Of a DNA stretch of 64,000 nt, positions 1 through 64,000 are shown in pieces (the first letter of the stretch is position 1; each line of letters opens with the position of its first letter). The DNA is taken from assembly GCA_025352795.1 (NCBI GenBank), contig JANXSF010000012.1:1-64000 (forward strand), given 5' to 3'. The notes beneath the pieces were generated by a model. It made no database searches. It saw only the letters and a program-made list of their open reading frames with translations, and was not told the DNA's origin. Position numbers and translations under genes: made by a program. The stretch is from Acidobacteriota bacterium. GTDB taxonomy: Bacteria; Acidobacteriota; Terriglobia; Bryobacterales; Bryobacteraceae.

Positions 1-84
1 GTCCGAATGCTCGCTGCGCCATTGCTCTAATCGCTGGCTCAGCTCTAATAAATCAGGGGAAATCGGTGTCGCTTGTTGGGGCAT
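1..84 (-). CDS. Start of a small transposon-associated protein (runs off left edge)
   Basis: An open frame of 28 codons begins at ATG 84-82 and is still open at base 1. It reads MPQQATPISPDLLELSQRLE then QWRSEHSD. This polar, helical start (SPDLLELSQRLEQWR) resembles the short helper proteins that precede IS66-type and related transposases in soil bacteria; I recall this from family knowledge and it is not proven here. A weak GAG lies upstream of the ATG. Only the N-terminus is in the window, so the function stays open. Its position beside a tRNA remnant fits a mobile-element margin. Confidence 0.5.
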   Translation of the reverse strand, partial: MPQQATPISPDLLELSQRLEQWRSEHSD

Positions 85-358
85 GTCTCAACTTACGCCT
101 CATCGTGGCGGCGAGTCACGCACTATTGCCGAAAGCTCACACAAGATTAGTTTCCTCAGATGCAATACATGGCGTTCGAGCCGGTTCACCTAATTGTTGA
201 TTGGCTCGACCGCTGCCGCTCCTTTTCGAGGCGCGAATTATTCCGTTTATTCCGTTAAGAACGGCCCAGAAAACCGGCCACGAAGAATCAATGAGTTAGG
301 TTGCCTTGTATCAACGCCTTGGACGGATAAGTCTTTTATTTCCAAACGCTGCCTAAAT

Positions 359-402
359 TCCCAAGCTGGACGTCGCCGGTTCGACCCCGGTCTCCCGCTC
401 CA
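359..402 (+). tRNA. 3' half of a tRNA-Gly (remnant, likely attachment-site scar)
   Basis: Bases 359-402 read as the 3' side of a tRNA: the end of an anticodon loop (CCAAGCTGG), a T arm with GGTTCGACCCC, the acceptor strand CTCCCGC at 392-398, discriminator T and an encoded CCA at 400-402. The acceptor strand would need GCGGGAG on the 5' side, as in tRNA-Gly(TCC), but no such 5' half, D arm or complete anticodon arm lies in the preceding 300 bases. It is therefore a partial tRNA, the usual product of integration into a tRNA 3' end. No integrase gene lies nearby. Confidence 0.72.
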
Positions 403-561
403 TAACCACTAATGATCATCTCCACAAGGCTGATCAAATACCCAACCCAGCAATAGATTAGTTACTGCACACTAGTTACTATCCATCCCACGTAAGAGAT
501 CTCAGCCCAGTCCGATTGCGGTTCCAATCACCCCTACCACTTCCATGTATAATCCGTATTC
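403..561. other. Spacer before the dehydrogenase operon
   Basis: Together with 85-358 this makes about 430 bases without a credible gene. The short plus-strand frame at 194-412 runs across the tRNA remnant and has no protein-like composition. I see no clear promoter, repeat or transposon end beyond the tRNA piece. Confidence 0.4.
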
Positions 562-1608
562 ATGCCAAACGACAATTTCCACGTCGGAATTACTTCCGAT
601 TTCTACACCGACGCCAAGGGGAAATTCGAATCCATTCTCGAAACCAAATTCGGTCACATCCCCAACATCACCGTCGCCCCAATCCCTGCACGTCCTGACA
701 ACATCGCCCTCCTTGAAGACATTGACCAGTTCGACGCCATCTTCGCCCTGGCCACTAGGTTCACTGCCCAAAGTGTCGCCAATGCCAAACGACTCGCCCT
801 GATTTCCCGCTGGGGTGTGGGGTACGACATGATTGACGTCCCCGCGTTGACCGAAGCAGGCATTGCTTTGGCCATCACACCCGGTGCCGTGCGTCGCCCA
901 GTGGCCGAAGCGATTCTTGCCCTGTTATTCGCACTTACTACTAACTTAGTCATTCAAGATAAGCTTGTGCGGCAAGGCGGATGGCGCGGGCAACTTCCAT
1001 CGCTTGGTCGCAATATGAAGGGCCGCGTGTTGGGCTCAGTGGGATGCGGAAACATTGCCGGTGAACTGTTCAGCATGTCCCGTTCAATTGGATTTGGCAG
1101 GCTCATCGCCCACGATCCTTTCATCACCACGGCCCAGGCCGCAGCGTTGGGAGTGGAACTGGTTCCACTGGAAGAAGTCTTCGTCCAAAGCGATTTTGTC
1201 ACCATCAACCTGCCATTGTCGGCACCAACGAAGGGTCTGATTGGATTTGAACTGTTGCGCAAGATGAAGCCTACTGCATACCTCATCAATACCTCTCGCG
1301 GCCCTATTGTCAATGAAGCTGACTTAGTGTTTGTGCTGGAACAACGCATGATCGCCGGTGCCGGGTTGGATGTATTTGAGCAGGAACCGTTACCCACTTC
1401 CAGCAAGCTGCACAAATTGGACAACGTGATTCTTGCCCCGCACGCCTTGGCCTGGACTGAAGAGTTAGCGCGCGACAACAGCATGGAAGCGTGCGACAAC
1501 ATTCTGATGTTACATAGCGGCCAAGTGCCCGCCTCGTTAGTGAATCGCGAAGTTACTGCCCAACCGCAATTTCAAATGAAGTTAGAAGCCTTTCGGAGGA
1601 TACTGTGA
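562..1608 (+). CDS. D-isomer specific 2-hydroxyacid dehydrogenase (phosphoglycerate dehydrogenase-like)
   Basis: A 348-residue NAD-dependent dehydrogenase of the D-2-hydroxyacid family, which reversibly oxidises a 2-hydroxy acid to a 2-keto acid. The Rossmann glycine motif is GSVGCGNIAGE (about residues 158-168). The catalytic trio is visible as R246 (NTSRGPIVNE), E275 (LDVFEQEP) and H294 (LAPHALAW). Length is normal for the family. The following aldolase starts inside its stop codon (GTGA), so the two are translationally coupled. A dehydrogenase next to an HpcH/HpaI aldolase suggests catabolism of a sugar-acid or keto-acid; the exact substrate cannot be read from sequence. A FadR-type regulator lies downstream. 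Confidence 0.9.
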   Translation: MPNDNFHVGITSDFYTDAKGKFESILETKFGHIPNITVAPIPARPDNIALLEDIDQFDAIFALATRFTAQSVANAKRLALISRWGVGYDMIDVPALTEAGIALAITPGAVRRPVAEAILALLFALTTNLVIQDKLVRQGGWRGQLPSLGRNMKGRVLGSVGCGNIAGELFSMSRSIGFGRLIAHDPFITTAQAAALGVELVPLEEVFVQSDFVTINLPLSAPTKGLIGFELLRKMKPTAYLINTSRGPIVNEADLVFVLEQRMIAGAGLDVFEQEPLPTSSKLHKLDNVILAPHALAWTEELARDNSMEACDNILMLHSGQVPASLVNREVTAQPQFQMKLEAFRRIL

Positions 1609-2381
1609 AGAATCGTTTTCGTGATGTGGTGGCTGCCGGGCAAATCCCAGTGGGTCATATGGTGTGGGAATTTGCGACTCGTGGAATCGCTAAGATCGCC
1701 GATTCCACTGGTCTTGATTTCATCATCTATGACATGGAGCATTCCGCCTTTGATGTGGATAAGATTGCTGATTTAATGGCCTGGGCGCAGTCGGCCAAGT
1801 TCACACCATTTGTCCGCGTGCCATTCTGCGATTACCAATTTATGGCTCGCCTGATGGATGCCGGAGCCATGGGAATTATGGTGGGCAATGTGAAGAATGC
1901 TGAAGAGGCAAATCGCATTGTGCAAGCCGTAAAATTCGCGCCTTTGGGAAATAGAGGCGTGGGTCTAGGCTCTGCTCATACTGGATATACCGTTCCTGAT
2001 CCACTTACATACTTCAGAGAAATCAATCAGTCCTCAGTGATTATCTGCCAGATTGAATCGCAGGAAGGTGTGGATAACGCCGAAGCGATTGCGGCCATTG
2101 AAGGAGTGGATATTCTATGGGTGGGGCACTTTGATTTATCTACTTCATTGGGAATTCCTGGTCAGTTTAACGATCCTCTGTTTCTTACGGCCATCCGAAA
2201 AACAGTGGCTGCCGCGCGCAAGCACGGCAAGCTTCTGGGCATTCAACCAGGCACCGCACAGCAGTTGGAATCGTGGCTGGCCGCAGGGTTCAATGTGATT
2301 TCATGGAGTGTGGATTCTGCGGTTTATCGCGCCGCATTGCTGAGCGGTGTGGAAGCAGTGCGGGCCATGACGATCAAGTAA
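1605..2381 (+). CDS. HpcH/HpaI family aldolase
   Basis: A 258-residue class II pyruvate-type aldolase of the HpcH/HpaI/citrate-lyase family. Members use a divalent metal to cleave 2-keto-3-deoxy sugar acids or 4-hydroxy-2-oxo acids to pyruvate and an aldehyde. Visible family signs are the DMEH segment (residues 43-46), R71, metal ligand E151 in CQIESQEG and D177 in GHFDLS. The start is a GTG at 1605 overlapping the TGA of the dehydrogenase, with a strong ribosome site CGGAGGA at 1594-1600. It is probably the partner enzyme of the upstream dehydrogenase in one short pathway. Confidence 0.9.
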   Translation: MKNRFRDVVAAGQIPVGHMVWEFATRGIAKIADSTGLDFIIYDMEHSAFDVDKIADLMAWAQSAKFTPFVRVPFCDYQFMARLMDAGAMGIMVGNVKNAEEANRIVQAVKFAPLGNRGVGLGSAHTGYTVPDPLTYFREINQSSVIICQIESQEGVDNAEAIAAIEGVDILWVGHFDLSTSLGIPGQFNDPLFLTAIRKTVAAARKHGKLLGIQPGTAQQLESWLAAGFNVISWSVDSAVYRAALLSGVEAVRAMTIK

Positions 2382-2527
2382 CGGATGCCAAAACCACATT
2401 TTTCATATTTGCAAATTAGTATCAAATAATAGGACAATAATTGGGCAACAAGAGGTCAGTTTTACTGCAAAGGCTCACCCCCCGGCCTGAATGCACGTTT
2501 TTATGTTTGACTGCCTCAATGGGGACA

Positions 2528-2544
2528 TGTCTGGATAACAGACA
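2528..2544. promoter_or_regulatory. 17-bp palindrome, probable GntR operator
   Basis: TGTCTG-GATAA-CAGACA is a perfect 6-bp inverted repeat with a 5-nt centre, 22 nt upstream of the GntR-type gene. A TTGACT at 2507-2512 could be its -35 element, with the palindrome covering the -10 zone. Symmetrical sites of this size in front of FadR-type regulators usually mediate autoregulation; that role is inferred. Confidence 0.55.
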
Positions 2545-2565
2545 GTTACTTTAGAGGAGTCAACG

Positions 2566-3225
2566 ATGAAACCCCTTCCCGAACCCGTGCGTGCCGATTC
2601 GCTTTCACGTCAGGTATTTGGAATTCTAAAAGAAGCTCTATTTCAAGGTAAGTTCAAACCCGGTGAGCAGTTACCTGAAATACAAGTCGCCCGCTGGTTG
2701 AATGTGAGTCAAGCCACTGTTAGAGAGGCATTGGTGCAACTGGAACAAGCTGGATTAGTGGTGCGTCACAAAAATCGTAAAACTCAAGTTACTGTCTTAA
2801 CGTCAGAAGAAGTTCTGGACCGCCTCACCATGCGCATGGCGCTGGAACCGCTGGCTGCCGTGAAAGCTGCGGAAGCCATGAGCCCCGGCGAGTTGGAAGA
2901 ATTACGAATGAAAGTGGCCCTGATGAACGAAGCCACCGAAGAAACCACCGACTATGAAAAAGCCATTGCTGATATGGATTTCCACCAGTTCATTTGGGGG
3001 AAATCAGGCAGCCCGGTTTTTTCGCGCATGTTGGAACAGCTTTCCACTCCTCTATTTGCCTTCTTGAAACCAGAGCAGCATGAAAATTCATCTTCACACC
3101 AAGCCCTGGTAGAAGCCATGCAAAGTGGCAACAAAGAAGCCATTGAACAGGAAGTTCGTGCCCATATCCAAGGAAGCTATCAGTCGTTTTTTAACTCTTC
3201 CGAAAAGGTTGCGGCCACTGCTTAG
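2566..3225 (+). CDS. GntR-family transcriptional regulator, FadR (FCD) subfamily
   Basis: A 219-residue regulator. The N-terminal winged helix (about residues 10-75) holds the GntR signature: SLSRQVFGILKEALFQGKFKPGEQLPE, then VARWLNVSQATVREALVQLEQAGLV. The C-terminal all-helical FCD ligand domain (about 85-210) contains MDFHQFIWGKSGS and a late helix with SSSHQALVEAMQSG, where family members place metal/ligand-binding Asp and His. It has a good ribosome site (AGAGGAG). It follows the dehydrogenase-aldolase pair after a 184-nt gap holding a palindrome, so it most likely represses that catabolic pair and itself, released by a small organic acid. Its 3' end overlaps the rtcR stump by 4 nt. Confidence 0.9.
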   Translation: MKPLPEPVRADSLSRQVFGILKEALFQGKFKPGEQLPEIQVARWLNVSQATVREALVQLEQAGLVVRHKNRKTQVTVLTSEEVLDRLTMRMALEPLAAVKAAEAMSPGELEELRMKVALMNEATEETTDYEKAIADMDFHQFIWGKSGSPVFSRMLEQLSTPLFAFLKPEQHENSSSHQALVEAMQSGNKEAIEQEVRAHIQGSYQSFFNSSEKVAATA

Positions 3226-3908
3226 TCATTCAATCCGTGGCGAGTAATTTCAGCCCAGTCAATCCCAAACCGGCTCAGATACTTTCTTAGTCGGTCGGCA
3301 TCATTGGTAGTTGTTTCCCGTTCTCGCGAAACACCAAACAGCGTGCGGCCAGCTTCTGACAGGGATCGACTTCGCAAGCATACCGCCAGCACTTGACTTA
3401 GTTGTTCACGATCAAATAAATCCAGCTCGGCCAGCCATTCCACACCAATCCATTGCCGCAGCCGGTCATCGGTACCAGCGCCAACAGTATCCGCCCAGGA
3501 AAGCACTAAACGTTGGATTTCTTCCTTCACCACATCAACAGAAATCCGCCCTCCCAATGACAAGGTGGACATGCGTGCCACTGCGGCATTCAGGTCGCGA
3601 AAGTTACTCTTCCACAACGCCCTGGATGACAGCGCAAAGTCCAGAAACTTCTGCCGAGCCTCTTTGCTGAGCGTCACCCGCTTCCCCGTCTTCTTCGCCA
3701 ACTGGGACAGCTCAAATTGCAGGTTTGGTTCAATGTCTTCAGAACGCGTTCGAAGGCCGGGCAGGTAAAAGGTACATAGATTTATCCGCGCCAACAGATC
3801 TTCCCGAAAGCGGCCTTGATGAACCGCAGCCGATAAGTCCCGATTCGTACGAGCAATCAACTGGTAGTCACTCCGCGTTTCTTTGTCTGAACCCATTGGC
3901 AGAAACAT
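3222..3908 (-). pseudogene. rtcR: C-terminal stump of RtcR-type sigma-54 activator
   Basis: 228 codons match the end of RtcR, the regulator of RNA-ligase (rtcB/rtcA) repair operons. Visible are the late AAA+ part (SDYQLIARTNRDLSAAV, GRFREDLLARINLCTFYLPG with the arginine finger, then FRDLNAAVARMSTL) and the characteristic DNA-binding tail (LSEAGRTLFGVSRE, NDADRLRKYLSRFG). RtcR is normally about 530 residues; the CARF sensor domain, Walker A and Walker B are missing. A stop codon lies immediately before the first usable ATG, and the sequence beyond 3910 is unrelated intergenic DNA with iterated motifs. The gene was evidently cut when the neighbouring ATPase module arrived. No rtcB or rtcA is in the window. 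Confidence 0.8.
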
Positions 3909-3952
3909 TTTCTAAGAAAAGGGTCCATAGGACCTGCCGGAGAAGGGTTTGT

Positions 3953-4000
3953 ACTACAAAGCAGTAGCACTACAAATATATATCACTACGGTCTTGTAGT
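3953..4000. repeat. 16-bp spaced ACTACAA iterons with one inverted copy
   Basis: ACTACAA occurs at 3953-3959 and 3969-3975, and ACTACGG at 3985-3991, exactly 16 bp apart. They are followed by the inverted copy TTGTAGT at 3994-4000, which is itself the -35 region of the ATPase promoter. Regular spacing plus overlap with the promoter points to a cooperative repressor or activator array. Confidence 0.65.
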
Positions 4001-4022
4001 TTTCAAAATTGCGTGTTATGTT
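3994..4022 (+). promoter_or_regulatory. Promoter of ATPase operon, predicts leaderless transcript
   Basis: TTGTAG (3994-3999), a 17-nt spacer and TATGTT (4017-4022). Six bases later comes the ATG at 4029, so the expected transcription start falls on or next to the A of the start codon. There is no Shine-Dalgarno sequence upstream of this ATG, which agrees with a leaderless mRNA. The -35 lies inside the iterated operator. Confidence 0.55.
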
Positions 4023-4028
4023 CTAACC

Positions 4029-5138
4029 ATGTCCACCCCAATTGGCCGGATCGTTGACCCTCAAGACCTTTTTGGACGGGAGCGCGAGTTGACCCACTTT
4101 TGGGATCTCTTCAAGCGCACTGGCTCCAATGTCCTGCTTTCAGCTCCGCGGCGAGTTGGTAAGTCTTCCTTTCTTGCGCGACTGGAATATGACGCCCCTA
4201 CCCATGGATATTGCCCCGTTCGATTCAGCCTTCCCGATTGTATGTCTGAGGACGTTTTTGCCAGCCGGTTGCTAACTGAAAGCTGGAATCACGATAATCA
4301 GAAGCCATGGTTCAAGAAGATTATGGATTCAAGCGTGGGCAAAATTGCCCAAAGTATCCAGAGTGGGAAGTTCAAGTTTGATCCGCATCAGCCGCGCAGT
4401 TGGGAAGAACTTTCAGGTGCAGTGCAGCAGATGCTGAAGGCTTCTGAAGAACCGAAGCTGTTTTTGATAGATGAATTACCTCTATTTGTTGTGGAACTTC
4501 TGCGGGTTGACCCGGACCGTTCCCGCGCCAAACGTCTTTTGGGGTGGATGAAAACCTTGCGTGAAGATACACGTCATCGCTGGCTGTTTGCAGGCTCTAT
4601 TGGACTGGAAACCATCGCCACTCGCCATCGCCTTAGCGGAACCATCGCAGATCTCCATATTGTTGACCGAGACTTTGGCCCCTTTACGAGGGAAATCGCA
4701 GAGCAGTTCATCCGGCGAGAGGCCGAGCACTTTGGCGAAGGTGAGATCAATCAAATACTCGCTCTGACGGATGCCTATCACACGCCCTACTACTTGCTGT
4801 TGATGATAGAAGAGATGCGCCGAGCGCGCAGCGAAGGAACCGCCTTTTCTGAAATTCCATTGCTGCAGCAGCGCACCAACTTCAACCACTGGAACGAGCG
4901 CCTGGAAGATATTTTTGGCCAAGGAACTCGCGACCAGGTGGACAGGGTCTTAAGCGGTGCATCGGTCTCATCGAACGGAATTCTTAAGGACAAAGCCATT
5001 GAACTGCTGGGGGTGAAAGACGCGAAAAGTGTGCTTGATGTTCTAATCCGCGATGGCTACTTGCGAAGGGATGGGGAACGCCTTCGGTTTCGTTGCGAAC
5101 TGGTACGCCGTTATTGGCAGGACAGCATCGCCGCATGA
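4029..5138 (+). CDS. AAA/STAND-like ATPase, first gene of a two-ATPase module
   Basis: A 369-residue P-loop ATPase of the 'archaeal ATPase'/STAND-like type. An entry motif DLFGRERELTHFWDL (residues 13-27) precedes the Walker A APRRVGKSS (39-47). Walker B is KLFLIDEL, with D148-E149. The C-terminal third looks like a helical lid followed by a winged helix (LLGVKDAKSVLDVLIRDGYLRRDGERLRF). It probably acts as a nucleotide-dependent switch and has no visible enzymatic effector domain. Its stop overlaps the ATG of the next ATPase (ATGA), so both are made together. It sits in the place of the missing half of rtcR and appears to have a leaderless promoter. A defence or stress-switch role is inferred from architecture only. 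Confidence 0.8.
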   Translation: MSTPIGRIVDPQDLFGRERELTHFWDLFKRTGSNVLLSAPRRVGKSSFLARLEYDAPTHGYCPVRFSLPDCMSEDVFASRLLTESWNHDNQKPWFKKIMDSSVGKIAQSIQSGKFKFDPHQPRSWEELSGAVQQMLKASEEPKLFLIDELPLFVVELLRVDPDRSRAKRLLGWMKTLREDTRHRWLFAGSIGLETIATRHRLSGTIADLHIVDRDFGPFTREIAEQFIRREAEHFGEGEINQILALTDAYHTPYYLLLMIEEMRRARSEGTAFSEIPLLQQRTNFNHWNERLEDIFGQGTRDQVDRVLSGASVSSNGILKDKAIELLGVKDAKSVLDVLIRDGYLRRDGERLRFRCELVRRYWQDSIAA

Positions 5139-7855
5139 ACCTTCCCGTTTACAATCCGCATTTGTTGAGCAAGCGGGATGCGATTGCGCAGTTCATTGCT
5201 CGCAAGAAAACGCTGGACCGCGTCCTGGAAAACTTACCCGCCGAACTTCCATCGCACTTACTGTTCATTGGAACCCGCGGCATGGGCAAGACCACGCTGC
5301 TGCAACGCATCCGCTATGCAGTGGAAGATGATGCTCAGCTTCACAGTCGTTACATCGCATTGCAATTCCCGGAAGAGCAGTATGCGGTGTCGGACCTTTT
5401 GACCTTCTATCTGAACTGCATTGATGCACTCAGCGACGCCCTGGAACGTGAAGGCAAAACCGAAATTGCACAGTATTTGGATCGGGAACTGCCCCAAGCC
5501 TCGCACAGCGCCAAGGCTGCTATGGAATTGCTGGAAGGTGCAGCCAAGCTGCTTGGACGGCGCCTGCTGTTGTTGTTGGACAATGCAGAACGGATTCTGG
5601 ATCAATTGGAAGACAAGCAGCAATGGTCGCTGCGTGAAACGCTTTCCAGTTCTCCTTATTTTGTTTTCTATGGTGCCAGTACACAGGCAGTTATCAGCCA
5701 GTTCACTTCCGGAAAGGCTTTTTACGAATTCTTCCAAATTGAATGGATGAACCCCCTGAAGCCGACTGAGATAGAAGAGATCCTTGTGGAGTTGAGTAAG
5801 CAAGCCGGTGAAGCGGAAGGTAAGCGGGTTCAGCGATGGATTGAAGAGGATCGCGGACGACTGCAAACATTGATCCGACTGACCGGTGGGAATCCGCGCA
5901 CCATGGTGATCCTACTGGGGTTGGTTTTGGAAGGGCCCGCCGACGATTTTGCTGGAGAACTGGAGCGGCTGCTGGACGCGTGTACCCCTGGCTATAAGGG
6001 CCGAATGGACGATTTGCCGCAACAGGCGCAGGCTGTGCTGCATGGAGTGGCAGAACATTTTGACCCAGTCAGTGCTGCTGAAATTGCAGCCAAAGTCCGA
6101 GTGGAAACCACGGCAGTCTCAACGCAACTGACTCGGCTGATTCGCATGGGGCTGGTGGAAAAGACCGATGCCGAAGAATCGCGGGCGCGCTACCAGGTGG
6201 TGGAGCGGTTTTTCAACATCTGGTATTTAATGCGACAGGCTCGTCGTGTGCGGGCGCGGATGCGTTGGCTGGTGGAGTTTCTTCGGGTCTTCTACACACG
6301 CGAGGAATTGGTGGAGCGCGGCAAAGAGCGGGCAGAGAAACTGCGGGGGTCGGACGGCTCGCAATTGAGTCGTGATTTTGGCTATGCGTTGGCCTACTCA
6401 GAAGCGGTGGAGGGACGTGGCCGGGCGTCTTTGGAACTGAGTGCGCTGCGATGTTTAATGGACGGTTCCGCTGCTGGTCGAAAGCAGATTCAGCAGATCA
6501 TCAATCTGACTGATGCTGGGGATCCGTTGCGAAGTCGTGCTGAGCGGCTGCAGGCTTTGGATGAGGCGCATGAGTTAGTATTTGCGACAAACGTCGAACA
6601 GGAAGGTTGGTCTGCCAAGGAGTTTTGGGAGGAATTGGCTGGTTCCTGGGTGCTGAGTGCGCAGGAGAAAAAGAGTGTTGCGGCGAGTCTGGAGGGTTTG
6701 ACTTCCGGGCAATTGGTTGAAGTGCGCAAGAACCTGACCCGCGTTTTCAATGGCTGGGGGTCGGTTATGCAATTAAATATATTTCCCGATCTTCTTCGTT
6801 TCTTGCTGAGCGAAAGGCTGGTGACGTTGTTGGATGGGTCGCCCGAAGCGCTGGAAGAGGCTCGCGATGCCCTTTCCGATTTACCCCCCCAGATTCTCCG
6901 TGATCTTAGTGAGCGGTATGGGTCCACCGAGATTGATCTCTCCATCGCTTACGCTTGGGCTGAACTGGCGAATGACAAGGACCGGGCGCTCCGCATGGTT
7001 GAACAGGTAATGCAGATTGTCCCGCCTAGCGCTCTTGTTTGTCATGTCAAGGGCAACTTGTTGAGAGAGCAGAAACGAACGCAGGAAGCGGAGCGAGCCT
7101 ATCGCCAGGCTATCGAGATCGACCCGAAATACACTGTTGCTTGGTACAACCTTGGCGTTCTGTTGAGCGAGCAGAAACGAACGGAGGAGGCTGAACGGGC
7201 CTTTCGGCAGGCTATTGAGATCGACCCGAAATACACCCATGCTTGGAACAACCTTGGCGTTCTGTTGAGAGAGCAGAAACGAACGGAGGAAGCCGAGCGA
7301 GCCTATCGGCAGGCTATTGAGATCGACCCGAAATATACCCATGCTTGGAACAATTTAGGTCTGTTACTGAAAGGCGAGGCGTCGCTAGAATGCTTCGTAC
7401 AATGCATCATCCTGAACCCTGACGATGCTGAGGCTTGGGCCTTCATCTCCAAGAAGATTGGAAGCGTCGAAAAGGCGGCTTCCGGCGCACTTGCCGAACA
7501 CCCTGGACATCCGGTGGCTGGTACATACCTTGCTGCGGTCCTTGCTGCGAAACAGGGCTGGAAATCTGCCGAAAAGCAGGTTGTGGAGTTTCTTCCTAAA
7601 CTTGGGGCAGATCAACTGAAGACTGCCTGGTGGGCGCTTGAAACGTTGAGCAAGGCGGCTATTAAGGAGAAGAGTGCACTGGATTTGGTGGGTATCCTGG
7701 AGAATTGCGGCCTTGGCGAAGCGTGGAGGCCTTGGATTGTGGCACTGCGCACAGCTCACTCCCGACGCTTAGCGGACCTCAAGCTGGTGGCCCCGGAAGT
7801 TCGCGAACCGGCAGAGGCGATTCTTAAATTGATTTCCCAGGAACTGTTTGAATGA
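5135..7855 (+). CDS. STAND-type ATPase with winged helix and C-terminal TPR repeats
   Basis: A 906-residue protein starting at ATG 5135 inside the stop of the previous gene; an upstream extension of the frame is less likely. It has Walker A GTRGMGKTT (residues 46-54), Walker B RLLLLLDN with D149, and a winged helix near 300-365 (AAEIAAKVRVETTAVSTQLTRL). A long helical region follows, then TPRs at about 643-745 (AERAYRQAIEIDPKYTVAWY and two near-identical copies) and more helical repeats to the end. The layout of ATPase, winged helix and superhelical repeats is that of STAND signalling NTPases, where repeats sense a partner or invader and the ATPase oligomerises. No N-terminal effector is fused; the partner ATPase may fill that part. 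Confidence 0.82.
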   Translation: MNLPVYNPHLLSKRDAIAQFIARKKTLDRVLENLPAELPSHLLFIGTRGMGKTTLLQRIRYAVEDDAQLHSRYIALQFPEEQYAVSDLLTFYLNCIDALSDALEREGKTEIAQYLDRELPQASHSAKAAMELLEGAAKLLGRRLLLLLDNAERILDQLEDKQQWSLRETLSSSPYFVFYGASTQAVISQFTSGKAFYEFFQIEWMNPLKPTEIEEILVELSKQAGEAEGKRVQRWIEEDRGRLQTLIRLTGGNPRTMVILLGLVLEGPADDFAGELERLLDACTPGYKGRMDDLPQQAQAVLHGVAEHFDPVSAAEIAAKVRVETTAVSTQLTRLIRMGLVEKTDAEESRARYQVVERFFNIWYLMRQARRVRARMRWLVEFLRVFYTREELVERGKERAEKLRGSDGSQLSRDFGYALAYSEAVEGRGRASLELSALRCLMDGSAAGRKQIQQIINLTDAGDPLRSRAERLQALDEAHELVFATNVEQEGWSAKEFWEELAGSWVLSAQEKKSVAASLEGLTSGQLVEVRKNLTRVFNGWGSVMQLNIFPDLLRFLLSERLVTLLDGSPEALEEARDALSDLPPQILRDLSERYGSTEIDLSIAYAWAELANDKDRALRMVEQVMQIVPPSALVCHVKGNLLREQKRTQEAERAYRQAIEIDPKYTVAWYNLGVLLSEQKRTEEAERAFRQAIEIDPKYTHAWNNLGVLLREQKRTEEAERAYRQAIEIDPKYTHAWNNLGLLLKGEASLECFVQCIILNPDDAEAWAFISKKIGSVEKAASGALAEHPGHPVAGTYLAAVLAAKQGWKSAEKQVVEFLPKLGADQLKTAWWALETLSKAAIKEKSALDLVGILENCGLGEAWRPWIVALRTAHSRRLADLKLVAPEVREPAEAILKLISQELFE
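7061..7366 (+). repeat. Three 102-bp tandem repeats encoding TPRs
   Basis: Units start at 7061, 7163 and 7265, each beginning TTGAG(A/C)GAGCAGAAACGAAC, and are nearly identical at the DNA level, including third codon positions. Each encodes one 34-residue TPR. Such DNA identity means recent duplication or conversion rather than ancient TPR divergence. Confidence 0.85.
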
Positions 7856-7906
7856 TTTATAAGTGCAATATCCATCATCACCCCATATCGCCTATCCTGA
7901 AAGCGA

Positions 7907-8611
7907 ATGCTAACCCGCTACTTACTCGCCCTCACCTTGCTGATCCCCGCCTTCGCCGCCGAATGGGATCAAACAGCGTTTCCCGATTGGAGCGACCGTG
8001 CTGTGCTTCGTCTCCTCACCGGGTCCGCTTGGTCCAAACCGCGCACCGTCCAATTCACTTGGCGGAAACGGGAAGAAGGGCCGTTCAGCTATAAGAACAT
8101 CCCCGGTGCCGATCATGGCGGTCAACCCAACATCGGCAGCCCCGTTGGTGGCATCGGGGCGCGCAAATCGCACTTGCCCGATAAGGCCAACATTCTTCTT
8201 CGATGGTCGAATGCGCTGCCCGTTCGCCAAGCCAAAGCGCTCTATCAACTAAGAGAAGACAAGTTACCGCCGACGAAGCTCAATGAGTTAGTGGGCGTAC
8301 CCGAACCCACTTACGTTTTGGAACTGTTTGGACTCCCTGCAGAGATCGCCTACCAGGGCACAGGCACTGTGGAATCACTGCTGATGCAATCGGCCAAGCT
8401 GCGCACAAAAACGGGACGAAGCATTAAACCCTCCCGCGTATCAGTAACTACATCTGGCTTGCAACTGCGGATTTTCATCCACTTTACCAAGCAGTTCGCA
8501 CTTACTCTAGCCGACAAAGAACTGGAGTTTACCGCCGACCTGCAATTGTTCCAACTGAAAGAAACATTCCAGCTAAGCGATATGGTTTACCAAGGCGCAC
8601 TAGATTTGTAA
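7907..8611 (+). CDS. Secreted protein of unknown function (acidobacterial type)
   Basis: A 234-residue protein with a Sec signal peptide (MLTRYLLALTLLIPAFAAEW, cleavage after AFA). The mature part contains WDQTAFPDWSDRAVLRLLTGSAW, a spacing of aromatic and charged residues that I associate with exported acidobacterial proteins of the GWxTD-like kind. No catalytic motif or metal site is evident. It faces the frameshifted receptor gene, with only 6 nt between the stop codons. Function unassigned. Confidence 0.65.
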   Translation: MLTRYLLALTLLIPAFAAEWDQTAFPDWSDRAVLRLLTGSAWSKPRTVQFTWRKREEGPFSYKNIPGADHGGQPNIGSPVGGIGARKSHLPDKANILLRWSNALPVRQAKALYQLREDKLPPTKLNELVGVPEPTYVLELFGLPAEIAYQGTGTVESLLMQSAKLRTKTGRSIKPSRVSVTTSGLQLRIFIHFTKQFALTLADKELEFTADLQLFQLKETFQLSDMVYQGALDL

Positions 8612-8617
8612 GTAACC

Positions 8618-11600
8618 TCAAAAACTTACGCGTAGGCTTAGTTGAAGGCTACGCGGGGCGTTGGCCTGGGCCAAGGTCACAATGCCGAATTGACTGGATG
8701 TGGCGCTGTTGGTTGGGTTTGCGAAACGTGGCGTGTTGAAGGCGTTGAACGCCTCGGTTCGGAATTCCGCACGGAAGCCTTCCCGGATTTGGAACGACTT
8801 GAATAGCGAAAAGTTGAACTCGGCGGGAACGCGAGCTCGTACGCTGCTCCATTCCGGTTCGGGCGTTGTGATCAGAGTGAACGGCTTCTGGATAGTCCAG
8901 GCCACCGGCTCACTTTCACTGGCGCAGTTTTGACGCTTGGCCGTGTTGTTATTAATGGTACAGGTGTTGAACCAGCGATTATATGAAGGCTCTGCCAGTG
9001 CCGGATCAATCCCAGTGGAATTGGCGCCGCCAATGCCGATGAGTCCGCCTGGGAACACAGAGAAGATTCCCGACACTTGCCATCCACCCAACATGGATTT
9101 AGTTAAGCCTCTGCTCTGCTTGAAGAAGGGAAGGCTGTAGGTGCTGGCCAAGTTGTACTGCCAAGGCGGAATGCCACCGTCACGGGTGATGAACTGACCA
9201 ATAGGGTCAATGCCATTGTTCTGGTAAGTGGTGAAGGTCTTGCTTTTGGAAAACGTGCCCGTAAACAGAACCGTCAGTCCAGCAGACAGCCGCTTTTCCA
9301 AACGGATAAGGACAGCGTTGTAGGCTGCCGTGCCAATGCTACGGTTAGTCTCTGTGACACTTGTGAACTGAGGGTAAGGCAACAAGGATTGCAGCAGTGT
9401 CATGGTTGCACCGTTGAGTGAAGAGCCGGGCAGCAGGCCACCAAACGGATTCGGCACCGTGGTCTCAGTGAGATTCGCCCCATTCGCCAGATACTGTTCC
9501 GCCGTGATTCCGTTCATATTTCTGGACGTGGACAACTGCCGACTGCGGCTACCACTGTACGAGACTTCCACTACCGAACGGAACGGCAATTCATACTGGA
9601 CACCAGTGGAGAAGCTGTGCAGGAACGGGACCGTGCGTTGGCCATACACATACGAAACGCTCTGCCCGACGTTGGTGAGCAACCCCTGGGAGCGACCCGG
9701 TGCGGGAAGGATTCCATCGGGGAATGGATTGGATAGCATTCCGCAGGCGGCACCGCTGCAATTTGGCTTGGTGATGGGGATAATGCCGGTGTTCGAGAGC
9801 GACGCGGCGGGCGAAGTGGCGTAGCTGAACCCAGTAGTGGTTGCCACATCGGCGGTGGGAGCAAACGTCATTCCCCATCTGCCGCGAATCACAAGTTTGG
9901 GGCCTATGCGATAAGCGTAGCCAGCCCGTGGGCCAAAGTTATTCAGGTCGCGTTTATAAGGGAGCCGGTGACTGCTGTCGGCGAACAACAATCCGCCGCG
10001 AACTGTCGGCCCGTTCGCTGAACCTAATCGAGTAGTTGCAGTGGTGTTGAAGCCGTTAACCAGATGATCGAAACGATCCGTGACGGGCGACTCATAATCC
10101 CAACGCAGCCCCAAGTTGAGTGTTAGATTCTTGGTGACACGCCAATCGTCCTGTACGAACACTGAATAGTAGCGTTGCCCTTGTGCCGCCTGATTCACGT
10201 AGCCGCTGCTCAGCGAATTTGGATAGCCTAGAAGGAGCGAAGCTAAACCGTCCCCAGAGGTGGAAGCGGCAACCAATGGGTTGGCTCGCGTTTCATTGAG
10301 TGCGAAGTTGAACGTGGCGAAACCGGAAGGATTGGATTGGTTGTTGAACATCACACGGGCGTCACCGCCGAACTTTATGGTGTGCGCGCCGACCGCCTTC
10401 GATAGGCTTTCGCCTACCGACCACGTGTCGCTGAAATTGAGCGTGTCCCCGGCTCGCCCAAGTGGACTAAAGCCGCCGATATGGATAACGGGGAAAGACT
10501 TGGCCTGCACCTGGCCAACCAGCGACGGCGAAAATCCGAGGGCTGCCGGGTCGTATCCGAACGAATACGGGTGGATGGCGAACTGGTGCCGATTCCAACT
10601 GATTCGTGCAGTGGAAATCAAGCTGGGAGTAAGGGTAGAAGTGAGGGTGACCGTGGCCAGATGGTTGATGCGCCAATGCGTATAGGATGTAGATGCCTCA
10701 GGGTGTCCGGCAGCCAGGTAGTCGGCCAAGCCCAGGCCCAATCCGTTGGTCTGATAACGGTTGGAACGAGCGAAGTTCACAAAGAACTTGTGTTTGTCGT
10801 TAATGGTCTGGTCCACACGGGCAACGTGGGCGTTGTAAGATTCCAGATCGGGGTTGGGAGTCACCAAAAGATTCGGTTGCCCTCTGGGTACCAGGCCCAG
10901 ATTAGGCTTTAGCTGGATTTGCATCACCTTGGCCGCAATGGGATTGATCAGGCTCGGGGGGGATTCTATTGCCAGCGTATGGAGTGCGTGTATAAGTACC
11001 GCCGCTTTGTACCGTAGTGAGCGGATCGTAAATGGATACGATGGGACCGCTGATTCCAGCAGCATAAGTTTGGGAAAAATCGCCGATTTTCTGCAGATCG
11101 GTAGGAACCACCATGCTGGACGGCGATGGCCTTACGTCACGGAAGATGTCTAGGGTATACATGAAGAACGTCTTGTCCTTGCCGTTATAAACTTTCGGAA
11201 TGAGGACGGGCCCGGAAAAGGTGATGCCCGCTTCATGCAACCGGTACGATGTTTTTGTTCCTCCGGCAGCGTTCGATTCAAACGTGTTGGCATTCAAAAT
11301 ATCGTTGCGCACAAACCACCATGCAGCACCGTGATAGCTGTTGGTACCGCTGCGCAGGCTCACACTCATAACACCGCCGCCTGTGCGACCGTATTCGGCG
11401 TCATATAGATTGGTCTGAATTCTGACCTCACCCACCGCTTCTGGTGGAGGAACAATGCTGACATTCGAGGGCGCTGAGGATTCCCGCTGTGTATTGGGTG
11501 CGCCATCCAGCAAAACCTCGTTGGTGTTGGCCGCCCCGCCGTTGATTCTCACACCATTTTCGCCATTGTCGAAGGGACGCAAGCCAAAGGTGCTTTGGAC

Positions 11601-12095
11601 TCTGCCGGTAACGCCGGCTGTCATTTGGGCCAGGTCGAAAACGTTGCGACCGCGGGTGGGCAGCGCCTGCACCAGTTCCTTGTTGATTACGGTGCCCTGA
11701 CTTGCGGATTGCGTTTCGAGCAAGGGCACTTCTGAATTGACGGTAACGGTTTCCGTGGTGCCGCCTAAGTCCAGCTTAAAATCCAAAGCCATACGGTCGG
11801 CAACGCGAAGTTCCACGCTGCGCTGAATGGTGGTTTTGAATCCCAGTGCGGACACTGTAACGGAATATTGACCGGGATTGAGAGGAGGTACAGTGTACAG
11901 GCCATGATCGTTGGTGACTGTCTTGGAGGTGACGTTCGTCTCCAGATTCTTAACATCCACGGTGGCCAGCGGCACTACCGCCCCTTGCGGATCGGTGATG
12001 GTTCCACTAATGATTGCGCGGGATTCCTGTCCCCACGCGCTGATAATAAGCAGATTGAGTGCGAGCGAAAGACGCACGAAGGAACGAAGATTCAC
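8618..12095 (-). pseudogene. Oar-like TonB-dependent receptor, split by a frameshift in a G7 tract
   Basis: Two overlapping frames form one outer-membrane receptor of about 1150 residues. The N-terminal part (12095 down to about 10960) has a signal peptide, a carboxypeptidase-regulatory-like domain (IISGTITDPQGAVVPLATVD) and a plug (LLDGAPN, GEVRIQTNLYDAEYGRTGGG). The C-terminal part (to 8618) is a beta-barrel ending in the aromatic residue of SLRVSF. At the G7 run 10956-10962 the frame is shifted by one base; with six bases it reads AGNRIPPSLINPIAAK, as in relatives. Either the gene is inactive, the slip is a sequencing error, or the tract is a phase-variable switch. Such receptors import large substrates or serve as surface adhesins. 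It lies downstream of the divergent 12096-12227 region. Confidence 0.8.
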
Positions 12096-12227
12096 TTTCC
12101 CCTCCAGCCAATAACTTGGTCGAACGGAGCTCTAATCGTTCAACATGCGCCCTAAACCTCTTGGCTTGAGTTGAAAAAATGATCCCGTATTTCGAACAGG
12201 ACTATAGTAAATCCCCTCAAGCGATTT

Positions 12228-13652
12228 CTATTTCCGATTCTTCCGAATATCCGAATACTTCTTTCCCCCGGCATTCGACTCGTTCCATTGCGGGGCCTGC
12301 TTTTGATTGGCGATAGCCAACACTCCCGCTGCCAGCGCGTTGGTCAACTTCGCCATGTTCGGGTAGTCCAGCTTTTCCCAAGTATCTGTCCGCTGATGAT
12401 AATCAGGAAACTCATACCCTAGGCTGGCAGTTGTGGAGGGCACGCCCACATCGGCCATTGATTGATTATCGGATTGTGCAAAGAACGGATCGCTCATTTG
12501 TTCCTTTTTGAACAACCGCACACCGTAACGCTGCGCAGCGCGGCTTAGAGTTAAACTGATGTTAGTAAAATCGAAACCAGTCAGGTTGTAGGCGGCCAGT
12601 TCCTTTTCCCCATCCACATCGGTACGACCCAGTTGTTCCAAATTGATTTGGCCGGCCATCTTTTCAATAGGAATCACCGGATTCTTGCCGTAATATCGCG
12701 ACCCCACCAGCCCATCTTCTTCGCCATAAAAGGCGGTGAATACAATGCTGCGCTTGGGCTTTTTACCCGCCAAGGCACTGGCGATTTCTAGCATAGAAGC
12801 CACGCCCGATGCGTCGTCATTGGCCCCATGAAAGACCAAATCACCAGGGCCGGAAAGACTGCGGCCAAGGTGATCGTAGTGGGCTGAAACCATAATGTAG
12901 CTGTCCTTTAATTTGGGGTCAGACCCGCGTAGGATGCCCAGCACGTTGCGCACTTCTACAGCTTCATCTTTCGGTGCGGCAGCGTGGAAATTCAATTTCG
13001 CAGTGGTCAATCCGTTTGGTAGCTTGGCTGCAAATTCAGCCGCCTCTTTGGAATGCAGACGCAGCAAACCAGGTTGGGCACGAGCCAGGCGGGGCGCACC
13101 GAAACCATCGGCATACGGATTGGGATCGATCATCAGCACAGTCAATGGCTGCCATCCGGTGATCTTCCTGAGCAACGCGAAAGGCCGGACGCCGGCTTTC
13201 GGTACAAGCAGAATTGGGCGACCACGGACGTCGTCTTCGGTCAGCTTATCGCCCGCTTTATCATCGTTGATTTCAAGCTTATAGACCGCCACCCCGTCAA
13301 TAGAAGCTGCTCCGCTCAGCGAACCGGAGACCTGGTTGGCGTCAATGATCAAGCGCGTGGAACCATCTTCAATGGTCAGCGCAAAGCCATCCATCGGTTG
13401 GCGTCGCAGGGTGGGTTTGGCCAATTGGAAATAACTACCATCGACGGGCGCTTCCAGTCCTATGCGACGAAACCAGGAAGCAATGTATGCGGCAGCGGCA
13501 TCCAGGCCGTGCGACGGGCTGCGGCGCCCTTCCAGAGCATCGGAGGAAAGGAACGAAACGTGTTGAGTGAGCGCTTCTGGAGCTACATGCATGGGCCCGC
13601 GCTGAGCGAAGGCCGATGCGGCAAAGGTGAGGGCGAACAGGATTCTGGTCAT
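12228..13652 (-). CDS. Secreted M28 family zinc peptidase
   Basis: A 474-residue exported aminopeptidase-like enzyme with signal peptide MTRILFALTFAASAFAQ. The M28 co-catalytic zinc motifs are present: H258 in SAHYDHLG, D279/D280 in GANDDASG, E311-E312 in YGEEDGLVGS, then NLEQLGR and a late LGYEFPDYHQRTD segment holding the last histidine. A PA-like insert (about residues 100-200) precedes the peptidase domain, as in M28 family members with a protease-associated domain. It probably trims peptides in the periplasm or outside the cell. Transcribed alone; the upstream neighbour on the same strand is a decayed gene. Confidence 0.9.
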   Translation of the reverse strand: MTRILFALTFAASAFAQRGPMHVAPEALTQHVSFLSSDALEGRRSPSHGLDAAAAYIASWFRRIGLEAPVDGSYFQLAKPTLRRQPMDGFALTIEDGSTRLIIDANQVSGSLSGAASIDGVAVYKLEINDDKAGDKLTEDDVRGRPILLVPKAGVRPFALLRKITGWQPLTVLMIDPNPYADGFGAPRLARAQPGLLRLHSKEAAEFAAKLPNGLTTAKLNFHAAAPKDEAVEVRNVLGILRGSDPKLKDSYIMVSAHYDHLGRSLSGPGDLVFHGANDDASGVASMLEIASALAGKKPKRSIVFTAFYGEEDGLVGSRYYGKNPVIPIEKMAGQINLEQLGRTDVDGEKELAAYNLTGFDFTNISLTLSRAAQRYGVRLFKKEQMSDPFFAQSDNQSMADVGVPSTTASLGYEFPDYHQRTDTWEKLDYPNMAKLTNALAAGVLAIANQKQAPQWNESNAGGKKYSDIRKNRK

Positions 13653-13697
13653 ATAAGGGCCAGATTGAATTGTAGTGCGATGGACAGGCAGATGTAA

Positions 13698-14280
13698 CTA
13701 CTTCGGTTCAAGTGAAAGCAACATTTTACTGTTGGGTGAATAGTAGAGTTTCAAACTGGGCGTATAGCGATCATACTTTGAATGCAGAACCTCAAACGCA
13801 TTTTGCGACACCTCAAAATATTCGCCTTTTATGCAGTAATTGTAAACAGATTCCTTCATTCCCCACAGGCGGGAAGTGCCTTGCGCGGGCTGCTCTTCCG
13901 ACTGGAAGTAGTGCGACCTTCAATAGCAGCGGATTTCCCACCCAACAAATCTTGTACCAGCAAAAAGATCAAACTGCTGCTGCTGTCCAAGCCAATCAGA
14001 AATGAGCCAACTGCCCCAAAAGTGACCACCCAATACCCAGCCACCGCATATTGAAAGATAAAATACTGCAAAATACGGGTACAAACTCGCGAATAAACCA
14101 TGAAAAAATCAGCCATCCAGCAAACGTGCCGCCAGACACCAACACTGGGCTCAGCGCCTGAATTGCCAGCTTACGAAACTGCCGGTCACTGATCTTTCCT
14201 GCTCAATTCTGAGCCAGATCATCATCACTAAAGTTGTTCGCCTTGGCGAGTTCTGTGAGCATTTGGTCTGTTTTTGACAT
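13698..14280 (-). pseudogene. Decayed membrane-protein gene (stop codon plus frameshifts)
   Basis: On the minus strand ATG 14280-14278 opens MSKTDQMLTELAKANNFSDD and runs into TGA after LAQN, most simply a mutated CGA. The same frame then gives AGKISDRQFRKLAIQALSPV and a hydrophobic segment (SGGTFAGWLIFSWFIREFV). The continuation lies in a second frame (YWVVTFGAVGSFLIGLDSSS, LIFLLVQDLLGGKSAAIEGR). The C-terminal end is in another frame again: YNYCIKGEYFEVSQNAFEVL through to LLSLEPK and stop at 13698. The order helical start, two membrane spans, then a GEYFEVSQNAFEVL tail, matches a membrane protein I have seen in acidobacteria without assigned function. At least one stop and two frame changes make it a pseudogene. 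Confidence 0.72.
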
Positions 14281-14401
14281 GTTTCCACTCTATTTATTGG
14301 CTTAATCGGCGAATTGCGTTGGGAACTGTATGTTCGCGCTTGCATAAACGACGCCCCACATTTGCAGCTATCCACTTGCAAAAGTTTGCTACCATCTCGA
14401 C

Positions 14402-16486
14402 ATGTCAATTTCCCCGTTGCTTGCGACTTTATTGGTGCTTCTCCCGCTTAGTTTCGCTAGCGGTGTTCGTGTGGAATTCGATCCCACACGGCCCGAGGTG
14501 GGTCCCTTCCCATCCGACTTTCTCACCGTGTCCGATGCCGCACAACGCACCGGCCTGCGCATGAATCTTCCCCTGCCCGATTGCAAAGCTCTACCTAGTG
14601 ATTGCGGAGAAATTGCTTTGATCAATCAGTTGGACGGCTTCAATCCTTACGCCCGAATGAACGTAAAATTTTCCGCGCCAATCAACACCGCCACGTTGCG
14701 TAACGGCCTGATGTACGTGTGGCTGGATCCGGTGCTGGGCGGGCGGTTTAATCTTGGACCAGTGGGTCTGACTACCGCCATCAATCAGCCAGTTTATGAT
14801 CCGGCAACCAACACCGCTTACGCCAAACCCGACGACATGTTAGAAAGCGGACGTCGCTATCTGATTGTTGTCACCGATGCTGTTCGCGATGCTGCCGGTG
14901 ATGCGGTGGAAGCCGATGAGGGCTTCAATCTCTGCCTGGCCAAGCAGCTTGGCGGCATTTATTGCCAGCAACTTTTCGATGCTCTGACGCGCGTTCGTCC
15001 CAGCCTTGGTTCCGCCAAAGTGGTTGGGGCCAGCATCTATACCGCGCTGTCCGCTACTGCCTGGTTTGAACAGGTGCTGCCGGTGGTCAATCAGACTCCG
15101 GTCAATTTCACCCGCACAGGTGCAACCAATTCCATTTCCCTGGCCAATGTTCAAAGCGTTGTTTATCGCAAAAACACATCGGCAAAGGCACCTGACCAAT
15201 TCAACAATGTAGCTCTACCGCTCAATGCCGCTTTGACCGCCCAATTCGGATTGGGTAGCGTGGCCTTCGGATCTTTCCGCTCCCCACGGTTCATTGGGCC
15301 CACGTTTTCCATCCCTTTAATTCCCACCCTCAGTTCACCAACCCCTTCGTCATCGGAGGAAATTTTCTTCCATGTATGGTTGCCAAAATCTGCTGCACCG
15401 CCGCGCGGCTATCCGGTGATTCTGGCAGGTCATGGGCTGGGAGATCACAGGTTTGGAATGCCCAGCATCATTGCTTCCGCCAACGCGCTGGGCTATGCAG
15501 TTGTGGCGATGAATGCCATCGGCCATGGCACTGGACCTAAGAGCACCGTGCAGTTCACCAGGACCGATGGGTCCGTGGTTGAGTTCCCTGCACCGGGCCG
15601 CGGCATTGACTTGGATGGCAACGGCAAGATTGACGATGCCGAAGGTTGCATTGTAACTTTTCCCGGCAATCCCATAGGACTGCGCGATTGTTTCCGGCAA
15701 ACTGTGGTGGATTATTTGCAGTTGATTCACGGAATCCGCAACGGTATAGATCTTGATGGTGACGGGCGCTTCGATTTAGACCCAAGTTCCATTTCCTACT
15801 TTGGGCAGTCGCTGGGTGCCGGTTACGGTGCCATTTTGACAGCCGTTTGTCCAGACATCAACGCGGCTGTGTTGAATGTGCCGCCCGGCGCGCAAACCGA
15901 CGTTCGCCTTTCTCCAACTTTCAGGCCTTTGGCCGTGGGAATCTTTGCACTTCGCCAGCCGTCTTTGCTAAATAAAGGAGTAGAATTTGAAGACGATATC
16001 CCGCTTCGCTACCAGCCTGTGAAGTTGCGCGCAACTCCCGGTTCACCGGCTATCCAAGATTTTATTGAACGGATTGACTGGTTAGAAGCCATGTCATCCA
16101 ACATCGTACTTGCACCGCATATGAAGCAGGCGACCCTGCCCGGCCAGCCCATTAAGCGAGTGCTTTTTCAAATGGCGTTGGGTGACCAGACTGTGGCCAA
16201 TCCCTCCACCACATCGTTGATCCGTGCGGCCAACATGACCAATCAAATGTCGCTCTATCGTTTCGATATAGCAAAGACGATTGATCCCACTTTGCCAGCC
16301 AATCCACATACATTCCTTATTCCGTTGGGCAGCACCGCATCGACCATCATCGGCTTTGCCACCTTGCAGCAAGGGTTCGCATTCCTAGCATCCGGCACCA
16401 CAGTTGTCCCCGATGCGAATGCCTTCGTGCGGCCACTTTTAGGTAAAGATCTATTTGAGACGCCAACGTTTCTGCCCGAGCAATAG
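14402..16486 (+). CDS. Large secreted alpha/beta hydrolase, lipase-like (virulence-factor lipase N-terminal type)
   Basis: A 694-residue protein with a signal peptide (MSISPLLATLLVLLPLSFAS). Residues about 20-330 resemble the beta-rich N-terminal part of Pla-1/cef and VolA-type lipases (FDPTRPEVGPFPSDFLTV, MLESGRRYLIVVTDAVRD). The catalytic half has the oxyanion region ILAGHGLGDHR and the nucleophile elbow GQSLGAGYG. Two calcium-loop look-alikes occur, DLDGNGKIDDAE and DLDGDGRFDLD, inserted between strand and nucleophile. Substrate is probably a lipid or ester. It converges with the M14 peptidase across a long inverted repeat. Confidence 0.78.
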   Translation: MSISPLLATLLVLLPLSFASGVRVEFDPTRPEVGPFPSDFLTVSDAAQRTGLRMNLPLPDCKALPSDCGEIALINQLDGFNPYARMNVKFSAPINTATLRNGLMYVWLDPVLGGRFNLGPVGLTTAINQPVYDPATNTAYAKPDDMLESGRRYLIVVTDAVRDAAGDAVEADEGFNLCLAKQLGGIYCQQLFDALTRVRPSLGSAKVVGASIYTALSATAWFEQVLPVVNQTPVNFTRTGATNSISLANVQSVVYRKNTSAKAPDQFNNVALPLNAALTAQFGLGSVAFGSFRSPRFIGPTFSIPLIPTLSSPTPSSSEEIFFHVWLPKSAAPPRGYPVILAGHGLGDHRFGMPSIIASANALGYAVVAMNAIGHGTGPKSTVQFTRTDGSVVEFPAPGRGIDLDGNGKIDDAEGCIVTFPGNPIGLRDCFRQTVVDYLQLIHGIRNGIDLDGDGRFDLDPSSISYFGQSLGAGYGAILTAVCPDINAAVLNVPPGAQTDVRLSPTFRPLAVGIFALRQPSLLNKGVEFEDDIPLRYQPVKLRATPGSPAIQDFIERIDWLEAMSSNIVLAPHMKQATLPGQPIKRVLFQMALGDQTVANPSTTSLIRAANMTNQMSLYRFDIAKTIDPTLPANPHTFLIPLGSTASTIIGFATLQQGFAFLASGTTVVPDANAFVRPLLGKDLFETPTFLPEQ

Positions 16487-16525
16487 CTCCGCTCTTGGTT
16501 TTCAACCCTGATATCAGGCCTTGTG

Positions 16526-16602
16526 AAAGACCGCTCCCTCGCGGTCACGGCTCGGTAAGATCAGTACGTTACCGAGCCGTGACCGCAAGGGAGCGGTCTT
16601 TT
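16526..16602. repeat. REP-like element, full inverted pair (33-bp arms)
   Basis: Arms 16526-16558 and 16569-16602 are inverted copies built on GCTCCCTCGCGGTCACGGCT, differing by one wobble, with a 10-nt loop. It lies between two convergent stops and could act as a two-way terminator. Related copies occur at 32850-32921 (full), 29819-29875, 37134-37164 and 22841-22865 (partial). Confidence 0.85.
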
Positions 16603-16636
16603 AACTCACGGGTATCCCCAAAAAACCTAGCAAGCT

Positions 16637-19240
16637 TCAGCGCGAATGAGCTGGACCCCGAAACACTGCGTTCAAAAACAGAAGATTCAACCCATCGAGA
16701 TACGCCCGATAGTTGGGGTCGGCGGTGAACCCAATCACGTATCCGCGACCTTCGCCTTGTACGATGGCCAGCGGTTTCCATGCTAGCTGCTTCTTGTTTT
16801 CCGACCACATATATCCGCTAGCCAAAAGCTTTGCGGCTTCAAGATACACCACCGCGTTCACCCCTTTATCCAGCTTGATGGGCGTATACACGTTGCGACC
16901 TTCCACAACCGCGTTGACGGTTTCCGGCAGACCTACAGTAAGCCAATGATCGGGGTCTGTGCGGGCTCGCCCAATGATTCCCTGCACAGCGTCGGGCAAT
17001 TCGGAATCGGCCTGAATGGCTTTCAGGTACGATGCTTCATCGGTAAGTACCTTGCCCGGAGTGCGCGTTTCTGTCTCAGACTTTTTTGGAGCTTCGGGCT
17101 CTTTTTCCTTAGCCAGACTTTCCGCTGAAACGGCGAGCAGGCCCACTTTCGGATCACTCAAAAATGCCAGTGCCCCTTGAATGCCAATCAACGTTCCTCC
17201 GGCCTGCACCCAGTCCTTCAACCGCTTTTGCACTGGCGCACCAAAGGCGTCGGCATAGGCGCCATCGGGCAGAATGATCACCTGGAATTTGCTGAGGTCC
17301 GCTGTTGTGAATTGCGTGGATCGGATGACTGTGACGGGATAGCCGAACTGCCGTTCCAGCACGAAGCGGGCGTGACCTGCCGAACCGGCCAGCGTGGGGC
17401 GGTCCCAGGCCAAGGCCACCGTCGGACGTTTGATAAGGGTCACGTAGCGGCTGCCGAAATTGATGCCGTTTTCCACCCAGCCAGTATCGGTGGCCACCAC
17501 CTCGGCGGCACCTTGAATCTTGACCATTGTTTCATGCAGCGTGGCCACGTTCTCTTTCACTTTAAAGATCAACGTGCCAGGGGGAAACGTGCGCCCGTTT
17601 TGCTCAAAGGCTTTATCCGTAGAATGCACGCGAAGGCCAGCCCGCAGCGCTGCGGTGAGCAGTTGCGCGCCCGCCCGGGTGCCCCAAGGGACAAGATACG
17701 CGACGGTTGCTTTAACGAATCCGGCAGGCTTCGGCACCGCTTTGAATTCCTCAAATTGCCCTTGGGAAATGGCTGGTGCAGCAATGCATTCCACGTTGTA
17801 AAGCAGCGGCAGGCTCCAGGCGGTAACATCGTAAATTTCATCGGGAAGTTTCTTCTTACGGCGACGTTCCTGCTCTTCCATGAATTTCTGTTCCAGCGGA
17901 ATATCCACATCGAGCAAAGTACGGATCAATCGCTTGGCCGGTTGGGCCAGCGAGATGACGTATGTCCCGGCGGGATAGCTGGCGAATGCGGCGGTGGCGC
18001 GCTTCAATTGCACGCCCTGATCGGCCAGCAGTTGTGCCAGTTTATCTATAGCGCTGACGTCACCGCGCCGGGGTAGGATATATTCGCGGATCGCTTCTTT
18101 TGATCCTTCTTCAATGGCGGTGCGGCGGTAACGGTCGAAATTGTCGAACAGTGTGTCGCGATGTTTGGCAGCGGCTTCAGCAGTGGAGATAGACGCCACA
18201 AAATGTCGTTGTACGGTATCGCGAAAATGAAAGGTAGAGTCGTCGGAACGGCGCATTAACAAACCGCGCGACGAAGCATTTTCATAAGTCATGGCCACGC
18301 TTCCGTAGTAAGATGGCCAACTGGCCCCATAGCCCGGATAGAAAGCGTCGTAGACTTCGCGGGTGAAGTAACTGAAGCCGTAATGGTCGAACCACTTCGC
18401 ATTGTTTTTACCAAACAGATCCAAACTTGTTTTCTGTTCGGGAACCAGGTGCGGATTGAATGGAATGGCCTCTGGGGCAAAGTAGTAAGTGGATTCAGCG
18501 CCCATCTCATGCAGGTCCACAAATACAATTGGCAGCCATTCGCGCAACGTCTTAATACGACCGCGAGTTTCCGGTTGGGTGATGGCGAACCAATCGCGAT
18601 TTAAGTCGAAATTGTAATGGTTGGTACGACCCATAGGCCAAGGTTCATTGTGCTCTGCGGCAATGGGACTGGCGTCAGGCTCCACCCCTTCGGACTGTTC
18701 AAAATTATGCACGAAACGGTCACGACCGTCAGGGTTTTGCGTGGGGTCAATGAGTACAAGAACATTGGCCAGAATGTCATCGACCATTTTGTCGCGTCGT
18801 GCGGCCAATAAGTGATAGGCGGTGAGGAGTGCGGCATCGGGCGATGAAATTTCGTTGCCATGAACGCCATAGCCCAGCCACAGTACGACGGGCATTCCAG
18901 CAAGGTTCTTACGCGGGTCACCAGGTTTCTGCATGGCCGCTTTAATGACATCCAGACGCCGAATATTCGCTTCACTGCCAATGGCGGCATAGACCAGTTT
19001 GCGATCTTCCCAGGAGCGCGCATATTCGAAAATCTTCATGCGGGTCGGCGCAGCTTGGGCAAGCGTTTCCAGATAGCGCATCAGGTTGGTGTGGGAAGAG
19101 ATGCGTTCCCCAGGTCCATAGCCCAGCACCTTTTGAAAGGTGGGTAGCGCGGGGTCATATTGTGCGCCGGGCCAGAAATCCAACTTCGGTTGCGACCACG
19201 CGAAGCTACTAGCCAACAGAGTTGCGAAGATTAATCTCAT
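16637..19240 (-). CDS. Secreted M14 family zinc carboxypeptidase-like protein
   Basis: An 867-residue exported protein with signal peptide MRLIFATLLASSFAWSQ. The M14 metal site is clear: H127 and E130 in YGVHGNEISS, H244 in VDLHEMG, with NPDGRDRF and a candidate catalytic E320 in AMTYENASSRG. The second half (about residues 450-867) is the long extension found in acidobacterial and Bacteroidetes M14 relatives and includes a glutamine-amidotransferase-like fold (FQVIILPDGAYADAF, VQAGGTLIGIQGALAFL) without an obvious catalytic Cys. It is likely a periplasmic or extracellular peptidase. It stands alone and is the last gene before the TIR-NACHT module, whose promoter lies just beyond its start. 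Confidence 0.88.
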   Translation of the reverse strand: MRLIFATLLASSFAWSQPKLDFWPGAQYDPALPTFQKVLGYGPGERISSHTNLMRYLETLAQAAPTRMKIFEYARSWEDRKLVYAAIGSEANIRRLDVIKAAMQKPGDPRKNLAGMPVVLWLGYGVHGNEISSPDAALLTAYHLLAARRDKMVDDILANVLVLIDPTQNPDGRDRFVHNFEQSEGVEPDASPIAAEHNEPWPMGRTNHYNFDLNRDWFAITQPETRGRIKTLREWLPIVFVDLHEMGAESTYYFAPEAIPFNPHLVPEQKTSLDLFGKNNAKWFDHYGFSYFTREVYDAFYPGYGASWPSYYGSVAMTYENASSRGLLMRRSDDSTFHFRDTVQRHFVASISTAEAAAKHRDTLFDNFDRYRRTAIEEGSKEAIREYILPRRGDVSAIDKLAQLLADQGVQLKRATAAFASYPAGTYVISLAQPAKRLIRTLLDVDIPLEQKFMEEQERRRKKKLPDEIYDVTAWSLPLLYNVECIAAPAISQGQFEEFKAVPKPAGFVKATVAYLVPWGTRAGAQLLTAALRAGLRVHSTDKAFEQNGRTFPPGTLIFKVKENVATLHETMVKIQGAAEVVATDTGWVENGINFGSRYVTLIKRPTVALAWDRPTLAGSAGHARFVLERQFGYPVTVIRSTQFTTADLSKFQVIILPDGAYADAFGAPVQKRLKDWVQAGGTLIGIQGALAFLSDPKVGLLAVSAESLAKEKEPEAPKKSETETRTPGKVLTDEASYLKAIQADSELPDAVQGIIGRARTDPDHWLTVGLPETVNAVVEGRNVYTPIKLDKGVNAVVYLEAAKLLASGYMWSENKKQLAWKPLAIVQGEGRGYVIGFTADPNYRAYLDGLNLLFLNAVFRGPAHSR

Positions 19241-19344
19241 TCAACAGAGGATACGACAAAAAGGCTTCCATTGGGAGTAAGTGAGTGCGCATTGGGTGGG
19301 ACGTAATCCGAGCCGCGACCGAAGATTCATGCCAAATTATATCG

Positions 19345-19372
19345 TTGACACTTCGTTGACTTCGTGTATACT
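19345..19372 (+). promoter_or_regulatory. Strong promoter of TIR-NACHT operon, predicts leaderless transcript
   Basis: TTGACA (19345-19350), a 16-nt spacer and TATACT (19367-19372), followed by six bases and the ATG at 19379. The start point would be the start codon itself, and no Shine-Dalgarno sequence is present. The -10 to ATG distance is identical to that of the ATPase operon at 4029. Confidence 0.72.
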
Positions 19373-19378
19373 GGCTCT

Positions 19379-19849
19379 ATGAAGCTCCTCGCCCCTTTCT
19401 TTCTCTCCTACGCCCACGCCGACTCCCCGGACGTCAACCGCTTCCTCGAAGTCCTTCGCCCTCAACTCCAAACCTCCGCCGATTTCTCCTTCGGCGAATG
19501 GAATGACCACCTTATCCTCCCCGGCGAAAAATGGCGCGAAGAAATTGAACAAGCCCTCACCCAATGCAAATTCGGGCTCCTCCTGGTCTCCCCGCAATTC
19601 CTCGCCAGCGGCTTCATCACCGCCAAAGAATTGCCCGTCCTGCTAGCTAAACCCATGGTGGTTCCCGTCGTCCTCCACCAGATCCTCTTCGACGGTTCTA
19701 TGGATCTTAAAGGTCTCGCCGACCGCCAACTCTTCCGCGATTCCAAAAGCCGCACATTCGATGGTTGCGGACGCATGACCGGACGCCGCGACTTCGTCCG
19801 CGAACTGTTCACCCAAATCACCGCCCTGCTGAAGAAAAACGGATGCTAA
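19379..19849 (+). CDS. TIR domain protein, probable NAD-consuming effector
   Basis: A 156-residue protein that is entirely one TIR domain (TIR_2 type). It has strand A FFLSYAHADSPDV (residues 7-19), a BB-loop-like GEWNDHLILPGEKWREEI (39-56), and the segment LLLVSPQFLASGFITAKEL, where E84 fits the catalytic glutamate of bacterial TIR NADases. I chose ATG 19379 over an in-frame ATG 15 nt upstream because the latter lies on the -10 box. The next gene starts 7 nt before this stop, so the two are coupled. In known TIR-STAND systems the TIR protein depletes NAD+ or makes a nucleotide signal once the NTPase senses infection; that role is inferred here. Confidence 0.85.
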   Translation: MKLLAPFFLSYAHADSPDVNRFLEVLRPQLQTSADFSFGEWNDHLILPGEKWREEIEQALTQCKFGLLLVSPQFLASGFITAKELPVLLAKPMVVPVVLHQILFDGSMDLKGLADRQLFRDSKSRTFDGCGRMTGRRDFVRELFTQITALLKKNGC

Positions 19850-22815
19850 CCAAACTCGCCCTCTCCCAGCTAATCCCGCAACTCCGCGCCAACCTGGGCA
19901 AGAACGCCGCCCACCTGGACCGCATTGTGGCGTTACTTTCCGACGATGGCGAAGCGAATCTGGCAAAGGTTCTAGCGTCGCTCTATCCAGGTGAGCCGCT
20001 GGAAAAGGCACAGGCCAACCTGCGGCAGTTCCGGCTGGAAGTGAAAGCGGCAGCGGTTAAGGCTGCCATAACCATTGAATTGAAAGGCGACACCAAAACC
20101 CGCACGCCCGCAAATCAAAGGTGGGTCTGGTTTGAAGGCGAGGACCGTATGAACCAAAGCGTCGAAGAGTTCACCAGACCCAACGTGGAAGGACCCGAAC
20201 GGCTCCAGCAGGATGCCATCAAACTGGGCACCATTGAGTGTTGCGTCCTCTACGCCGAGGAAGATCAGTCCGATGCCCAAAAGTTACTCGGCTTCCTCGC
20301 GCCTCACTTCAAAACAGGTGACATCAAGGTTTGGACTAGCCAGAACATTCTCCCAGGCGAAGACCCCATCGCAGAGCGCGACCTTGCCCTGGAACGTTGC
20401 GACTTCTCTCTTACCCTTCTCAGCCCGCACTTCCATGCCGAAGGGCTTGACAAGCTGCCTGCTGCGGCAACCACTATCCCCGTCCAACTCCATAGACTCA
20501 CCCCTAAGGACAACAGTTTCGATCACTGCAAGCATCCCAGAGACTTCGCCCTAACCCTCTACACCCAAATCCGCGAAATCCTCGAAAAGCGCCCCACCCA
20601 CCTCGATCAACACTTCCGCGAATTGTCTCTCCACAATGTGAATTTCGTGGAAACCCAAGCCGACGTAATCTCTCTCAATCGCAACTTCGATCTCGACCAA
20701 CATCCCGTGGAAAACCGCCGTGACGCCATCGCCTTCCTCCATGAATGGCTGCAGGATCCCAACGCTCCTCCCTACTGCGCTCTCCTCGGCGAACTGGGCA
20801 TGGGAAAAACCACCACCGCTCAGGAACTGTCTCGTCAACTGCTGGACCATGGTGGACGCAAACCAATCTTTCTCGACCTCCGCTATGTCCGGGACCTCGC
20901 CCCCACGGCTCCTGACCTCGACGAAATCATTAACCGTATTCTAAAGCGCGATTGGAAAGGCGGCGCAGCAACCAAGCCCCCTACGCCCACCGAAATATAC
21001 AAACTGGTGGACCAGGGCGCACTCATCATCTTTGACGGTTTAGACGAAGTGCTAGTGAACCTGCCAGACGCGCAGGGTCAAATGTTCACCCGGCAACTGT
21101 TCCGCGTCCTGCAATCGAAGGAAACCAAAGGGCGTCTGCTCATCACTTGCCGTTCCCACTTCTTCCGAACCATAAAGGAGCAGTCCGCCCACTTCACCAT
21201 GGAGGGTCGCGACAATATCAAGGCCGAAAGTTACCGCGCCCTGGTGCTGCTGCCATTCCGAAAGGAGCAGATTCGCGAATACCTACGCCACTCGCTTCCT
21301 GTGGGCACGGACATTGACCAAGCCTACGCATTAATCGAATCCGTCCACAACCTTCCGGAACTGGCCGAACGTCCGTACACCCTCAGCCTCATCGTGCGCC
21401 AATTCGCCAAGCTCGAACAGTGGAAAGTAGAAGGCCGCCGCATCACTGGGCTCACCCTCTACCGCTTCCTGGTGGAAGAATGGCTGCTGCGCGATCAAGG
21501 CAAGCACCAGATTGTGCCAGACCACAAGCAGATGCTCATGGAATACATTGCCGCTGAACTGGTCCGCTCCAAACAACGCGTCTGGACAGCCACCGAGCTT
21601 GACCAATGGTTGATGGATTTCCTCATGGCCCATCCGCGCATTGCCGCGCATTACGAGGGAGTGAAGCGCGACTTGCTAAAAGAAGACCTGCGCACCGCCA
21701 CCTTTCTGGTGCGCGAAAACGACGGCTTCCGCTTCGCCCACACCTCGCTCCAGGAATATTTTCTATCCGCCTATCTGCGCCGCGCCCTCATCGAAGGCCG
21801 TGCTGAAAATTGGGCCCTGCCGGGGATCAGTAAAGAAACTCTGGACTTTCTCGGACAATCCCTTGAAGAGCAGCCTTCCCAAAAAGCAATCGCCGGACTT
21901 GAAGTGCTGCGCGATACTTACCGGGTCGAAGCCAGCGAATTAGCATTGCGCTACTTCCTCACAGCCCACACCAAGGGCTACCCCGCGCCTCCTTCAGTCG
22001 GCTTTCAGTTGAAGGGGGCCGATTTGTGGGAATTGCAGGCGGATTTCCGCCATCACGCCATATTCAATCTAAGCGGCAGCAATTTGCAGGGTGCGCAGTT
22101 GGGAAATTCGTTCTGGCGCAATTGCCGGTTTGACGGTGTCGATTTCCGCCATGCCAACGCCCCGCGCAGCCAGTGGGAAGATTGCTTCATAGATGGGGCA
22201 ATCTGGGAGGAAACAGAACTCGAAGCCGCGTTATTTCGCAACTGCCCATTGCAACCAGCTTGGTTCGGGGAATCCCGCACCCATCGCGCGGAGTGGCTCC
22301 AGTGTTGGCCCAGCCCGTCAGGTAACCCGGAAGTCAAAGCGTCTGATTCTGTTCAACGCCTTCAACTGGGCCATCAATCCCTGGTGAGGGGCTGCGCCTG
22401 GTCCCCAGACGGCACCCGTCTGCTCTCCGCCTCATCCGATCAAACCCTCAAGCTTTGGGATGCTGTTACGGGAACATGCCTCCGCACCATCCGAATGGAT
22501 GGCCATGTCCTAGGCATCGCTTATTCCCCTGAAGGCACTAGCATTGCCATGGCCCTCGAGGAAGGCTGCATCCGTATCCACGATGCCACCACGTTTGCCG
22601 AGGTGGGTCTGCGCTATTACCACCTGCAAGCGCCGCACGGCGAACCCACTTGGGCCACGGTGGACAGGATAAACAATCGCATCGTTGCCTGCGGCCTCGA
22701 TGCCTGGCGGTCGCTCGGTTGGATTGTGCCAGAAGTTGGGTCCGGCATGCCCCTGTGGCGTCCCGCAGAAGTGTTCAGCCCGCTGCCTGTATTCGAACAA
22801 GAACGAAACCAATAG
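19843..22815 (+). CDS. STAND sensor: helical domain, TIR-like domain, NACHT, pentapeptide repeats, WD40
   Basis: A 990-residue multidomain protein starting at ATG 19843, overlapping the TIR gene. Residues 1-90 form a helical domain I do not recognise. Residues 131-247 form a second TIR-like domain (IECCVLYAEEDQSDAQKLLG), shortened after SPHF so that the catalytic glutamate is absent. Residues 310-650 are a NACHT module with Walker A GELGMGKTT (316-324), Walker B ALIIFDGLDEVL (D398, D401-E402), sensor-like LLITCRSHFF and the NACHT-tail motif FRFAHTSLQEYFLSAYL. Residues 740-810 are pentapeptide-like (FNLSGSNLQGAQLGNSFWRN). Residues 840-915 hold about two WD40 blades (CAWSPDGTRLLSASSDQTLK LWD). 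This is the layout of an immune-type sensor: repeats detect, NACHT oligomerises, TIR recruits the stand-alone TIR effector. Codon use is more C-ending than the neighbours, hinting at transfer. Confidence 0.87.
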   Translation: MLTKLALSQLIPQLRANLGKNAAHLDRIVALLSDDGEANLAKVLASLYPGEPLEKAQANLRQFRLEVKAAAVKAAITIELKGDTKTRTPANQRWVWFEGEDRMNQSVEEFTRPNVEGPERLQQDAIKLGTIECCVLYAEEDQSDAQKLLGFLAPHFKTGDIKVWTSQNILPGEDPIAERDLALERCDFSLTLLSPHFHAEGLDKLPAAATTIPVQLHRLTPKDNSFDHCKHPRDFALTLYTQIREILEKRPTHLDQHFRELSLHNVNFVETQADVISLNRNFDLDQHPVENRRDAIAFLHEWLQDPNAPPYCALLGELGMGKTTTAQELSRQLLDHGGRKPIFLDLRYVRDLAPTAPDLDEIINRILKRDWKGGAATKPPTPTEIYKLVDQGALIIFDGLDEVLVNLPDAQGQMFTRQLFRVLQSKETKGRLLITCRSHFFRTIKEQSAHFTMEGRDNIKAESYRALVLLPFRKEQIREYLRHSLPVGTDIDQAYALIESVHNLPELAERPYTLSLIVRQFAKLEQWKVEGRRITGLTLYRFLVEEWLLRDQGKHQIVPDHKQMLMEYIAAELVRSKQRVWTATELDQWLMDFLMAHPRIAAHYEGVKRDLLKEDLRTATFLVRENDGFRFAHTSLQEYFLSAYLRRALIEGRAENWALPGISKETLDFLGQSLEEQPSQKAIAGLEVLRDTYRVEASELALRYFLTAHTKGYPAPPSVGFQLKGADLWELQADFRHHAIFNLSGSNLQGAQLGNSFWRNCRFDGVDFRHANAPRSQWEDCFIDGAIWEETELEAALFRNCPLQPAWFGESRTHRAEWLQCWPSPSGNPEVKASDSVQRLQLGHQSLVRGCAWSPDGTRLLSASSDQTLKLWDAVTGTCLRTIRMDGHVLGIAYSPEGTSIAMALEEGCIRIHDATTFAEVGLRYYHLQAPHGEPTWATVDRINNRIVACGLDAWRSLGWIVPEVGSGMPLWRPAEVFSPLPVFEQERNQ

Positions 22816-22840
22816 CGCAAATAGCCCGTTTGATTTTAAA

Positions 22841-22865
22841 TAGCCGTGACCAGTGAGGGAGCGAA
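22841..22865 (+). repeat. Partial REP-like copy
   Basis: TAGCCGTGACCAGTGAGGGA and following GCGAA match one arm of the dispersed element (GCCGTGACCGCGAGGGAGC) with a few changes. It lies directly behind the NACHT gene. Confidence 0.55.
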
Positions 22866-22928
22866 TTTTCAACCACAGATTAACCCAACAAAGAGTGGCA
22901 TTGGGCGCATCGCCTGGCCCACCAATGC

Positions 22929-24284
22929 CTACGTCAATAACCTGCGCATTCCCTCCATCAACACCTGCTCCACTTCCGGACCAACCCTGGATACTTCACT
23001 CGTTTCATAACCACCTTCACCGTAAGCCTTCGCCGTGCCAATGTAACCCATCCCATAAAGTCCATATGCAGCCATTGCTACAAAACTCTGCGGCTTCATT
23101 TGCTGCGCTGCCAATTGATACTCAATAAAAAGTTCCCCCGGCATAAATAAAATGCAAGCGTTGCCAAGACGCAGCATCGCTAAGTCAAGGGGCTTCACGG
23201 CCCGCTCTAGCCAAGCCAGGTCGAACGCCGCTCTTAGCTTAGCCACCTTCGTCGATTTCAGATCCTTCAACGTAGCCCGTGCCGTGCTTGCCGAAATTCC
23301 TGCGCGCACAGCCAAAGTAACTGGCTCCACCCGCCATTCCAAATCAGTTCCAGTGATCACCTGTTTTTCTGTAGCTTCCCAGGCCAGCCGCATTCCTTCC
23401 GATAAACGACCCGCTAACAACAGCCTATTTTCTTGACTTCCATCATTATATTTTCCAGCCGTCACATTGCCCGACGCCCCATTGAAGTGGATATGCGCCG
23501 CCTGTGGAACAGCAGATTTCCGATTCTCGCGTGCTAACCCAACAAAGTCGGCACTTACTTCCCCAATGCCGTAGTAACTCTGCGGATGTGTCGCATAGAA
23601 AGTTACACTGGCAACCGGCACAGCGGAATTCCAGAAGCTGATCAGCCGCACGTAAGGGTCAATCAGACCCTCCGGCTCAGCGCGAATCGCTGCGTCTTTG
23701 GACGCACTGAATCGCGTGTACTTCACCTTTCCATCAGCCCCAAGAATGCGGCGATTCCCAGCCACCTGCTTCACTAAACCACGACCTGTTCCAACGTGAG
23801 TCACTGGCTGCTTAAAACTGAGGGAACTCCTTGCAGCCGCAGCGGATCGTTGAATCACTTGCCAGGCCCACGCTGCATCACAAGATGCGTTCTTCATGCC
23901 ATATTCGCTAAGATACTTTTCCATTGCGAAATCACAACCCGGCGCATCGTGCTGATGCAGGCTATGCACCATCACACAAGATGACGTGGTTCCCACCGCC
24001 TTGGCCAGTTCCGCGCGCCACACGTCATGAAGGTCCGTCCCCAGCCCCGTCCAATCCACAGCACAAAAGATAATCGGCTGACCGGCGCCGTGCAGAATAA
24101 GACCCCGTGCCGTTGTCGGATCGCCAATGCGGCTAGCGGGTTTCACCAAACCATGACACAGCGCACTGCCCATGGGCGGCGTGGCATCCACTTGAAATGT
24201 AGAAACGCTAAGCTGATTTTGGGCAGTCGCCAAGGGAGCAGCTAGCACCCCTATAGCGGACTTTAATATACGACGTCGATTCAT
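22929..24284 (-). CDS. Exported neutral-ceramidase-like protein
   Basis: A 451-residue protein from ATG 24284, chosen because it places a twin-arginine style leader at the N-terminus (MNRRRILKSAIGVLAAPLAT); two in-frame ATGs lie up to 51 nt upstream. The body matches the neutral/alkaline non-lysosomal ceramidase N-terminal family: FQVDATPPMGS at the start, SLHQHDAPG (metal-binding histidines), FYATHPQSYYG, and HFNGASGNVTAGKYNDG. In many planctomycetes and acidobacteria such proteins are annotated as ceramidase domain proteins with unknown true substrate. It probably hydrolyses an amide-linked lipid or other amide in the periplasm. It is transcribed alone. Confidence 0.75.
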   Translation of the reverse strand: MNRRRILKSAIGVLAAPLATAQNQLSVSTFQVDATPPMGSALCHGLVKPASRIGDPTTARGLILHGAGQPIIFCAVDWTGLGTDLHDVWRAELAKAVGTTSSCVMVHSLHQHDAPGCDFAMEKYLSEYGMKNASCDAAWAWQVIQRSAAAARSSLSFKQPVTHVGTGRGLVKQVAGNRRILGADGKVKYTRFSASKDAAIRAEPEGLIDPYVRLISFWNSAVPVASVTFYATHPQSYYGIGEVSADFVGLARENRKSAVPQAAHIHFNGASGNVTAGKYNDGSQENRLLLAGRLSEGMRLAWEATEKQVITGTDLEWRVEPVTLAVRAGISASTARATLKDLKSTKVAKLRAAFDLAWLERAVKPLDLAMLRLGNACILFMPGELFIEYQLAAQQMKPQSFVAMAAYGLYGMGYIGTAKAYGEGGYETSEVSRVGPEVEQVLMEGMRRLLT

Positions 24285-24455
24285 TAAATGTTCGCCAAAA
24301 GGAAGAGCAATCATGCAGTCCATTCTATCCGCCACCGCGGCTAGGCGTGAAAATAGTACAGCCGACCTGAATCCGCTGCATCTAGATTTCTAAGTGGCAA
24401 TGCAGGCTCAGTAAAACTAGTCCGCACCGCGCCACTCATATATCAAGGAGATTCT

Positions 24456-24938
24456 ATGTTGAGATCAAAACTCGTCATCCTGGCGGGCATGTTCGTAATG
24501 TGTGTAGGCGCGGCTAACGCGGCGGAAATGAAAGACATTGTGGACACTGCGGTGGGCGCCGGTTCTTTCAAAACATTGGCAGCAGCCTTAGGGGCAGCCG
24601 ACTTAGTGAATACCCTGAAGGGTGCAGGCCCATTCACCGTATTCGCACCAACTGATGAAGCATTTGCCAAGTTACCAGCAGGCACAGTGGAAGACTTACT
24701 GAAACCAGAAAACAAGGCTAAGTTGGTATCCATTCTCACTTACCACGTAGTAGCAGGTAAAGTAACTGCCAAGCAGGCGATGAAGTTACACACAGCCAAA
24801 ACTGTAAACGGCAATTCCTTCATGTTGAAGACTGCCATGGGCGCGCTGATGGTAGACAATGCCAAGGTCGTGAAGGCCGACATCATGTGCACCAACGGCG
24901 TGATTCATGTCATCGATTCCGTGATCCTCCCCCACTAA
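24456..24938 (+). CDS. Secreted fasciclin (FAS1) domain protein
   Basis: A 160-residue protein with a signal peptide ([22 protein letters not shown]) and one FAS1 domain. The H1 and H2 boxes are clear: [19 protein letters not shown] and the C-terminal [13 protein letters not shown], with LTYHVV in between. FAS1 domains mediate adhesion between cells or to matrix. It has an AAGGAG ribosome site and is followed by a good terminator, so it is a single-gene unit. Confidence 0.93.
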
Positions 24939-24960
24939 TTGAATATTGAGAAGTAACGAT

Positions 24961-25000
24961 AACGGCCCGGTATCGGCAACGCAATACTGGGCCGTTTTGT
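24961..25000 (+). terminator. Rho-independent terminator after fasciclin gene
   Basis: AACGGCCCGGTAT (24961-24973) pairs with ATACTGGGCCGTT (24984-24996) around a 10-nt loop, followed by TTG/TTTG. Confidence 0.8.
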
Positions 25001-25146
25001 TTGATTCACCTCCACCTGGCAGCATTCTAAATCTTCCAGTCACAAGCTGTTTTTCACTCCATAATCCTTTCATTTGATTCGTTCTCACCCCAATGTCATA
25101 ACCAGAAGCTGACGGCAGCAGTGTTAGTATTGTGCCGGTATCGACA

Positions 25147-25356
25147 ATGAAGAAAAAACAATTGGCACAAAGAATTGCCGAACAAACCGGAATTTCCACC
25201 GGCGAAGCTGCCGACGGTTTAGACACTGTGGTGACCGCTATTCTTGAAAAGTTGCGCAAGGGCAAGAAAGTTCCCATGGGTCATTTAGGAGTGTTTCAAC
25301 CGGGCCCAGTTACTGGCTTTGAATTCAAGAAACCCGTAGGCAAGGCTGGCAGGTAA
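25147..25356 (+). CDS. Short HU-like DNA-binding protein
   Basis: A 69-residue HU/IHF-like protein (MKKKQLAQRIAEQTGISTGE, then AADGLDTVVTAILEKLRKGKKVPMGHLGVFQPGP). It has the two N-terminal helices and the first strands of HU (the G-x-x-V-x-x-x-x-L-G-x-F pattern), but ends at about 69 residues instead of the usual 90, so the DNA-embracing arms are short. I chose ATG 25147; a GTG at 25132 would add five residues. The stop is 2 nt before the GTG of the HU-TIR gene, so the two are co-translated. It is likely a dimer partner for the HU half of the next protein (inference). Confidence 0.72.
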   Translation: MKKKQLAQRIAEQTGISTGEAADGLDTVVTAILEKLRKGKKVPMGHLGVFQPGPVTGFEFKKPVGKAGR

Positions 25357-25358
25357 GC

Positions 25359-25940
25359 GTGCCAACGGATAAACAACCAGTTACAATTGACCAGATTTCG
25401 GAAATTATATTGGAGTGTCTGCGCGTAGGTCGGCGTGTAGAGATTGATGGAATTGGAGTTTTTCGCAACAACAACGCAGGCTGTTTTCGATTCCAGCCGC
25501 AGAGCACGCCACGTATTTTCCTGGCTTATGTTGATGAAGATGCCGATCAAGTATTGGCGCTGTACGACATTTTAGAAAGCGTTGGCCTGTCCCCTTGGAT
25601 GGATAAAAAGAAGCTTTTAGCAGGACAGAACTGGCCCCGAGCCATCGACAACGCCATCCGATCAGCTGACTTATTTGTGCCCTGCTTTTCGAAGAGAGCA
25701 TCAGAAAAGCGAGGCAGATTCCAATCGGAACTGCGTGTAGCTTTGAAGTGCGCACAGTTGCATCCGTTGGATTCCACGTTCATCGTGCCCGTACGTTTGG
25801 AAGAATGCGCAGTCCCGGCCGCCATCGCCGAACACATTCAATTCATCGATTTATTTCCAAAGGTTGGAAAGGGAGTGAAGCGGTTAGTTGAAGCCCTGTG
25901 GGAAGCAGGGAATCTCCGCCGTCGAAATCCTGGGTTATGA
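25359..25940 (+). CDS. HU-like domain fused to a TIR domain
   Basis: A 193-residue protein with GTG start, 2 nt behind the HU-like gene. Residues 8-48 repeat the HU core pattern (ISEIILECLRVGRRVEIDGI GVF), the same helix-strand-strand as its neighbour. Residues 51-190 are a TIR domain: PRIFLAYVDEDADQVLALYD, a BB-loop region SPWMDKKKLLAGQNWPRAID, and CFSKRASEKRGRFQSELRVA in which E124 fits the TIR catalytic glutamate. DNA binding joined to a potential NADase would let chromatin or foreign DNA state control TIR activity. I know of no established system with this pairing, so the role is open; immunity or stress signalling is the obvious guess. Confidence 0.78.
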   Translation: MPTDKQPVTIDQISEIILECLRVGRRVEIDGIGVFRNNNAGCFRFQPQSTPRIFLAYVDEDADQVLALYDILESVGLSPWMDKKKLLAGQNWPRAIDNAIRSADLFVPCFSKRASEKRGRFQSELRVALKCAQLHPLDSTFIVPVRLEECAVPAAIAEHIQFIDLFPKVGKGVKRLVEALWEAGNLRRRNPGL

Positions 25941-26284
25941 AGATTTTACAGCCGCAATCGTTCACAGCCCATTCAAATAATCCCATCCCAAATCCTTTCA
26001 ATCACTTACAATTACTGCAATCGCCGAATCCTTGCACCCCACTGCTACTCTGGGTTCAGAGAGATAAGTTCTGGCCAGAATGCTCTTCTTCAAACTCGGA
26101 TCGATTCGAGTAGCAGTCAAAACGAAAACAAATCAGTGAGCCGTTAAAACGGAAAATTCGCGTTACCTTACTTGGCTGGGGAGTCAATAAGGTGAGCCTG
26201 TAAATCAGGCAAAGCTGCTGGGCGGTAGCTTCAACGAATGAAATGGCAGCGGCTCCACTGGTTATTCCGCAGCACAAAAAACTA
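25941..26284. other. Spacer with structured-looking sequence
   Basis: About 340 bases without a convincing gene. At 26194-26210 a GCCTG/CAGGC hairpin is followed by GGCAAAGCTGC, GGTAGC and ATGGCAGCGGC, reminiscent of, but not matching, the second half of a GEMM aptamer. The minus-strand frame here lacks protein-like features. Confidence 0.35.
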
Positions 26285-26362
26285 TCCGCGAGGCCGAACT
26301 GTTTTTTGGTGGGATAGGCATCCTTGCCTGTCCTTCACAGACTAAGCACTCAGTAAATAACC
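26285..26362 (-). repeat. 78-bp inverted duplicate of the addA 3' end
   Basis: Bases 26285-26362 are the reverse complement of 54975-55052 with a single mismatch. The source copy includes the last codons and stop of addA plus 57 nt downstream. The copy here stops exactly where pilin-like coding sequence begins (26363), which marks a rearrangement breakpoint. Confidence 0.9.
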
Positions 26363-26760
26363 TGACTATTTTGGCGATTGCCATACCCCATGTGAATCAA
26401 GCGAAGATGAGCGCGAACGAAACAAGTGTCGCCAAACAAATTGGAACCATTCACACCGGTCAGGCTCAATATAACTCCCAATTCGGAAAATTCGCTATTG
26501 CCTTGACTGAACTCGGACTGCCACCAAATGGCACTGATTCAGCCACCGCAGCCGACTTGATCCCCCTTGATTTGGCGTCAGGCAAGAAGAATGGCTTCAC
26601 CATTTAATTGCAAGGAACCCCAAGTGGTTACACAATCACCGCCAATCCCGATTTCGACAAAGGCACCGGTAGACGCAGTTTTTATTCTGATCAGACGCTA
26701 GTAATTCGCAATAATTGGGGTCCTGAACCGGCCACCGCATCCAGCCCTGAAATCAAGTAG
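26363..26760 (+). pseudogene. C-terminal part of a pilin-like gene (N-terminus lost to rearrangement)
   Basis: From 26363 the sequence parallels the intact pilin-like gene downstream: ILAIAIPHVNQAKMSANETS, QIGTIHTGQAQYNSQFGKFA, DLASGKKNGFT. A TAA at 26605-26607 replaces the codon that reads Q in the intact copy, after which homology resumes (GYTITANPD, GRRSFYSDQTLVIRNNWGPE, PATASSPEIK) to the stop at 26758-26760. The missing first part, including the class III signal, lies about 28.7 kb away on the other strand at 55113-55205. The two genes were a tandem pair. Confidence 0.88.
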
Positions 26761-26817
26761 GCATCCTCAACCACCGACTCCACGAATTGCGATTAGCAAA
26801 CGTCATATCATTACAGT

Positions 26818-27327
26818 ATGTGCATCGTCTACCCGTCCACTTTCATTCTGCCCCGTCAGCAACGAGTTCCTCGCCAAGCTAGCAGGGGCTTTTCGTTGAT
26901 GGAATTGCTGATTGTTATCGCCATCATCTTGACCATTTTGGCGGTTGCCTTACCCAAAGTGAATCAGGCGAAGATGAGCGCGAACGAACTGAGTGTCACC
27001 AAACAGATTGGTACCATTCACACCGGTCAGGCGCAATATAACTCTCAATTCGGGAAATTCGCCATCGCCATGAGTGAACTTGGACCACCACCAAGCGGCG
27101 CTGCATCGGCCACCGCAGCCGATTTAATCCCCAATGATTTGGCGTCGGGCAAGAAGAACGGCTTCACATTTCAGATGCAAGGCACCCCCGGTGGTTACAC
27201 CATCACAGCCAATCCCGATGCCTATAACGGTACCGGTCGGCGCAGTTTTTATTCCGATCAGACTTTAGTGATTCGCAATAATTGGGGCCCTGAACCGGCC
27301 ACCGCATCCAGCCCTGAAATCAAGTAA
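26818..27327 (+). CDS. Type IV pilin/pseudopilin-like protein
   Basis: A 169-residue protein with a prepilin cleavage site SRG|FSLMELLIVIAIILTILA: glycine at -1, phenylalanine +1, glutamate +5 and a hydrophobic helix, as cut by prepilin peptidase. The leader is long (about 24 residues: MCIVYPSTFILPRQQRVPRQ and following). The C-terminal half is a small globular domain rich in G, S and T (GKKNGFTFQMQGTPGGYTIT). No pilus assembly genes are in the window. It is the intact partner of the broken copy 58 nt upstream, and its upstream region (ACTCCACGAATTG) matches that of the detached N-terminal piece at 55.2 kb. Confidence 0.85.
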   Translation: MCIVYPSTFILPRQQRVPRQASRGFSLMELLIVIAIILTILAVALPKVNQAKMSANELSVTKQIGTIHTGQAQYNSQFGKFAIAMSELGPPPSGAASATAADLIPNDLASGKKNGFTFQMQGTPGGYTITANPDAYNGTGRRSFYSDQTLVIRNNWGPEPATASSPEIK

Positions 27328-27333
27328 CCCACC

Positions 27334-28146
27334 ATGCTAGGCATCCTGGCTTTACTGCTGATGCAGTTACCGCAGAATCCGTCGCCCATGACGGAATCCA
27401 CGCGGGAGCACGGGCGGCTGAAGAACCACCCGGTGAGCGGAGTTCACCATACCCTAAGTGTCGGCACCCTGCTGATTCCCAGTGGACGGCTTGTCGTACG
27501 ACCGCTGGCAATTCATTTTCATGGCGAAAGCAGTTATGTCGAAGCAGGCATCCATCGTTGGCGGGAAACTGCCGCAGTGATTTCTGTATTGGCTTCCGGC
27601 GGATCGGAAACGTATTCAGCAGCCATCGGTTCCGGCGAAAAATTCCGCCAATTATTGAGCGAGGCTGAACAGAAATGCAAGTGTGCCTTCAAGCCCGTCT
27701 ACCTGACTTCTTTCAGCGCCGGATACGGAGCTGTGCGTGAAATTTTGCGAGATCCGCTTAGCGTTAAACGCGTCGACGGCGTAGTGTTGGCCGATAGTCT
27801 GCACGCTGGCTACGAAACCGGCGACAAGCCCGGACCAATTATCCCTACCGATCTGGATTCCATTCTGGATTTCGCCCGTTTGGCCGTGAAGGGAACCAAG
27901 CGAATGTTGGTGGCGCACTCTGAAGTGTTCCCGGGCACCTATGCTTCATCAACCGAAACTGCCGATTACCTGTTGACCAAGCTCGGCTTAAAACGTAAGC
28001 CTGTGCTGCGTTGGGGCGTGTTTGGGATGCAGCAGTTAAGCGAGGTTCGTTCCGGCAGTTTTCAAATTCTTGGCTATGCAGGCAACTCTGCACCCGATCA
28101 TATTGACCACTTCCACGCTATTTTCGATTTGCTAAAAAGATTGTAG
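27334..28146 (+). CDS. Exported alpha/beta-hydrolase-like protein
   Basis: A 270-residue protein starting 7 nt after the pilin-like gene. The N-terminus is hydrophobic (MLGILALLLMQLP). An alpha/beta-hydrolase plan can be traced: AIHFHGESSYVE (oxyanion side), nucleophile elbow TSFSAGYGAV (S within SxSxGxG), the segment VVLADSLHAGYE for the acid, and DHIDHFHAIFDLL with the likely catalytic His at the end. Length is typical of a minimal hydrolase. It is probably co-transcribed with the pilin-like gene, but a shared function is not evident. Confidence 0.65.
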   Translation: MLGILALLLMQLPQNPSPMTESTREHGRLKNHPVSGVHHTLSVGTLLIPSGRLVVRPLAIHFHGESSYVEAGIHRWRETAAVISVLASGGSETYSAAIGSGEKFRQLLSEAEQKCKCAFKPVYLTSFSAGYGAVREILRDPLSVKRVDGVVLADSLHAGYETGDKPGPIIPTDLDSILDFARLAVKGTKRMLVAHSEVFPGTYASSTETADYLLTKLGLKRKPVLRWGVFGMQQLSEVRSGSFQILGYAGNSAPDHIDHFHAIFDLLKRL

Positions 28147-28207
28147 AAAAATGAAGAGCAAAGTTTAATTAAGTAGTCCCGCAGTAGAGCGGGCGAATCC
28201 CTTATAT

Positions 28208-28384
28208 ATGGAACATTATTTTACGTGCCCTTATTGCGCCGAACAGATTTCCATGGTGCTGGACACCTCGGTTCGACGGCAAACGTATGTCGAAGATTGC
28301 GAAGTTTGCTGCCAACCCATTGAGTTGACGTACACCATGCAGGACGACGAAATCAGGCAATTTCAAGCCATCGCCATGGGTTAG
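28208..28384 (+). CDS. CPxCG-type cysteine-rich small protein
   Basis: A 58-residue protein opening MEHYFTCPYCAEQISMVLDT. Cysteines C7-P-Y-C10 and C31-x2-C34-C35 form a zinc-ribbon-like pair, and the pattern matches the CPXCG cysteine-rich family seen in many bacteria. Such proteins are small metal-binding factors of unknown role. It sits between the hydrolase and the convergent DinB gene. Confidence 0.82.
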   Translation: MEHYFTCPYCAEQISMVLDTSVRRQTYVEDCEVCCQPIELTYTMQDDEIRQFQAIAMG

Positions 28385-28392
28385 CAAAATCG

Positions 28393-28935
28393 CTAAACTG
28401 GAAAGCTATCGGCCAGTTTAATTTCTTCCATCTGCGCTGCGTGGCGCTCTGCATGCAGGGCGATGAACAGCATCCATTGACAGCCATTCAATGTCTTAAA
28501 AATCATATGCTCCGTGCCCCATTGGCGAAGGTCCACGGGGGTCTTTCTCAAGAACAGAATGGTCTGGTCACGCGTTGTATCAAAGTCAACAACCAGAGCC
28601 GTGCCGGGCTTTGTTCCTTGAGGATAGTCGAACAAAGTTGGCATTTCCACTTTACGATTGCGGTTGGGCACGCCGCGCTTCAGAAACGTCTCTTTACCTA
28701 AAGTAGTTTGAGGAAGCAGCGGGTCAGCCGGTGAGTTGCGGATATTTTCCTTCAGCTCGGCAATGATCCTGGTTTCAATGTGGGCGATGTGTTCCAAACA
28801 TTGCCCAATGGACCAGCCCCCTTCGGCTGGAACGAATCGCCATTGATGATCGGTCAGACCATCAATGGCTTTCCTCACCACTCGGCGACTTTCCTCCAAG
28901 CGATCAACCTGTTCCTCACGTTCTTCGATAGTCAC
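28393..28935 (-). CDS. DinB-family protein (cytoplasmic)
   Basis: A 180-residue four-helix DinB-type protein. The metal-binding histidine triad is in place: H49 in CLEHIAHIE, and H161 with H165 in ALHAERHAAQ. Related members act as thiol-dependent S-transferases or have no known activity. The gene is 10 nt behind a second DinB gene on the same strand and is likely co-transcribed with it. Confidence 0.9.
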   Translation of the reverse strand: MTIEEREEQVDRLEESRRVVRKAIDGLTDHQWRFVPAEGGWSIGQCLEHIAHIETRIIAELKENIRNSPADPLLPQTTLGKETFLKRGVPNRNRKVEMPTLFDYPQGTKPGTALVVDFDTTRDQTILFLRKTPVDLRQWGTEHMIFKTLNGCQWMLFIALHAERHAAQMEEIKLADSFPV

Positions 28936-28945
28936 GCTGGAAAGC

Positions 28946-29554
28946 CTACTTTTGGGGGAAATTGGGGTCAGCTTTCACCTCAAGAATTTGCAGGGTGTGC
29001 CGCTCGGAATGTCCCGATAACAGCAAAATCCACTCGTAAGCATCAATTTCTTTGAAGATCGGATGCGGCAACACGTGACTGCGCACATCGGCGTCCGATT
29101 TCTCAACCCATTCAATTGTACGATTGCGGCGCTCTTTATATTCGGCCAGCATGTCGTCCATAGACTTCCACTTATTCGACGGTTTCAGAGCTTCAGGGGC
29201 CTGCACTTTTTGGCTTCGATCAACCAGCATTTTGGGCATTGTGGCGTCAATCTTTTTGTAAGTGGCCGCATCCCGCTTGACCATAGGGGTCTTCATGGCG
29301 CGGTCTGTCGCAATGTTAAAAATAAGGTCTTCACTGAGCGTGATATGTTCCGCACATTCGGCGATGCTCCAGCGATCTGGCGCCGCCTTGAAGCTGAGTT
29401 GCGCTGGACTCAAGCCAGCCACGGAATCCAGAAACATCTTACGAGTTGCATGGAGACTGCTCATTGCAATGCTGCGATCTTCTTGCGTCATTTCCTGGGC
29501 GCAAAGACTTCCGACAGTCAGGGCCAGAAGTATAGTTGGCGTGCTAAGTTTCAT
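28946..29554 (-). CDS. DinB-family protein with signal peptide
   Basis: A 202-residue DinB-type protein preceded by a Sec leader (MKLSTPTILLALTVGSLCAQ), so it acts outside the cytoplasm. The histidines are visible in IAECAEHITLSED and in LSGHSERHTLQ (H182, H186). It and its downstream paralogue (10 nt apart) probably arose by duplication and were sent to different compartments. Export of a DinB protein is common in acidobacteria but its reaction is not known. Confidence 0.88.
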   Translation of the reverse strand: MKLSTPTILLALTVGSLCAQEMTQEDRSIAMSSLHATRKMFLDSVAGLSPAQLSFKAAPDRWSIAECAEHITLSEDLIFNIATDRAMKTPMVKRDAATYKKIDATMPKMLVDRSQKVQAPEALKPSNKWKSMDDMLAEYKERRNRTIEWVEKSDADVRSHVLPHPIFKEIDAYEWILLLSGHSERHTLQILEVKADPNFPQK

Positions 29555-30078
29555 CAGTTCCCATTTTGAACGTCAATGAACTGGAAAGCAAAGCGTTGGT
29601 TCCATTTACTATTGTTAAAATTGCGTAGCCAAGTCTAAGGAATACTATTTGCGATCGGCAGTTACCGCTACAAATTCAGTGCAGCCTCTCCTCGACGATC
29701 TTCATTCAGCTCTTCAGACCTCGATTCACTCGGCTTCGTTAATTTTGCAAATTCCGCCAGCGCCTATTGCAACTCCAATGGCCTGCAACTGATCTCCACC
29801 GTTTGTTGGGATAACCTGTGACCGCTCGGTAAACCACTGATTCTACGGAGCCGTGACCGCGAGGGAGCAGTTTTTCAAAGACCAGATACCCTTCGCTCCA
29901 ACACTTGAAGCTGTAATTGTGGGGCAGGCGATTCCGCCAGCCAGCTCGCTTGCGAGCGAAGACTTCTCTCCAATTTCCAAAAAACTACAGGGCATCCCTG
30001 CTGAACTTAGAGGTGGCTTTCAACCCTATCAGCAGCATTTCTGCCCCACTATGTTATGCTGAAACTTGAGAAGTACCT
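29555..30078. other. Spacer with a partial REP-like copy and a small palindromic insert
   Basis: No gene is evident. A REP-like copy lies at 29819-29875. Next, GTGGGGCAG (29919-29927) and CTGCCCCAC (30041-30049) form 9-bp inverted ends around about 113 bases that contain the hairpin GCTCGCTTGCGAGCG. This could be a decayed miniature element. Confidence 0.45.
29819..29875 (+). repeat. REP-like element, one complete and one eroded arm
   Basis: GAGCCGTGACCGCGAGGGAG lies in the right arm; the left arm is shortened to GACCGCTCGGTAA. Same family as the inverted pair at 16526-16602. Confidence 0.7.
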
Positions 30079-30100
30079 TTAGGGAGGCACAGTCAATTCC

Positions 30101-30610
30101 ATGGGCTCACTGGGCACACAGGAAATGATCGTCATCTTTGTTATGGCATTGCTCATCTTCGGCCCTAAAAAGCTGCCGGAGTTGGGTCGCACTGTAGCCA
30201 AGGCGATGGGCGAATTCCGCCGCGCATCGGCGGAATTGAAAGGCACGTTTGATCGTGAAATGAACTCCCTGGAGCGGGAAACCGAATCCTTGCGGCAGGC
30301 TACTTCAGACCTGCACAATGAAGTCCGGGATCATACATATAATCATGATGATTCCAACTACTACGATTCCAGCTATTACAGCGGGGAATCCACCGATTCA
30401 ACCCACACCAGCACAACCACACTAAGCGCATCCGCAACTCAGGGCGCTGAAACACCCGCTATTGAAGCCTCCGAACACACTTTGGCACTTACAGATCCGT
30501 CTCATGAGACATCTTCTCATGAACCTTCCGGCCATGCCGCAGTGACTCCTGTTCCGGCAGCCGATACAGTGGCGCAGACCGATGGACATGCCAAGCCGGT
30601 ACACTCCTAA
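30101..30610 (+). CDS. tatA: Twin-arginine translocase subunit TatA/TatB-like
   Basis: A 169-residue protein with the TatA/B plan: a short N-terminal membrane helix (MIVIFVMALLIFGPKKLPEL, hinge GPKKLP), an amphipathic helix (GRTVAKAMGEFRRASAELKG) and a long disordered tail rich in H, S, T and D. The F-G-P hinge fits TatA or TatB; the long tail is closer to TatB, so the exact subtype is uncertain. It has a strong ribosome site (AGGGAGG) and is followed by tatC. It forms the pore or adaptor part of the Tat export system. Confidence 0.9.
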   Translation: MGSLGTQEMIVIFVMALLIFGPKKLPELGRTVAKAMGEFRRASAELKGTFDREMNSLERETESLRQATSDLHNEVRDHTYNHDDSNYYDSSYYSGESTDSTHTSTTTLSASATQGAETPAIEASEHTLALTDPSHETSSHEPSGHAAVTPVPAADTVAQTDGHAKPVHS

Positions 30611-30638
30611 AGTTTGCCTCAAAAATTGGTAGCGATTG

Positions 30639-31817
30639 ATGTCAACTGATGAAACCAAGGGGCCTGAGCCCAAAGGCGAACATACGCCTGTAATTCCGCC
30701 TGCCGATGCTCATGCTTCGGAAGCCCCGCCGTCCGATATGACCCATTCTGGTTATGATCAGCATGTGGAAGATCCGTATCATCACCAATACGACGATCCA
30801 TATGCTGATCATAGCTCTCATGAGTCTGAACATGGCTCAGCCGTTTCCACCGAAGTTGCCACCGTCCTGCCACCTGTCCAAGCCGGTTCCCCTCCGCCAC
30901 CTCCACCCTTCAAAGTGGAAAAGAAAGAGGAGGATGATGACGACGATGGCATGTTGCGCATGTCCTTTCTGGAGCACCTGGAAGAACTGCGCTACCGTTT
31001 AATCCGCATGTTGTGGGGCATTGTGATTGCCTTTCTCGGCTGCTTCTATTTCAAAGAAGAGTTGTGGGTAATTGTCGCCGGTCCCGCCAAAAGTGCGCTG
31101 ACCCGGTTGGGCTACGCCCCCGATTTGATTCAGTTAGATCCCATGGATACTTTCTCCGTTGTCTGGATGAAGATCCCGCTGTTGATTTCCTTATTCATAG
31201 CATCCCCCTGGGTCCTCTATCAGGTGTGGGCGTTCATTTCCCCTGGTCTTTATAAGAACGAAAAACGCATGGCCACCCCCTTCGTTCTTAGCTCCGCGGG
31301 CCTGTTTATTATGGGCGGCCTGTTTGGATATTTTGTGGCCTTCCGCTTTGGGCTGGAATTTCTGTTAGGCGTTGGCAAAGACATCAACATTAAACCGCAG
31401 ATTTCCATTGTCAGTTACTCCGATCTGTTCTTTAACGTGATTCTTGGCATCAGTCTGGTGTTCGAAATGCCAGTGGTCATTTTCTTTCTCAGCATGCTGC
31501 GCATTGTGTCAGCCAAATTCCTGTTGGAACATTCCCGATACGCCATTTTGGGAATCACCATTCTAGCCGCACTGATCACCCCAACTCCCGATGCGTTCAA
31601 CATGATGTTGTTCGCCATGCCCATGGTGGCGCTGTACTTTGTTGGCGTTTTTGCAGCCTATTTATTGGAATATCAGCGGGAACATAACCGTTTCCCCTGG
31701 ATGGCGATTCTGGTTGTGGTCCTTTCTATCCTATTAATGGCAGGCGGAATTGTGGCTTTCCTTATCCTCAAGTATGGGTATCGGTTAGTACCGGTTTGGC
31801 CATTCATTTTACGATAA
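30639..31817 (+). CDS. tatC: Twin-arginine translocase subunit TatC
   Basis: A 392-residue protein from ATG 30639. The TatC core (about residues 105-385) starts with MSFLEHLEELRYRLIRMLWG and holds six membrane spans, with the diagnostic FISPGLYKNEKR, FGYFVAFRFGLEFLL and ITPTPDAFNMMLFAMPM. TatC binds the twin-arginine signal of folded export substrates. Unusual is the 100-residue N-terminal extension rich in H, E, D and P; the tail of the upstream TatA is similarly rich in H, suggesting a shared low-complexity feature. It is co-transcribed with tatA (28-nt gap). The ceramidase-like protein in this window carries a twin-arginine-like leader and may be a client. Confidence 0.93.
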   Translation: MSTDETKGPEPKGEHTPVIPPADAHASEAPPSDMTHSGYDQHVEDPYHHQYDDPYADHSSHESEHGSAVSTEVATVLPPVQAGSPPPPPPFKVEKKEEDDDDDGMLRMSFLEHLEELRYRLIRMLWGIVIAFLGCFYFKEELWVIVAGPAKSALTRLGYAPDLIQLDPMDTFSVVWMKIPLLISLFIASPWVLYQVWAFISPGLYKNEKRMATPFVLSSAGLFIMGGLFGYFVAFRFGLEFLLGVGKDINIKPQISIVSYSDLFFNVILGISLVFEMPVVIFFLSMLRIVSAKFLLEHSRYAILGITILAALITPTPDAFNMMLFAMPMVALYFVGVFAAYLLEYQREHNRFPWMAILVVVLSILLMAGGIVAFLILKYGYRLVPVWPFILR

Positions 31818-31900
31818 ATGAAAAAACCTTAAGTAATTTCGCTGGGTTCAGTCTATTATGTAAGTCTACCTGCCGCGCAAATTGCGGAGACTTGAGCAAT

Positions 31901-32116
31901 ATGGAACTGCATGATATCGTTCGCGAACTGAAAGAAGAAAAGGCGCTTCTTGACGAAGTAATTTATAGCCTTGAAGGCCTGCATTCCTTTGACGGGGGAA
32001 GCCAACGTCCCTACAAAGCGGCAGGTCGTCGAGGCCGCAAAACTATGTCTGATGAAGAACGCAAAGTAGTGTCGGAACGGATGCGTAAATATTGGGAAGG
32101 CCGACGTAAAGAGTAA
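31901..32116 (+). CDS. Small basic protein with AT-hook-like segment
   Basis: A 71-residue protein from ATG 31901, preceded by GGAG. The N-terminal part is a predicted coiled coil (LHDIVRELKEEKALLDEVIY SLEGL). The C-terminal part is basic with GRRGRKTMSDEERKVVSERM and ends YWEGRRKE. The GRRGRK stretch looks like an AT hook, so DNA or RNA binding is likely. No family name can be given with confidence. The frame is also open upstream to 31796, but that part overlaps tatC and lacks protein character. Confidence 0.65.
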   Translation: MELHDIVRELKEEKALLDEVIYSLEGLHSFDGGSQRPYKAAGRRGRKTMSDEERKVVSERMRKYWEGRRKE

Positions 32117-32118
32117 AG

Positions 32119-32784
32119 CTACTTTTTGAAGAACCAGAGCCAGAAATACTGCTCACCCACTCCATGTCTGTGCCGTGGTTCAAACCCGCATTGTTCCGCC
32201 ATCTCCACCGCTTGGGCGTCAGAAAATGGCACGCCCAACCAAGTGTCATCTGCTTCAGTGTTCAAAGTGTTATCGCCCTGCACTTGAAACTTGAATAACG
32301 CCCCAGGACGCAATAAACGGGCCACTTCCCGCACATAGTTGTGAATCACTTCCCGGCTGGGGATGTGCTGAAATACAATGGTTGAAAAAGCGAAGTCAAA
32401 CGGAGCAGTGGGCACCACGCTCAAGTCCATTCCATTGTTCTGATACACGTGGGCATTGGGTTGATTCGCCAATGCCATGGTGGCCCGGGCAATCATTTCG
32501 CCACTGACATCAACGGCATGCACTTCGCCGAACTGCCGGGCTATGGCTCGGGTCACCCGCCCCGCGCCGCAGCCGATTTCCAGCACCCGCATTTCCGCCG
32601 GATTCTTACCCTGACAAATGTTGATCATGTCCGTAAGAATTTCTTCGGCCACGGTACGCTCTCCGCTTTGGAAAAACTGTTCGTCAGTCCAATCTTCACG
32701 TTCCGTGTTGACGTAGTACCGAGCATTTTCCAGGGCGCGGGCATCCCAATCCAACCGCATTTTGTCCAGAATCGAATCGGGCAT
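32119..32784 (-). CDS. Class I SAM-dependent methyltransferase
   Basis: A 221-residue methyltransferase (a TTG at 32808 would add eight residues). Motif I is VLEIGCGAGRVTRAIARQFG, followed by VHAVDVSGEMIARA (motif II acidic residue) and FDFAFSTIVFQHIPSRE (motif IV). The C-terminal strands are FKFQVQGDN and FWLWFF. These are signs of a small-molecule or protein methyltransferase of the methyltransferase_11/25 kind; substrate unknown. It converges with the small basic protein gene with a 2-nt gap. Confidence 0.9.
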   Translation of the reverse strand: MPDSILDKMRLDWDARALENARYYVNTEREDWTDEQFFQSGERTVAEEILTDMINICQGKNPAEMRVLEIGCGAGRVTRAIARQFGEVHAVDVSGEMIARATMALANQPNAHVYQNNGMDLSVVPTAPFDFAFSTIVFQHIPSREVIHNYVREVARLLRPGALFKFQVQGDNTLNTEADDTWLGVPFSDAQAVEMAEQCGFEPRHRHGVGEQYFWLWFFKK

Positions 32785-32849
32785 CTTTGCTTTATTGTAG
32801 CGTGACAATCCATGCCACTTAGTTTTCCGGATAACCTAATGATAAAAAA

Positions 32850-32921
32850 CACCGCTCCCTCGCGGTCACGGCTCTGTATAATCAGTATGTTACCGAGCCG
32901 TGACCGCAAGGGAGCGTTGTC
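32850..32921. repeat. REP-like element, full inverted pair
   Basis: Arms 32850-32880 (CACCGCTCCCTCGCGGTCAC...) and 32889-32921 form a long hairpin of the same family as 16526-16602, between the methyltransferase start and the NDH-2 stop. Confidence 0.85.
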
Positions 32922-32955
32922 TTCGAGCTACGAGTAAACTCCCAATTTTCACCAA

Positions 32956-34266
32956 TTAAGAAGGTTCATCCTTCCCCGTAATCAGCCTCGCCCCGCGATT
33001 GAACGTCAAATACTGAAATCCCCACTGAATCGCCACCACGAACCTGCTGCGGAATCCTACCAGATACATCAGATGAATAAACAACCAGGCGAGCCACGCA
33101 AACACGCCACCAAAACGGATGAACCCTAAATCAGCCACCGCTGATGCCCGGCCAATGGTCGCCATGATTCCTTTATTCACGTAGTGGAACGGCGGCACCG
33201 CCTTCCCCTGCAACCGCAATTTAATCACGCGGGCAGCATACCAACCTTGTTGCATCGCCACAGGACACAATCCCGGTAACGCTGCACCATCTTTCTCGAA
33301 CCAGGCAAGGTCACCCAGAACGAAAATCTCAGGATGACCTGGGATGCTCAAATCGCCCGACACTTTAATGCGCCCTCCGCGATCCGTTTCAGCCCCCACG
33401 GCGTCAGCCAGCTTTTTCCCCAGCCCCGATGCCCTTACACCCGCAGCCCAAATAACCGTGCGAGCTTCAATACGTTCCGCACTCCCCGCATCCGTAATCA
33501 ACGACACCCCGGCAGCGTCAATGGTCGTCACCATGACGCCAGTACGAACGCGCACGCCCAGTTTGATCAGCGCCCGTTCCGCTTTGTCGGAAAGGTCTTC
33601 TTTGAATTGCGGAAGCGTGTGCTTGGCCCCTTCCAGCAGTAGGATTTGAGCCTCTGCCGGACGGATGGCTCGAAAATCGTGACGTAGCGTATCGCGGGCA
33701 ATCTCACCAATGGCACCAGCCAGTTCCACTCCCGTAGGGCCAGCGCCTACCACCACAAATCGCAGCCAGGAACGCCGAACTTCAGGGTCAGTTTCCAGCT
33801 CTGCTTTTTCGAAAGCCGAAAGTATGCGACTCCTTATTTCCGTGGCATCTTCAATGGTCTTTAACCCTGGGGCGAACTGCTGCCATTGGGGGTTTCCAAA
33901 ATAGAAATTCTCCGCCCCAGCGGCCAGAATCAGCGTATCGTATAGTAAGTCACTTTGGTCATGCAGCAAAATGCGACCATTCGCCGGGTCAAATCCGGTG
34001 ACTTCGGCCATCAACGTACGCACATTGGGAAAGCGACTGAGGATGTCGCGCAGTGGGGCGGCAATGTCGCCAGGGGACAGACCACCGCTGGCAACCTGAT
34101 ACAAAAGCGGCTGGAACAGATGAAAATTTCGTCGATCTACCAGGGTGACTTGAACGGGAAGTCCGCCCAGCAGCTTGGCCGCGTTCATGCCAGCAAAACC
34201 ACCCCCAATGATCACCACTCGCGGAATTGAATTCGTCTGCAAATTCCAGAATATAGCATGTGGCAT
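32956..34266 (-). CDS. ndh: Type II NADH dehydrogenase (NDH-2) / NAD(P)-FAD oxidoreductase
   Basis: A 436-residue flavoprotein. The FAD dinucleotide motif VVIIGGGFAGMNAAKLL starts near residue 17 and the NADH motif VVVGAGPTGVELAGAIGE near 170. NDH-2 signatures follow: FHLFQPLLYQVASGGL, TVIWAAGVRAS, and EIFVLGDLA before GLCPVAMQQGWYAA. The C-terminal region is hydrophobic (FAWLAWLFIHLMYLVGFRSR), a membrane anchor. It moves electrons from NADH to quinone without pumping protons. It is a monocistronic gene, and its start region faces the DUF11-type gene. Confidence 0.9.
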   Translation of the reverse strand: MPHAIFWNLQTNSIPRVVIIGGGFAGMNAAKLLGGLPVQVTLVDRRNFHLFQPLLYQVASGGLSPGDIAAPLRDILSRFPNVRTLMAEVTGFDPANGRILLHDQSDLLYDTLILAAGAENFYFGNPQWQQFAPGLKTIEDATEIRSRILSAFEKAELETDPEVRRSWLRFVVVGAGPTGVELAGAIGEIARDTLRHDFRAIRPAEAQILLLEGAKHTLPQFKEDLSDKAERALIKLGVRVRTGVMVTTIDAAGVSLITDAGSAERIEARTVIWAAGVRASGLGKKLADAVGAETDRGGRIKVSGDLSIPGHPEIFVLGDLAWFEKDGAALPGLCPVAMQQGWYAARVIKLRLQGKAVPPFHYVNKGIMATIGRASAVADLGFIRFGGVFAWLAWLFIHLMYLVGFRSRFVVAIQWGFQYLTFNRGARLITGKDEPS

Positions 34267-34453
34267 AGGCTCATTATTTCAAACAGTAGTACCTCTAGCA
34301 CTTTTTAGCTATATATATCCGTTTCAGCTAACTCCTACAAACTAAAAATATCCATAAAATCAATAGCTTACATATGGCGTAGCCCTGTGGGCTACTCCTT
34401 AAGAATGATTGTAGTAAAGTTGGCATTAGGTTGATTGCATTGAGGATCACTCA

Positions 34454-36970
34454 ATGAATACCCTCCGCCTTAAGCCTCGGCTTTTCAATTTCTTGACGCT
34501 TACTCTTAGCGTTCTACTGGCGTCAATTGCCCCAGGCACTGCCATAGGAGCAAATCTTTACGGAGTCACCGGCGACGGTGGTGGGGGGATAATTGGGGCT
34601 CCGGTTGGCCTTAAAGCTCCAATTGCTCCGACAACGTTATTCACCCTTAACCAGACAACGGGTGCGGCCACGTTCTTCCAGACACTCGGAAATGGCGATA
34701 GCGGCGAAGCGATTGCTTTCAACCCATCCAACGGGTTGATGTATCACTGGTCCGGTTTTTCAACTCAAGTAATGGAATCCATCAATCTCACGACCAATGT
34801 GGTGACCAATATTCCCATGACTGGTGCGCATGGCGAAATTCTTGCAGGCACTTGGGACGCGGTGAATAGCCGGTTTATTGTAACCGATGGGAGTAACCGC
34901 ATGTTCGGAGTGACCACTAGCGGAGCATTTACTTTGTTGAACGCCTCTGTTGGTCCCTATTTCAAGGGTCTCGCCTTTGTGGGGACAACTCTCTACGGTG
35001 TCAATCGAGATACTCCTGCGGGAATCTCCACCATCAACCCAACCACCGGTGTTGTGCTGACCACAACTGCAGTAACCGCCCCGGCCCTCACGGAAACTCT
35101 TGTCGGGTTCAATGGGTTGGCCACCAATCCCGCTACGGGAGTCCTTTGGGCCATCCTCCGCACTAACACTAACGTACGACGCGTGGGAACCATTACCCCA
35201 GCGGGCGTGTTTACGTCGGTGGCCGTTATCGCCGACAATTTTGCCGGTATTGCCTTCGATGCTGCAGTTCTGCCGCCAACTATCAGCAAAGCATTCGGTA
35301 CCGCCCAGATCACCGTGGGCCAAACCACCAGCCTCACCTTCACACTTGGCAATCCGAATACGTTTTCCTTAACCGGTGTTGGGTTCACCGACACATTTCC
35401 AGCAGGGATAGTGACCGCTGTTCCTGTTACAACCACTAACTCTTGCAGCGGGGGGCATGCCGGAAATGCGGGTTCCACCTCGCTGACGGGAGGAACAATT
35501 GCGGCAGGTGGAACTTGCGTTGTTACCGTCAATGTGACCGGCACAACTGTCGGAGTGAAGAACAATACAACGTCAACCGTGTCGGCTATCAATGGAGGAA
35601 TCGGCGGTACGGCCAGCGCCTCCATCACGGTAGTCGCAGTCCCATTGGTGCCTCCGTCAATTGCTAAGATTTTTGGTGCTGCCGTGTTCCCAATCAACAC
35701 CAACACTAACCTGAACTTCCTGGCGTCAAACGGCAATGCCTTCCCCATTACGGTCTCATTTACAGATACGCTGCCAGCCGGTTTGGTTGTGGCCAATCTT
35801 AGCGGAACGGGCAACAATTGCGGCGGAACTGTCAGCGCCGTACCCTTGTCCAATCTGATCACCTTCACTGGGACCGTTCCAGCGAATTCATCCTGTCAGG
35901 TGGCCCTTCTTGTCACTGGAACTACGCCAGGCGTAAAAGACAACACCTCATCCGCCATCAGTTCACTTGAAGCGGGCACGGGTAACGTCGCCACGGCAAG
36001 CACAATCGTTGCTTTGCCCCCAGTCATCCTCAAGCTTTTCAGCGTGGCTGTGCTCCCGCTGAACGGTGTCACCACATTGCTATTTAACATACGCAATACT
36101 AACCCGAGCAATGTTTTGACCGGAGTTGCCTTCACCGACAACTTGCCTGCGGGCTTGAAGGTTGCCACTCCCAGTGTCATAACGAATTCCTGCAGTGGAA
36201 CAGTAACAGCCGTTGCTGGCAGCGGTACCATTTCGTTAACTGGTGGTGGGCCCCTTGCCCCCGCCTGATCCTGCACCGTCACTGCACAAGTAACCGGCGT
36301 CGCGACGGGGTTACAAGTCAACGTAACTGATCCGGTTACATCTATCGAAGGCGGCACTGGCAATACCGCTACGGCAAGCATCACAATCGGCGGTAACTTC
36401 CTAGTGAGCTATGCGGCTAACCTGACTTCCGGCGATTCCCTAATCAACCTGACCAATACTGGAGCCAACGGAGCTGCACTCACGGGTCCTGGTTTCGCTG
36501 GTGGCATTGGCAACATCAGCATGAATGTCTATGCGTTCTCGCCCGATGAACAGTTGATCTCCTGCTGTTCCTGCCCCATCACTCCCAACGGCTTGGCTTC
36601 GCTATCCGTCACTGGCGACCTGATCAACAACACGCTTACCGGCGTGAAGCCCAACTCAGTTGTAGTGAAACTGGTAGTCACCGGAGCAGGCGCGGCCTTT
36701 ACTGGCACAACCTGTGCCAACAGCGCCGCAGTAGCTGGTCAAAATGTAGCCGACCCGCTACTGGCAACTGGCGGTCTGGCTTTCGGAACCACTCTTCATG
36801 TGCTCGGCGCCGGCTTTGCGGTAACGGAAAACCCCTTCCGCGGAGCAACGTTAAGTGCACAGGAACTAGCCAGTATCACGAACCTCTGCACGAACATCAT
36901 CGGCAACGGCAGTGGATTCGGGGTTTGCAAGTCTTGCCGGCCAGGTGGGTTAGACAATACCAACCGGTAA
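34454..36970 (+). pseudogene. Giant DUF11/DUF7933-type surface protein interrupted by one in-frame TGA
   Basis: One continuous frame of 839 codons, with TGA at 36266-36268, encodes a secreted surface protein. It has a signal peptide (LTLTLSVLLASIAPGTAIGA), a WD40-like/beta-propeller part (about residues 30-270: LYGVTGDGG, IAFNPSNGLMYHWSG), then at least three Ig-like repeats (PPTISKAFGTAQITVG, PPSIAKIFGAAVFPI, PPVILKLFSVAVLPL). After the stop the frame continues (SCTVTAQVTGVATGLQVNVT) into a distinct C-terminal domain (FLVSYAANLTSGDSLINLTN, SCCSCPITPNG). The TGA stands where a GGA (glycine) would give APAGSCTV, a one-base change. Both parts keep normal codon use, so the break is recent or a sequencing error; a read-through product cannot be excluded. 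Confidence 0.8.
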
Positions 36971-36993
36971 CTTACTCACTTAGTCTGCTGTCC

Positions 36994-37027
36994 ACAAAGG
37001 CCGCTCTGTCAAAGGAGCGGCCTTTGT
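36994..37027 (+). terminator. Terminator behind the DUF11-type gene
   Basis: ACAAAGGCCGCTC (36994-37006) pairs with GAGCGGCCTTTGT (37015-37027), a 13-bp perfect stem with an 8-nt loop. Confidence 0.8.
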
Positions 37028-37133
37028 TAGGTATGGGTCATTAATATACGAGCGGTGTTTGCCGTATTTCATTAACTTCGCGTGCTATGGGGCGCGCTTG
37101 TACGGAGACCACTCGGAAGCTTTTAGGTGACAG

Positions 37134-37164
37134 CTACCGCTCCCTGGCGGTCACGGCTAGGTAT
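37134..37164 (+). repeat. REP-like element, single arm
   Basis: ACCGCTCCCTGGCGGTCACG and following GCTAGGTA is a single arm of the dispersed repeat. The short open frame crossing it (37087-37314) is not a gene. Confidence 0.7.
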
Positions 37165-37258
37165 CGAATTTTCTTATTCACCCACCGGCCTTTGTCAACT
37201 GATTTTGCTATTTTAACTGTCACCGAATCGAACGCCAAAATCAGGAAGCGAGCGAAAT

Positions 37259-37393
37259 ATGAAAACAACTTATGCGACGTTCAAGATTGTGGATGCCAAG
37301 AATTTTGCCAGTGAAAAAGAAGTTTTGGTTGGCCTGCTGAAGCACGCATCCACACCCATTCTTGGGCCACAACTACCGCGGCACCACCAATGA
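37259..37393 (+). CDS. Possible 44-residue ORF, maybe a gene remnant
   Basis: ATG 37259 opens MKTTYATFKIVDAKNFASEK, then EVLVGLLKHASTPILGPQLP RHHQ and a stop. The first 38 residues have ordinary protein composition; the last few run into the antisense end of the next gene, which suggests truncation. There is no clear ribosome site. It overlaps the convergent gene's 3' end by 21 nt. Identity unknown. Confidence 0.35.
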   Translation: MKTTYATFKIVDAKNFASEKEVLVGLLKHASTPILGPQLPRHHQ

Positions 37394-38050
37394 CCGAAGA
37401 TGCGCCGCCCGATCTTCATTTTGCACACTCACAGCAATTGCCGCATTCATCTCTTTCACCCCTTGTGGCGATCTTAAATGTGCGCCAGTGATGTAAGCAT
37501 CAGCCCGTAGAGTTAGTTCCGCGTCCATTTGTCGCAACTCTTTTTGCAAGAGATACCGCTTCGTTCTTTCGGAATTGGCCTGCACTGCTTCGTCGTATTT
37601 GCGACGGTCCGCAGGGTCGGCGATACCCTCCGGCGTCTCCAGCATCACCCCCGGTTTCATACGTGTGCCCGACGGAAGGATAACCCTGGCTGCCGGCACA
37701 TCCTCAGGGTCAAACTTTGGGTCCTTCGCCGAATCCATCGTATTGAGCAGTTTCAACCACAGGGAAAGTTTCGCGGCACGCGCGGTCTGCCGATTCTGAA
37801 AAGACTTGGTACCCAGAATCTGGATACTATCAATCTGGTTCGCGGCGTTACGAAGCTCAGTCAACTCTCCCGTTTTGCGGAAAGCGTCCAGATGCCCGTC
37901 CACCTGTTTGCTGGTGTTTTCAATACTCATCGTCGCCTTCTTTTTTCCCTTTGTTTCGCCCTTGTCGGCCGAAATTGAAACCCATATGCTCAGCATGGTC
38001 AGCCATAGCAGAGCAGGTCGCACGCAGTTAAAATAGCGGATCTTTTTCAT
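37373..38050 (-). CDS. Hypothetical exported protein, third gene of a three-gene cassette
   Basis: A 225-residue protein (ATG 38050, MKKIRYFNCVRPALLWLTML, a probable signal sequence; an ATG at 38059 adds three residues). The mature part is helical and charged (LTELRNAANQIDSIQILGTK SF, AKLSLWLKLLNTMDSAK, RTKRYLLQKELRQMDAELTL RAD) with no recognised catalytic motif. Its start lies inside the end of the upstream gene (23-nt overlap), so it is translated with it. I do not recognise the family. Its place behind two genes of secretion-cassette type suggests an accessory role. Confidence 0.6.
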   Translation of the reverse strand: MKKIRYFNCVRPALLWLTMLSIWVSISADKGETKGKKKATMSIENTSKQVDGHLDAFRKTGELTELRNAANQIDSIQILGTKSFQNRQTARAAKLSLWLKLLNTMDSAKDPKFDPEDVPAARVILPSGTRMKPGVMLETPEGIADPADRRKYDEAVQANSERTKRYLLQKELRQMDAELTLRADAYITGAHLRSPQGVKEMNAAIAVSVQNEDRAAHLRSLVVPR

Positions 38051-38900
38051 TACTATCATTCAAGTCCGAATGGTTGGAGGCTCCCGCCTTGCTGATGTCC
38101 GCAGCCCCTGCTTTGGTTGTTGAAACTACCTGATCAATTGTCGTGAATACTTTGCTTGCGCCCGACCCGACTTGAAACTTCCACGGAATCGACATCGTAA
38201 AAGTACCGTCGCATGCGCTGGCAGATGCCGCGATCCTATCGTAACCATTTACCTTGGATCCGCTGGTATCACTCTGCGGCGGCCCAATTGGTATGGCGCT
38301 GGCGTTGGGGTGATGCCCCACTTTATTTTTTTTCATGTATTCCTCGTAGCAGCCAGTCCCAACCGCATATGCCTCATCCTCCAGATAGCTGCAGTTTTCA
38401 AACGAAACATCGGCTGGAAGAATGAAAATCGTAGCGATGAAGCCGACTGACGCCTTGCCTTTCTGATGATTCCCTTTCGTGCCCGTCCTCTGTTCCATCC
38501 GTACACCGGTTGGCTCAATCACCTCCAAAGAAATGGTAACGCTGCAGCCACATCCCGTAGCTGTAATGGAATCGGATGCGGCTCGGTCAGGAGCGGTGTA
38601 AGTTGCCGTGGCGCCCGAAGTGCCCGATAGTTTGCCCGCGCCTGGCTGCGTCCAAGTGGCAGCGCCCAGCGAAAAAGTAAGCTTCGTCGATTCCCCAACC
38701 CCCAGTTTGGTTCGAGCCCGATTGGAAGGAACCTTCGCCACCGCTTCCGCAGTGATCTTTGCGTCTTTACAAGGGCATTGGGCAGCAGCTCCGCCTTTCG
38801 GCACAGCAGCGTTTCCAGTCCCACCCGTCTGCAATCCCGAGCTTCCAGCCGGATTCGATGGGGCGTTAATGGATGGGGAGTTGGGAGTGTTCTTCGGCAT
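38028..38900 (-). CDS. Ig-like protein of the secretion/effector-cassette type
   Basis: A 290-residue protein. After a low-complexity start (SPSINAPSNPAGSSGLQTGG) comes CPCKDAKITAEAVAKVPSNR, then the Ig-like block RTKLGVGESTKLTFSLGAAT W...TATYTAPDRAASDSITATGCGC. The second half has ENCSYLEDEAYAVGTGCYEE and SACDGTFTMSIPWKFQVGSG. This combination (CPC start, GVGE...LTFSL, TYTAP) is one I have seen beside type VI or extracellular contractile injection genes and DUF4157/Rhs-type toxins in acidobacteria and Bacteroidetes. No such apparatus is in the window, so a role in that context is only suggested. It lies 6 nt behind the previous gene. Confidence 0.6.
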   Translation of the reverse strand: MPKNTPNSPSINAPSNPAGSSGLQTGGTGNAAVPKGGAAAQCPCKDAKITAEAVAKVPSNRARTKLGVGESTKLTFSLGAATWTQPGAGKLSGTSGATATYTAPDRAASDSITATGCGCSVTISLEVIEPTGVRMEQRTGTKGNHQKGKASVGFIATIFILPADVSFENCSYLEDEAYAVGTGCYEEYMKKNKVGHHPNASAIPIGPPQSDTSGSKVNGYDRIAASASACDGTFTMSIPWKFQVGSGASKVFTTIDQVVSTTKAGAADISKAGASNHSDLNDSNEKDPLF

Positions 38901-38906
38901 TGGGCC

Positions 38907-39668
38907 TTAAGACGGATTAAAGTATGCCAGCACGTGCGTCCCGTACAAGCGAAGCTTTGATAAAAGTCTGGCCAATCTGCCTTCACCATCCACCGTTTGT
39001 GGGTCCAGCAAAGTGGCTTCGATCCACGGGTAAAACGGATCTTCGCAAATCCCATGTCCCATACCGAATTTCATCCCCGCCAATGCCGCCCCTCCTGGTC
39101 CGTGGGGCAATCCATATTTGGCTGCCTGTTTCGCGGCTTGCCGTGCAATTTCCTTCGCTGCTGATTCCCCAACAAATTCGAATTTCTGCGGATAGAGCCT
39201 AGCCATAGCACCCACCACAGCCTTATCCGACCACCCTTCTGGCGGGGGCGTATCAAAGTTGTAAGCTAGCAGGCTTTTTATCGCCTCAGTTGCGTACTGA
39301 TGATTCGGACCAGCCACTTGATCCAGGTAACCAATCATCCGCTCAAACAAACGCTCCGCACGAAGCATGTCACTGTCAATTGATGTGTCGGACAGAACTT
39401 CCGATGCCCAATGCAGTTGAGGGTCCGTATCAAAGCCACTGCCCAGCGTACACTTAAGTTCCAGAAAGAAACGAAGCGGTCCGTGATTCATCAAACCATA
39501 GCCCCGCCCCTTGTCCATGCCTGATTTTGTTAATTGGAGCAGCGCTGGCTCACCGACAACCTGGCAGAGTTTGGGCGAAAATAACTGCAAATGCCCGGCC
39601 ATTTCTTTTACGTAAATGTCCTCAGCGTAGGCGTTCAGCGTCTGGATCTGTCCACTTTTAATGAGCAT
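38907..39668 (-). CDS. Helical protein of the secretion-cassette type, first gene of the cassette
   Basis: A 253-residue protein (ATG 39668, MLIKSGQIQTLNAYAEDIYV; another ATG at 39686 adds six residues). Recognisable segments are HLQLFSPKLCQVVGE, GRGYGLMNHGPLRFFLELKC TLGSGFDTDPQLHWASEVL and a C-terminal helical tail. The G(Y)GL.N.GP(L/V)R.F.EL...G..FDTDPQ..WA pattern is shared by small proteins encoded near type VI and contractile injection loci in myxobacteria and acidobacteria; this is recalled, not checked. It heads an operon of three closely packed minus-strand genes. Confidence 0.6.
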   Translation of the reverse strand: MLIKSGQIQTLNAYAEDIYVKEMAGHLQLFSPKLCQVVGEPALLQLTKSGMDKGRGYGLMNHGPLRFFLELKCTLGSGFDTDPQLHWASEVLSDTSIDSDMLRAERLFERMIGYLDQVAGPNHQYATEAIKSLLAYNFDTPPPEGWSDKAVVGAMARLYPQKFEFVGESAAKEIARQAAKQAAKYGLPHGPGGAALAGMKFGMGHGICEDPFYPWIEATLLDPQTVDGEGRLARLLSKLRLYGTHVLAYFNPS

Positions 39669-39948
39669 GCCGAGCGAACCTCTCACACCGCCGAATCATA
39701 TCATAATTACTGAAATGCAGTGCGCTGGACGCAGTGAATCCATACATAGTAAATAAAGCTTCATAAAAAACTACTTGTGTTATCGTTACTCATCTGTAAC
39801 CCTATATCCATTCTGAGTTCGTGCGCATTCGCGTCGTTCTCGCAAATGGTAAAGGGCTCTTCATAGTGCACTTGTTTGTTGCTGCTGTCCCCGTCCTTGA
39901 TGGCAGATGAGCCAAGGTGTTCTAGCTGGCCAAATTAAGGGGAAAGGT

Positions 39949-42900
39949 ATGCTCAACTCTATTAGTTGCCGCAGCAGTGTCTTATTGCTTGCGGCCCTGT
40001 TCGCTTCCAACGCCTTCGCGCAATCCACAACTTCACTGTCTGGTATTGTCACTGATCCCAGCGGTGCGGCGGTTGCCGGGGCATCCATTCAACTGAACAA
40101 CACGGATACGTCCTTAAGACGAGATGTTAAATCTTCCGGCGACGGATCCTACAACTTTGTGGCAGTGCCGCCTGGGACCTACAAAGTAACCGCATCAGCC
40201 AGTGGCTTCGCCAATCAGTCTATTGATCGAATCCAACTGCTGGTGAACACTCCGGCCACCATGACCATCAAGCTGGAAGTGGGTACCATTACGGAAACAA
40301 TTTCCGTAACGGCAGAAGCGCTGCAGGTGAACACTTCCGATGCTTCACTGGGCAATGCAATTGGCAACAAGCCCATTTTGCAACTCCCGTTTTTCGCCAG
40401 GAACATTGTCGGTTTACTGGGTCTGCAACCTGGAGTGACGGCATTCAACACGAGTATTACAGATGAGCGCAACGGTGCTGTGAACGGGGGCAAGGCGGAC
40501 CAAGCCAATGTAACGCTGGACGGTATTGACGTCAACAGTCAGCAGGAACGCTACGCGTTCACCTCAGCTCTGCGCGTCACGCTGGATTCGGTGCAGGAGT
40601 TTCGCACCGTCACCGCCAATGCCAATGCCGATTCCGGTCGCAGTTCCGGTGCACAAGTGACCTTGGTAACCAAGAGCGGTACCAATGATTATCATGGGTC
40701 CGCCTACTGGAACCATCGCAACACAGCCACGGCGGCAGCAGATTTTTTCGATAATCTTTCGGGAATTGGACGTCGTAAATTGCTGATCAACAATTACGGT
40801 GCCAGCTTCGGCGGTGCCGTGATCAAGAATCGGGTTTTCTATTTCTTCAACTATGAAGGTCGCAAAGACGCCAGTCGCCAATCGGTGACGCGAACTGTAC
40901 CTTCCGATCTGTTGCGGCAGGGAATTGTGCAATATCGCACAACGACTGGCGAAGTAAAACAACTCAGCCCCGCCGACGTCAAAACCAAAGTTGATCCTGC
41001 GGGCATTGGTGCAAACGCAGCCGTGCTGGATATTTTCAAGAAGTATCCACTAGCGAATGATTTCACATTAGGGGATGGTCTTAACACACAAGGCTACCGG
41101 TTCAACGCTCCAATCACTGGAAAGCAAGATACCTACATCACCCGGTGGGACGCTGTCCTGGATAGCGCTAATAAGCATACGTTGTTTTTCCGCGGGAATC
41201 TGCAGAATGACCGTAGCTTGGGTACTCCGCAATTTTCCGGAGCGCAAGCGAACAGGGTTGAGTTGGACGATAGTCGTGGTTACGGTTTAGGACTTACGTC
41301 ACTGGTTCGGCCAAACTTCATCAGCCAGTTTCGTTTTGGCTTAACGCGCCAAGGCACTGAGACAACTGGAATCCAAAGTGCTGCCGCAGTTAGCTTCCGC
41401 AGCATCGACGATCCGTTTGGTTTAACTAGAGAGACCGCACGAATTATTCCAACTTACAATGTGAATCAGGATTTTTCGTGGATCAAGCAAAGACACGAAG
41501 TGAAGTTCGGCGCCAACATGTGGTTCGTCTCCAACGCATCTCGCAGCACCGCCAATTCATTTAGCTCAGCCTCCACCAATTCCTCCTGGCTGCGAGGTTC
41601 TGGTTCTGATTTGCAAGCAGGTATTCCCGATTTGAACCGTACTTTCCGCGTGGCTTACAACGATGCGGCAATGGCACTGCTGGGCATAGTTTCCCAGGTG
41701 AATAATCAATTTAATTTTGATACCGCTGGCGCTTCACTAGCCCAGGGATCGCCCATTTTGCGCACTTTTAAGAGCGAACAGTATGAAATTTTCGGGCAAG
41801 ATACCTGGAAGGTTTCCCGTGGCCTGACGGTCACATATGGTCTGCGCTACGTCATGGCCCCACCTGTGTATGAAGGCAATGGCTATCAAACCAGCGGCAA
41901 TCCCAGCGTCAGCGATTGGTTCAACCAACGCGCTATTTTAATGGGGCAAGGCAAAAGCCAACTGGAAGCTGGACGCATTAAATACGTGCTGGCCAACAGC
42001 GCAACTGGTGCCCCTTTGTATCCTGACCACAAGCAAAACTTTGCGCCACGGGTATCGCTGGCCTATTCACCACAAGGCAATGACGGGCTTTCCAAATTCC
42101 TGTTTGGCGGCACGGGTAGAACGTCGGTTCGCGCTGGTTTTGGCGTCTTCCACGATATTCTTGGGCAGAGCCTGATCCGCACGGCTGATAGCACTTTATT
42201 CGGTTTTTCCAGCCAGTTGCGGAATCCGGCTGGCACGCTCACAGCAACTACCGCACCGCGTTTTTCAGGTTTGACTTCGCTGCCTGCCTCTTTGATCGTG
42301 GCAACACCAAAGGGTGGCTTTCCGGCGGTTCAGCCAGATAATCAGGCAATCACCAACTATATTGACGATAAGTTAAACACTCCTTACAGCATGGCTATGA
42401 ATTTTTCCGTCGGTCGGGAATTCAAGGGTGGCTTGTTCGTGCAAGCCTCTTATGTGGGTCGCTTGAGCCGCCGTTCATTAATCAATCGCGATTTGGCAAT
42501 GCCTACCAACATCAAAGATCCCGCTTCCGGGCAGACCTACTTTGAAGGAGCCACGCAACTGGCGTTGCTCGATCGTGCAAAAACGAAAATCGGTGACGTC
42601 AAACCAATTCCCTTCTGGGAAAATATGTATCCCGGCTTGAAGACCGGTACAAAATCAGCCACCCAGGCGGCCTACGAGGTTTATCAAAGCTACGCTCCAG
42701 ATTACACTTCGGCGCTTTATGACTTGGATGTGGGTTGCGACCCTGGTTGCAGCAAACTTGGTCAATACGCATTCTTCAGTCCGCAATTTTCAGCACTTTC
42801 CGCCTGGAGTTCCATTGGCAGCGGCGCTTATCACGCCATGCAGTGGACGGTGCGAAAGCGCTTCGCCAGCGGACTAACGGCTGACTTCAACTACTCGCTT

Positions 42901-43599
42901 GCAAAGTCCATTGATTTGGCTTCGCGTGCGGAACGTGTTGGGGCGTTCGGCGGGTTTCTAGTGAATACCTGGAATACCAGCCAGCGTCGCGCGGTTTCCG
43001 ATTACGACGTTCGGCATGCCGTAAATGGCTTTTTAATTTACGAACTACCAGTGGGCAGAAATAAGAAGTTCCTTACCAATGCTGGTGGATTTGTGAACGC
43101 AATACTGGGCGGATGGCAGCTTTCTGCAACCTATCAGCAATCCTCGGGACTGCCCACATCCGTAGGCAACGGTCGCAACTGGCCCACCAACTGGAACGTC
43201 ACCGGCTTCGCCACCCCTTCTGGTCCACAACCTGCGACGGCTACCAGCAAGAATGCTCCAGCAGTTGCCGGGAAAAGTGGTCCAAATTTGTTCGCGAATC
43301 CCACGTCCGCTCTGGCCGCCTACGACTTTACGCTGCCCGGTCAATCCGGCCAGCGCAATGTTCTTAGGGGTGATGGTGGGCTTGCGGTGAACACAGGATT
43401 AGGCAAAAAGTTCGTGATGCCTTACAGCGAAAAGCATTCGTTGCAACTCCGCTGGGAAACGTTCAACATAACCAATACAGTTCGTTTCGACGTGAACAGT
43501 CTTACGCTTGATCTTGGGAACACCGGTTCCTTCGGCAAGTATTCATCGACATTGAATAGTCCCCGGCAAATGCAGTTCCTGCTCCGGTACGATTTCTAA
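39949..43599 (+). CDS. Oar-like TonB-dependent outer-membrane receptor
   Basis: A 1216-residue receptor from ATG 39949, preceded by GGGAAAGG; an in-frame ATG 42 nt upstream is possible. Signal peptide: CRSSVLLLAALFASNAFAQ. A carboxypeptidase-regulatory-like domain (about residues 25-105: SLSGIVTDPSGAAVAGASIQ) precedes a plug (about 120-230: VTLDGIDVNSQQER, GRSSGAQVTLVTKSGTNDYHG) and a large barrel ending MQFLLRYDF with terminal phenylalanine. These proteins import bulky nutrients or display adhesins in acidobacteria. It is a single gene followed by a terminator-like stem at 43626-43662. Full-length, unlike its paralogue at 8618-12095. Confidence 0.92.
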   Translation: MLNSISCRSSVLLLAALFASNAFAQSTTSLSGIVTDPSGAAVAGASIQLNNTDTSLRRDVKSSGDGSYNFVAVPPGTYKVTASASGFANQSIDRIQLLVNTPATMTIKLEVGTITETISVTAEALQVNTSDASLGNAIGNKPILQLPFFARNIVGLLGLQPGVTAFNTSITDERNGAVNGGKADQANVTLDGIDVNSQQERYAFTSALRVTLDSVQEFRTVTANANADSGRSSGAQVTLVTKSGTNDYHGSAYWNHRNTATAAADFFDNLSGIGRRKLLINNYGASFGGAVIKNRVFYFFNYEGRKDASRQSVTRTVPSDLLRQGIVQYRTTTGEVKQLSPADVKTKVDPAGIGANAAVLDIFKKYPLANDFTLGDGLNTQGYRFNAPITGKQDTYITRWDAVLDSANKHTLFFRGNLQNDRSLGTPQFSGAQANRVELDDSRGYGLGLTSLVRPNFISQFRFGLTRQGTETTGIQSAAAVSFRSIDDPFGLTRETARIIPTYNVNQDFSWIKQRHEVKFGANMWFVSNASRSTANSFSSASTNSSWLRGSGSDLQAGIPDLNRTFRVAYNDAAMALLGIVSQVNNQFNFDTAGASLAQGSPILRTFKSEQYEIFGQDTWKVSRGLTVTYGLRYVMAPPVYEGNGYQTSGNPSVSDWFNQRAILMGQGKSQLEAGRIKYVLANSATGAPLYPDHKQNFAPRVSLAYSPQGNDGLSKFLFGGTGRTSVRAGFGVFHDILGQSLIRTADSTLFGFSSQLRNPAGTLTATTAPRFSGLTSLPASLIVATPKGGFPAVQPDNQAITNYIDDKLNTPYSMAMNFSVGREFKGGLFVQASYVGRLSRRSLINRDLAMPTNIKDPASGQTYFEGATQLALLDRAKTKIGDVKPIPFWENMYPGLKTGTKSATQAAYEVYQSYAPDYTSALYDLDVGCDPGCSKLGQYAFFSPQFSALSAWSSIGSGAYHAMQWTVRKRFASGLTADFNYSLAKSIDLASRAERVGAFGGFLVNTWNTSQRRAVSDYDVRHAVNGFLIYELPVGRNKKFLTNAGGFVNAILGGWQLSATYQQSSGLPTSVGNGRNWPTNWNVTGFATPSGPQPATATSKNAPAVAGKSGPNLFANPTSALAAYDFTLPGQSGQRNVLRGDGGLAVNTGLGKKFVMPYSEKHSLQLRWETFNITNTVRFDVNSLTLDLGNTGSFGKYSSTLNSPRQMQFLLRYDF

Positions 43600-43625
43600 G
43601 CTGTCTTGAGTATTGAGTGATTGTC

Positions 43626-43662
43626 AAAAGGGCGTGGGAATCCAAGCGATTCACGTCCTTTT
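43626..43662. terminator. Convergent terminator
   Basis: AAAAGGGCGTG (43626-43636) pairs with CACGTCCTTTT (43652-43662), an 11-bp stem with A and T tails usable from both strands, between the receptor and the small membrane gene. Confidence 0.65.
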
Positions 43663-43681
43663 CCTTTGTCGACGCATTCGT

Positions 43682-43852
43682 TTATGACGGATCTTTCCCC
43701 CTGGTATTTTGGACGCCTGTCATGATTGCCAAGCCCAAAAGAATCACGGTACCCACTGCAATCCATTGCTGTGGGATATGCAGCAGATTGGCAGCATATA
43801 CAAGTCCACCAATAAAAACCAAAAAGCCAACAATGTAAATTCCGAATGACAT
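43682..43852 (-). CDS. 56-residue membrane protein
   Basis: From ATG 43852, with AAGGGA in front, the product is MSFGIYIVGFLVFIGGLVYA ANLLHIPQQWIAVGTVILLG and ends NTRGKDPS. It has two membrane helices with a short P-Q turn and looks like a hairpin protein of the inner membrane. Such small two-helix proteins are common in acidobacteria, with no assigned function. It lies 61 nt downstream of another tiny membrane protein on the same strand. Confidence 0.75.
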   Translation of the reverse strand: MSFGIYIVGFLVFIGGLVYAANLLHIPQQWIAVGTVILLGLAIMTGVQNTRGKDPS

Positions 43853-43913
43853 AATATTCCCTTGTCCCGCTGCGGCTCTAGTTTCGAAACACAATACAAC
43901 GGGTTGCCTAAAG

Positions 43914-44033
43914 TCAGAGCACGTTAATGCCCGATATCCGTAACATCCAAATCACCAGCCAAATTGCAATTGCTGCAAAAACAACATAACGAATCCATTG
44001 CCCAACAGTCTTCGGTTCAGTGCGATTTTCCAT
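43914..44033 (-). CDS. 39-residue single-span membrane protein
   Basis: ATG 44033-44031 opens MENRTEPKTVGQWIRYVVFA and ends AIAIWLVIWMLRISGINVL. There is one hydrophobic helix behind a polar cytoplasmic start. Composition and coupling with the following 56-residue membrane gene make it a credible micro-gene although it is very short. GAGG lies a few bases before the ATG. Function unknown. Confidence 0.6.
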   Translation of the reverse strand: MENRTEPKTVGQWIRYVVFAAIAIWLVIWMLRISGINVL

Positions 44034-44132
44034 GCCTCATAGTACACTGCTGCTGCAAGGCGATGTGGCACAATCGATTTTCTCTGATATGATCTGGATA
44101 AGATTTAATCTGTTCGGGGGAGTTCATTCAAG

Positions 44133-47100
44133 ATGCTTAGATTTCTGTTCCTTTCAGCAATGTTGCTGAGCGCAAGTTTTGCGCAGGAATTTCGTTCTAC
44201 AATTTCCGGACGCATTACTGACCCTACGGGTGCGGCCATACCTGGGGTTCAGATCAACGCAGTGGAATCGAATACAGGCGCTCGTTTTGAAACAACCTCT
44301 GGTGCAGAAGGTGAGTATTCGCTGCCTTTTCTACCGCCCGGTCCCTACACGTTAAAAACGGATCATCTCGGATTTAAAAAGTACATTCAAGATGGTATCA
44401 TCGTCGGGGCCAACCAACGCCTGATGATCGATGTGAAACTGCAAATCGGCAGTCAGACGGAAGCTATCACCGTCACTTCCGACGCTGCCATGTTGCAGAC
44501 AAATTCCGCGTCAGTAGGCCAAGTCATCACCCAAGATCAAATTTCCGTCATGCCCATGAATGGACGCACGGCGTTGACGCTGGCGCAACTTTCTTACGGC
44601 GTCACTCCGTCGTCGGACCCACGCTTCACAAGGCCGTTTGATAACGCCGGTCCATCGGGCTTTTCAATGGGCGGTGGCCAAGGCCAGTCCAACGAACTGT
44701 TGCTGGATGGCTCTCCCGATATGACCAGAAACCGGCGCGTAGCCTACAACCCGCCAGTAGATGCGGTGCAGGAAGTGAAGGTGGAAGCGTTTCAACCAGA
44801 CGCGGCATACGGCAATACAGGCGGCGGTACAGTGAACGTGGTGATGAAGGGCGGCACCAATCAATTCCACGGTTCCCTGTATGAGTTTCATCAGAATCAA
44901 CGATTGAAGGCCACGCCGTTTTTTACCAACGCCGCACGCCAGACCAAACCAGTAACGCGCTTCAACCAATATGGCTTTACAGTTGGTGGCCCGGTGATGA
45001 TTCCGAAAGTGCTCAACGGTAAGAATAAATTGTTCTTCTTTTTTGGCTATGAAGCCATCAAGCAATCCGAACCTGAACCGACCTTTTCCAATGTCCCAAC
45101 CGATGCCCAACGCACTGGAGATTTTTCCTCATTGCTGGCCATCAATAGCGTGTATCAAATTTATGATCCCGCTACTGCTGTTGCGCAAGGCGCGCGCATT
45201 GCCCGTCAACCCTTCGCCGGTAATCGTATCCCCGCCAATCGCATCAGTCCCATAGCCAAGAACTTCTTCCAGTTCCTGCCCTTGCCGAATTTTCAAGGCA
45301 CTCCCGATGGCACCAATAACTACTTCAACAACGCCATTCGTGCCGACGACTTCTCTTCGTACATGGGTCGTTTGGATTACAACGTTTCCGACCGTCACAA
45401 GTTTTTCATCTCGGCCCGCAACAATGATCGCGTAGAAAATCGAGGCAACCGTTTTTCTAATATTGCCACCGGTAATTTTCTATCGCGCATCAACTGGGGT
45501 GCCACTTTCGATGATGTATACACCATCACCCCAACATTTTTCTTAAACTCGCGCGCCAACTGGACTCGCTTCGTTGAAGGCAACACTCGCCCGCACGATG
45601 GGTTCGATTTCACCACGCTCGGGTTGCCCGCTTCCCTCAAAGCGTCCAGCGGCAAACTGGTAATTCCTCGCATCAATTTTGCCAACTTCACGCCCATTGG
45701 CGATAGCGGCGGCGACCGCACACCGTTCGATTCCTATCAAATCTTTCTTGCCGCAACTAAGATCATCAACAAGCACACCGTAAAGTTCGGAGTCGATTTG
45801 CGGACTCAACGGGAAAGCTCCAATAGCTATGGCAACTCTTCCGGTGCCTATACGTTCAACCAGAGCTGGACGCGCGGTCCATTAGATAATTCCCCGTCAG
45901 CCCCCATTGGGCAGGACTTCGGCTCATTCCTTTTGGGCTTGCCCTCCGGCGGTACTTTCGACGTGAATGCCACCCGCACCCAGAGCGCCAAATACTTTGC
46001 CGTATTTATACAGGATGACCTGCGTATCCGCAACAACCTGACGTTTAACATCGGCCTGCGCTATGAAAAAGAAGGCGGCACCATTGAACGTTGGAATCGC
46101 ACAGTGCGCGGGTTTGATTCGGCAGCCAAGTTGAGACTTACCGATGCGGCAAAAGCAAATTATGCAGCCAGTCCCATTGCCCTGCTGCCTGCCGCCCAGT
46201 TCAACCCTGTGGGTGGAGTATTGTTTGCTGATGGCAGCAACCGCACTGTTTATAGCCCTCCTGGCAATGCCATTAGTCCACGCTTTGGATTCTCCTGGTC
46301 GCCGAATTTGCTTGGAGCGAAAACTGTAATTCGCGGCGGCTATGGTGTTTTTTACAGCACCTTCGGCACCACCGGCATCCAGCAGCCTGGCTTCAGCCAG
46401 ACCATACAATTAGTGGCCACTCTGGATAATTTCCTGACGCCCACCACCACTTTTGCCAACCCATTTCCTAGCGGCATTCTGCAACCCATCGGCAACAGCA
46501 GTGGCGTGAATACGTTCCTGGGGCAAGGCGTGGCCTTTGCCACACCCAATCCCAAACAGCCCATCACGCACCGCTGGAACTTTAATATTCAGCGTGAACT
46601 GGCCAAAAATTTGCTGTTGGAACTGGGCTATATGGGATCGCACGTTACCGGGTTAGGCGTGGATCGTGCCTTGAACTATGTGCCGGAGCAATACCTTTCG
46701 ACGTTACCCACACGCGACCAAGCCACCATTGACCGTCTTACGGCATTGGTCCAAAACCCACTCCGCAATTTAATTCCGGGCACAGGCCTGAACGGGGCCA
46801 CCACAAGTACGGAAACTCTACTGCGCAAGTATCCGCAATTTTCCGGAGACGGCGGAGTTACCGAAGGCGGACAGAGTGTCGGTTATTCTAACTTCCACAT
46901 GTTCCAAGTTCGGTTGGATAAGCGCTTCGCCAATGGATTGCAATTCCTCACTAACTTCCAATTCTCAAAATTTTTGGAAGCCACCAATCGCTTGTACAAC
47001 GCCTCCGATGCGCTTCAGTATCGCGTGGCTAACGAAGATAGGCCCTTCCGTTTGGTGTTATCCGGCAACTACGAATTGCCTTTTGGGAAAGGTAAAAAGT

Positions 47101-47558
47101 TCATGGGCCAAGTGGGGCCGTGGGGCAATCGTCTAGTTGGCGGCTGGCAGATGGCGAGCATTTTGAATTTGCAATCTGGCGGCCCTATTGATTTCGGCAA
47201 CCTGCTGTACTACGGCGGTGATTTGCAATGGGACGCGCGGAACTTGCAACGAGTTTTTGATGTAACCCGCTTTGAACGCAGTTCGCTGTTACAACTGGAT
47301 CGTAACCGACGCACGTTCCCGCAAGCCTTTCCTGCTTACCGTGGGGATAAGATCAGCAATATTGACTTGTCTGTGATCAAGACAGTAGCCATCGTGGAAC
47401 GGGTTAATATTCAGATCCGCGGAGAAGCCTTTAATCTTTTCAATCACGCCATTTTCAATGGTCCTGATGTGGGTGCAACCAACCAGAACTTCGGTAGCAT
47501 TACTTCGCAATCGAATCTTCCGCGGACCATCCAATTGGCACTGCGGCTGACGTTTTAG
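44133..47558 (+). CDS. Oar-like TonB-dependent outer-membrane receptor
   Basis: An 1141-residue receptor: signal peptide (LRFLFLSAMLLSASFAQ), carboxypeptidase-regulatory-like domain (ISGRITDPTGAAIPGVQINA), plug (LLLDGSPDMTRNRR, AAYGNTGGGTVNVVMKGGTN) and barrel ending TIQLALRLTF. A GGGGGAG ribosome site sits at 44114-44120. In architecture it is closer to the broken receptor at 8618-12095 (shared VLNGKNKLFFF, VPTDAQRTGDFS, AGNRIPANRISPIAKNF) than to the one at 39949, so it shows what the intact sequence across that frameshift should look like. Confidence 0.93.
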   Translation: MLRFLFLSAMLLSASFAQEFRSTISGRITDPTGAAIPGVQINAVESNTGARFETTSGAEGEYSLPFLPPGPYTLKTDHLGFKKYIQDGIIVGANQRLMIDVKLQIGSQTEAITVTSDAAMLQTNSASVGQVITQDQISVMPMNGRTALTLAQLSYGVTPSSDPRFTRPFDNAGPSGFSMGGGQGQSNELLLDGSPDMTRNRRVAYNPPVDAVQEVKVEAFQPDAAYGNTGGGTVNVVMKGGTNQFHGSLYEFHQNQRLKATPFFTNAARQTKPVTRFNQYGFTVGGPVMIPKVLNGKNKLFFFFGYEAIKQSEPEPTFSNVPTDAQRTGDFSSLLAINSVYQIYDPATAVAQGARIARQPFAGNRIPANRISPIAKNFFQFLPLPNFQGTPDGTNNYFNNAIRADDFSSYMGRLDYNVSDRHKFFISARNNDRVENRGNRFSNIATGNFLSRINWGATFDDVYTITPTFFLNSRANWTRFVEGNTRPHDGFDFTTLGLPASLKASSGKLVIPRINFANFTPIGDSGGDRTPFDSYQIFLAATKIINKHTVKFGVDLRTQRESSNSYGNSSGAYTFNQSWTRGPLDNSPSAPIGQDFGSFLLGLPSGGTFDVNATRTQSAKYFAVFIQDDLRIRNNLTFNIGLRYEKEGGTIERWNRTVRGFDSAAKLRLTDAAKANYAASPIALLPAAQFNPVGGVLFADGSNRTVYSPPGNAISPRFGFSWSPNLLGAKTVIRGGYGVFYSTFGTTGIQQPGFSQTIQLVATLDNFLTPTTTFANPFPSGILQPIGNSSGVNTFLGQGVAFATPNPKQPITHRWNFNIQRELAKNLLLELGYMGSHVTGLGVDRALNYVPEQYLSTLPTRDQATIDRLTALVQNPLRNLIPGTGLNGATTSTETLLRKYPQFSGDGGVTEGGQSVGYSNFHMFQVRLDKRFANGLQFLTNFQFSKFLEATNRLYNASDALQYRVANEDRPFRLVLSGNYELPFGKGKKFMGQVGPWGNRLVGGWQMASILNLQSGGPIDFGNLLYYGGDLQWDARNLQRVFDVTRFERSSLLQLDRNRRTFPQAFPAYRGDKISNIDLSVIKTVAIVERVNIQIRGEAFNLFNHAIFNGPDVGATNQNFGSITSQSNLPRTIQLALRLTF

Positions 47559-47611
47559 AAATTGACAAAAAGCGGACATCGCCCTCGCATATAGCTAAAA
47601 TAGAAGACACT

Positions 47612-48457
47612 ATGGCATCCACCATTTGGAAAGGCCACATCACTTTCGGGCTCATCTCTTTGCCCGTTAAAATGATGGCGGCGGCGCGGCCGGAAACTGT
47701 TAGCTTCAACCAACTGCATAAGCACGATAACTCCCGTGTGAAGCAGGTATTGTTCTGCGTTGCTGAGGATAAACCTGTTCCTCGCAGCGAACTTGTGAAA
47801 GGTTTCGAATACGAAAAAGATCGTTATGTAGTGATTGACGATGAAGACATCAAACGCATTCAGCCGAAAACGGCGAAGGTGATGGAGATAGTTGAATTCG
47901 TCAAAGAAGAAGAACTGGATTCGGTTTACCTTGAATCCTCCTTCTATCTGCATCCTGATGAAGCGGGCGAAAAGGCCTATTCATTGCTGTTCAAAGCAAT
48001 GCGCGAAACCGGGCATGTGGGTGTGGCCAAGATCTGCATGCACAATCGCGAACATGTAGTGGTGTTGCGTCCGGGCAAGCACGGCATGGTTCTGCACACC
48101 ATGTATTACCAGGATGAAGTTCGCGCGCTGGATGAATTTCGCACAGACCTTTCCAGCCTAAAAGATAAAGAGCTGGCCATGGCCAAGCACTTGGTAGAAG
48201 CCCTTTCCGCCCCATTCGAGCCGGAAAAATATACTGATAATTATCGTGAAACATTGCGCAACTTGATCACCGCAAAAGTGAATGGTCAGGAAATTGTTGC
48301 ACCTCCAGAATCGAAAGACATGGCCCCGGTGATCGACATTATGGCTGCGCTCAAAAGCAGCTTGGCGGCATTGAAGAAACCTCCGGTCACAACGGAAACA
48401 GTGGATGCCGATCAAGAGGAAAGTAAGCCGCATCGCAAGCGCGCAGGCGGAATGTAA
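47612..48457 (+). CDS. ku: Ku protein (DNA end-binding, non-homologous end joining)
   Basis: A 281-residue bacterial Ku. It starts with the family opening MASTIWKGHITFGLISLPVK. The core continues FNQLHKHDNSRVKQVLFCVA, YEKDRYVVIDDEDIKRIQPK and FYLHPDEAGEKAYSLLFKAM, and ends with a basic tail (PHRKRAGGM). It binds double-strand ends as a homodimer and recruits LigD. No ligD is in the window; instead it is followed 5 nt later by an AddB-like nuclease and AddA, an end-processing pair. Confidence 0.95.
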   Translation: MASTIWKGHITFGLISLPVKMMAAARPETVSFNQLHKHDNSRVKQVLFCVAEDKPVPRSELVKGFEYEKDRYVVIDDEDIKRIQPKTAKVMEIVEFVKEEELDSVYLESSFYLHPDEAGEKAYSLLFKAMRETGHVGVAKICMHNREHVVVLRPGKHGMVLHTMYYQDEVRALDEFRTDLSSLKDKELAMAKHLVEALSAPFEPEKYTDNYRETLRNLITAKVNGQEIVAPPESKDMAPVIDIMAALKSSLAALKKPPVTTETVDADQEESKPHRKRAGGM

Positions 48458-48462
48458 ACACT

Positions 48463-51400
48463 GTGAGCAACGTTCGTTCGCTCATTGCAAATTCGAGCAA
48501 AGAGCAACTGCACGAAGCCAGTGCCTTCCTGCAAAAATGGGCAGGATCCAGCGATGTAATCGTACTGGCTCCGTCGCGCGGAGCAGCCGATGACTTTCTC
48601 AGAAGCCATGCCAGTAAGGGTTTGGCGGGTGTGCATGGTATGACCTTGGGTCACTTGGCGGCTTCGCTTGCCGGGTGGGCTATGGCTCAACGCGGACTTG
48701 CTCCGATGAGCCGTTTGAGTCAGGAAGCGTTGGCCGCACGGGCTGCGTTTGAAGTTCGCAAACAGGGCAAGCTAAGTTACTTCGACCCGGTTGCAGATAC
48801 GCCAGGGTTCGTACGTGCACTGGCGTCAACTCTTACTGAATTGCGCATGGACGCAGTGAATCTTGACCAACTGCGCAAGGCAGGTTTGCCGGGTCAGGAT
48901 TTGGCAGAACTGCTCGCCTACTATGCTGCACTGCTGGAAGAACAGGCGTTAGCAGATCAAGCCATTGTGTTGGAACTCGCCGTTGTAGCAGAGGCGCAAG
49001 CTCATCGGTACTTGGATTTACCGCTGCTGATGATTGATGTCCCGGTGCGACGCGTGTGGGAGCAACGGTTGATTGAAGCAGTGGGGAAGCGCTCGCCAGC
49101 GATGTTGGTTACTCTGTTGGCTGCCGATGTTGAAAGTCAAAACAGCTTTGCCGTCAAGCCGGAAACACGGAACGAATCAACGGGGTGCACGCTGGATCGA
49201 GTTCGTAAATATCTGTTCGCCTCGCAACTTCCAGAGCCGCAACCGTTCGATGACACCGTGGAATATTTTTCTGCTCCAGGGGAAGGGTTGGAGTGCGTTG
49301 AAATTGCCCGGCGCATTCGCAAGTTTGCCTCCGATGGGATGAGGTTCGATCAAATGGCGATCTTACTGCGATCACCGGAACCCTATCAACCGTTGGTGGA
49401 AGAAGCGTTGCGACGTGCCGGTGCACCAGCCTATTTTCATCGGGGAACTGCCCGGCCAGATCCAGGCGGACGTGCGTTTTTAGCCCTGCTGGCATGTACT
49501 TTGGAAGGATTAACCGCTACTCGCTTCGCTGAATATTTATCGCTCGCGCAAGTTCCAGACTTGAACGATGACGGGGCTCCAATTGAGAGCGAACCACAAT
49601 GGGTTCCTTCGCAAGATGAAGTGCTGGCCAACTTTTTTATGGCAGGCGAGGCAGTAGCGTTTGAAGCAGTTGAGGATGCTGCGGCTCCGGTGGTCCGTTC
49701 ACCAGCGGGTTGGGAACGGTTGATTGTGGATGCGTCGGTGGTCGGTGGTCGTGAGCGTTGGGCGCGCCGTTTGCGTGGCTTGGAAGAAGAACAGCGCATG
49801 CAGATTGCCAGCCTGGAAACGGACGATGAAGATCGACCAAGGTTAGAACGAAAGCTGGCACAACTGGAAGGGCTGGCGAATTTTGCGTTGCCGCTAATTG
49901 ACCTTTTAGCCGCGTTGCCTGCGGCAGCTTGTTGGGGCGAATGGGTGGAGCAACTTGCAACATTGGCAACCCGTTCGTTACGACGTCCGGAATCGGTGAT
50001 GGCCATGTTGGGTGAACTGGAACCAATGCGCGAAGTGGGTCCAGTGGCATTGCTGGAAGTGTATGGAGTGCTTTCCGAGCGGTTACGATTCTTACGAAAT
50101 GAGCCGCCGCGTCGTCGTTACGGTGCCGTGTTTGTAGCCACACCGGAAGAAGCACGGGGTCGTGAATTCGCTGTTGTGTTTTTGCCAGGGCTTGCTGAAG
50201 GCGTGTTTCCAAAGAAGGCGATGGAAGACCCGCTACTTTTGGATACGCATCGAGTGACGGCAGGCGGGCACTTGACGCAGCAGGATGACCGCGTAGCTCG
50301 GGAACGTTTGTTGTTGCATTGTGCAGCGGCTGCGGGGGAAAAGCTGGTTGTTTCCTATCCACGCATGGATGCTACGCAAGGGCGTCCACGAGTTCCATCG
50401 TTTTATGCGTTGGAAGTTTTGCGCGCAGGGGAAGGCCGTTTGCCAGATTTGCGGGTGTTTGAAAAGCAGGCTGCAAATAACGCAGAGATCCGCTTGGGCA
50501 GGCCTGCACCTTTAGATCCACTGGCGGCGTTGGATGATGCGGAGTACGATGTGGCACGACTGAATCTGGTGACGAGTGACGAATCGAAAGGGTTCATGCG
50601 CTACCTGGTAGAAGTGAGTCCAGTGTTGGCACGATCGCTCAGAACCCGCTATCGGCGTTGGGGTTCGAAATGGTCCGGGGCTGATGGGTTGGTTGATCCG
50701 GAAGTGGAAACATTGAAAGCGTTGGAAGCACACTGGCTGGATCGTCGCAGCTATTCGCCAACTGCGTTGCAGCACTTCGCGGCGTGTCCTTACAAGTTTT
50801 TGTTATCGGCAATTCATCAACTGCGACCGCGTGAAGAGACCGTTCCATTAGAACAGATGGACCCGTTAACGCGCGGGGCACTATTTCATGCAGCGCAGGA
50901 ATTGATTTGGAAAGAAATGGAACCGGCAGGGCTATTGCCATTGAAGCGCAGTGATTTGCAAAAGGCCATGGACATTGGCGATGGAGTGCTGAATGCAGTG
51001 GCTGCAGACTACGCAGAAAAACTGGCACCAGCAATTCAGCGCGTCTGGAATAGTGAAGTGGAAGACTTGCGGACCGATTTGCGCGGTTGGTTGCGTCACG
51101 TTTCCGGGGATGCCGGCTGGAAGCTAGTTGCCACGGAATTATCTTTTGGTCTGCGAGATTCCATCAAGCCGGAAGCGTTGCTACTGGATGGTTTGAAGCT
51201 GCGTGGTTCGGTAGATTTGGTGGAAGAAAACATTGCCGATGGAACGCTGCGGATCACTGATCATAAGACAGGCAAGCCTCCAGAACAGACACCCGCTTAT
51301 GTCGGCGGTGGAACAGTGCTGCAGCCGACGCTTTATGCATTAGCGATGGAGCAGTTATTGGGTAAGCCGGTTGCGTCAAGTCGGTTGTCTTATTGCACGC

Positions 51401-51642
51401 AACGAGGGCAATATCGGGAAGTGAAAATTCCCATTCAGGATCACGCACGCCAACGCATAGCGCAGGTGGTGGATGTGATTGCGGCGGCTGTTCACAGTGG
51501 TTTTCTGCCTGCTGCGCCAAAGAAAGACGCTTGCGAGTATTGCGACTATCGGCCAGTCTGTGGGCCGTATGAAGAACAGCGCGCTGGTAAGAAACAACAA
51601 GCGCGGGTGGAAGATTTAGTGGAAATGCGGAGGCTCCCATGA
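48463..51642 (+). CDS. addB: AddB-like helicase-nuclease subunit
   Basis: A 1059-residue protein with GTG start, 5 nt after ku. It has a UvrD-like fold with a degenerate motif I (VLAPSRGAADDFLRS, no G-K-T), then VATPEEARGREFAVVFLPGL and VSYPRMDATQGRP. The C-terminal PD-(D/E)xK nuclease holds SYSPTALQHFAACPYKFL, LRGSVDLVEE, LRITDHKTGKPPEQ and the cysteine cluster CEYCDYRPVC. With the upstream Cys of AACPY this forms the Fe-S site of AddB/Cas4-type nucleases. It pairs with AddA to resect double-strand ends. The missing Walker A suggests that AddA alone drives translocation. Confidence 0.87.
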   Translation: MSNVRSLIANSSKEQLHEASAFLQKWAGSSDVIVLAPSRGAADDFLRSHASKGLAGVHGMTLGHLAASLAGWAMAQRGLAPMSRLSQEALAARAAFEVRKQGKLSYFDPVADTPGFVRALASTLTELRMDAVNLDQLRKAGLPGQDLAELLAYYAALLEEQALADQAIVLELAVVAEAQAHRYLDLPLLMIDVPVRRVWEQRLIEAVGKRSPAMLVTLLAADVESQNSFAVKPETRNESTGCTLDRVRKYLFASQLPEPQPFDDTVEYFSAPGEGLECVEIARRIRKFASDGMRFDQMAILLRSPEPYQPLVEEALRRAGAPAYFHRGTARPDPGGRAFLALLACTLEGLTATRFAEYLSLAQVPDLNDDGAPIESEPQWVPSQDEVLANFFMAGEAVAFEAVEDAAAPVVRSPAGWERLIVDASVVGGRERWARRLRGLEEEQRMQIASLETDDEDRPRLERKLAQLEGLANFALPLIDLLAALPAAACWGEWVEQLATLATRSLRRPESVMAMLGELEPMREVGPVALLEVYGVLSERLRFLRNEPPRRRYGAVFVATPEEARGREFAVVFLPGLAEGVFPKKAMEDPLLLDTHRVTAGGHLTQQDDRVARERLLLHCAAAAGEKLVVSYPRMDATQGRPRVPSFYALEVLRAGEGRLPDLRVFEKQAANNAEIRLGRPAPLDPLAALDDAEYDVARLNLVTSDESKGFMRYLVEVSPVLARSLRTRYRRWGSKWSGADGLVDPEVETLKALEAHWLDRRSYSPTALQHFAACPYKFLLSAIHQLRPREETVPLEQMDPLTRGALFHAAQELIWKEMEPAGLLPLKRSDLQKAMDIGDGVLNAVAADYAEKLAPAIQRVWNSEVEDLRTDLRGWLRHVSGDAGWKLVATELSFGLRDSIKPEALLLDGLKLRGSVDLVEENIADGTLRITDHKTGKPPEQTPAYVGGGTVLQPTLYALAMEQLLGKPVASSRLSYCTQRGQYREVKIPIQDHARQRIAQVVDVIAAAVHSGFLPAAPKKDACEYCDYRPVCGPYEEQRAGKKQQARVEDLVEMRRLP

Positions 51643-54600
51643 GCGGCGGCGCAAGTCCACAATTTGATGACGCGGCAGCACGTCAGCGTATCCGCACCTC
51701 GCTGCATGAAAGTCTGATTGTAGAGGCTTCGGCAGGAACGGGTAAGACTTCGGAACTGGTGCGTCGCATCACAGCGGTGCTGGAAGAAGGCTTGGCGAAG
51801 ATCGATCATATTGCCGCTGTGACGTTCACTCACAAAGCGGCTGGTGAGTTGAAACTACGATTGCGGCAGTCGCTGGATAAGCGTCGCGGAGAGACCGACG
51901 ATCCGGAAAAAGCCCGTAATTTAGAAGATGCCTTGGCACGGTTGGAAGAAGCATCCATTGGAACCATTCATTCTTTTTGCGCTGGGATACTCCGTGAACG
52001 ACCAGTGGAAGCGGTGGTGGATCCGGCGTTTGAAGAAGTCAGCGAACATGCACAGGAGAGGCTTTACGATCGTGCGTTTCGTACTTGGATACAGGAAAAG
52101 TTGAACGAGAATTCGCCTGGGTTGCGACGCGCGTTGAGTCGTCTGGCATGGCGTGAACCTTGGGACGCATCGCCGCCGATGGAGCAGTTGAAGTGGGCTG
52201 GACGAAACTTAATTGAGTGGCGTGATTTTCCTGGACCGTGGATTCGTCTGCCGTTTGAGCGGGATCGACAGATTGACGTGCTGCTGGCAATGGTTGAATC
52301 GGCGGCCTTGCGAATGAACGATAAGTTTCGTGCCGTGCGGGAACTATCGAATTGGATTCAACGCAACGAAGCGATCCACGTGCGTGATTACGATACGTTG
52401 GAAAGTCGCTTGCTACGGCTGGCTCGGGAGAAGGAGTTGAAGTGGAAAGGTGCTGAAGATCTACTCAGTAACTTAGACGCTTTCAAAACGCAAGCAGACG
52501 CTGATTTGGCCGCCGAACTTCGCGGGGAAATGAGCAGTTTGGTGGAAAGTTATGAAGAGAGCAAGCGCACTGCTGGTCAGTTGGATTTCCTGGACCTGTT
52601 GTTGTTAACGCGTAATCTGGTTCGCGACAACCTGGAAGTGCGCACCTATTTACAGCAGCGTTTTTCACACCTGTTTGTAGATGAATTTCAGGACACTGAT
52701 CCGTTGCAGGCGGAGATCATTTTATTGTTGGCAGCCGATACTGCGGCGGAATCCAACTGGCGGGAAACAACTCCAGTGGCGGGAAAGCTGTTCGTTGTTG
52801 GCGATCCGAAGCAATCCATTTACAAGTTTCGCCGGGCAGATGTGGTGCTGTATCAAGATCTGCGAGAACGGCTTGTGCAGCGCGGTTGTGGCTTGGTTTA
52901 TTTGACTAAAAGCTTTCGTTCGTCGCGATCCATTCAGTGGTTTGTAAATGCAGCGTTTGCTTCGGAGATGACCGGTGACGGTGCCAGTGGGCAAGCGAAT
53001 TATGCACCGTTGGAAGAGCATTTTCCTGATGTAGAGGATCAGCCTACAGTGGTTGTGCTGCCGCCACCAAAGCCTTATGGAGCAAGAGTTCAGATCACCA
53101 AGAAGGCGATTGATCAATGCCTGCCCGATGCAGTTGCAGCTTACGTGGAATGGTTGGTGCGGGAGAGCGGCTGGACTGTGCGCGATGCTGAAAATCCGGA
53201 AATGCGCGTGGCGCTGGCTCCCCATCACATCTGCATTTTGTTTCGACGCTTTGTGAATTTTGGTCGGGATATTACCCGAGAATACACACGTGGATTAGAG
53301 GCTCGGGGGTTGGCCCATGTGCTGGTTGGTTCGAAATCTTTTCATGCGCGTGAGGAGATTGAAACACTGCGAGCGGCGATGGAGGCAGTGGAATGGCCTG
53401 CGGATGAACTCTCTGTTTTCGCAACATTGAAAGGGTCACTGTTTGCGATTCCTGATAGCACGCTGCTTCGCTATCGACAACACTATGGGCGTTTGAGCCC
53501 CTTTGATGAAGCGTCAGAAGCGAGCTTGGATTTTGATTACGCGGCGGTGCGTGAGGCGTTGGCGTTGATTCGTAAATTGCATCAGGGCCGTAATTATCGT
53601 CCCATTGCAGAAACCGTAAATGCGCTTTTGGAAGGCACGCGAGCCCATGCTGGTTTTGCGTTGCGACCTGGTGGGCAGCAAGTTTTAGCGAACGTGATGC
53701 GCATCGCCAGTCTGGCTCGCAGCTTTGAAATGGAGGGTGGCATTTCCTTCCGCGGGTTTGTGGAATTGTTGACACGGCAAGCTGAAAAATCAGGTGCATC
53801 GGAAGCGCCTGTTCTGGAAGAAGGTGCGGAAGGGGTGCGCTTGATGACCGTGCATGCGGCCAAGGGTCTGGAATTTCCGGTGGTAATTTTAGCAGATATT
53901 TCAGCCAACCTTTCCTCACCGGAACCAGATCGCAGCATTGATCCTGAAACAGGAGTTTGTGCCATGACCATGCTCCGCTGCAAGCCTTGGGAATTGGTGG
54001 CGAACCGGGAACAAGAGCTTGCCAGGGAACAGGCGGAAGGTGTTCGGGTGGCCTATGTGGCGGCGACGCGGGCTCGTGATTTATTGGTGATTCCGGCGGT
54101 GGGCGATGGGGAATTCGAGGGTGGATGGGTGAGTCCGCTGAGCAAGGCTTTGTATCCACACCCGCTGCGGCGTCGCCTTCCGAAGAGAGCTTATGGGTGC
54201 CCTGAATTCGGCGACAGCACTATATTGGAACGGCCTATGGAGATGTTGTCTGACGAAGAAAGTTCCGTAAAGCCGGGCTTACACAAAGCGGCGAATGGCG
54301 ATCATACGGTGGTTTGGTGGGACCCCGCCGCGTTGAACTTGGGAGTGGAACCGAACTACGGCATTAAGCAGGAGCACTTACTTTCCGAGGGGAATGGCGA
54401 CAGTATGGAGTCCTATCGGGAATGGGAAGCGGTGAAGGCGTCGGCGATTGAAAAGGGGAGTCGGCCTGAATTTCAAATCTTTTTGGCGACCGATGGGCAT
54501 CCACTTTCAGACGAAGCGGCTGCGATTGCGGTGGAGACGATTGCAACGGAGCGTGTGATCGGAAGGCCGACAGGGGCGCGTTTCGGGACGTTGGTGCACA

Positions 54601-54995
54601 ATATTCTGCGGGATGTTGCGTTGGACGCAGGGGTGGCTGAGATAGTAGGTTTGGCGAAGTTGCATGGTCGTGTGACGGGTGCGCCTGAGTTGGAAGTGGC
54701 TGCGGCTTGTGAGGCTGTGAGGCAGGTTTTGGGTGATGACGCTTTACAACGGGCTCGGGCGGCTGCGGAGGTGCATCGGGAATGGCCGTTGCGGGTTGCT
54801 CTTGCTGGGGGCGTGTTTGAGGGGATTGTGGATTTGGCGTTTGTTGAGAATGATGTGTGGCATGTGGTGGATTTCAAGACGGACGCGTATGACCCTTCCA
54901 GGAAGCGTCGCTATGAGAATCAATTGCGTTGGTATGTGGTTGCACTGGAGCGGATCACGGGGAAGCGGGTGCGGGGTTATTTACTGAGTGCTTAG
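51639..54995 (+). CDS. addA: AddA-type UvrD helicase with RecB-like nuclease
   Basis: An 1118-residue SF1A helicase. The ATG overlaps the addB stop by 4 nt. Motif I is VEASAGTGKTSELVRRI, Ia AAVTFTHKAAGELKLR, II HLFVDEFQDTDPLQAE, III VVGDPKQSIYKFRRAD, IV KSFRSSRSIQWF, V RLMTVHAAKGLEFPVV and VI RVAYVAATRARDLLV. The C-terminal nuclease has FEGIVDLAF and HVVDFKTDAY (catalytic D and D-x-K). It is the motor and second nuclease of the AddAB double-strand-end resection complex. Its last codons are included in the 78-bp repeat that recurs at 26285-26362. Confidence 0.95.
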   Translation: MSGGASPQFDDAAARQRIRTSLHESLIVEASAGTGKTSELVRRITAVLEEGLAKIDHIAAVTFTHKAAGELKLRLRQSLDKRRGETDDPEKARNLEDALARLEEASIGTIHSFCAGILRERPVEAVVDPAFEEVSEHAQERLYDRAFRTWIQEKLNENSPGLRRALSRLAWREPWDASPPMEQLKWAGRNLIEWRDFPGPWIRLPFERDRQIDVLLAMVESAALRMNDKFRAVRELSNWIQRNEAIHVRDYDTLESRLLRLAREKELKWKGAEDLLSNLDAFKTQADADLAAELRGEMSSLVESYEESKRTAGQLDFLDLLLLTRNLVRDNLEVRTYLQQRFSHLFVDEFQDTDPLQAEIILLLAADTAAESNWRETTPVAGKLFVVGDPKQSIYKFRRADVVLYQDLRERLVQRGCGLVYLTKSFRSSRSIQWFVNAAFASEMTGDGASGQANYAPLEEHFPDVEDQPTVVVLPPPKPYGARVQITKKAIDQCLPDAVAAYVEWLVRESGWTVRDAENPEMRVALAPHHICILFRRFVNFGRDITREYTRGLEARGLAHVLVGSKSFHAREEIETLRAAMEAVEWPADELSVFATLKGSLFAIPDSTLLRYRQHYGRLSPFDEASEASLDFDYAAVREALALIRKLHQGRNYRPIAETVNALLEGTRAHAGFALRPGGQQVLANVMRIASLARSFEMEGGISFRGFVELLTRQAEKSGASEAPVLEEGAEGVRLMTVHAAKGLEFPVVILADISANLSSPEPDRSIDPETGVCAMTMLRCKPWELVANREQELAREQAEGVRVAYVAATRARDLLVIPAVGDGEFEGGWVSPLSKALYPHPLRRRLPKRAYGCPEFGDSTILERPMEMLSDEESSVKPGLHKAANGDHTVVWWDPAALNLGVEPNYGIKQEHLLSEGNGDSMESYREWEAVKASAIEKGSRPEFQIFLATDGHPLSDEAAAIAVETIATERVIGRPTGARFGTLVHNILRDVALDAGVAEIVGLAKLHGRVTGAPELEVAAACEAVRQVLGDDALQRARAAAEVHREWPLRVALAGGVFEGIVDLAFVENDVWHVVDFKTDAYDPSRKRRYENQLRWYVVALERITGKRVRGYLLSA

Positions 54996-55052
54996 TCTGT
55001 GAAGGAAAGGCAAGGATGCCTATCCCACCAAAAAACAGTTCGGCCTCGCGGA
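54975..55052 (+). repeat. 78-bp repeat overlapping the addA 3' end (partner of 26285-26362)
   Basis: Contains the last seven addA codons including TAG, and the downstream AAGGATGCCTATCCCACC segment. It is inverted relative to its copy at 26285-26362, with one mismatch. This copy ends 60 nt before the detached pilin N-terminal piece. Confidence 0.9.
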
Positions 55053-55112
55053 CAGGAGAACCGAAATGGTCTTCCTGAAGAACCGCGTTTACACAATCCT
55101 TTTTACACCCTC

Positions 55113-55205
55113 AGTCAAGATGATGGCGATGACAATCAGTAATTCCATTAACGAAAAGCCCTTGTTCGCTTGGCTACGAATAAAAGTGGACGGGTTTGAG
55201 TTGCG
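55113..55205 (-). pseudogene. N-terminal piece of a pilin-like gene (other half at 26363)
   Basis: Read on the minus strand, 55205 to 55113 gives LRNSNPSTFIRSQANKGFSL MELLIVIAIILT, a perfect prepilin leader and helix. It then leaves the pilin sequence and hits a stop within eight more codons. The upstream minus-strand DNA (GACTCCACGAATTG near 55245) matches the region before the intact pilin gene at 26818. The missing remainder starts at 26363, and the two halves share the junction bases TGACT. Confidence 0.85.
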
Positions 55206-55362
55206 CAACTGTAGTGGAAGGACGTTGGCTCATCACAATTCGTGGAGTCCCTCTCACATTCATCCAAACTTCGCCGATAAGCGAACAAGCAGGGAATCCC
55301 TCTGTTTGGTCATACACAGTAAACTAAAGAGGGAATACTTCCATAAATTAACAGGCCAGCAA
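55206..55362. other. Former pilin upstream region, now leader of the tal-pgi gene
   Basis: A continuous plus-strand frame here would extend the tal-pgi protein by 99 residues, but those residues are antisense to the pilin piece and are not protein-like. No clear promoter was seen; AGAGGGAA at 55328-55335 is too far from the ATG to serve as its ribosome site. Confidence 0.4.
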
Positions 55363-58164
55363 ATGAATCCACTAAAACAACTTTCCGCTCTCGGACAATC
55401 TCCTTGGCTCGACTTCATCAAGCGCAGCCTGATCACCAGTGGCGAACTGGCGCGCATGGTGGAAGAAGACGGCCTAGGTGGGTTAACGTCCAACCCTGCC
55501 ATCTTCGAAAAAGCGATTGCCGGGAGTGATGAATATGCTGGTTTGCTGGCGGAAATGCGTGAAGATCCGTCGCTCACCCCGATGGATATATACGAGCGCA
55601 TCGCCATTGCTGACATTCAGGGTGCGGCCGATGCCATTCGTCCTGTTTACGATAAAACCAACGGTCGTGATGGGTTTGTCAGTCTTGAAGTGAGCCCATT
55701 TCTGGCGCATGACACGGCAACGACAATTCACGATGCACGGCGTTTGTGGGCCGCCGTCAACCGACCGAACCTGATGATCAAAATTCCAGGGACGTTAGAA
55801 GGTTTGCCCGCCATTGAAGAAGTTATTTCGGCTGGCATCAACGTCAACGTGACGCTACTATTTTCCTGTCAGGCTTATGAAGCAGTGGCTTGGGCGTTTA
55901 TCGCTGGTCTGGAAAAGCGCGCTGCTGCGGGGCACGATATCAGTCGTGTGGCCAGCGTGGCCAGCTTCTTCGTCAGCCGGATTGACGCCGTGGTAGATGC
56001 CAAAGTCTCCGAAGATTTGCGTGGGAAAACGGCAATTGCTAACGCTAAAATTGCTTACGCAGCGTATAAACGCATCTTTTCCAGCCCACAATGGAAGGCC
56101 TTGGAAGCGAAGCATCCACAGGAACAGCGCGTGCTGTGGGCCAGCACAGGAACCAAAGATCCCAAGTATTCCGACGTTTTGTATGTCGATTCGCTGATTG
56201 GTCCTAATACCGTCAACACTTTACCGCCCGCCACACTGGAAGCGTTTCGCGATCATGGTGTTGCCAAACTCACATTGGAAGACGATTTAGCCGGTGCAGA
56301 AGAAGTTATGAAGGCAATTGCCGCCCAGGGTGTTGATTTCAACCAGGTGACCACCGATCTGGTTACTGCTGGCGTAAAAATGTTCGCCGATGCGTTTGAT
56401 AAATTGTTGAATGCCGTCAACCAACGCTGCCGCGCGGTGTCGAATTTGCAGTTGAACGCGCAATCGGTGAAGGTGGCGAACGTTTATCAGGCGGAAATCG
56501 ACTCGCTTTTGAATGCCTGGAAAGTGCGTGGAAACGTGCATCGGCTTTGGGATAAAGATGCTTCCTTGTGGACCGGTGCCGATGAAAGCAGTTGGCTGGC
56601 CTGGTTAACGATCACCGAACAGCAACTGGCTGGTGTGGAAACACTGCTGGATTTCCAACACGAAGTGAAGGCTCGGGGATTTCGTAACATTCTGTTGCTG
56701 GGTATGGGTGGAAGCAGCTTGTGTCCAGAGGTTTTGAAACTCACCTTTGGTCAGCAACCGGGCTTCCCGGAAATCCACGTGCTGGATTCTACTGATCCGG
56801 CCCAGGTGAAAGCGTTTGAAGAAAAGGTGGATCTGGCCAATACGCTCTGCATTGTCAGCACCAAATCTGGGGCCACTTTAGAACCCAACATTTTCAAGCA
56901 ATACTTCTTTGAGCGGATCAAGGAAAAAGTGGGTGCCGATAAAGTGGGCAGTCACTTCATCACCGTCACTGATCCGGGCAAGCAGATGGAAAAGATCGCT
57001 GCTGGTGACAAGTTTTGGAAGATTTTCCCCGGCGTGCATCAGATTGGTGGGCGCTATTCGGCACTCTCCAATTTTGGTATGATTCCAGCTGCAGCCATGG
57101 GTCTGGATGTGAAACAGTTTCTGGAGAAAGCCGATGCAATGGCCGCCGCCTGTTCCCCCTGCCTGCCAATTGCGCAAAATCCTGGGGTGATGCTGGGGTT
57201 GACCATGGGAGTTCTGGCGAAGAACGGTCGGGACAAAATCACCATCATCGCGTCACCGGGCATTGCCGATCTGGGCGCTTGGCTGGAACAATTAATTGCC
57301 GAATCGACCGGTAAATTGAGCAAGGGCATTATCCCTGTGGATCGGGAACCGCTGGCCCCGGCAGATCATTACGGCAAAGATCGTCTATTCGCTTATTTGC
57401 GCCTGGAATCGGGTCCCGATGCGGCTCAGGATAGTGGCATGGAAGCCATCGAAAAGGCTGGGCATGCTGTGATTCGCGTGGACGTGCGCGACATTTATTC
57501 CATTGGCCAGGAATTCTTCCGTTGGGAAATTGCTACGGCTGTTGCCGGTGCCGTTTTAGGCATCAACCCGTTCGACCAGCCAGATGTGGAAGCCAGCAAG
57601 ATCGCCACCCGCACTTTGACCGATGCTTACGAAGCCACTGGATCATTACCTGCCGAAACTCCCATTTATTCTGGTGAAGGGGTGTCTCTATTTACCGATC
57701 CTGCGAACGCTGCCGCCCTGGGGACGCGCGCTGATCTGGTTGGATATCTGCGCGCCCATTTTAGCCGCATCCAGCCGAATGACTATGTGGCACTGCTGGG
57801 TTACGTTGAAATGAACGCGGCATATGAAACGACGCTGCAGCAGATCCGGGTGAACATCCGAGATACGCGTAAAGTGGCCACCTGCCTGGGTTTCGGCCCG
57901 CGATTCCTGCACTCCACCGGTCAGGGATACAAGGGCGGTCCGAATACCGGCGTATTCCTGCAAGTCACCTGTGACGATGCTTTGGAACTGAAAGTCCCTG
58001 GCCAGACGTACACTTTCGGAACCGTGAAAGCAGCGCAGGCACGCGGTGATTTCGCCGTTTTGGCAGATCGGAAACGTCGGGCTTTGCGGGTCCACCTTGG
58101 CCAGCATGTGGCTGCCGGATTGGCCATCTTGAGTGATGCTGCCCATAAGGCGCTGAACCCGTAA
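55363..58164 (+). CDS. Bifunctional transaldolase / glucose-6-phosphate isomerase fusion
   Basis: A 933-residue two-enzyme fusion from ATG 55363. Residues 1 to about 365 are transaldolase (MNPLKQLSALGQSPWLDFIK, DGLGGLTSNPAIFEKAI, active-site lysine in NLMIKIPGTLEGLPA, LLFSCQAYEAVAWAF). Residues about 400-933 are phosphoglucose isomerase (GFRNILLLGMGGSSLCPEVL, IVSTKSGATLEPN, RYSALSNFGMIPAA, and late GPNTGVFLQVT). The fusion links the pentose-phosphate and upper glycolytic pools and occurs in several phyla. Longer versions of this frame upstream run antisense to the pilin remnant and are rejected. Confidence 0.95.
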   Translation: MNPLKQLSALGQSPWLDFIKRSLITSGELARMVEEDGLGGLTSNPAIFEKAIAGSDEYAGLLAEMREDPSLTPMDIYERIAIADIQGAADAIRPVYDKTNGRDGFVSLEVSPFLAHDTATTIHDARRLWAAVNRPNLMIKIPGTLEGLPAIEEVISAGINVNVTLLFSCQAYEAVAWAFIAGLEKRAAAGHDISRVASVASFFVSRIDAVVDAKVSEDLRGKTAIANAKIAYAAYKRIFSSPQWKALEAKHPQEQRVLWASTGTKDPKYSDVLYVDSLIGPNTVNTLPPATLEAFRDHGVAKLTLEDDLAGAEEVMKAIAAQGVDFNQVTTDLVTAGVKMFADAFDKLLNAVNQRCRAVSNLQLNAQSVKVANVYQAEIDSLLNAWKVRGNVHRLWDKDASLWTGADESSWLAWLTITEQQLAGVETLLDFQHEVKARGFRNILLLGMGGSSLCPEVLKLTFGQQPGFPEIHVLDSTDPAQVKAFEEKVDLANTLCIVSTKSGATLEPNIFKQYFFERIKEKVGADKVGSHFITVTDPGKQMEKIAAGDKFWKIFPGVHQIGGRYSALSNFGMIPAAAMGLDVKQFLEKADAMAAACSPCLPIAQNPGVMLGLTMGVLAKNGRDKITIIASPGIADLGAWLEQLIAESTGKLSKGIIPVDREPLAPADHYGKDRLFAYLRLESGPDAAQDSGMEAIEKAGHAVIRVDVRDIYSIGQEFFRWEIATAVAGAVLGINPFDQPDVEASKIATRTLTDAYEATGSLPAETPIYSGEGVSLFTDPANAAALGTRADLVGYLRAHFSRIQPNDYVALLGYVEMNAAYETTLQQIRVNIRDTRKVATCLGFGPRFLHSTGQGYKGGPNTGVFLQVTCDDALELKVPGQTYTFGTVKAAQARGDFAVLADRKRRALRVHLGQHVAAGLAILSDAAHKALNP

Positions 58165-58273
58165 TCGAGCGAATCCTAAGGTTTAAATTCGTTTTCTATC
58201 TCAGGTGATTTGCGTAGTCCATCGGTACTTACGACCTATGGTCGAAGGAACTAAGTAATGTTAGTTTTCTATT

Positions 58274-58873
58274 GTGACCGCATCCGGGCAATTGGTTCTG
58301 CTATTGGTGTTAGCGGGTATTCCTGTAACTGCCGGTAATTTCTCCTATACCGCTGTTCTCAGCGCCGCCAGCCCCACATTCGACAGGCCTAACGACAATG
58401 GGTTTACGGCCCCTACTTCGCTATCCGGTGTATTTAGCCCGTATTCCATTTTTGCCTTCCAAGTAAGCGCCAACGGGTCCTATAGTATGCAGTCCGACGC
58501 TCCTGCCAATACCTGGAACAACTTTCTAGTGCTATACGCCAATAGCTTCAACCAAGCTGCACCACTGAACAATGCCCCCCGTGTGAACGACAACTTTTCT
58601 GGTGGCAACTATTGGAACTCGCGGATTGATGCCAACCTGGTCACCGGCATTACCTATTTCCTGGTGACCACCAGCGTGGGCTTTCTGCCACCACCCGCAC
58701 CATGGACGGCCAGCAATCAGATTCAAAACGGCGGGGGTAGCATTATCCCCGTTCCTATTGCCGGGGTGCCGGAACCTTCCACTTACTTGTTAGTAGGCAG
58801 TGCCTTGCTGCTCCTCATTCTCCGATTACCTATTTCTTCCAGAACCGCATTATTCTGGAAGAGATTACCTTGA
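58274..58873 (+). CDS. PEP-CTERM exported protein
   Basis: A 199-residue protein starting at GTG 58274: a signal sequence (LVLLLVLAGIPVTAGNFSYT), a beta-rich middle (VSANGSYSMQSDAPANTWNN F, GITYFLVTTSVGF), and at the end the PEP-CTERM sorting signal VPEPSTYLLVGSALLLLILR with an arginine-containing tail. PEP-CTERM proteins are cut and anchored by exosortase, usually with exopolysaccharide. No exosortase is in the window. Its stop overlaps the TTG start of the ligase gene (TTGA), an unexpected coupling of a surface protein to an enzyme. Confidence 0.82.
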   Translation: MTASGQLVLLLVLAGIPVTAGNFSYTAVLSAASPTFDRPNDNGFTAPTSLSGVFSPYSIFAFQVSANGSYSMQSDAPANTWNNFLVLYANSFNQAAPLNNAPRVNDNFSGGNYWNSRIDANLVTGITYFLVTTSVGFLPPPAPWTASNQIQNGGGSIIPVPIAGVPEPSTYLLVGSALLLLILRLPISSRTALFWKRLP

Positions 58874-60315
58874 CTCTTTCTCACCTTTTCGACCTCAGCT
58901 TTCAGAATCGCGCCGCTTCCATCGCCATTGAATTTCAGGATCGTTCCTTCACTTTTGGCGACCTGGATGTGCGTAGCAATCGGCTGGCTAACCTGCTGCT
59001 CGCCCGTGGATTCATGAAGGGAGACAGGCTCTGTGTCTACCTCGCCAATTGCGTTGAGATCATCGACCTTTACCTTGCCTGCATTAAAACCGGCGTGATC
59101 TTTGTTCCTATTAATATTCTTTACCGGGATCGGGAAATCACCCATATCCTCAGCGATGCTGATCCCAAAGCGCTTGTGACCGACGCTGCCGATATCGGAA
59201 CTACTATCCCCGTTTGGACCCCTGGTTCAATGACTGCCGCCGCTTCACACGGTCTTCCCGAAAATCGACCGGTAGCGGATCTGCACGGCGACAGTCCTGC
59301 GGGCATTATTTATACTTCCGGGACAACAGGTGTCTCCAAAGGCGCAGTCCTTACGCATAATAATTTGATTGCCAACGCCCTGAACCTGATCACCTGTTGG
59401 CAAATCACTGTAGCGGATCGTCTGTTGCTGGTGCTGCCGCTGTTCCACGTCCACGCGCTGGGCAATGGCCTCCACTGCTGGCTCATCAGCGGATGCACCA
59501 TGCGGCTGCTGGAACGGTTTGAGCATCAGAAAGCTGCTGCCGAATTCCTGAATTTTCGACCCACCCTATTCTTCGGAGTGCCCACTGTTTATGTACGTCT
59601 GCTGAATCTTGCCGACGCCACAGCGAAGCAGATCGGGTTGGGGATGCGGCTGTTCGTATCGGGATCGGCACCGCTCCCCGCGCAAACTCACGAAGACTTC
59701 CGATTGAAGTATGGGCACACCATTCTGGAACGCTACGGCATGAGTGAAACGTTGATGAACATATCGAACCCCTATGTGGGGGAGCGGCGTGCCGGTAGTG
59801 TGGGGTTACCGCTGCCGGGAATTTCCGTGCGACTTTTGGATGATCAAGGGGTGCCGGTGGCAGATGGGGAATCGGGTGAAGTGTATTTGAAAGGGCCTAA
59901 TATATTCTCTGGCTATTGGCGTCGTGATGAGGCTACCAAAGCAGCGTTCGTGGATGGTTACTTCAAGACCAGCGACATTGCCACGAAGTCCGCCGATGGT
60001 TACTACACGCTATCTGGCAGGCGCAGCGATTTGATCATTTCCGGGGGATTCAATATCTACCCGCGCGAAATTGAGGAGTTCCTTTTGGAATTACCCGGTG
60101 TGATTGAAGTGGCCGTTGCTGCGCTGCCTGATCGGGTGCGTGGAGAGGTTCCGGTTGCCTATTTTGTGGGTTCAGCCGATGCGGGGGAGTTGGAAGCGAA
60201 GTGTAGGGAAAAGTTAGCGTCCTTCAAAATTCCGCGCGCGTTTCATCAGTTGGATAAGTTGCCACGCAATGCCATGGGTAAGGTGCAGAAGCATCTGCTG
60301 ACTACGGTTCGTTAG
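58870..60315 (+). CDS. Acyl-CoA synthetase, malonyl-CoA synthetase (MatB)-like
   Basis: A 481-residue ANL-superfamily ligase. Phosphate loop IIYTSGTTGVSKGAVLTH, then LPLFHVHALGNGLHCWL, A5-like YGMSETLMNISNPYVGERRA GSVGLPLPG, YFKTSDIA, RSDLIISGGFNIYPREIEE and the C-terminal lysine in LPRNAMGKVQKHLL. The pattern G(M)SET.MN.SNP..GERR.G.VG.PLPG is that of malonyl-/methylmalonyl-CoA synthetases, which use ATP and CoA to activate dicarboxylic acids. TTG start inside the PEP-CTERM gene's stop. It converges with the DUF4159 gene, overlapping it by 4 nt. Confidence 0.87.
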   Translation: MTLSHLFDLSFQNRAASIAIEFQDRSFTFGDLDVRSNRLANLLLARGFMKGDRLCVYLANCVEIIDLYLACIKTGVIFVPINILYRDREITHILSDADPKALVTDAADIGTTIPVWTPGSMTAAASHGLPENRPVADLHGDSPAGIIYTSGTTGVSKGAVLTHNNLIANALNLITCWQITVADRLLLVLPLFHVHALGNGLHCWLISGCTMRLLERFEHQKAAAEFLNFRPTLFFGVPTVYVRLLNLADATAKQIGLGMRLFVSGSAPLPAQTHEDFRLKYGHTILERYGMSETLMNISNPYVGERRAGSVGLPLPGISVRLLDDQGVPVADGESGEVYLKGPNIFSGYWRRDEATKAAFVDGYFKTSDIATKSADGYYTLSGRRSDLIISGGFNIYPREIEEFLLELPGVIEVAVAALPDRVRGEVPVAYFVGSADAGELEAKCREKLASFKIPRAFHQLDKLPRNAMGKVQKHLLTTVR

Positions 60316-61124
60316 TGGGTCATGGAATAGACAATGTAGTTCAAGCCCATACGGTAGGCTAAGCCTGCAAACGGCTCTGGATACTGTGGATCATCCGACC
60401 ATTCCCAGGCATCGCCAAGGTCTGAGTTATGGCAAATTGCCACCTGCACTCGGCCTTTGTCATCGTAGACGCCGCGCCAGTGTGCTTCCTTACCGTCATA
60501 GCGTTCATAGGTAGATCCAGAGTTGACGTATTGGTAACCTGGCACTTGAAAGCGGTCATCCAAATTAAAGACCGTGTGAAAAATCGGATCACTGGAGGGG
60601 ATGTCCACCACTGGTCGGTCAGGGTAAATGAGGAACAGGCTATCCATAAAAACTTTCCATTCCCGCTCACCGTGAAAATCGTCCACCATCAGAAAACCGC
60701 CACGATCCAAATATTCGCGCAACCTTTTGGCTTGCGGTTCATTTAATTGCCACTGACCCACTTCGACGGCATAGAGCCAGGGCCACTTATAAATTTCGTC
60801 ACTGTCTACATCAATAATCTCTTCCACGGATCGGGCATGGATACGGGTCAGCCGACGAACACCTTCCATCAGGTGACGTTCTGCTTTATTTGAATCGGTA
60901 CCCCAACTGCTGCGGCGACGCCCCCCGTTGGCACTTCGGTATCGCAGCCGGGCAAATGTGAACTCGGCTTCCACCCAGGCATCGGGCGGATCTTCATAGG
61001 AAGGATTCTGCATTTCCCGTTCGTACTGCTCATTGCGCCGCTGGCCGGCCCTTTGCTGATAGCCGAAGAGCGCACCAATGGCGGTCAACATAAGCGCCGA
61101 GACTAACAGGAAACGGGCAGTCAT
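60312..61124 (-). CDS. DUF4159 family protein with N-terminal membrane anchor
   Basis: A 270-residue protein with a hydrophobic start (MTARFLLVSALMLTAIGALF G), probably a signal anchor. The DUF4159 region reads FTFARLRYRSANGGRRRSSW, YAVEVGQWQLNEPQAKRLRE YLDRGGFLMVDDFHGEREW and PFAGLAYRMGLNYIVYSMTH. The RG-x-FL-x-VDD(F) block is the family mark, and the fold resembles a glutamine-amidotransferase/ThuA-like domain without a catalytic cysteine. Function unknown; relatives lie near MoxR/von Willebrand gene clusters, none of which is here. Confidence 0.85.
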   Translation of the reverse strand: MTARFLLVSALMLTAIGALFGYQQRAGQRRNEQYEREMQNPSYEDPPDAWVEAEFTFARLRYRSANGGRRRSSWGTDSNKAERHLMEGVRRLTRIHARSVEEIIDVDSDEIYKWPWLYAVEVGQWQLNEPQAKRLREYLDRGGFLMVDDFHGEREWKVFMDSLFLIYPDRPVVDIPSSDPIFHTVFNLDDRFQVPGYQYVNSGSTYERYDGKEAHWRGVYDDKGRVQVAICHNSDLGDAWEWSDDPQYPEPFAGLAYRMGLNYIVYSMTH

Positions 61125-61199
61125 AATTTCCTTCTACCATATCATTCTACGGATAGCCTTCAGACAACCTACCCTGCATCACCGATACAATATTTACAA

Positions 61200-62303
61200 A
61201 TGCGCATTGCCATCCTCGGCACACGAGGAATCCCAGCCAACTACGGTGGGTTCGAAACCTTCGCTGAAGAGTTGGCCAAACGGCTTGTCGCAAACGGACA
61301 TCAAGTAACCGTTTATTGCCGCGAACTTCACCCACAGCCCACTTACTTGGGAGTGAAGCTGGTGTATCTTCCGACTATTCATCATAAGTATTTCGACACC
61401 ATCGTCCACACTGCACTTTCGACGTTTCACTTACTGTTCCATCGCGCGGACGTTGTGCTGTACTGCAATGCGGCCAATGCTATTTTCACTTTCCTCCCAC
61501 GGTTGGTTGGCATGCGAGTTGCGTTGAATGTGGACGGGCTGGAGCGCAAACGAAAGAAGTGGAACAAGCTGGCCCAGCTCTGGTATTTGTTATCGGAATG
61601 GTTGGCCACATTTCTTCCCAACGTCACGGTGACCGATGCAGCGGCGATTGAAAAATACTACTTGGATCGATATCAACGTAAGTCAACCTTCATCCCTTAT
61701 GGTGCTGAAATGGGCAAGCTGGAAACCACCGATGTGCTGCGACAGTTGGGGCTGGAGGCTGGTCGCTATTTCCTTTATGTAAGTCGGATGGAACCGGAAA
61801 ACAATGGCCTGCTGGTGCGGGAAGCGTTTGAGTTAGTGGACACAGATAGGCAACTGGCCCTGATCGGCGACGCCCCTTATGCCGACGAATATATTGCCCG
61901 TGTGCGCAATACGAAGAATCCGCGGATCGTCATGCCGGGTGCCATTTACGGGCAAGGCTACAAGGAACTGGGGTCGCACTGCTTCGCCTACATCCACGCA
62001 ACGGAGGTGGGCGGAACGCATCCGGCATTGATTGAGGCTATGGGTCGCGGGGCATTGGTGATGTATCTGGATACTGAGGAAAATCGCGAAGTAGCGGGGG
62101 ATGCTGGGGTGGCGTTTGAGCAGTTCAACCTGGCTGAAAAAATCGGCGATGTGCTGGGTATGACTGATCCGCAGCGTGTGGCCTTGTGTAATGCTGCTTT
62201 AAGTAGAGTGAGGGAACGCTATAGCTGGGACGCTGTGACGGAGCAGTACCAGCAACTATTCGCGCAAATGCTATCCGCAGATGTCACAGATGAACGCAGA
62301 TAA
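61200..62303 (+). CDS. Glycosyltransferase with DUF1972 N-terminus (rhamnosyltransferase-like)
   Basis: A 367-residue GT-B enzyme. It starts with the DUF1972 signature MRIAILGTRGIPANYGGFET and FAEELAKRL. The C-terminal GT4-like half has YFLYVSRMEPENNGLLVREA and, near the end, EVGGTHPALIEAMGRGALVMYL, with the nucleotide-sugar-binding E-x7-E pattern. DUF1972 enzymes such as beta-1,4-rhamnosyltransferases build exopolysaccharide or O-antigen. No Shine-Dalgarno is seen; TACAAT at 61186-61191 lies 8 nt before the ATG. The last residues (DVTDERR) are encoded by the left arm of a genomic repeat. Confidence 0.87.
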   Translation: MRIAILGTRGIPANYGGFETFAEELAKRLVANGHQVTVYCRELHPQPTYLGVKLVYLPTIHHKYFDTIVHTALSTFHLLFHRADVVLYCNAANAIFTFLPRLVGMRVALNVDGLERKRKKWNKLAQLWYLLSEWLATFLPNVTVTDAAAIEKYYLDRYQRKSTFIPYGAEMGKLETTDVLRQLGLEAGRYFLYVSRMEPENNGLLVREAFELVDTDRQLALIGDAPYADEYIARVRNTKNPRIVMPGAIYGQGYKELGSHCFAYIHATEVGGTHPALIEAMGRGALVMYLDTEENREVAGDAGVAFEQFNLAEKIGDVLGMTDPQRVALCNAALSRVRERYSWDAVTEQYQQLFAQMLSADVTDERR

Positions 62304-62351
62304 CAGCCGACTGTGATTGTGTTGGTTTTATCTGCGCTTATCTGCGTCATC
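62280..62351. repeat. Inverted repeat, arms at 62280-62303 and 62328-62351
   Basis: Left arm GATGTCACAGATGAACGCAG ATAA and right arm TTATCTGCGCTTATCTGCGT CATC are inverted copies with about five mismatches. The left arm supplies the last eight codons and stop of the glycosyltransferase. Confidence 0.7.
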
Positions 62352-62541
62352 TTTGGATGGGTGTTCTATAAGCTTTCAACGGCCGCTGATGCACGGTGAT
62401 AACAGCCAACTGCACCCTTCTTCGTCATTGGCGGGTCAATGCGGCGGCAGCGGAGCAGCAGGACACTTCTGAAGGAAGTTGCTGCCTACTTTCTTCTTCC
62501 GTATTTTTCGCCCATGTGATCCCATTTTTTGCGGCCCGATA

Positions 62542-62609
62542 ATGTGGGGACAGCACGCGTGTTTACTATCTTTCGGGATCGCAATTGGAAACACGCGGGC
62601 TGTCCCCAT
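62542..62609. repeat. Inverted repeat with GGGGACAGC ends
   Basis: ATGTGGGGACAGCACGCGTG TTT (62542-62564) and AAACACGCGGGCTGTCCCCA T (62589-62609) form about 21-bp arms. I recall similar repeats from acidobacterial and planctomycete genomes. Directly behind it, 62608-62656 holds four tandem copies of ATCTAAAT(C/T)C-type units. Confidence 0.75.
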
Positions 62610-63133
62610 CTAAATTGTCCCAATCTAAATCCCCATCTAAATCCATCTAAATCCTGTTGTTTGCGAAGTTCTCATTCTGGCGCATGGCGGCTCGGAACGG
62701 TTTTCCACGGACTAGCGGTTTGCTTTCCTGCTTCTACTGTGGACTGCTAGCGGCCTGAGGTGGCCTGGGTGAAAATACAAAGCATTGATTCAGAGCGAAA
62801 AATACTTTCGCGCCATCCGTGATGACTAAAGTTTGGATTCGTTCAGCAATCCAACTCCGTCACCTCTGCTTTGGGCTTCCGTTCGGGCGCGACCCCGTTC
62901 GGACACGTTCACCCCACCACGACTTTCCCGCAACCATCATCAACAGCGGACATTTTTATCTGGAGATAAGTGTTTTAAAGGTAAGTAGAGGTCACGTCCC
63001 TGAATTATTACGGTCTTCACAGGAGTTATTGTCATTGCGCGCACTTGGAAAAGTGATACGGCGGCAAGTTTTCATAAACCCTATGGATCTTGGCAGGAAT
63101 GGCCGATTACAATCTGAGGATCCAGACTTCGTC
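62610..63133. other. Repeat-rich spacer with no recognisable gene
   Basis: After the ATCTAAATCC tandem units, the sequence to 63133 shows no convincing coding frame on either strand. The last 20 bases carry GAGGA upstream of the metallopeptidase ATG. Confidence 0.45.
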
Positions 63134-64000
63134 ATGACCTACGGACGGAAAGTAAGAAAGCTGCGCAATGGCGGATTCCTCTGCGCGCTCGCTGCGTTCT
63201 CGGCATGTGTGCCTTGCGTCCAGGCACAGGATTTCGACCCGCAACGCCAGCAACAAGTCCTGTTCGACGGCCAGGTACAGGTGGGGGCAGGACAGCGTTA
63301 CGTCGTGTCATTCGCGACGCGCTCGAATTTCAGGAATGCCCGTATAGCTGGCAACCTGCAGGCCAAGGGAGGCAGTGGAAACGATATCCGCGTGATGGTC
63401 GTCAAAGGCCAGTCACTCGTCTACGATTCAGGACAGCGGCGCTCTGTTGTCTTAAGTGTGGACTTCAGCGAGCCCGGACAATATGTGCTGATGTTCGATA
63501 ACAGCTTTTCGTTGTTGTCGCCCAAGGTTGTCTTCGGGACGGTGTCGCTCGTGCATTCGGGTGTCGATGCTGGGAGAAACGAGGCCGACGAGGAGGAAGC
63601 GGTGGCTCATTTCACGAGGGCCTCCCAGATCATGCAGCGGCTCTATGCCGCGCTGAAGGCCAATGAGCGCGTCTGGGGCACAAGCCAGCTTACGGGAGTT
63701 CCAGAGGTCCGGCTCTTGAACGAGAGCTCAATCAACGCTACGGCGAACTGGACAACCAACAATATTTCCGTAAACCGTGGACTTTCCCGGCTTACGGAAA
63801 AGGCTATGGAAAAGGGTGAGGATGTGCTGGCTGCAACGCTGGCACATGAGCTGGGCCATATCTTCTACCGGCATCCGGGCTACGGCTCTGGCCCCGGCGT
63901 CAAGGGACTCTTTGATGAACTGCGCGGCGTGACGGCGCTCGACCGCGTTCAGGAAAAGGAAGCAGACATCCTTGGCATCCGCGTAGCCTGCCAGGCGGGC
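63134..64000 (+). CDS. Secreted M48-like metallopeptidase (C-terminus beyond window)
   Basis: The frame from ATG 63134 stays open to the window's end (289 codons). It has a signal peptide (GGFLCALAAFSACVPCVQAQ) and a beta-rich domain at about residues 40-145 (VLFDGQVQVGAGQRYVVSFA TRS, QYVLMFDNSFSLLSPKVVFG) that is not part of M48. The peptidase core follows: LAATLAHELGHIFYRHPGYG with zinc ligands H238 and H242 and catalytic E239, and the third ligand region EKEADILGIRVACQAG (E276, D278). GC content and C/G-ending codons look higher than in the rest of the window, suggesting a different origin. The 3' end cannot be judged. Confidence 0.82.
   Translation, partial: MTYGRKVRKLRNGGFLCALAAFSACVPCVQAQDFDPQRQQQVLFDGQVQVGAGQRYVVSFATRSNFRNARIAGNLQAKGGSGNDIRVMVVKGQSLVYDSGQRRSVVLSVDFSEPGQYVLMFDNSFSLLSPKVVFGTVSLVHSGVDAGRNEADEEEAVAHFTRASQIMQRLYAALKANERVWGTSQLTGVPEVRLLNESSINATANWTTNNISVNRGLSRLTEKAMEKGEDVLAATLAHELGHIFYRHPGYGSGPGVKGLFDELRGVTALDRVQEKEADILGIRVACQAG

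What the first reader, a model, noticed from the sequence alone, without database searches (positions are those of the whole stretch)
25147..25940. HU-like gene coupled to an HU-TIR fusion: candidate undescribed system
A short HU/IHF-type protein (69 residues) is followed 2 nt later by a protein that repeats the HU core (residues 8-48) and continues into a TIR domain retaining its candidate catalytic glutamate (E124 in GRFQSELRVA). Seen directly: the shared V/I-x-x-x-G-x-G-V-F pattern, the TIR strands and the tight coupling. Established: HU proteins are dimers that bind bent or damaged DNA; TIR domains in bacterial immunity consume NAD+. Inference: the two HU halves form a heterodimer that senses DNA state (phage DNA, breaks, nucleoid stripping) and gates the TIR.
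Basis: partly seen in the sequence, partly recalled or inferred. Interest (0 to 1): 0.87.

Follow-up and report, generated by a model that had tools for sequence, protein, structure and literature searches.

The report
HU protein paired with HU-TIR enzyme
A family of soil bacteria (Bryobacteraceae) carries, in most of its species, a fixed two-gene unit joining a stripped-down DNA-packing (HU) protein to an HU-TIR fusion that keeps the residue expected of an NAD-destroying enzyme, which suggests a built-in cell-control or self-destruct switch of a design I found no earlier description of.

Summary
The window encodes a 69-aa HU-fold protein (25147-25356) and, 2 nt later, a 193-aa protein (25359-25940) made of half an HU fold plus a TIR domain. 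It is not a one-off: HU-TIR occurs in 55 of 67 sampled genomes of the window's family, which named relatives show to be Bryobacteraceae (Acidobacteriota). All 56 sampled copies, and 79 of the 80 best named loci (the other is cut by a contig end), have the short HU gene directly upstream, mostly overlapping by 4-14 nt. Genomes without HU-TIR also lack the short HU. E124 is kept in 115 of 116 distinct pairs and aligns with E77 of TIR-APAZ, a known catalytic residue. Both genes are under purifying selection and largely vertically inherited.

Neither HU half has the DNA-gripping beta-arm, so sensing bent DNA in the usual HU way is unlikely. The genes do not sit in defence islands: neighbours are ordinary genes, often uvrC. 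Best reading: a core-genome NAD-consuming TIR switch held by an armless HU heterodimer, working like a toxin-antitoxin or regulated-suicide module. NADase activity, dimerisation and trigger are untested.

The parts
25147..25356 (+). HU1: short HU-fold protein, 69 aa; helix 1, helix 2 and first strands, basic tail, no beta-arm
   Evidence: Pfam PF00216 38.4 bits; HU chains in PDB E 4e-5 with the sequence, 7.5e-10 with the family profile; present upstream of every intact HU-TIR locus examined
25359..25940 (+). HU-TIR: 193 aa, GTG start 2 nt after the HU1 stop
   Evidence: Pfam TIR_2 3e-22; AlphaFold2 pLDDT 90.7, pTM 0.83
25386..25505 (+). HU2: half HU domain of HU-TIR (residues 10-49; one helix and a short three-strand sheet, lacks helix 1 and the arm)
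   Evidence: Profile-profile match to HU1 family E 3.9e-8; helix 10-22 and strands 27-29, 33-37, 43-47 in the model
25512..25925 (+). TIR domain of HU-TIR (residues 52-189)
   Evidence: TIR_2; SPARTA TIR-APAZ chains Z up to 19.0, rmsd 1.7 A over 132 residues
25728..25730 (+). Codon of E124, candidate catalytic glutamate
   Evidence: E in 115 and D in 1 of 116 distinct sequences; aligned with E77 of the Crt TIR-APAZ chain
25122..25130 (+). TGTTAGTAT, candidate extended -10 promoter element of the pair
   Evidence: TGnTAnnnT in the last 60 nt before HU1 in 48/115 loci, 2.7 expected from shuffles
25038..25044 (+). AGTCACA, conserved upstream element of unknown role
   Evidence: (G/T)TCAC-type element at -200 to -40 in 66/115 loci, 9.4 expected from shuffles

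Best explanation
HU1 and HU-TIR form one bicistronic, translationally coupled operon of the Bryobacteraceae core genome. The two incomplete HU halves pair into an armless HU-like heterodimer that serves as a protein-protein hub. It keeps the fused TIR domain inactive or controls its self-assembly. When the complex is disturbed (loss of HU1, stress, or an unknown ligand), TIR domains assemble and use E124 to consume NAD+ (hydrolysis or cyclisation), driving dormancy or death. It works like a regulated-suicide or toxin-antitoxin switch inherited with the chromosome, not like a mobile defence cassette. Shown: anatomy, invariant pairing, conserved Glu, vertical inheritance, purifying selection, neighbourhood. 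Inferred: heterodimer, NADase activity, inhibition by HU1, trigger.
For: Invariant pairing and overlap; loss of both together: none of 12 family members lacking HU-TIR has a short-HU match stronger than 1.2e-8, and those are housekeeping-type HU. HU1 and HU2 are homologous over helix 2 and strands and complementary (HU1 has helix 1, HU2 lacks it). The tethered model, read through the HU1 stop in relative L108, folds with pLDDT 84 and pTM 0.81. The TIR is closest in fold and sequence to NADase TIRs: TIR-APAZ, SARM1, AbTir. E124 kept in 115/116. dN/dS about 0.06-0.3 for both genes in close pairs. HU1 distances track HU-TIR distances (Mantel r 0.72 and 0.65) and HU-TIR tracks UvrC (r 0.69, 0/2000 permutations). 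A core-genome NAD-depleting toxin-antitoxin pair is known elsewhere: NatR-NatT of Pseudomonas aeruginosa (PMC11535050).
Against: No biochemical test. HU1 and HU2 could act as separate homodimers or bind other proteins. The tethered model has a forced linker and no interface score was available. Strong vertical conservation is also what a housekeeping enzyme would show. The correlation of HU1 and HU-TIR trees is expected from shared ancestry alone.
Confidence: 0.45

Rival explanations
1. One reading: an anti-phage system in which the HU heterodimer senses DNA state (phage DNA, breaks, nucleoid stripping) and switches on the TIR NADase.
For: TIR relatives in defence (SPARTA, retron-TIR, SAVED-TIR) are the nearest matches; HU1 is basic (net charge +7 in the window and as family median), so some DNA binding is possible; uvrC is often near.
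Against: No beta-arm in either half. Neighbours are ordinary metabolic genes. Vertical inheritance, typically one copy, in 55/67 family genomes, unlike mobile defence genes. uvrC is separated from the pair by a convergent TPR gene, so it is a neighbour and not an operon member.
Confidence: 0.25
2. A housekeeping enzyme or regulator: the TIR acts in normal NAD or nucleotide metabolism or ADP-ribose signalling, and HU1 is a structural subunit, with no killing or defence.
For: Core-genome distribution, synteny and strong purifying selection; a conserved promoter layout.
Against: About 18% of sampled family members lack it, so it is not essential; TIR enzymes known so far act mainly in immunity, virulence or regulated death (background knowledge).
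Confidence: 0.2
3. A non-enzymatic scaffold: the TIR only oligomerises and clusters HU halves on the nucleoid or with partner proteins.
For: Scaffold TIRs such as MyD88 and MAL also match the fold (Z 15.9-16.9).
Against: E124 is kept in 115/116 sequences at the place of the catalytic Glu of NADase TIRs.
Confidence: 0.08
4. The HU similarity of residues 1-48 of HU-TIR is chance and the pair is two unrelated neighbours.
For: HU2 alone scores below the Pfam cut-off, and a structural match of the HU part could not be listed because the TIR fills the tables.
Against: Profile-profile E 3.9e-8; helix plus three-strand pattern with high confidence; pairing kept across about 116 distinct pairs.
Confidence: 0.02

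Closest known systems
SPARTA (short prokaryotic Argonaute with TIR-APAZ)
   Same: Closest solved TIR domain (Z up to 19.0, rmsd 1.7 A, about 26% identity); catalytic Glu in the same place; two-gene operon in which the partner controls the TIR.
   Different: No Argonaute and no APAZ domain; the partner and the fused regulator are HU halves; vertically inherited.
HU/IHF nucleoid proteins
   Same: HU1 shares helix 1, helix 2 and the G-x-G-x-F strand with HU (PF00216).
   Different: 69 aa instead of about 90; the DNA-binding beta-arm is missing; companion gene is a TIR fusion.
CCDC81-like prokaryotic HU domains (PF18175)
   Same: Second-best type of match for both halves (27.7 and 21.0 bits); from memory, proposed to work in protein-protein contacts.
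   Different: Both scores lie below the curated cut-off of 35; no TIR fusion known to me.
NatR-NatT, a core-genome NAD-depleting toxin-antitoxin pair of P. aeruginosa (PMC11535050)
   Same: Chromosomal core-genome pair reported to deplete NAD and NADP; small regulator next to effector.
   Different: Not a TIR or HU system.
Thoeris (ThsA/ThsB) and other TIR defence systems
   Same: TIR domain with expected NAD chemistry.
   Different: No ThsA-type partner in the window neighbourhood or among recurrent neighbours; PADLOC ThsB matches only at E 0.0035.

Membership tests
HU/IHF (PF00216) | HU core: helix 1, helix 2, first strands | tested here: met
   HU1 38.4 bits against cut-off 22.4; predicted helices 3-14 and 18-37 and strands in the relative's model. 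HU2 has only the second half.
HU/IHF (PF00216) | DNA-binding beta-arm | tested here: not met
   HU1 has a median of 21 residues after the G-L-G motif; strands 48-52 and 58-62 are joined by a short loop; HU2 strands 33-37 and 43-47 likewise.
HU/IHF (PF00216) | Dimer formation and DNA binding | not testable with these tools
   A tethered model is compatible (pTM 0.81), but there is no interface score and no experiment.
CCDC81-like prokaryotic HU (PF18175) | Score above the curated cut-off | tested here: not met
   27.7 and 21.0 bits against 35.
TIR NADase | TIR domain above cut-off | tested here: met
   TIR_2 79.8 bits against 28; TIR fold with Z up to 19.0.
TIR NADase | Catalytic glutamate | tested here: met
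   E124 in 115/116; aligned with E77 of the Crt TIR-APAZ chain; E77A is the catalytic mutant in PMC10474274.
TIR NADase | NAD+ cleavage | not testable with these tools
   Needs an enzyme assay.
SPARTA | APAZ domain and short Argonaute partner | tested here: not met
   The protein ends after the TIR at 193 aa; the invariant partner is HU1.
Anti-phage defence system | Defence-island or mobile context | tested here: not met
   Recurrent neighbours are a TPR gene and uvrC; 44 flanking genes of other loci are ordinary; no phage match and no viral-contig match.
Anti-phage defence system | Protection from phage | not testable with these tools
   Needs phage challenge.
Type II toxin-antitoxin | Small upstream gene overlapping the effector gene | tested here: met
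   Overlap of 4-14 nt is the commonest arrangement.
Type II toxin-antitoxin | Toxicity neutralised by the small protein | not testable with these tools
   Needs expression tests.

The most novel reading that the evidence does not exclude
A lineage-specific core-genome cell-fate switch in which an armless HU heterodimer, a repurposed nucleoid-protein fold, directly gates a TIR NAD+-consuming enzyme: a sensor-effector design not among the TIR systems I could find, standing between chromosome biology and regulated cell death.
Probability: 0.3. Interest if true: 0.85.

Novelty: new variant of a known kind. Interest (0 to 1): 0.62.

Why it matters
TIR enzymes are usually tied to mobile defence systems or host immunity. 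Here a TIR with the catalytic residue is fixed in most species of one bacterial family, always next to the same small HU partner. If it is an active NADase it would be a rare core-genome TIR switch, a new way to control a TIR (an HU-fold dimer), and a case of HU being used as a protein hub rather than a DNA clamp. The claim is directly testable with two small genes in a laboratory strain.

Tried and rejected
(1) Defence island: rejected on neighbourhood. (2) uvrC operon: rejected; a convergent TPR gene lies between. (3) The 38-bp upstream element ATGAA-N6-CTTAA-N6-ATTAAAAT-N3-TTCAT, present in about 47 of 115 loci, looked like an operator of the pair; rejected, because it fronts a divergently transcribed small secreted Lys-rich peptide gene and travels with that gene to other places. 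(4) Other effectors fused to the HU2 module in Acidobacteriota: none found; weak matches were mostly ordinary HU-sized frames. (5) Phage and viral copies: none; plasmids gave weaker, mostly TIR-only matches. (6) Structural match of the HU halves to solved HU: not obtainable, because the TIR fills the hit lists; BFVD listed a phage HimA protein weakly (E 0.033). (7) Rfam: no RNA family in the window. (8) Literature: no paper describing an HU-TIR pair was found; the paper on HU/IHF clades that I know of (Cell Cycle 2017, from memory) is not held, so priority cannot be excluded. (9) An alignment mixing free HU1 rows with tethered rows was discarded, because the aligner split HU1 onto HU2.

Full report
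WHAT IS THERE. The window holds two same-strand genes: HU1 (25147-25356, 69 aa) and HU-TIR (25359-25940, 193 aa, GTG start 2 nt after the HU1 stop). HU1 is a clear HU-family protein (PF00216, 38.4 bits against a cut-off of 22.4) and HU-TIR has a clear TIR_2 domain (79.8 bits against 28). The first 50 residues of HU-TIR are weaker alone (PF18175, 21 bits, below the cut-off of 35), but the two family profiles align there with E 3.9e-8. The whole genome holds one copy.

ANATOMY OF THE HU HALVES. HU1 keeps helix 1, helix 2 and the G-x-G-x-F strand of HU but ends a median of 21 residues after the G-L-G motif. HU-TIR starts at helix 2, then strands at 27-29, 33-37 and 43-47. Canonical HU carries a long beta-arm after this point (background knowledge); neither half has it. 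The halves are therefore incomplete and partly complementary, which suits a heterodimer. HU1 has a net charge of +7 in the window and as family median; HU2 has a median of +1.

STRUCTURE. HU-TIR folds with pLDDT 90.7 and pTM 0.83 on an alignment of 60 relatives. To look at both halves together I read through the HU1 stop in relatives where the genes happen to be in frame (first sequence L108); this tethered model has pLDDT 84 and pTM 0.81, with HU1 as helix-helix-three strands. No interface score was available, so pairing of the halves is compatible but not shown. The TIR matches TIR-APAZ of SPARTA best (Z up to 19.0, rmsd 1.7 A over 132 residues), then SARM1 and AbTir, but also scaffold TIRs such as MyD88.

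CATALYTIC GLUTAMATE. E124 is E in 115 and D in 1 of 116 distinct sequences. In the profile alignment to the Crt TIR-APAZ chain it falls on E77. The E77A mutant of a TIR-APAZ/Ago complex was used as the catalytic-dead control in PMC10474274; that the two chains share this numbering is my reading.

DISTRIBUTION. In 299 genomes of the class, full-length HU-TIR is in 55 of 67 genomes of the window's own family and in one genome of another family (G023, 4% contamination, 83% identical to a family member, possibly a misbinned contig). The remaining matches are TIR domains only. A scan of 84,980 species genomes gave 173 relatives, of which the best 80 are nearly all titled as Acidobacteria, Bryobacterales or Bryobacteraceae. 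All 56 sampled HU-TIR genes have HU1 directly upstream, as do 79 of the 80 named loci; the other is cut by its contig end. The usual overlap is 4, 8, 11 or 14 nt. Twelve family members without HU-TIR lack the paired HU1 too; their HU matches are weaker and HU-sized. A phylum-wide search found no intact HU-TIR outside the family.

INHERITANCE AND SELECTION. Pairwise distances of HU-TIR follow those of neighbouring UvrC (Mantel r 0.69, 0 of 2000 permutations reach it) and HU1 follows HU-TIR (r 0.72; r 0.65 over all 116 pairs). This shows largely vertical descent; the HU1-HU-TIR correlation is expected from shared ancestry and is not proof of contact. Close pairs give dN/dS of about 0.06-0.3 in both genes.

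NEIGHBOURHOOD. A convergent TPR gene and then uvrC lie downstream in 22 of 53 sampled loci and 34 of 74 named loci with enough flank. In loci without uvrC, 44 flanking genes have ordinary families (glycoside hydrolases, sugar enzymes, TonB receptors and the like), and the PADLOC matches come from very few members, mostly kinase-type models. This is not a defence island. No phage or viral copy was found. The pair has its own promoter layout: a (G/T)TCAC-type element at -200 to -40 in 66 of 115 loci against 9.4 in shuffles, and an extended -10 in 48 of 115 against 2.7.

HOW IT MOST LIKELY WORKS. Shown: two coupled genes, homologous HU halves without arms, an intact TIR with its glutamate, strict co-occurrence, vertical inheritance. 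Inferred: the halves form an armless HU dimer that holds or assembles the TIR, and TIR assembly consumes NAD+. TIR activation by assembly is established for SPARTA (PMC10474274). The operon logic resembles a toxin-antitoxin pair, and a core-genome NAD-depleting pair exists in P. aeruginosa (NatR-NatT, PMC11535050). I give this 0.45; a DNA-sensing phage defence 0.25; a housekeeping enzyme 0.2; a scaffold 0.08.

NOVELTY. The TIR is a member of a known kind; its pairing with two HU halves, and its fixation in one family, match no system I could find in PADLOC, NCBIfam, the PDB or the open literature searched. The key paper on HU/IHF clades is not held, so an earlier mention of an HU-TIR fusion cannot be excluded. 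I call it a new variant of a known kind.

Noticed in passing
window 19765-22815 (+): A STAND-type protein about 2.3 kb upstream: NNH6 helical domain, NACHT, pentapeptide repeats and WD40, with a TIR-like stretch by eye between NNH6 and NACHT. It does not recur next to the HU pair in relatives as far as seen.
   Followed up: partly
related loci, e.g. L027, L123, L146, L213, L221 (upstream of HU1, opposite strand): A small gene for a secreted Lys-rich peptide (about 50 aa, MKKLMTLMLGLSLVLG...AQ then KKKKGKKKK-type tail), divergent from HU1 in about 47 of 115 loci and elsewhere in other genomes (near hrcA, a microcompartment gene, cymR-cysK). Its promoter carries a sharply conserved 38-bp element ATGAA-N6-CTTAA-N6-ATTAAAAT-N3-TTCAT with roughly 11-bp spacing, usually 0-1 strict copies per genome and none of the reversed control.
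   Followed up: partly
window 25038-25044: AGTCACA element conserved upstream of the HU pair across the family; regulator unknown.
   Followed up: partly
window 26371-26760 and 26818-27327 (+): Two neighbouring near-copies of a pilin-like protein; the first lacks the N-terminal part and is split into two adjacent ORFs, so it looks like a decayed duplicate.
   Followed up: no
L170 (CALQCC020000017.1) and L134 (DYJN01000025.1): Contigs titled Bordetella parapertussis and Arcobacter sp. carry Bryobacteraceae-type HU/HU-TIR pairs, so these assembly titles are probably wrong.
   Followed up: no
L078 (G023:C71): The only full HU/HU-TIR pair outside the family in the class sample; 83% identical to G258, so either transfer or a misbinned contig.
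   Followed up: no
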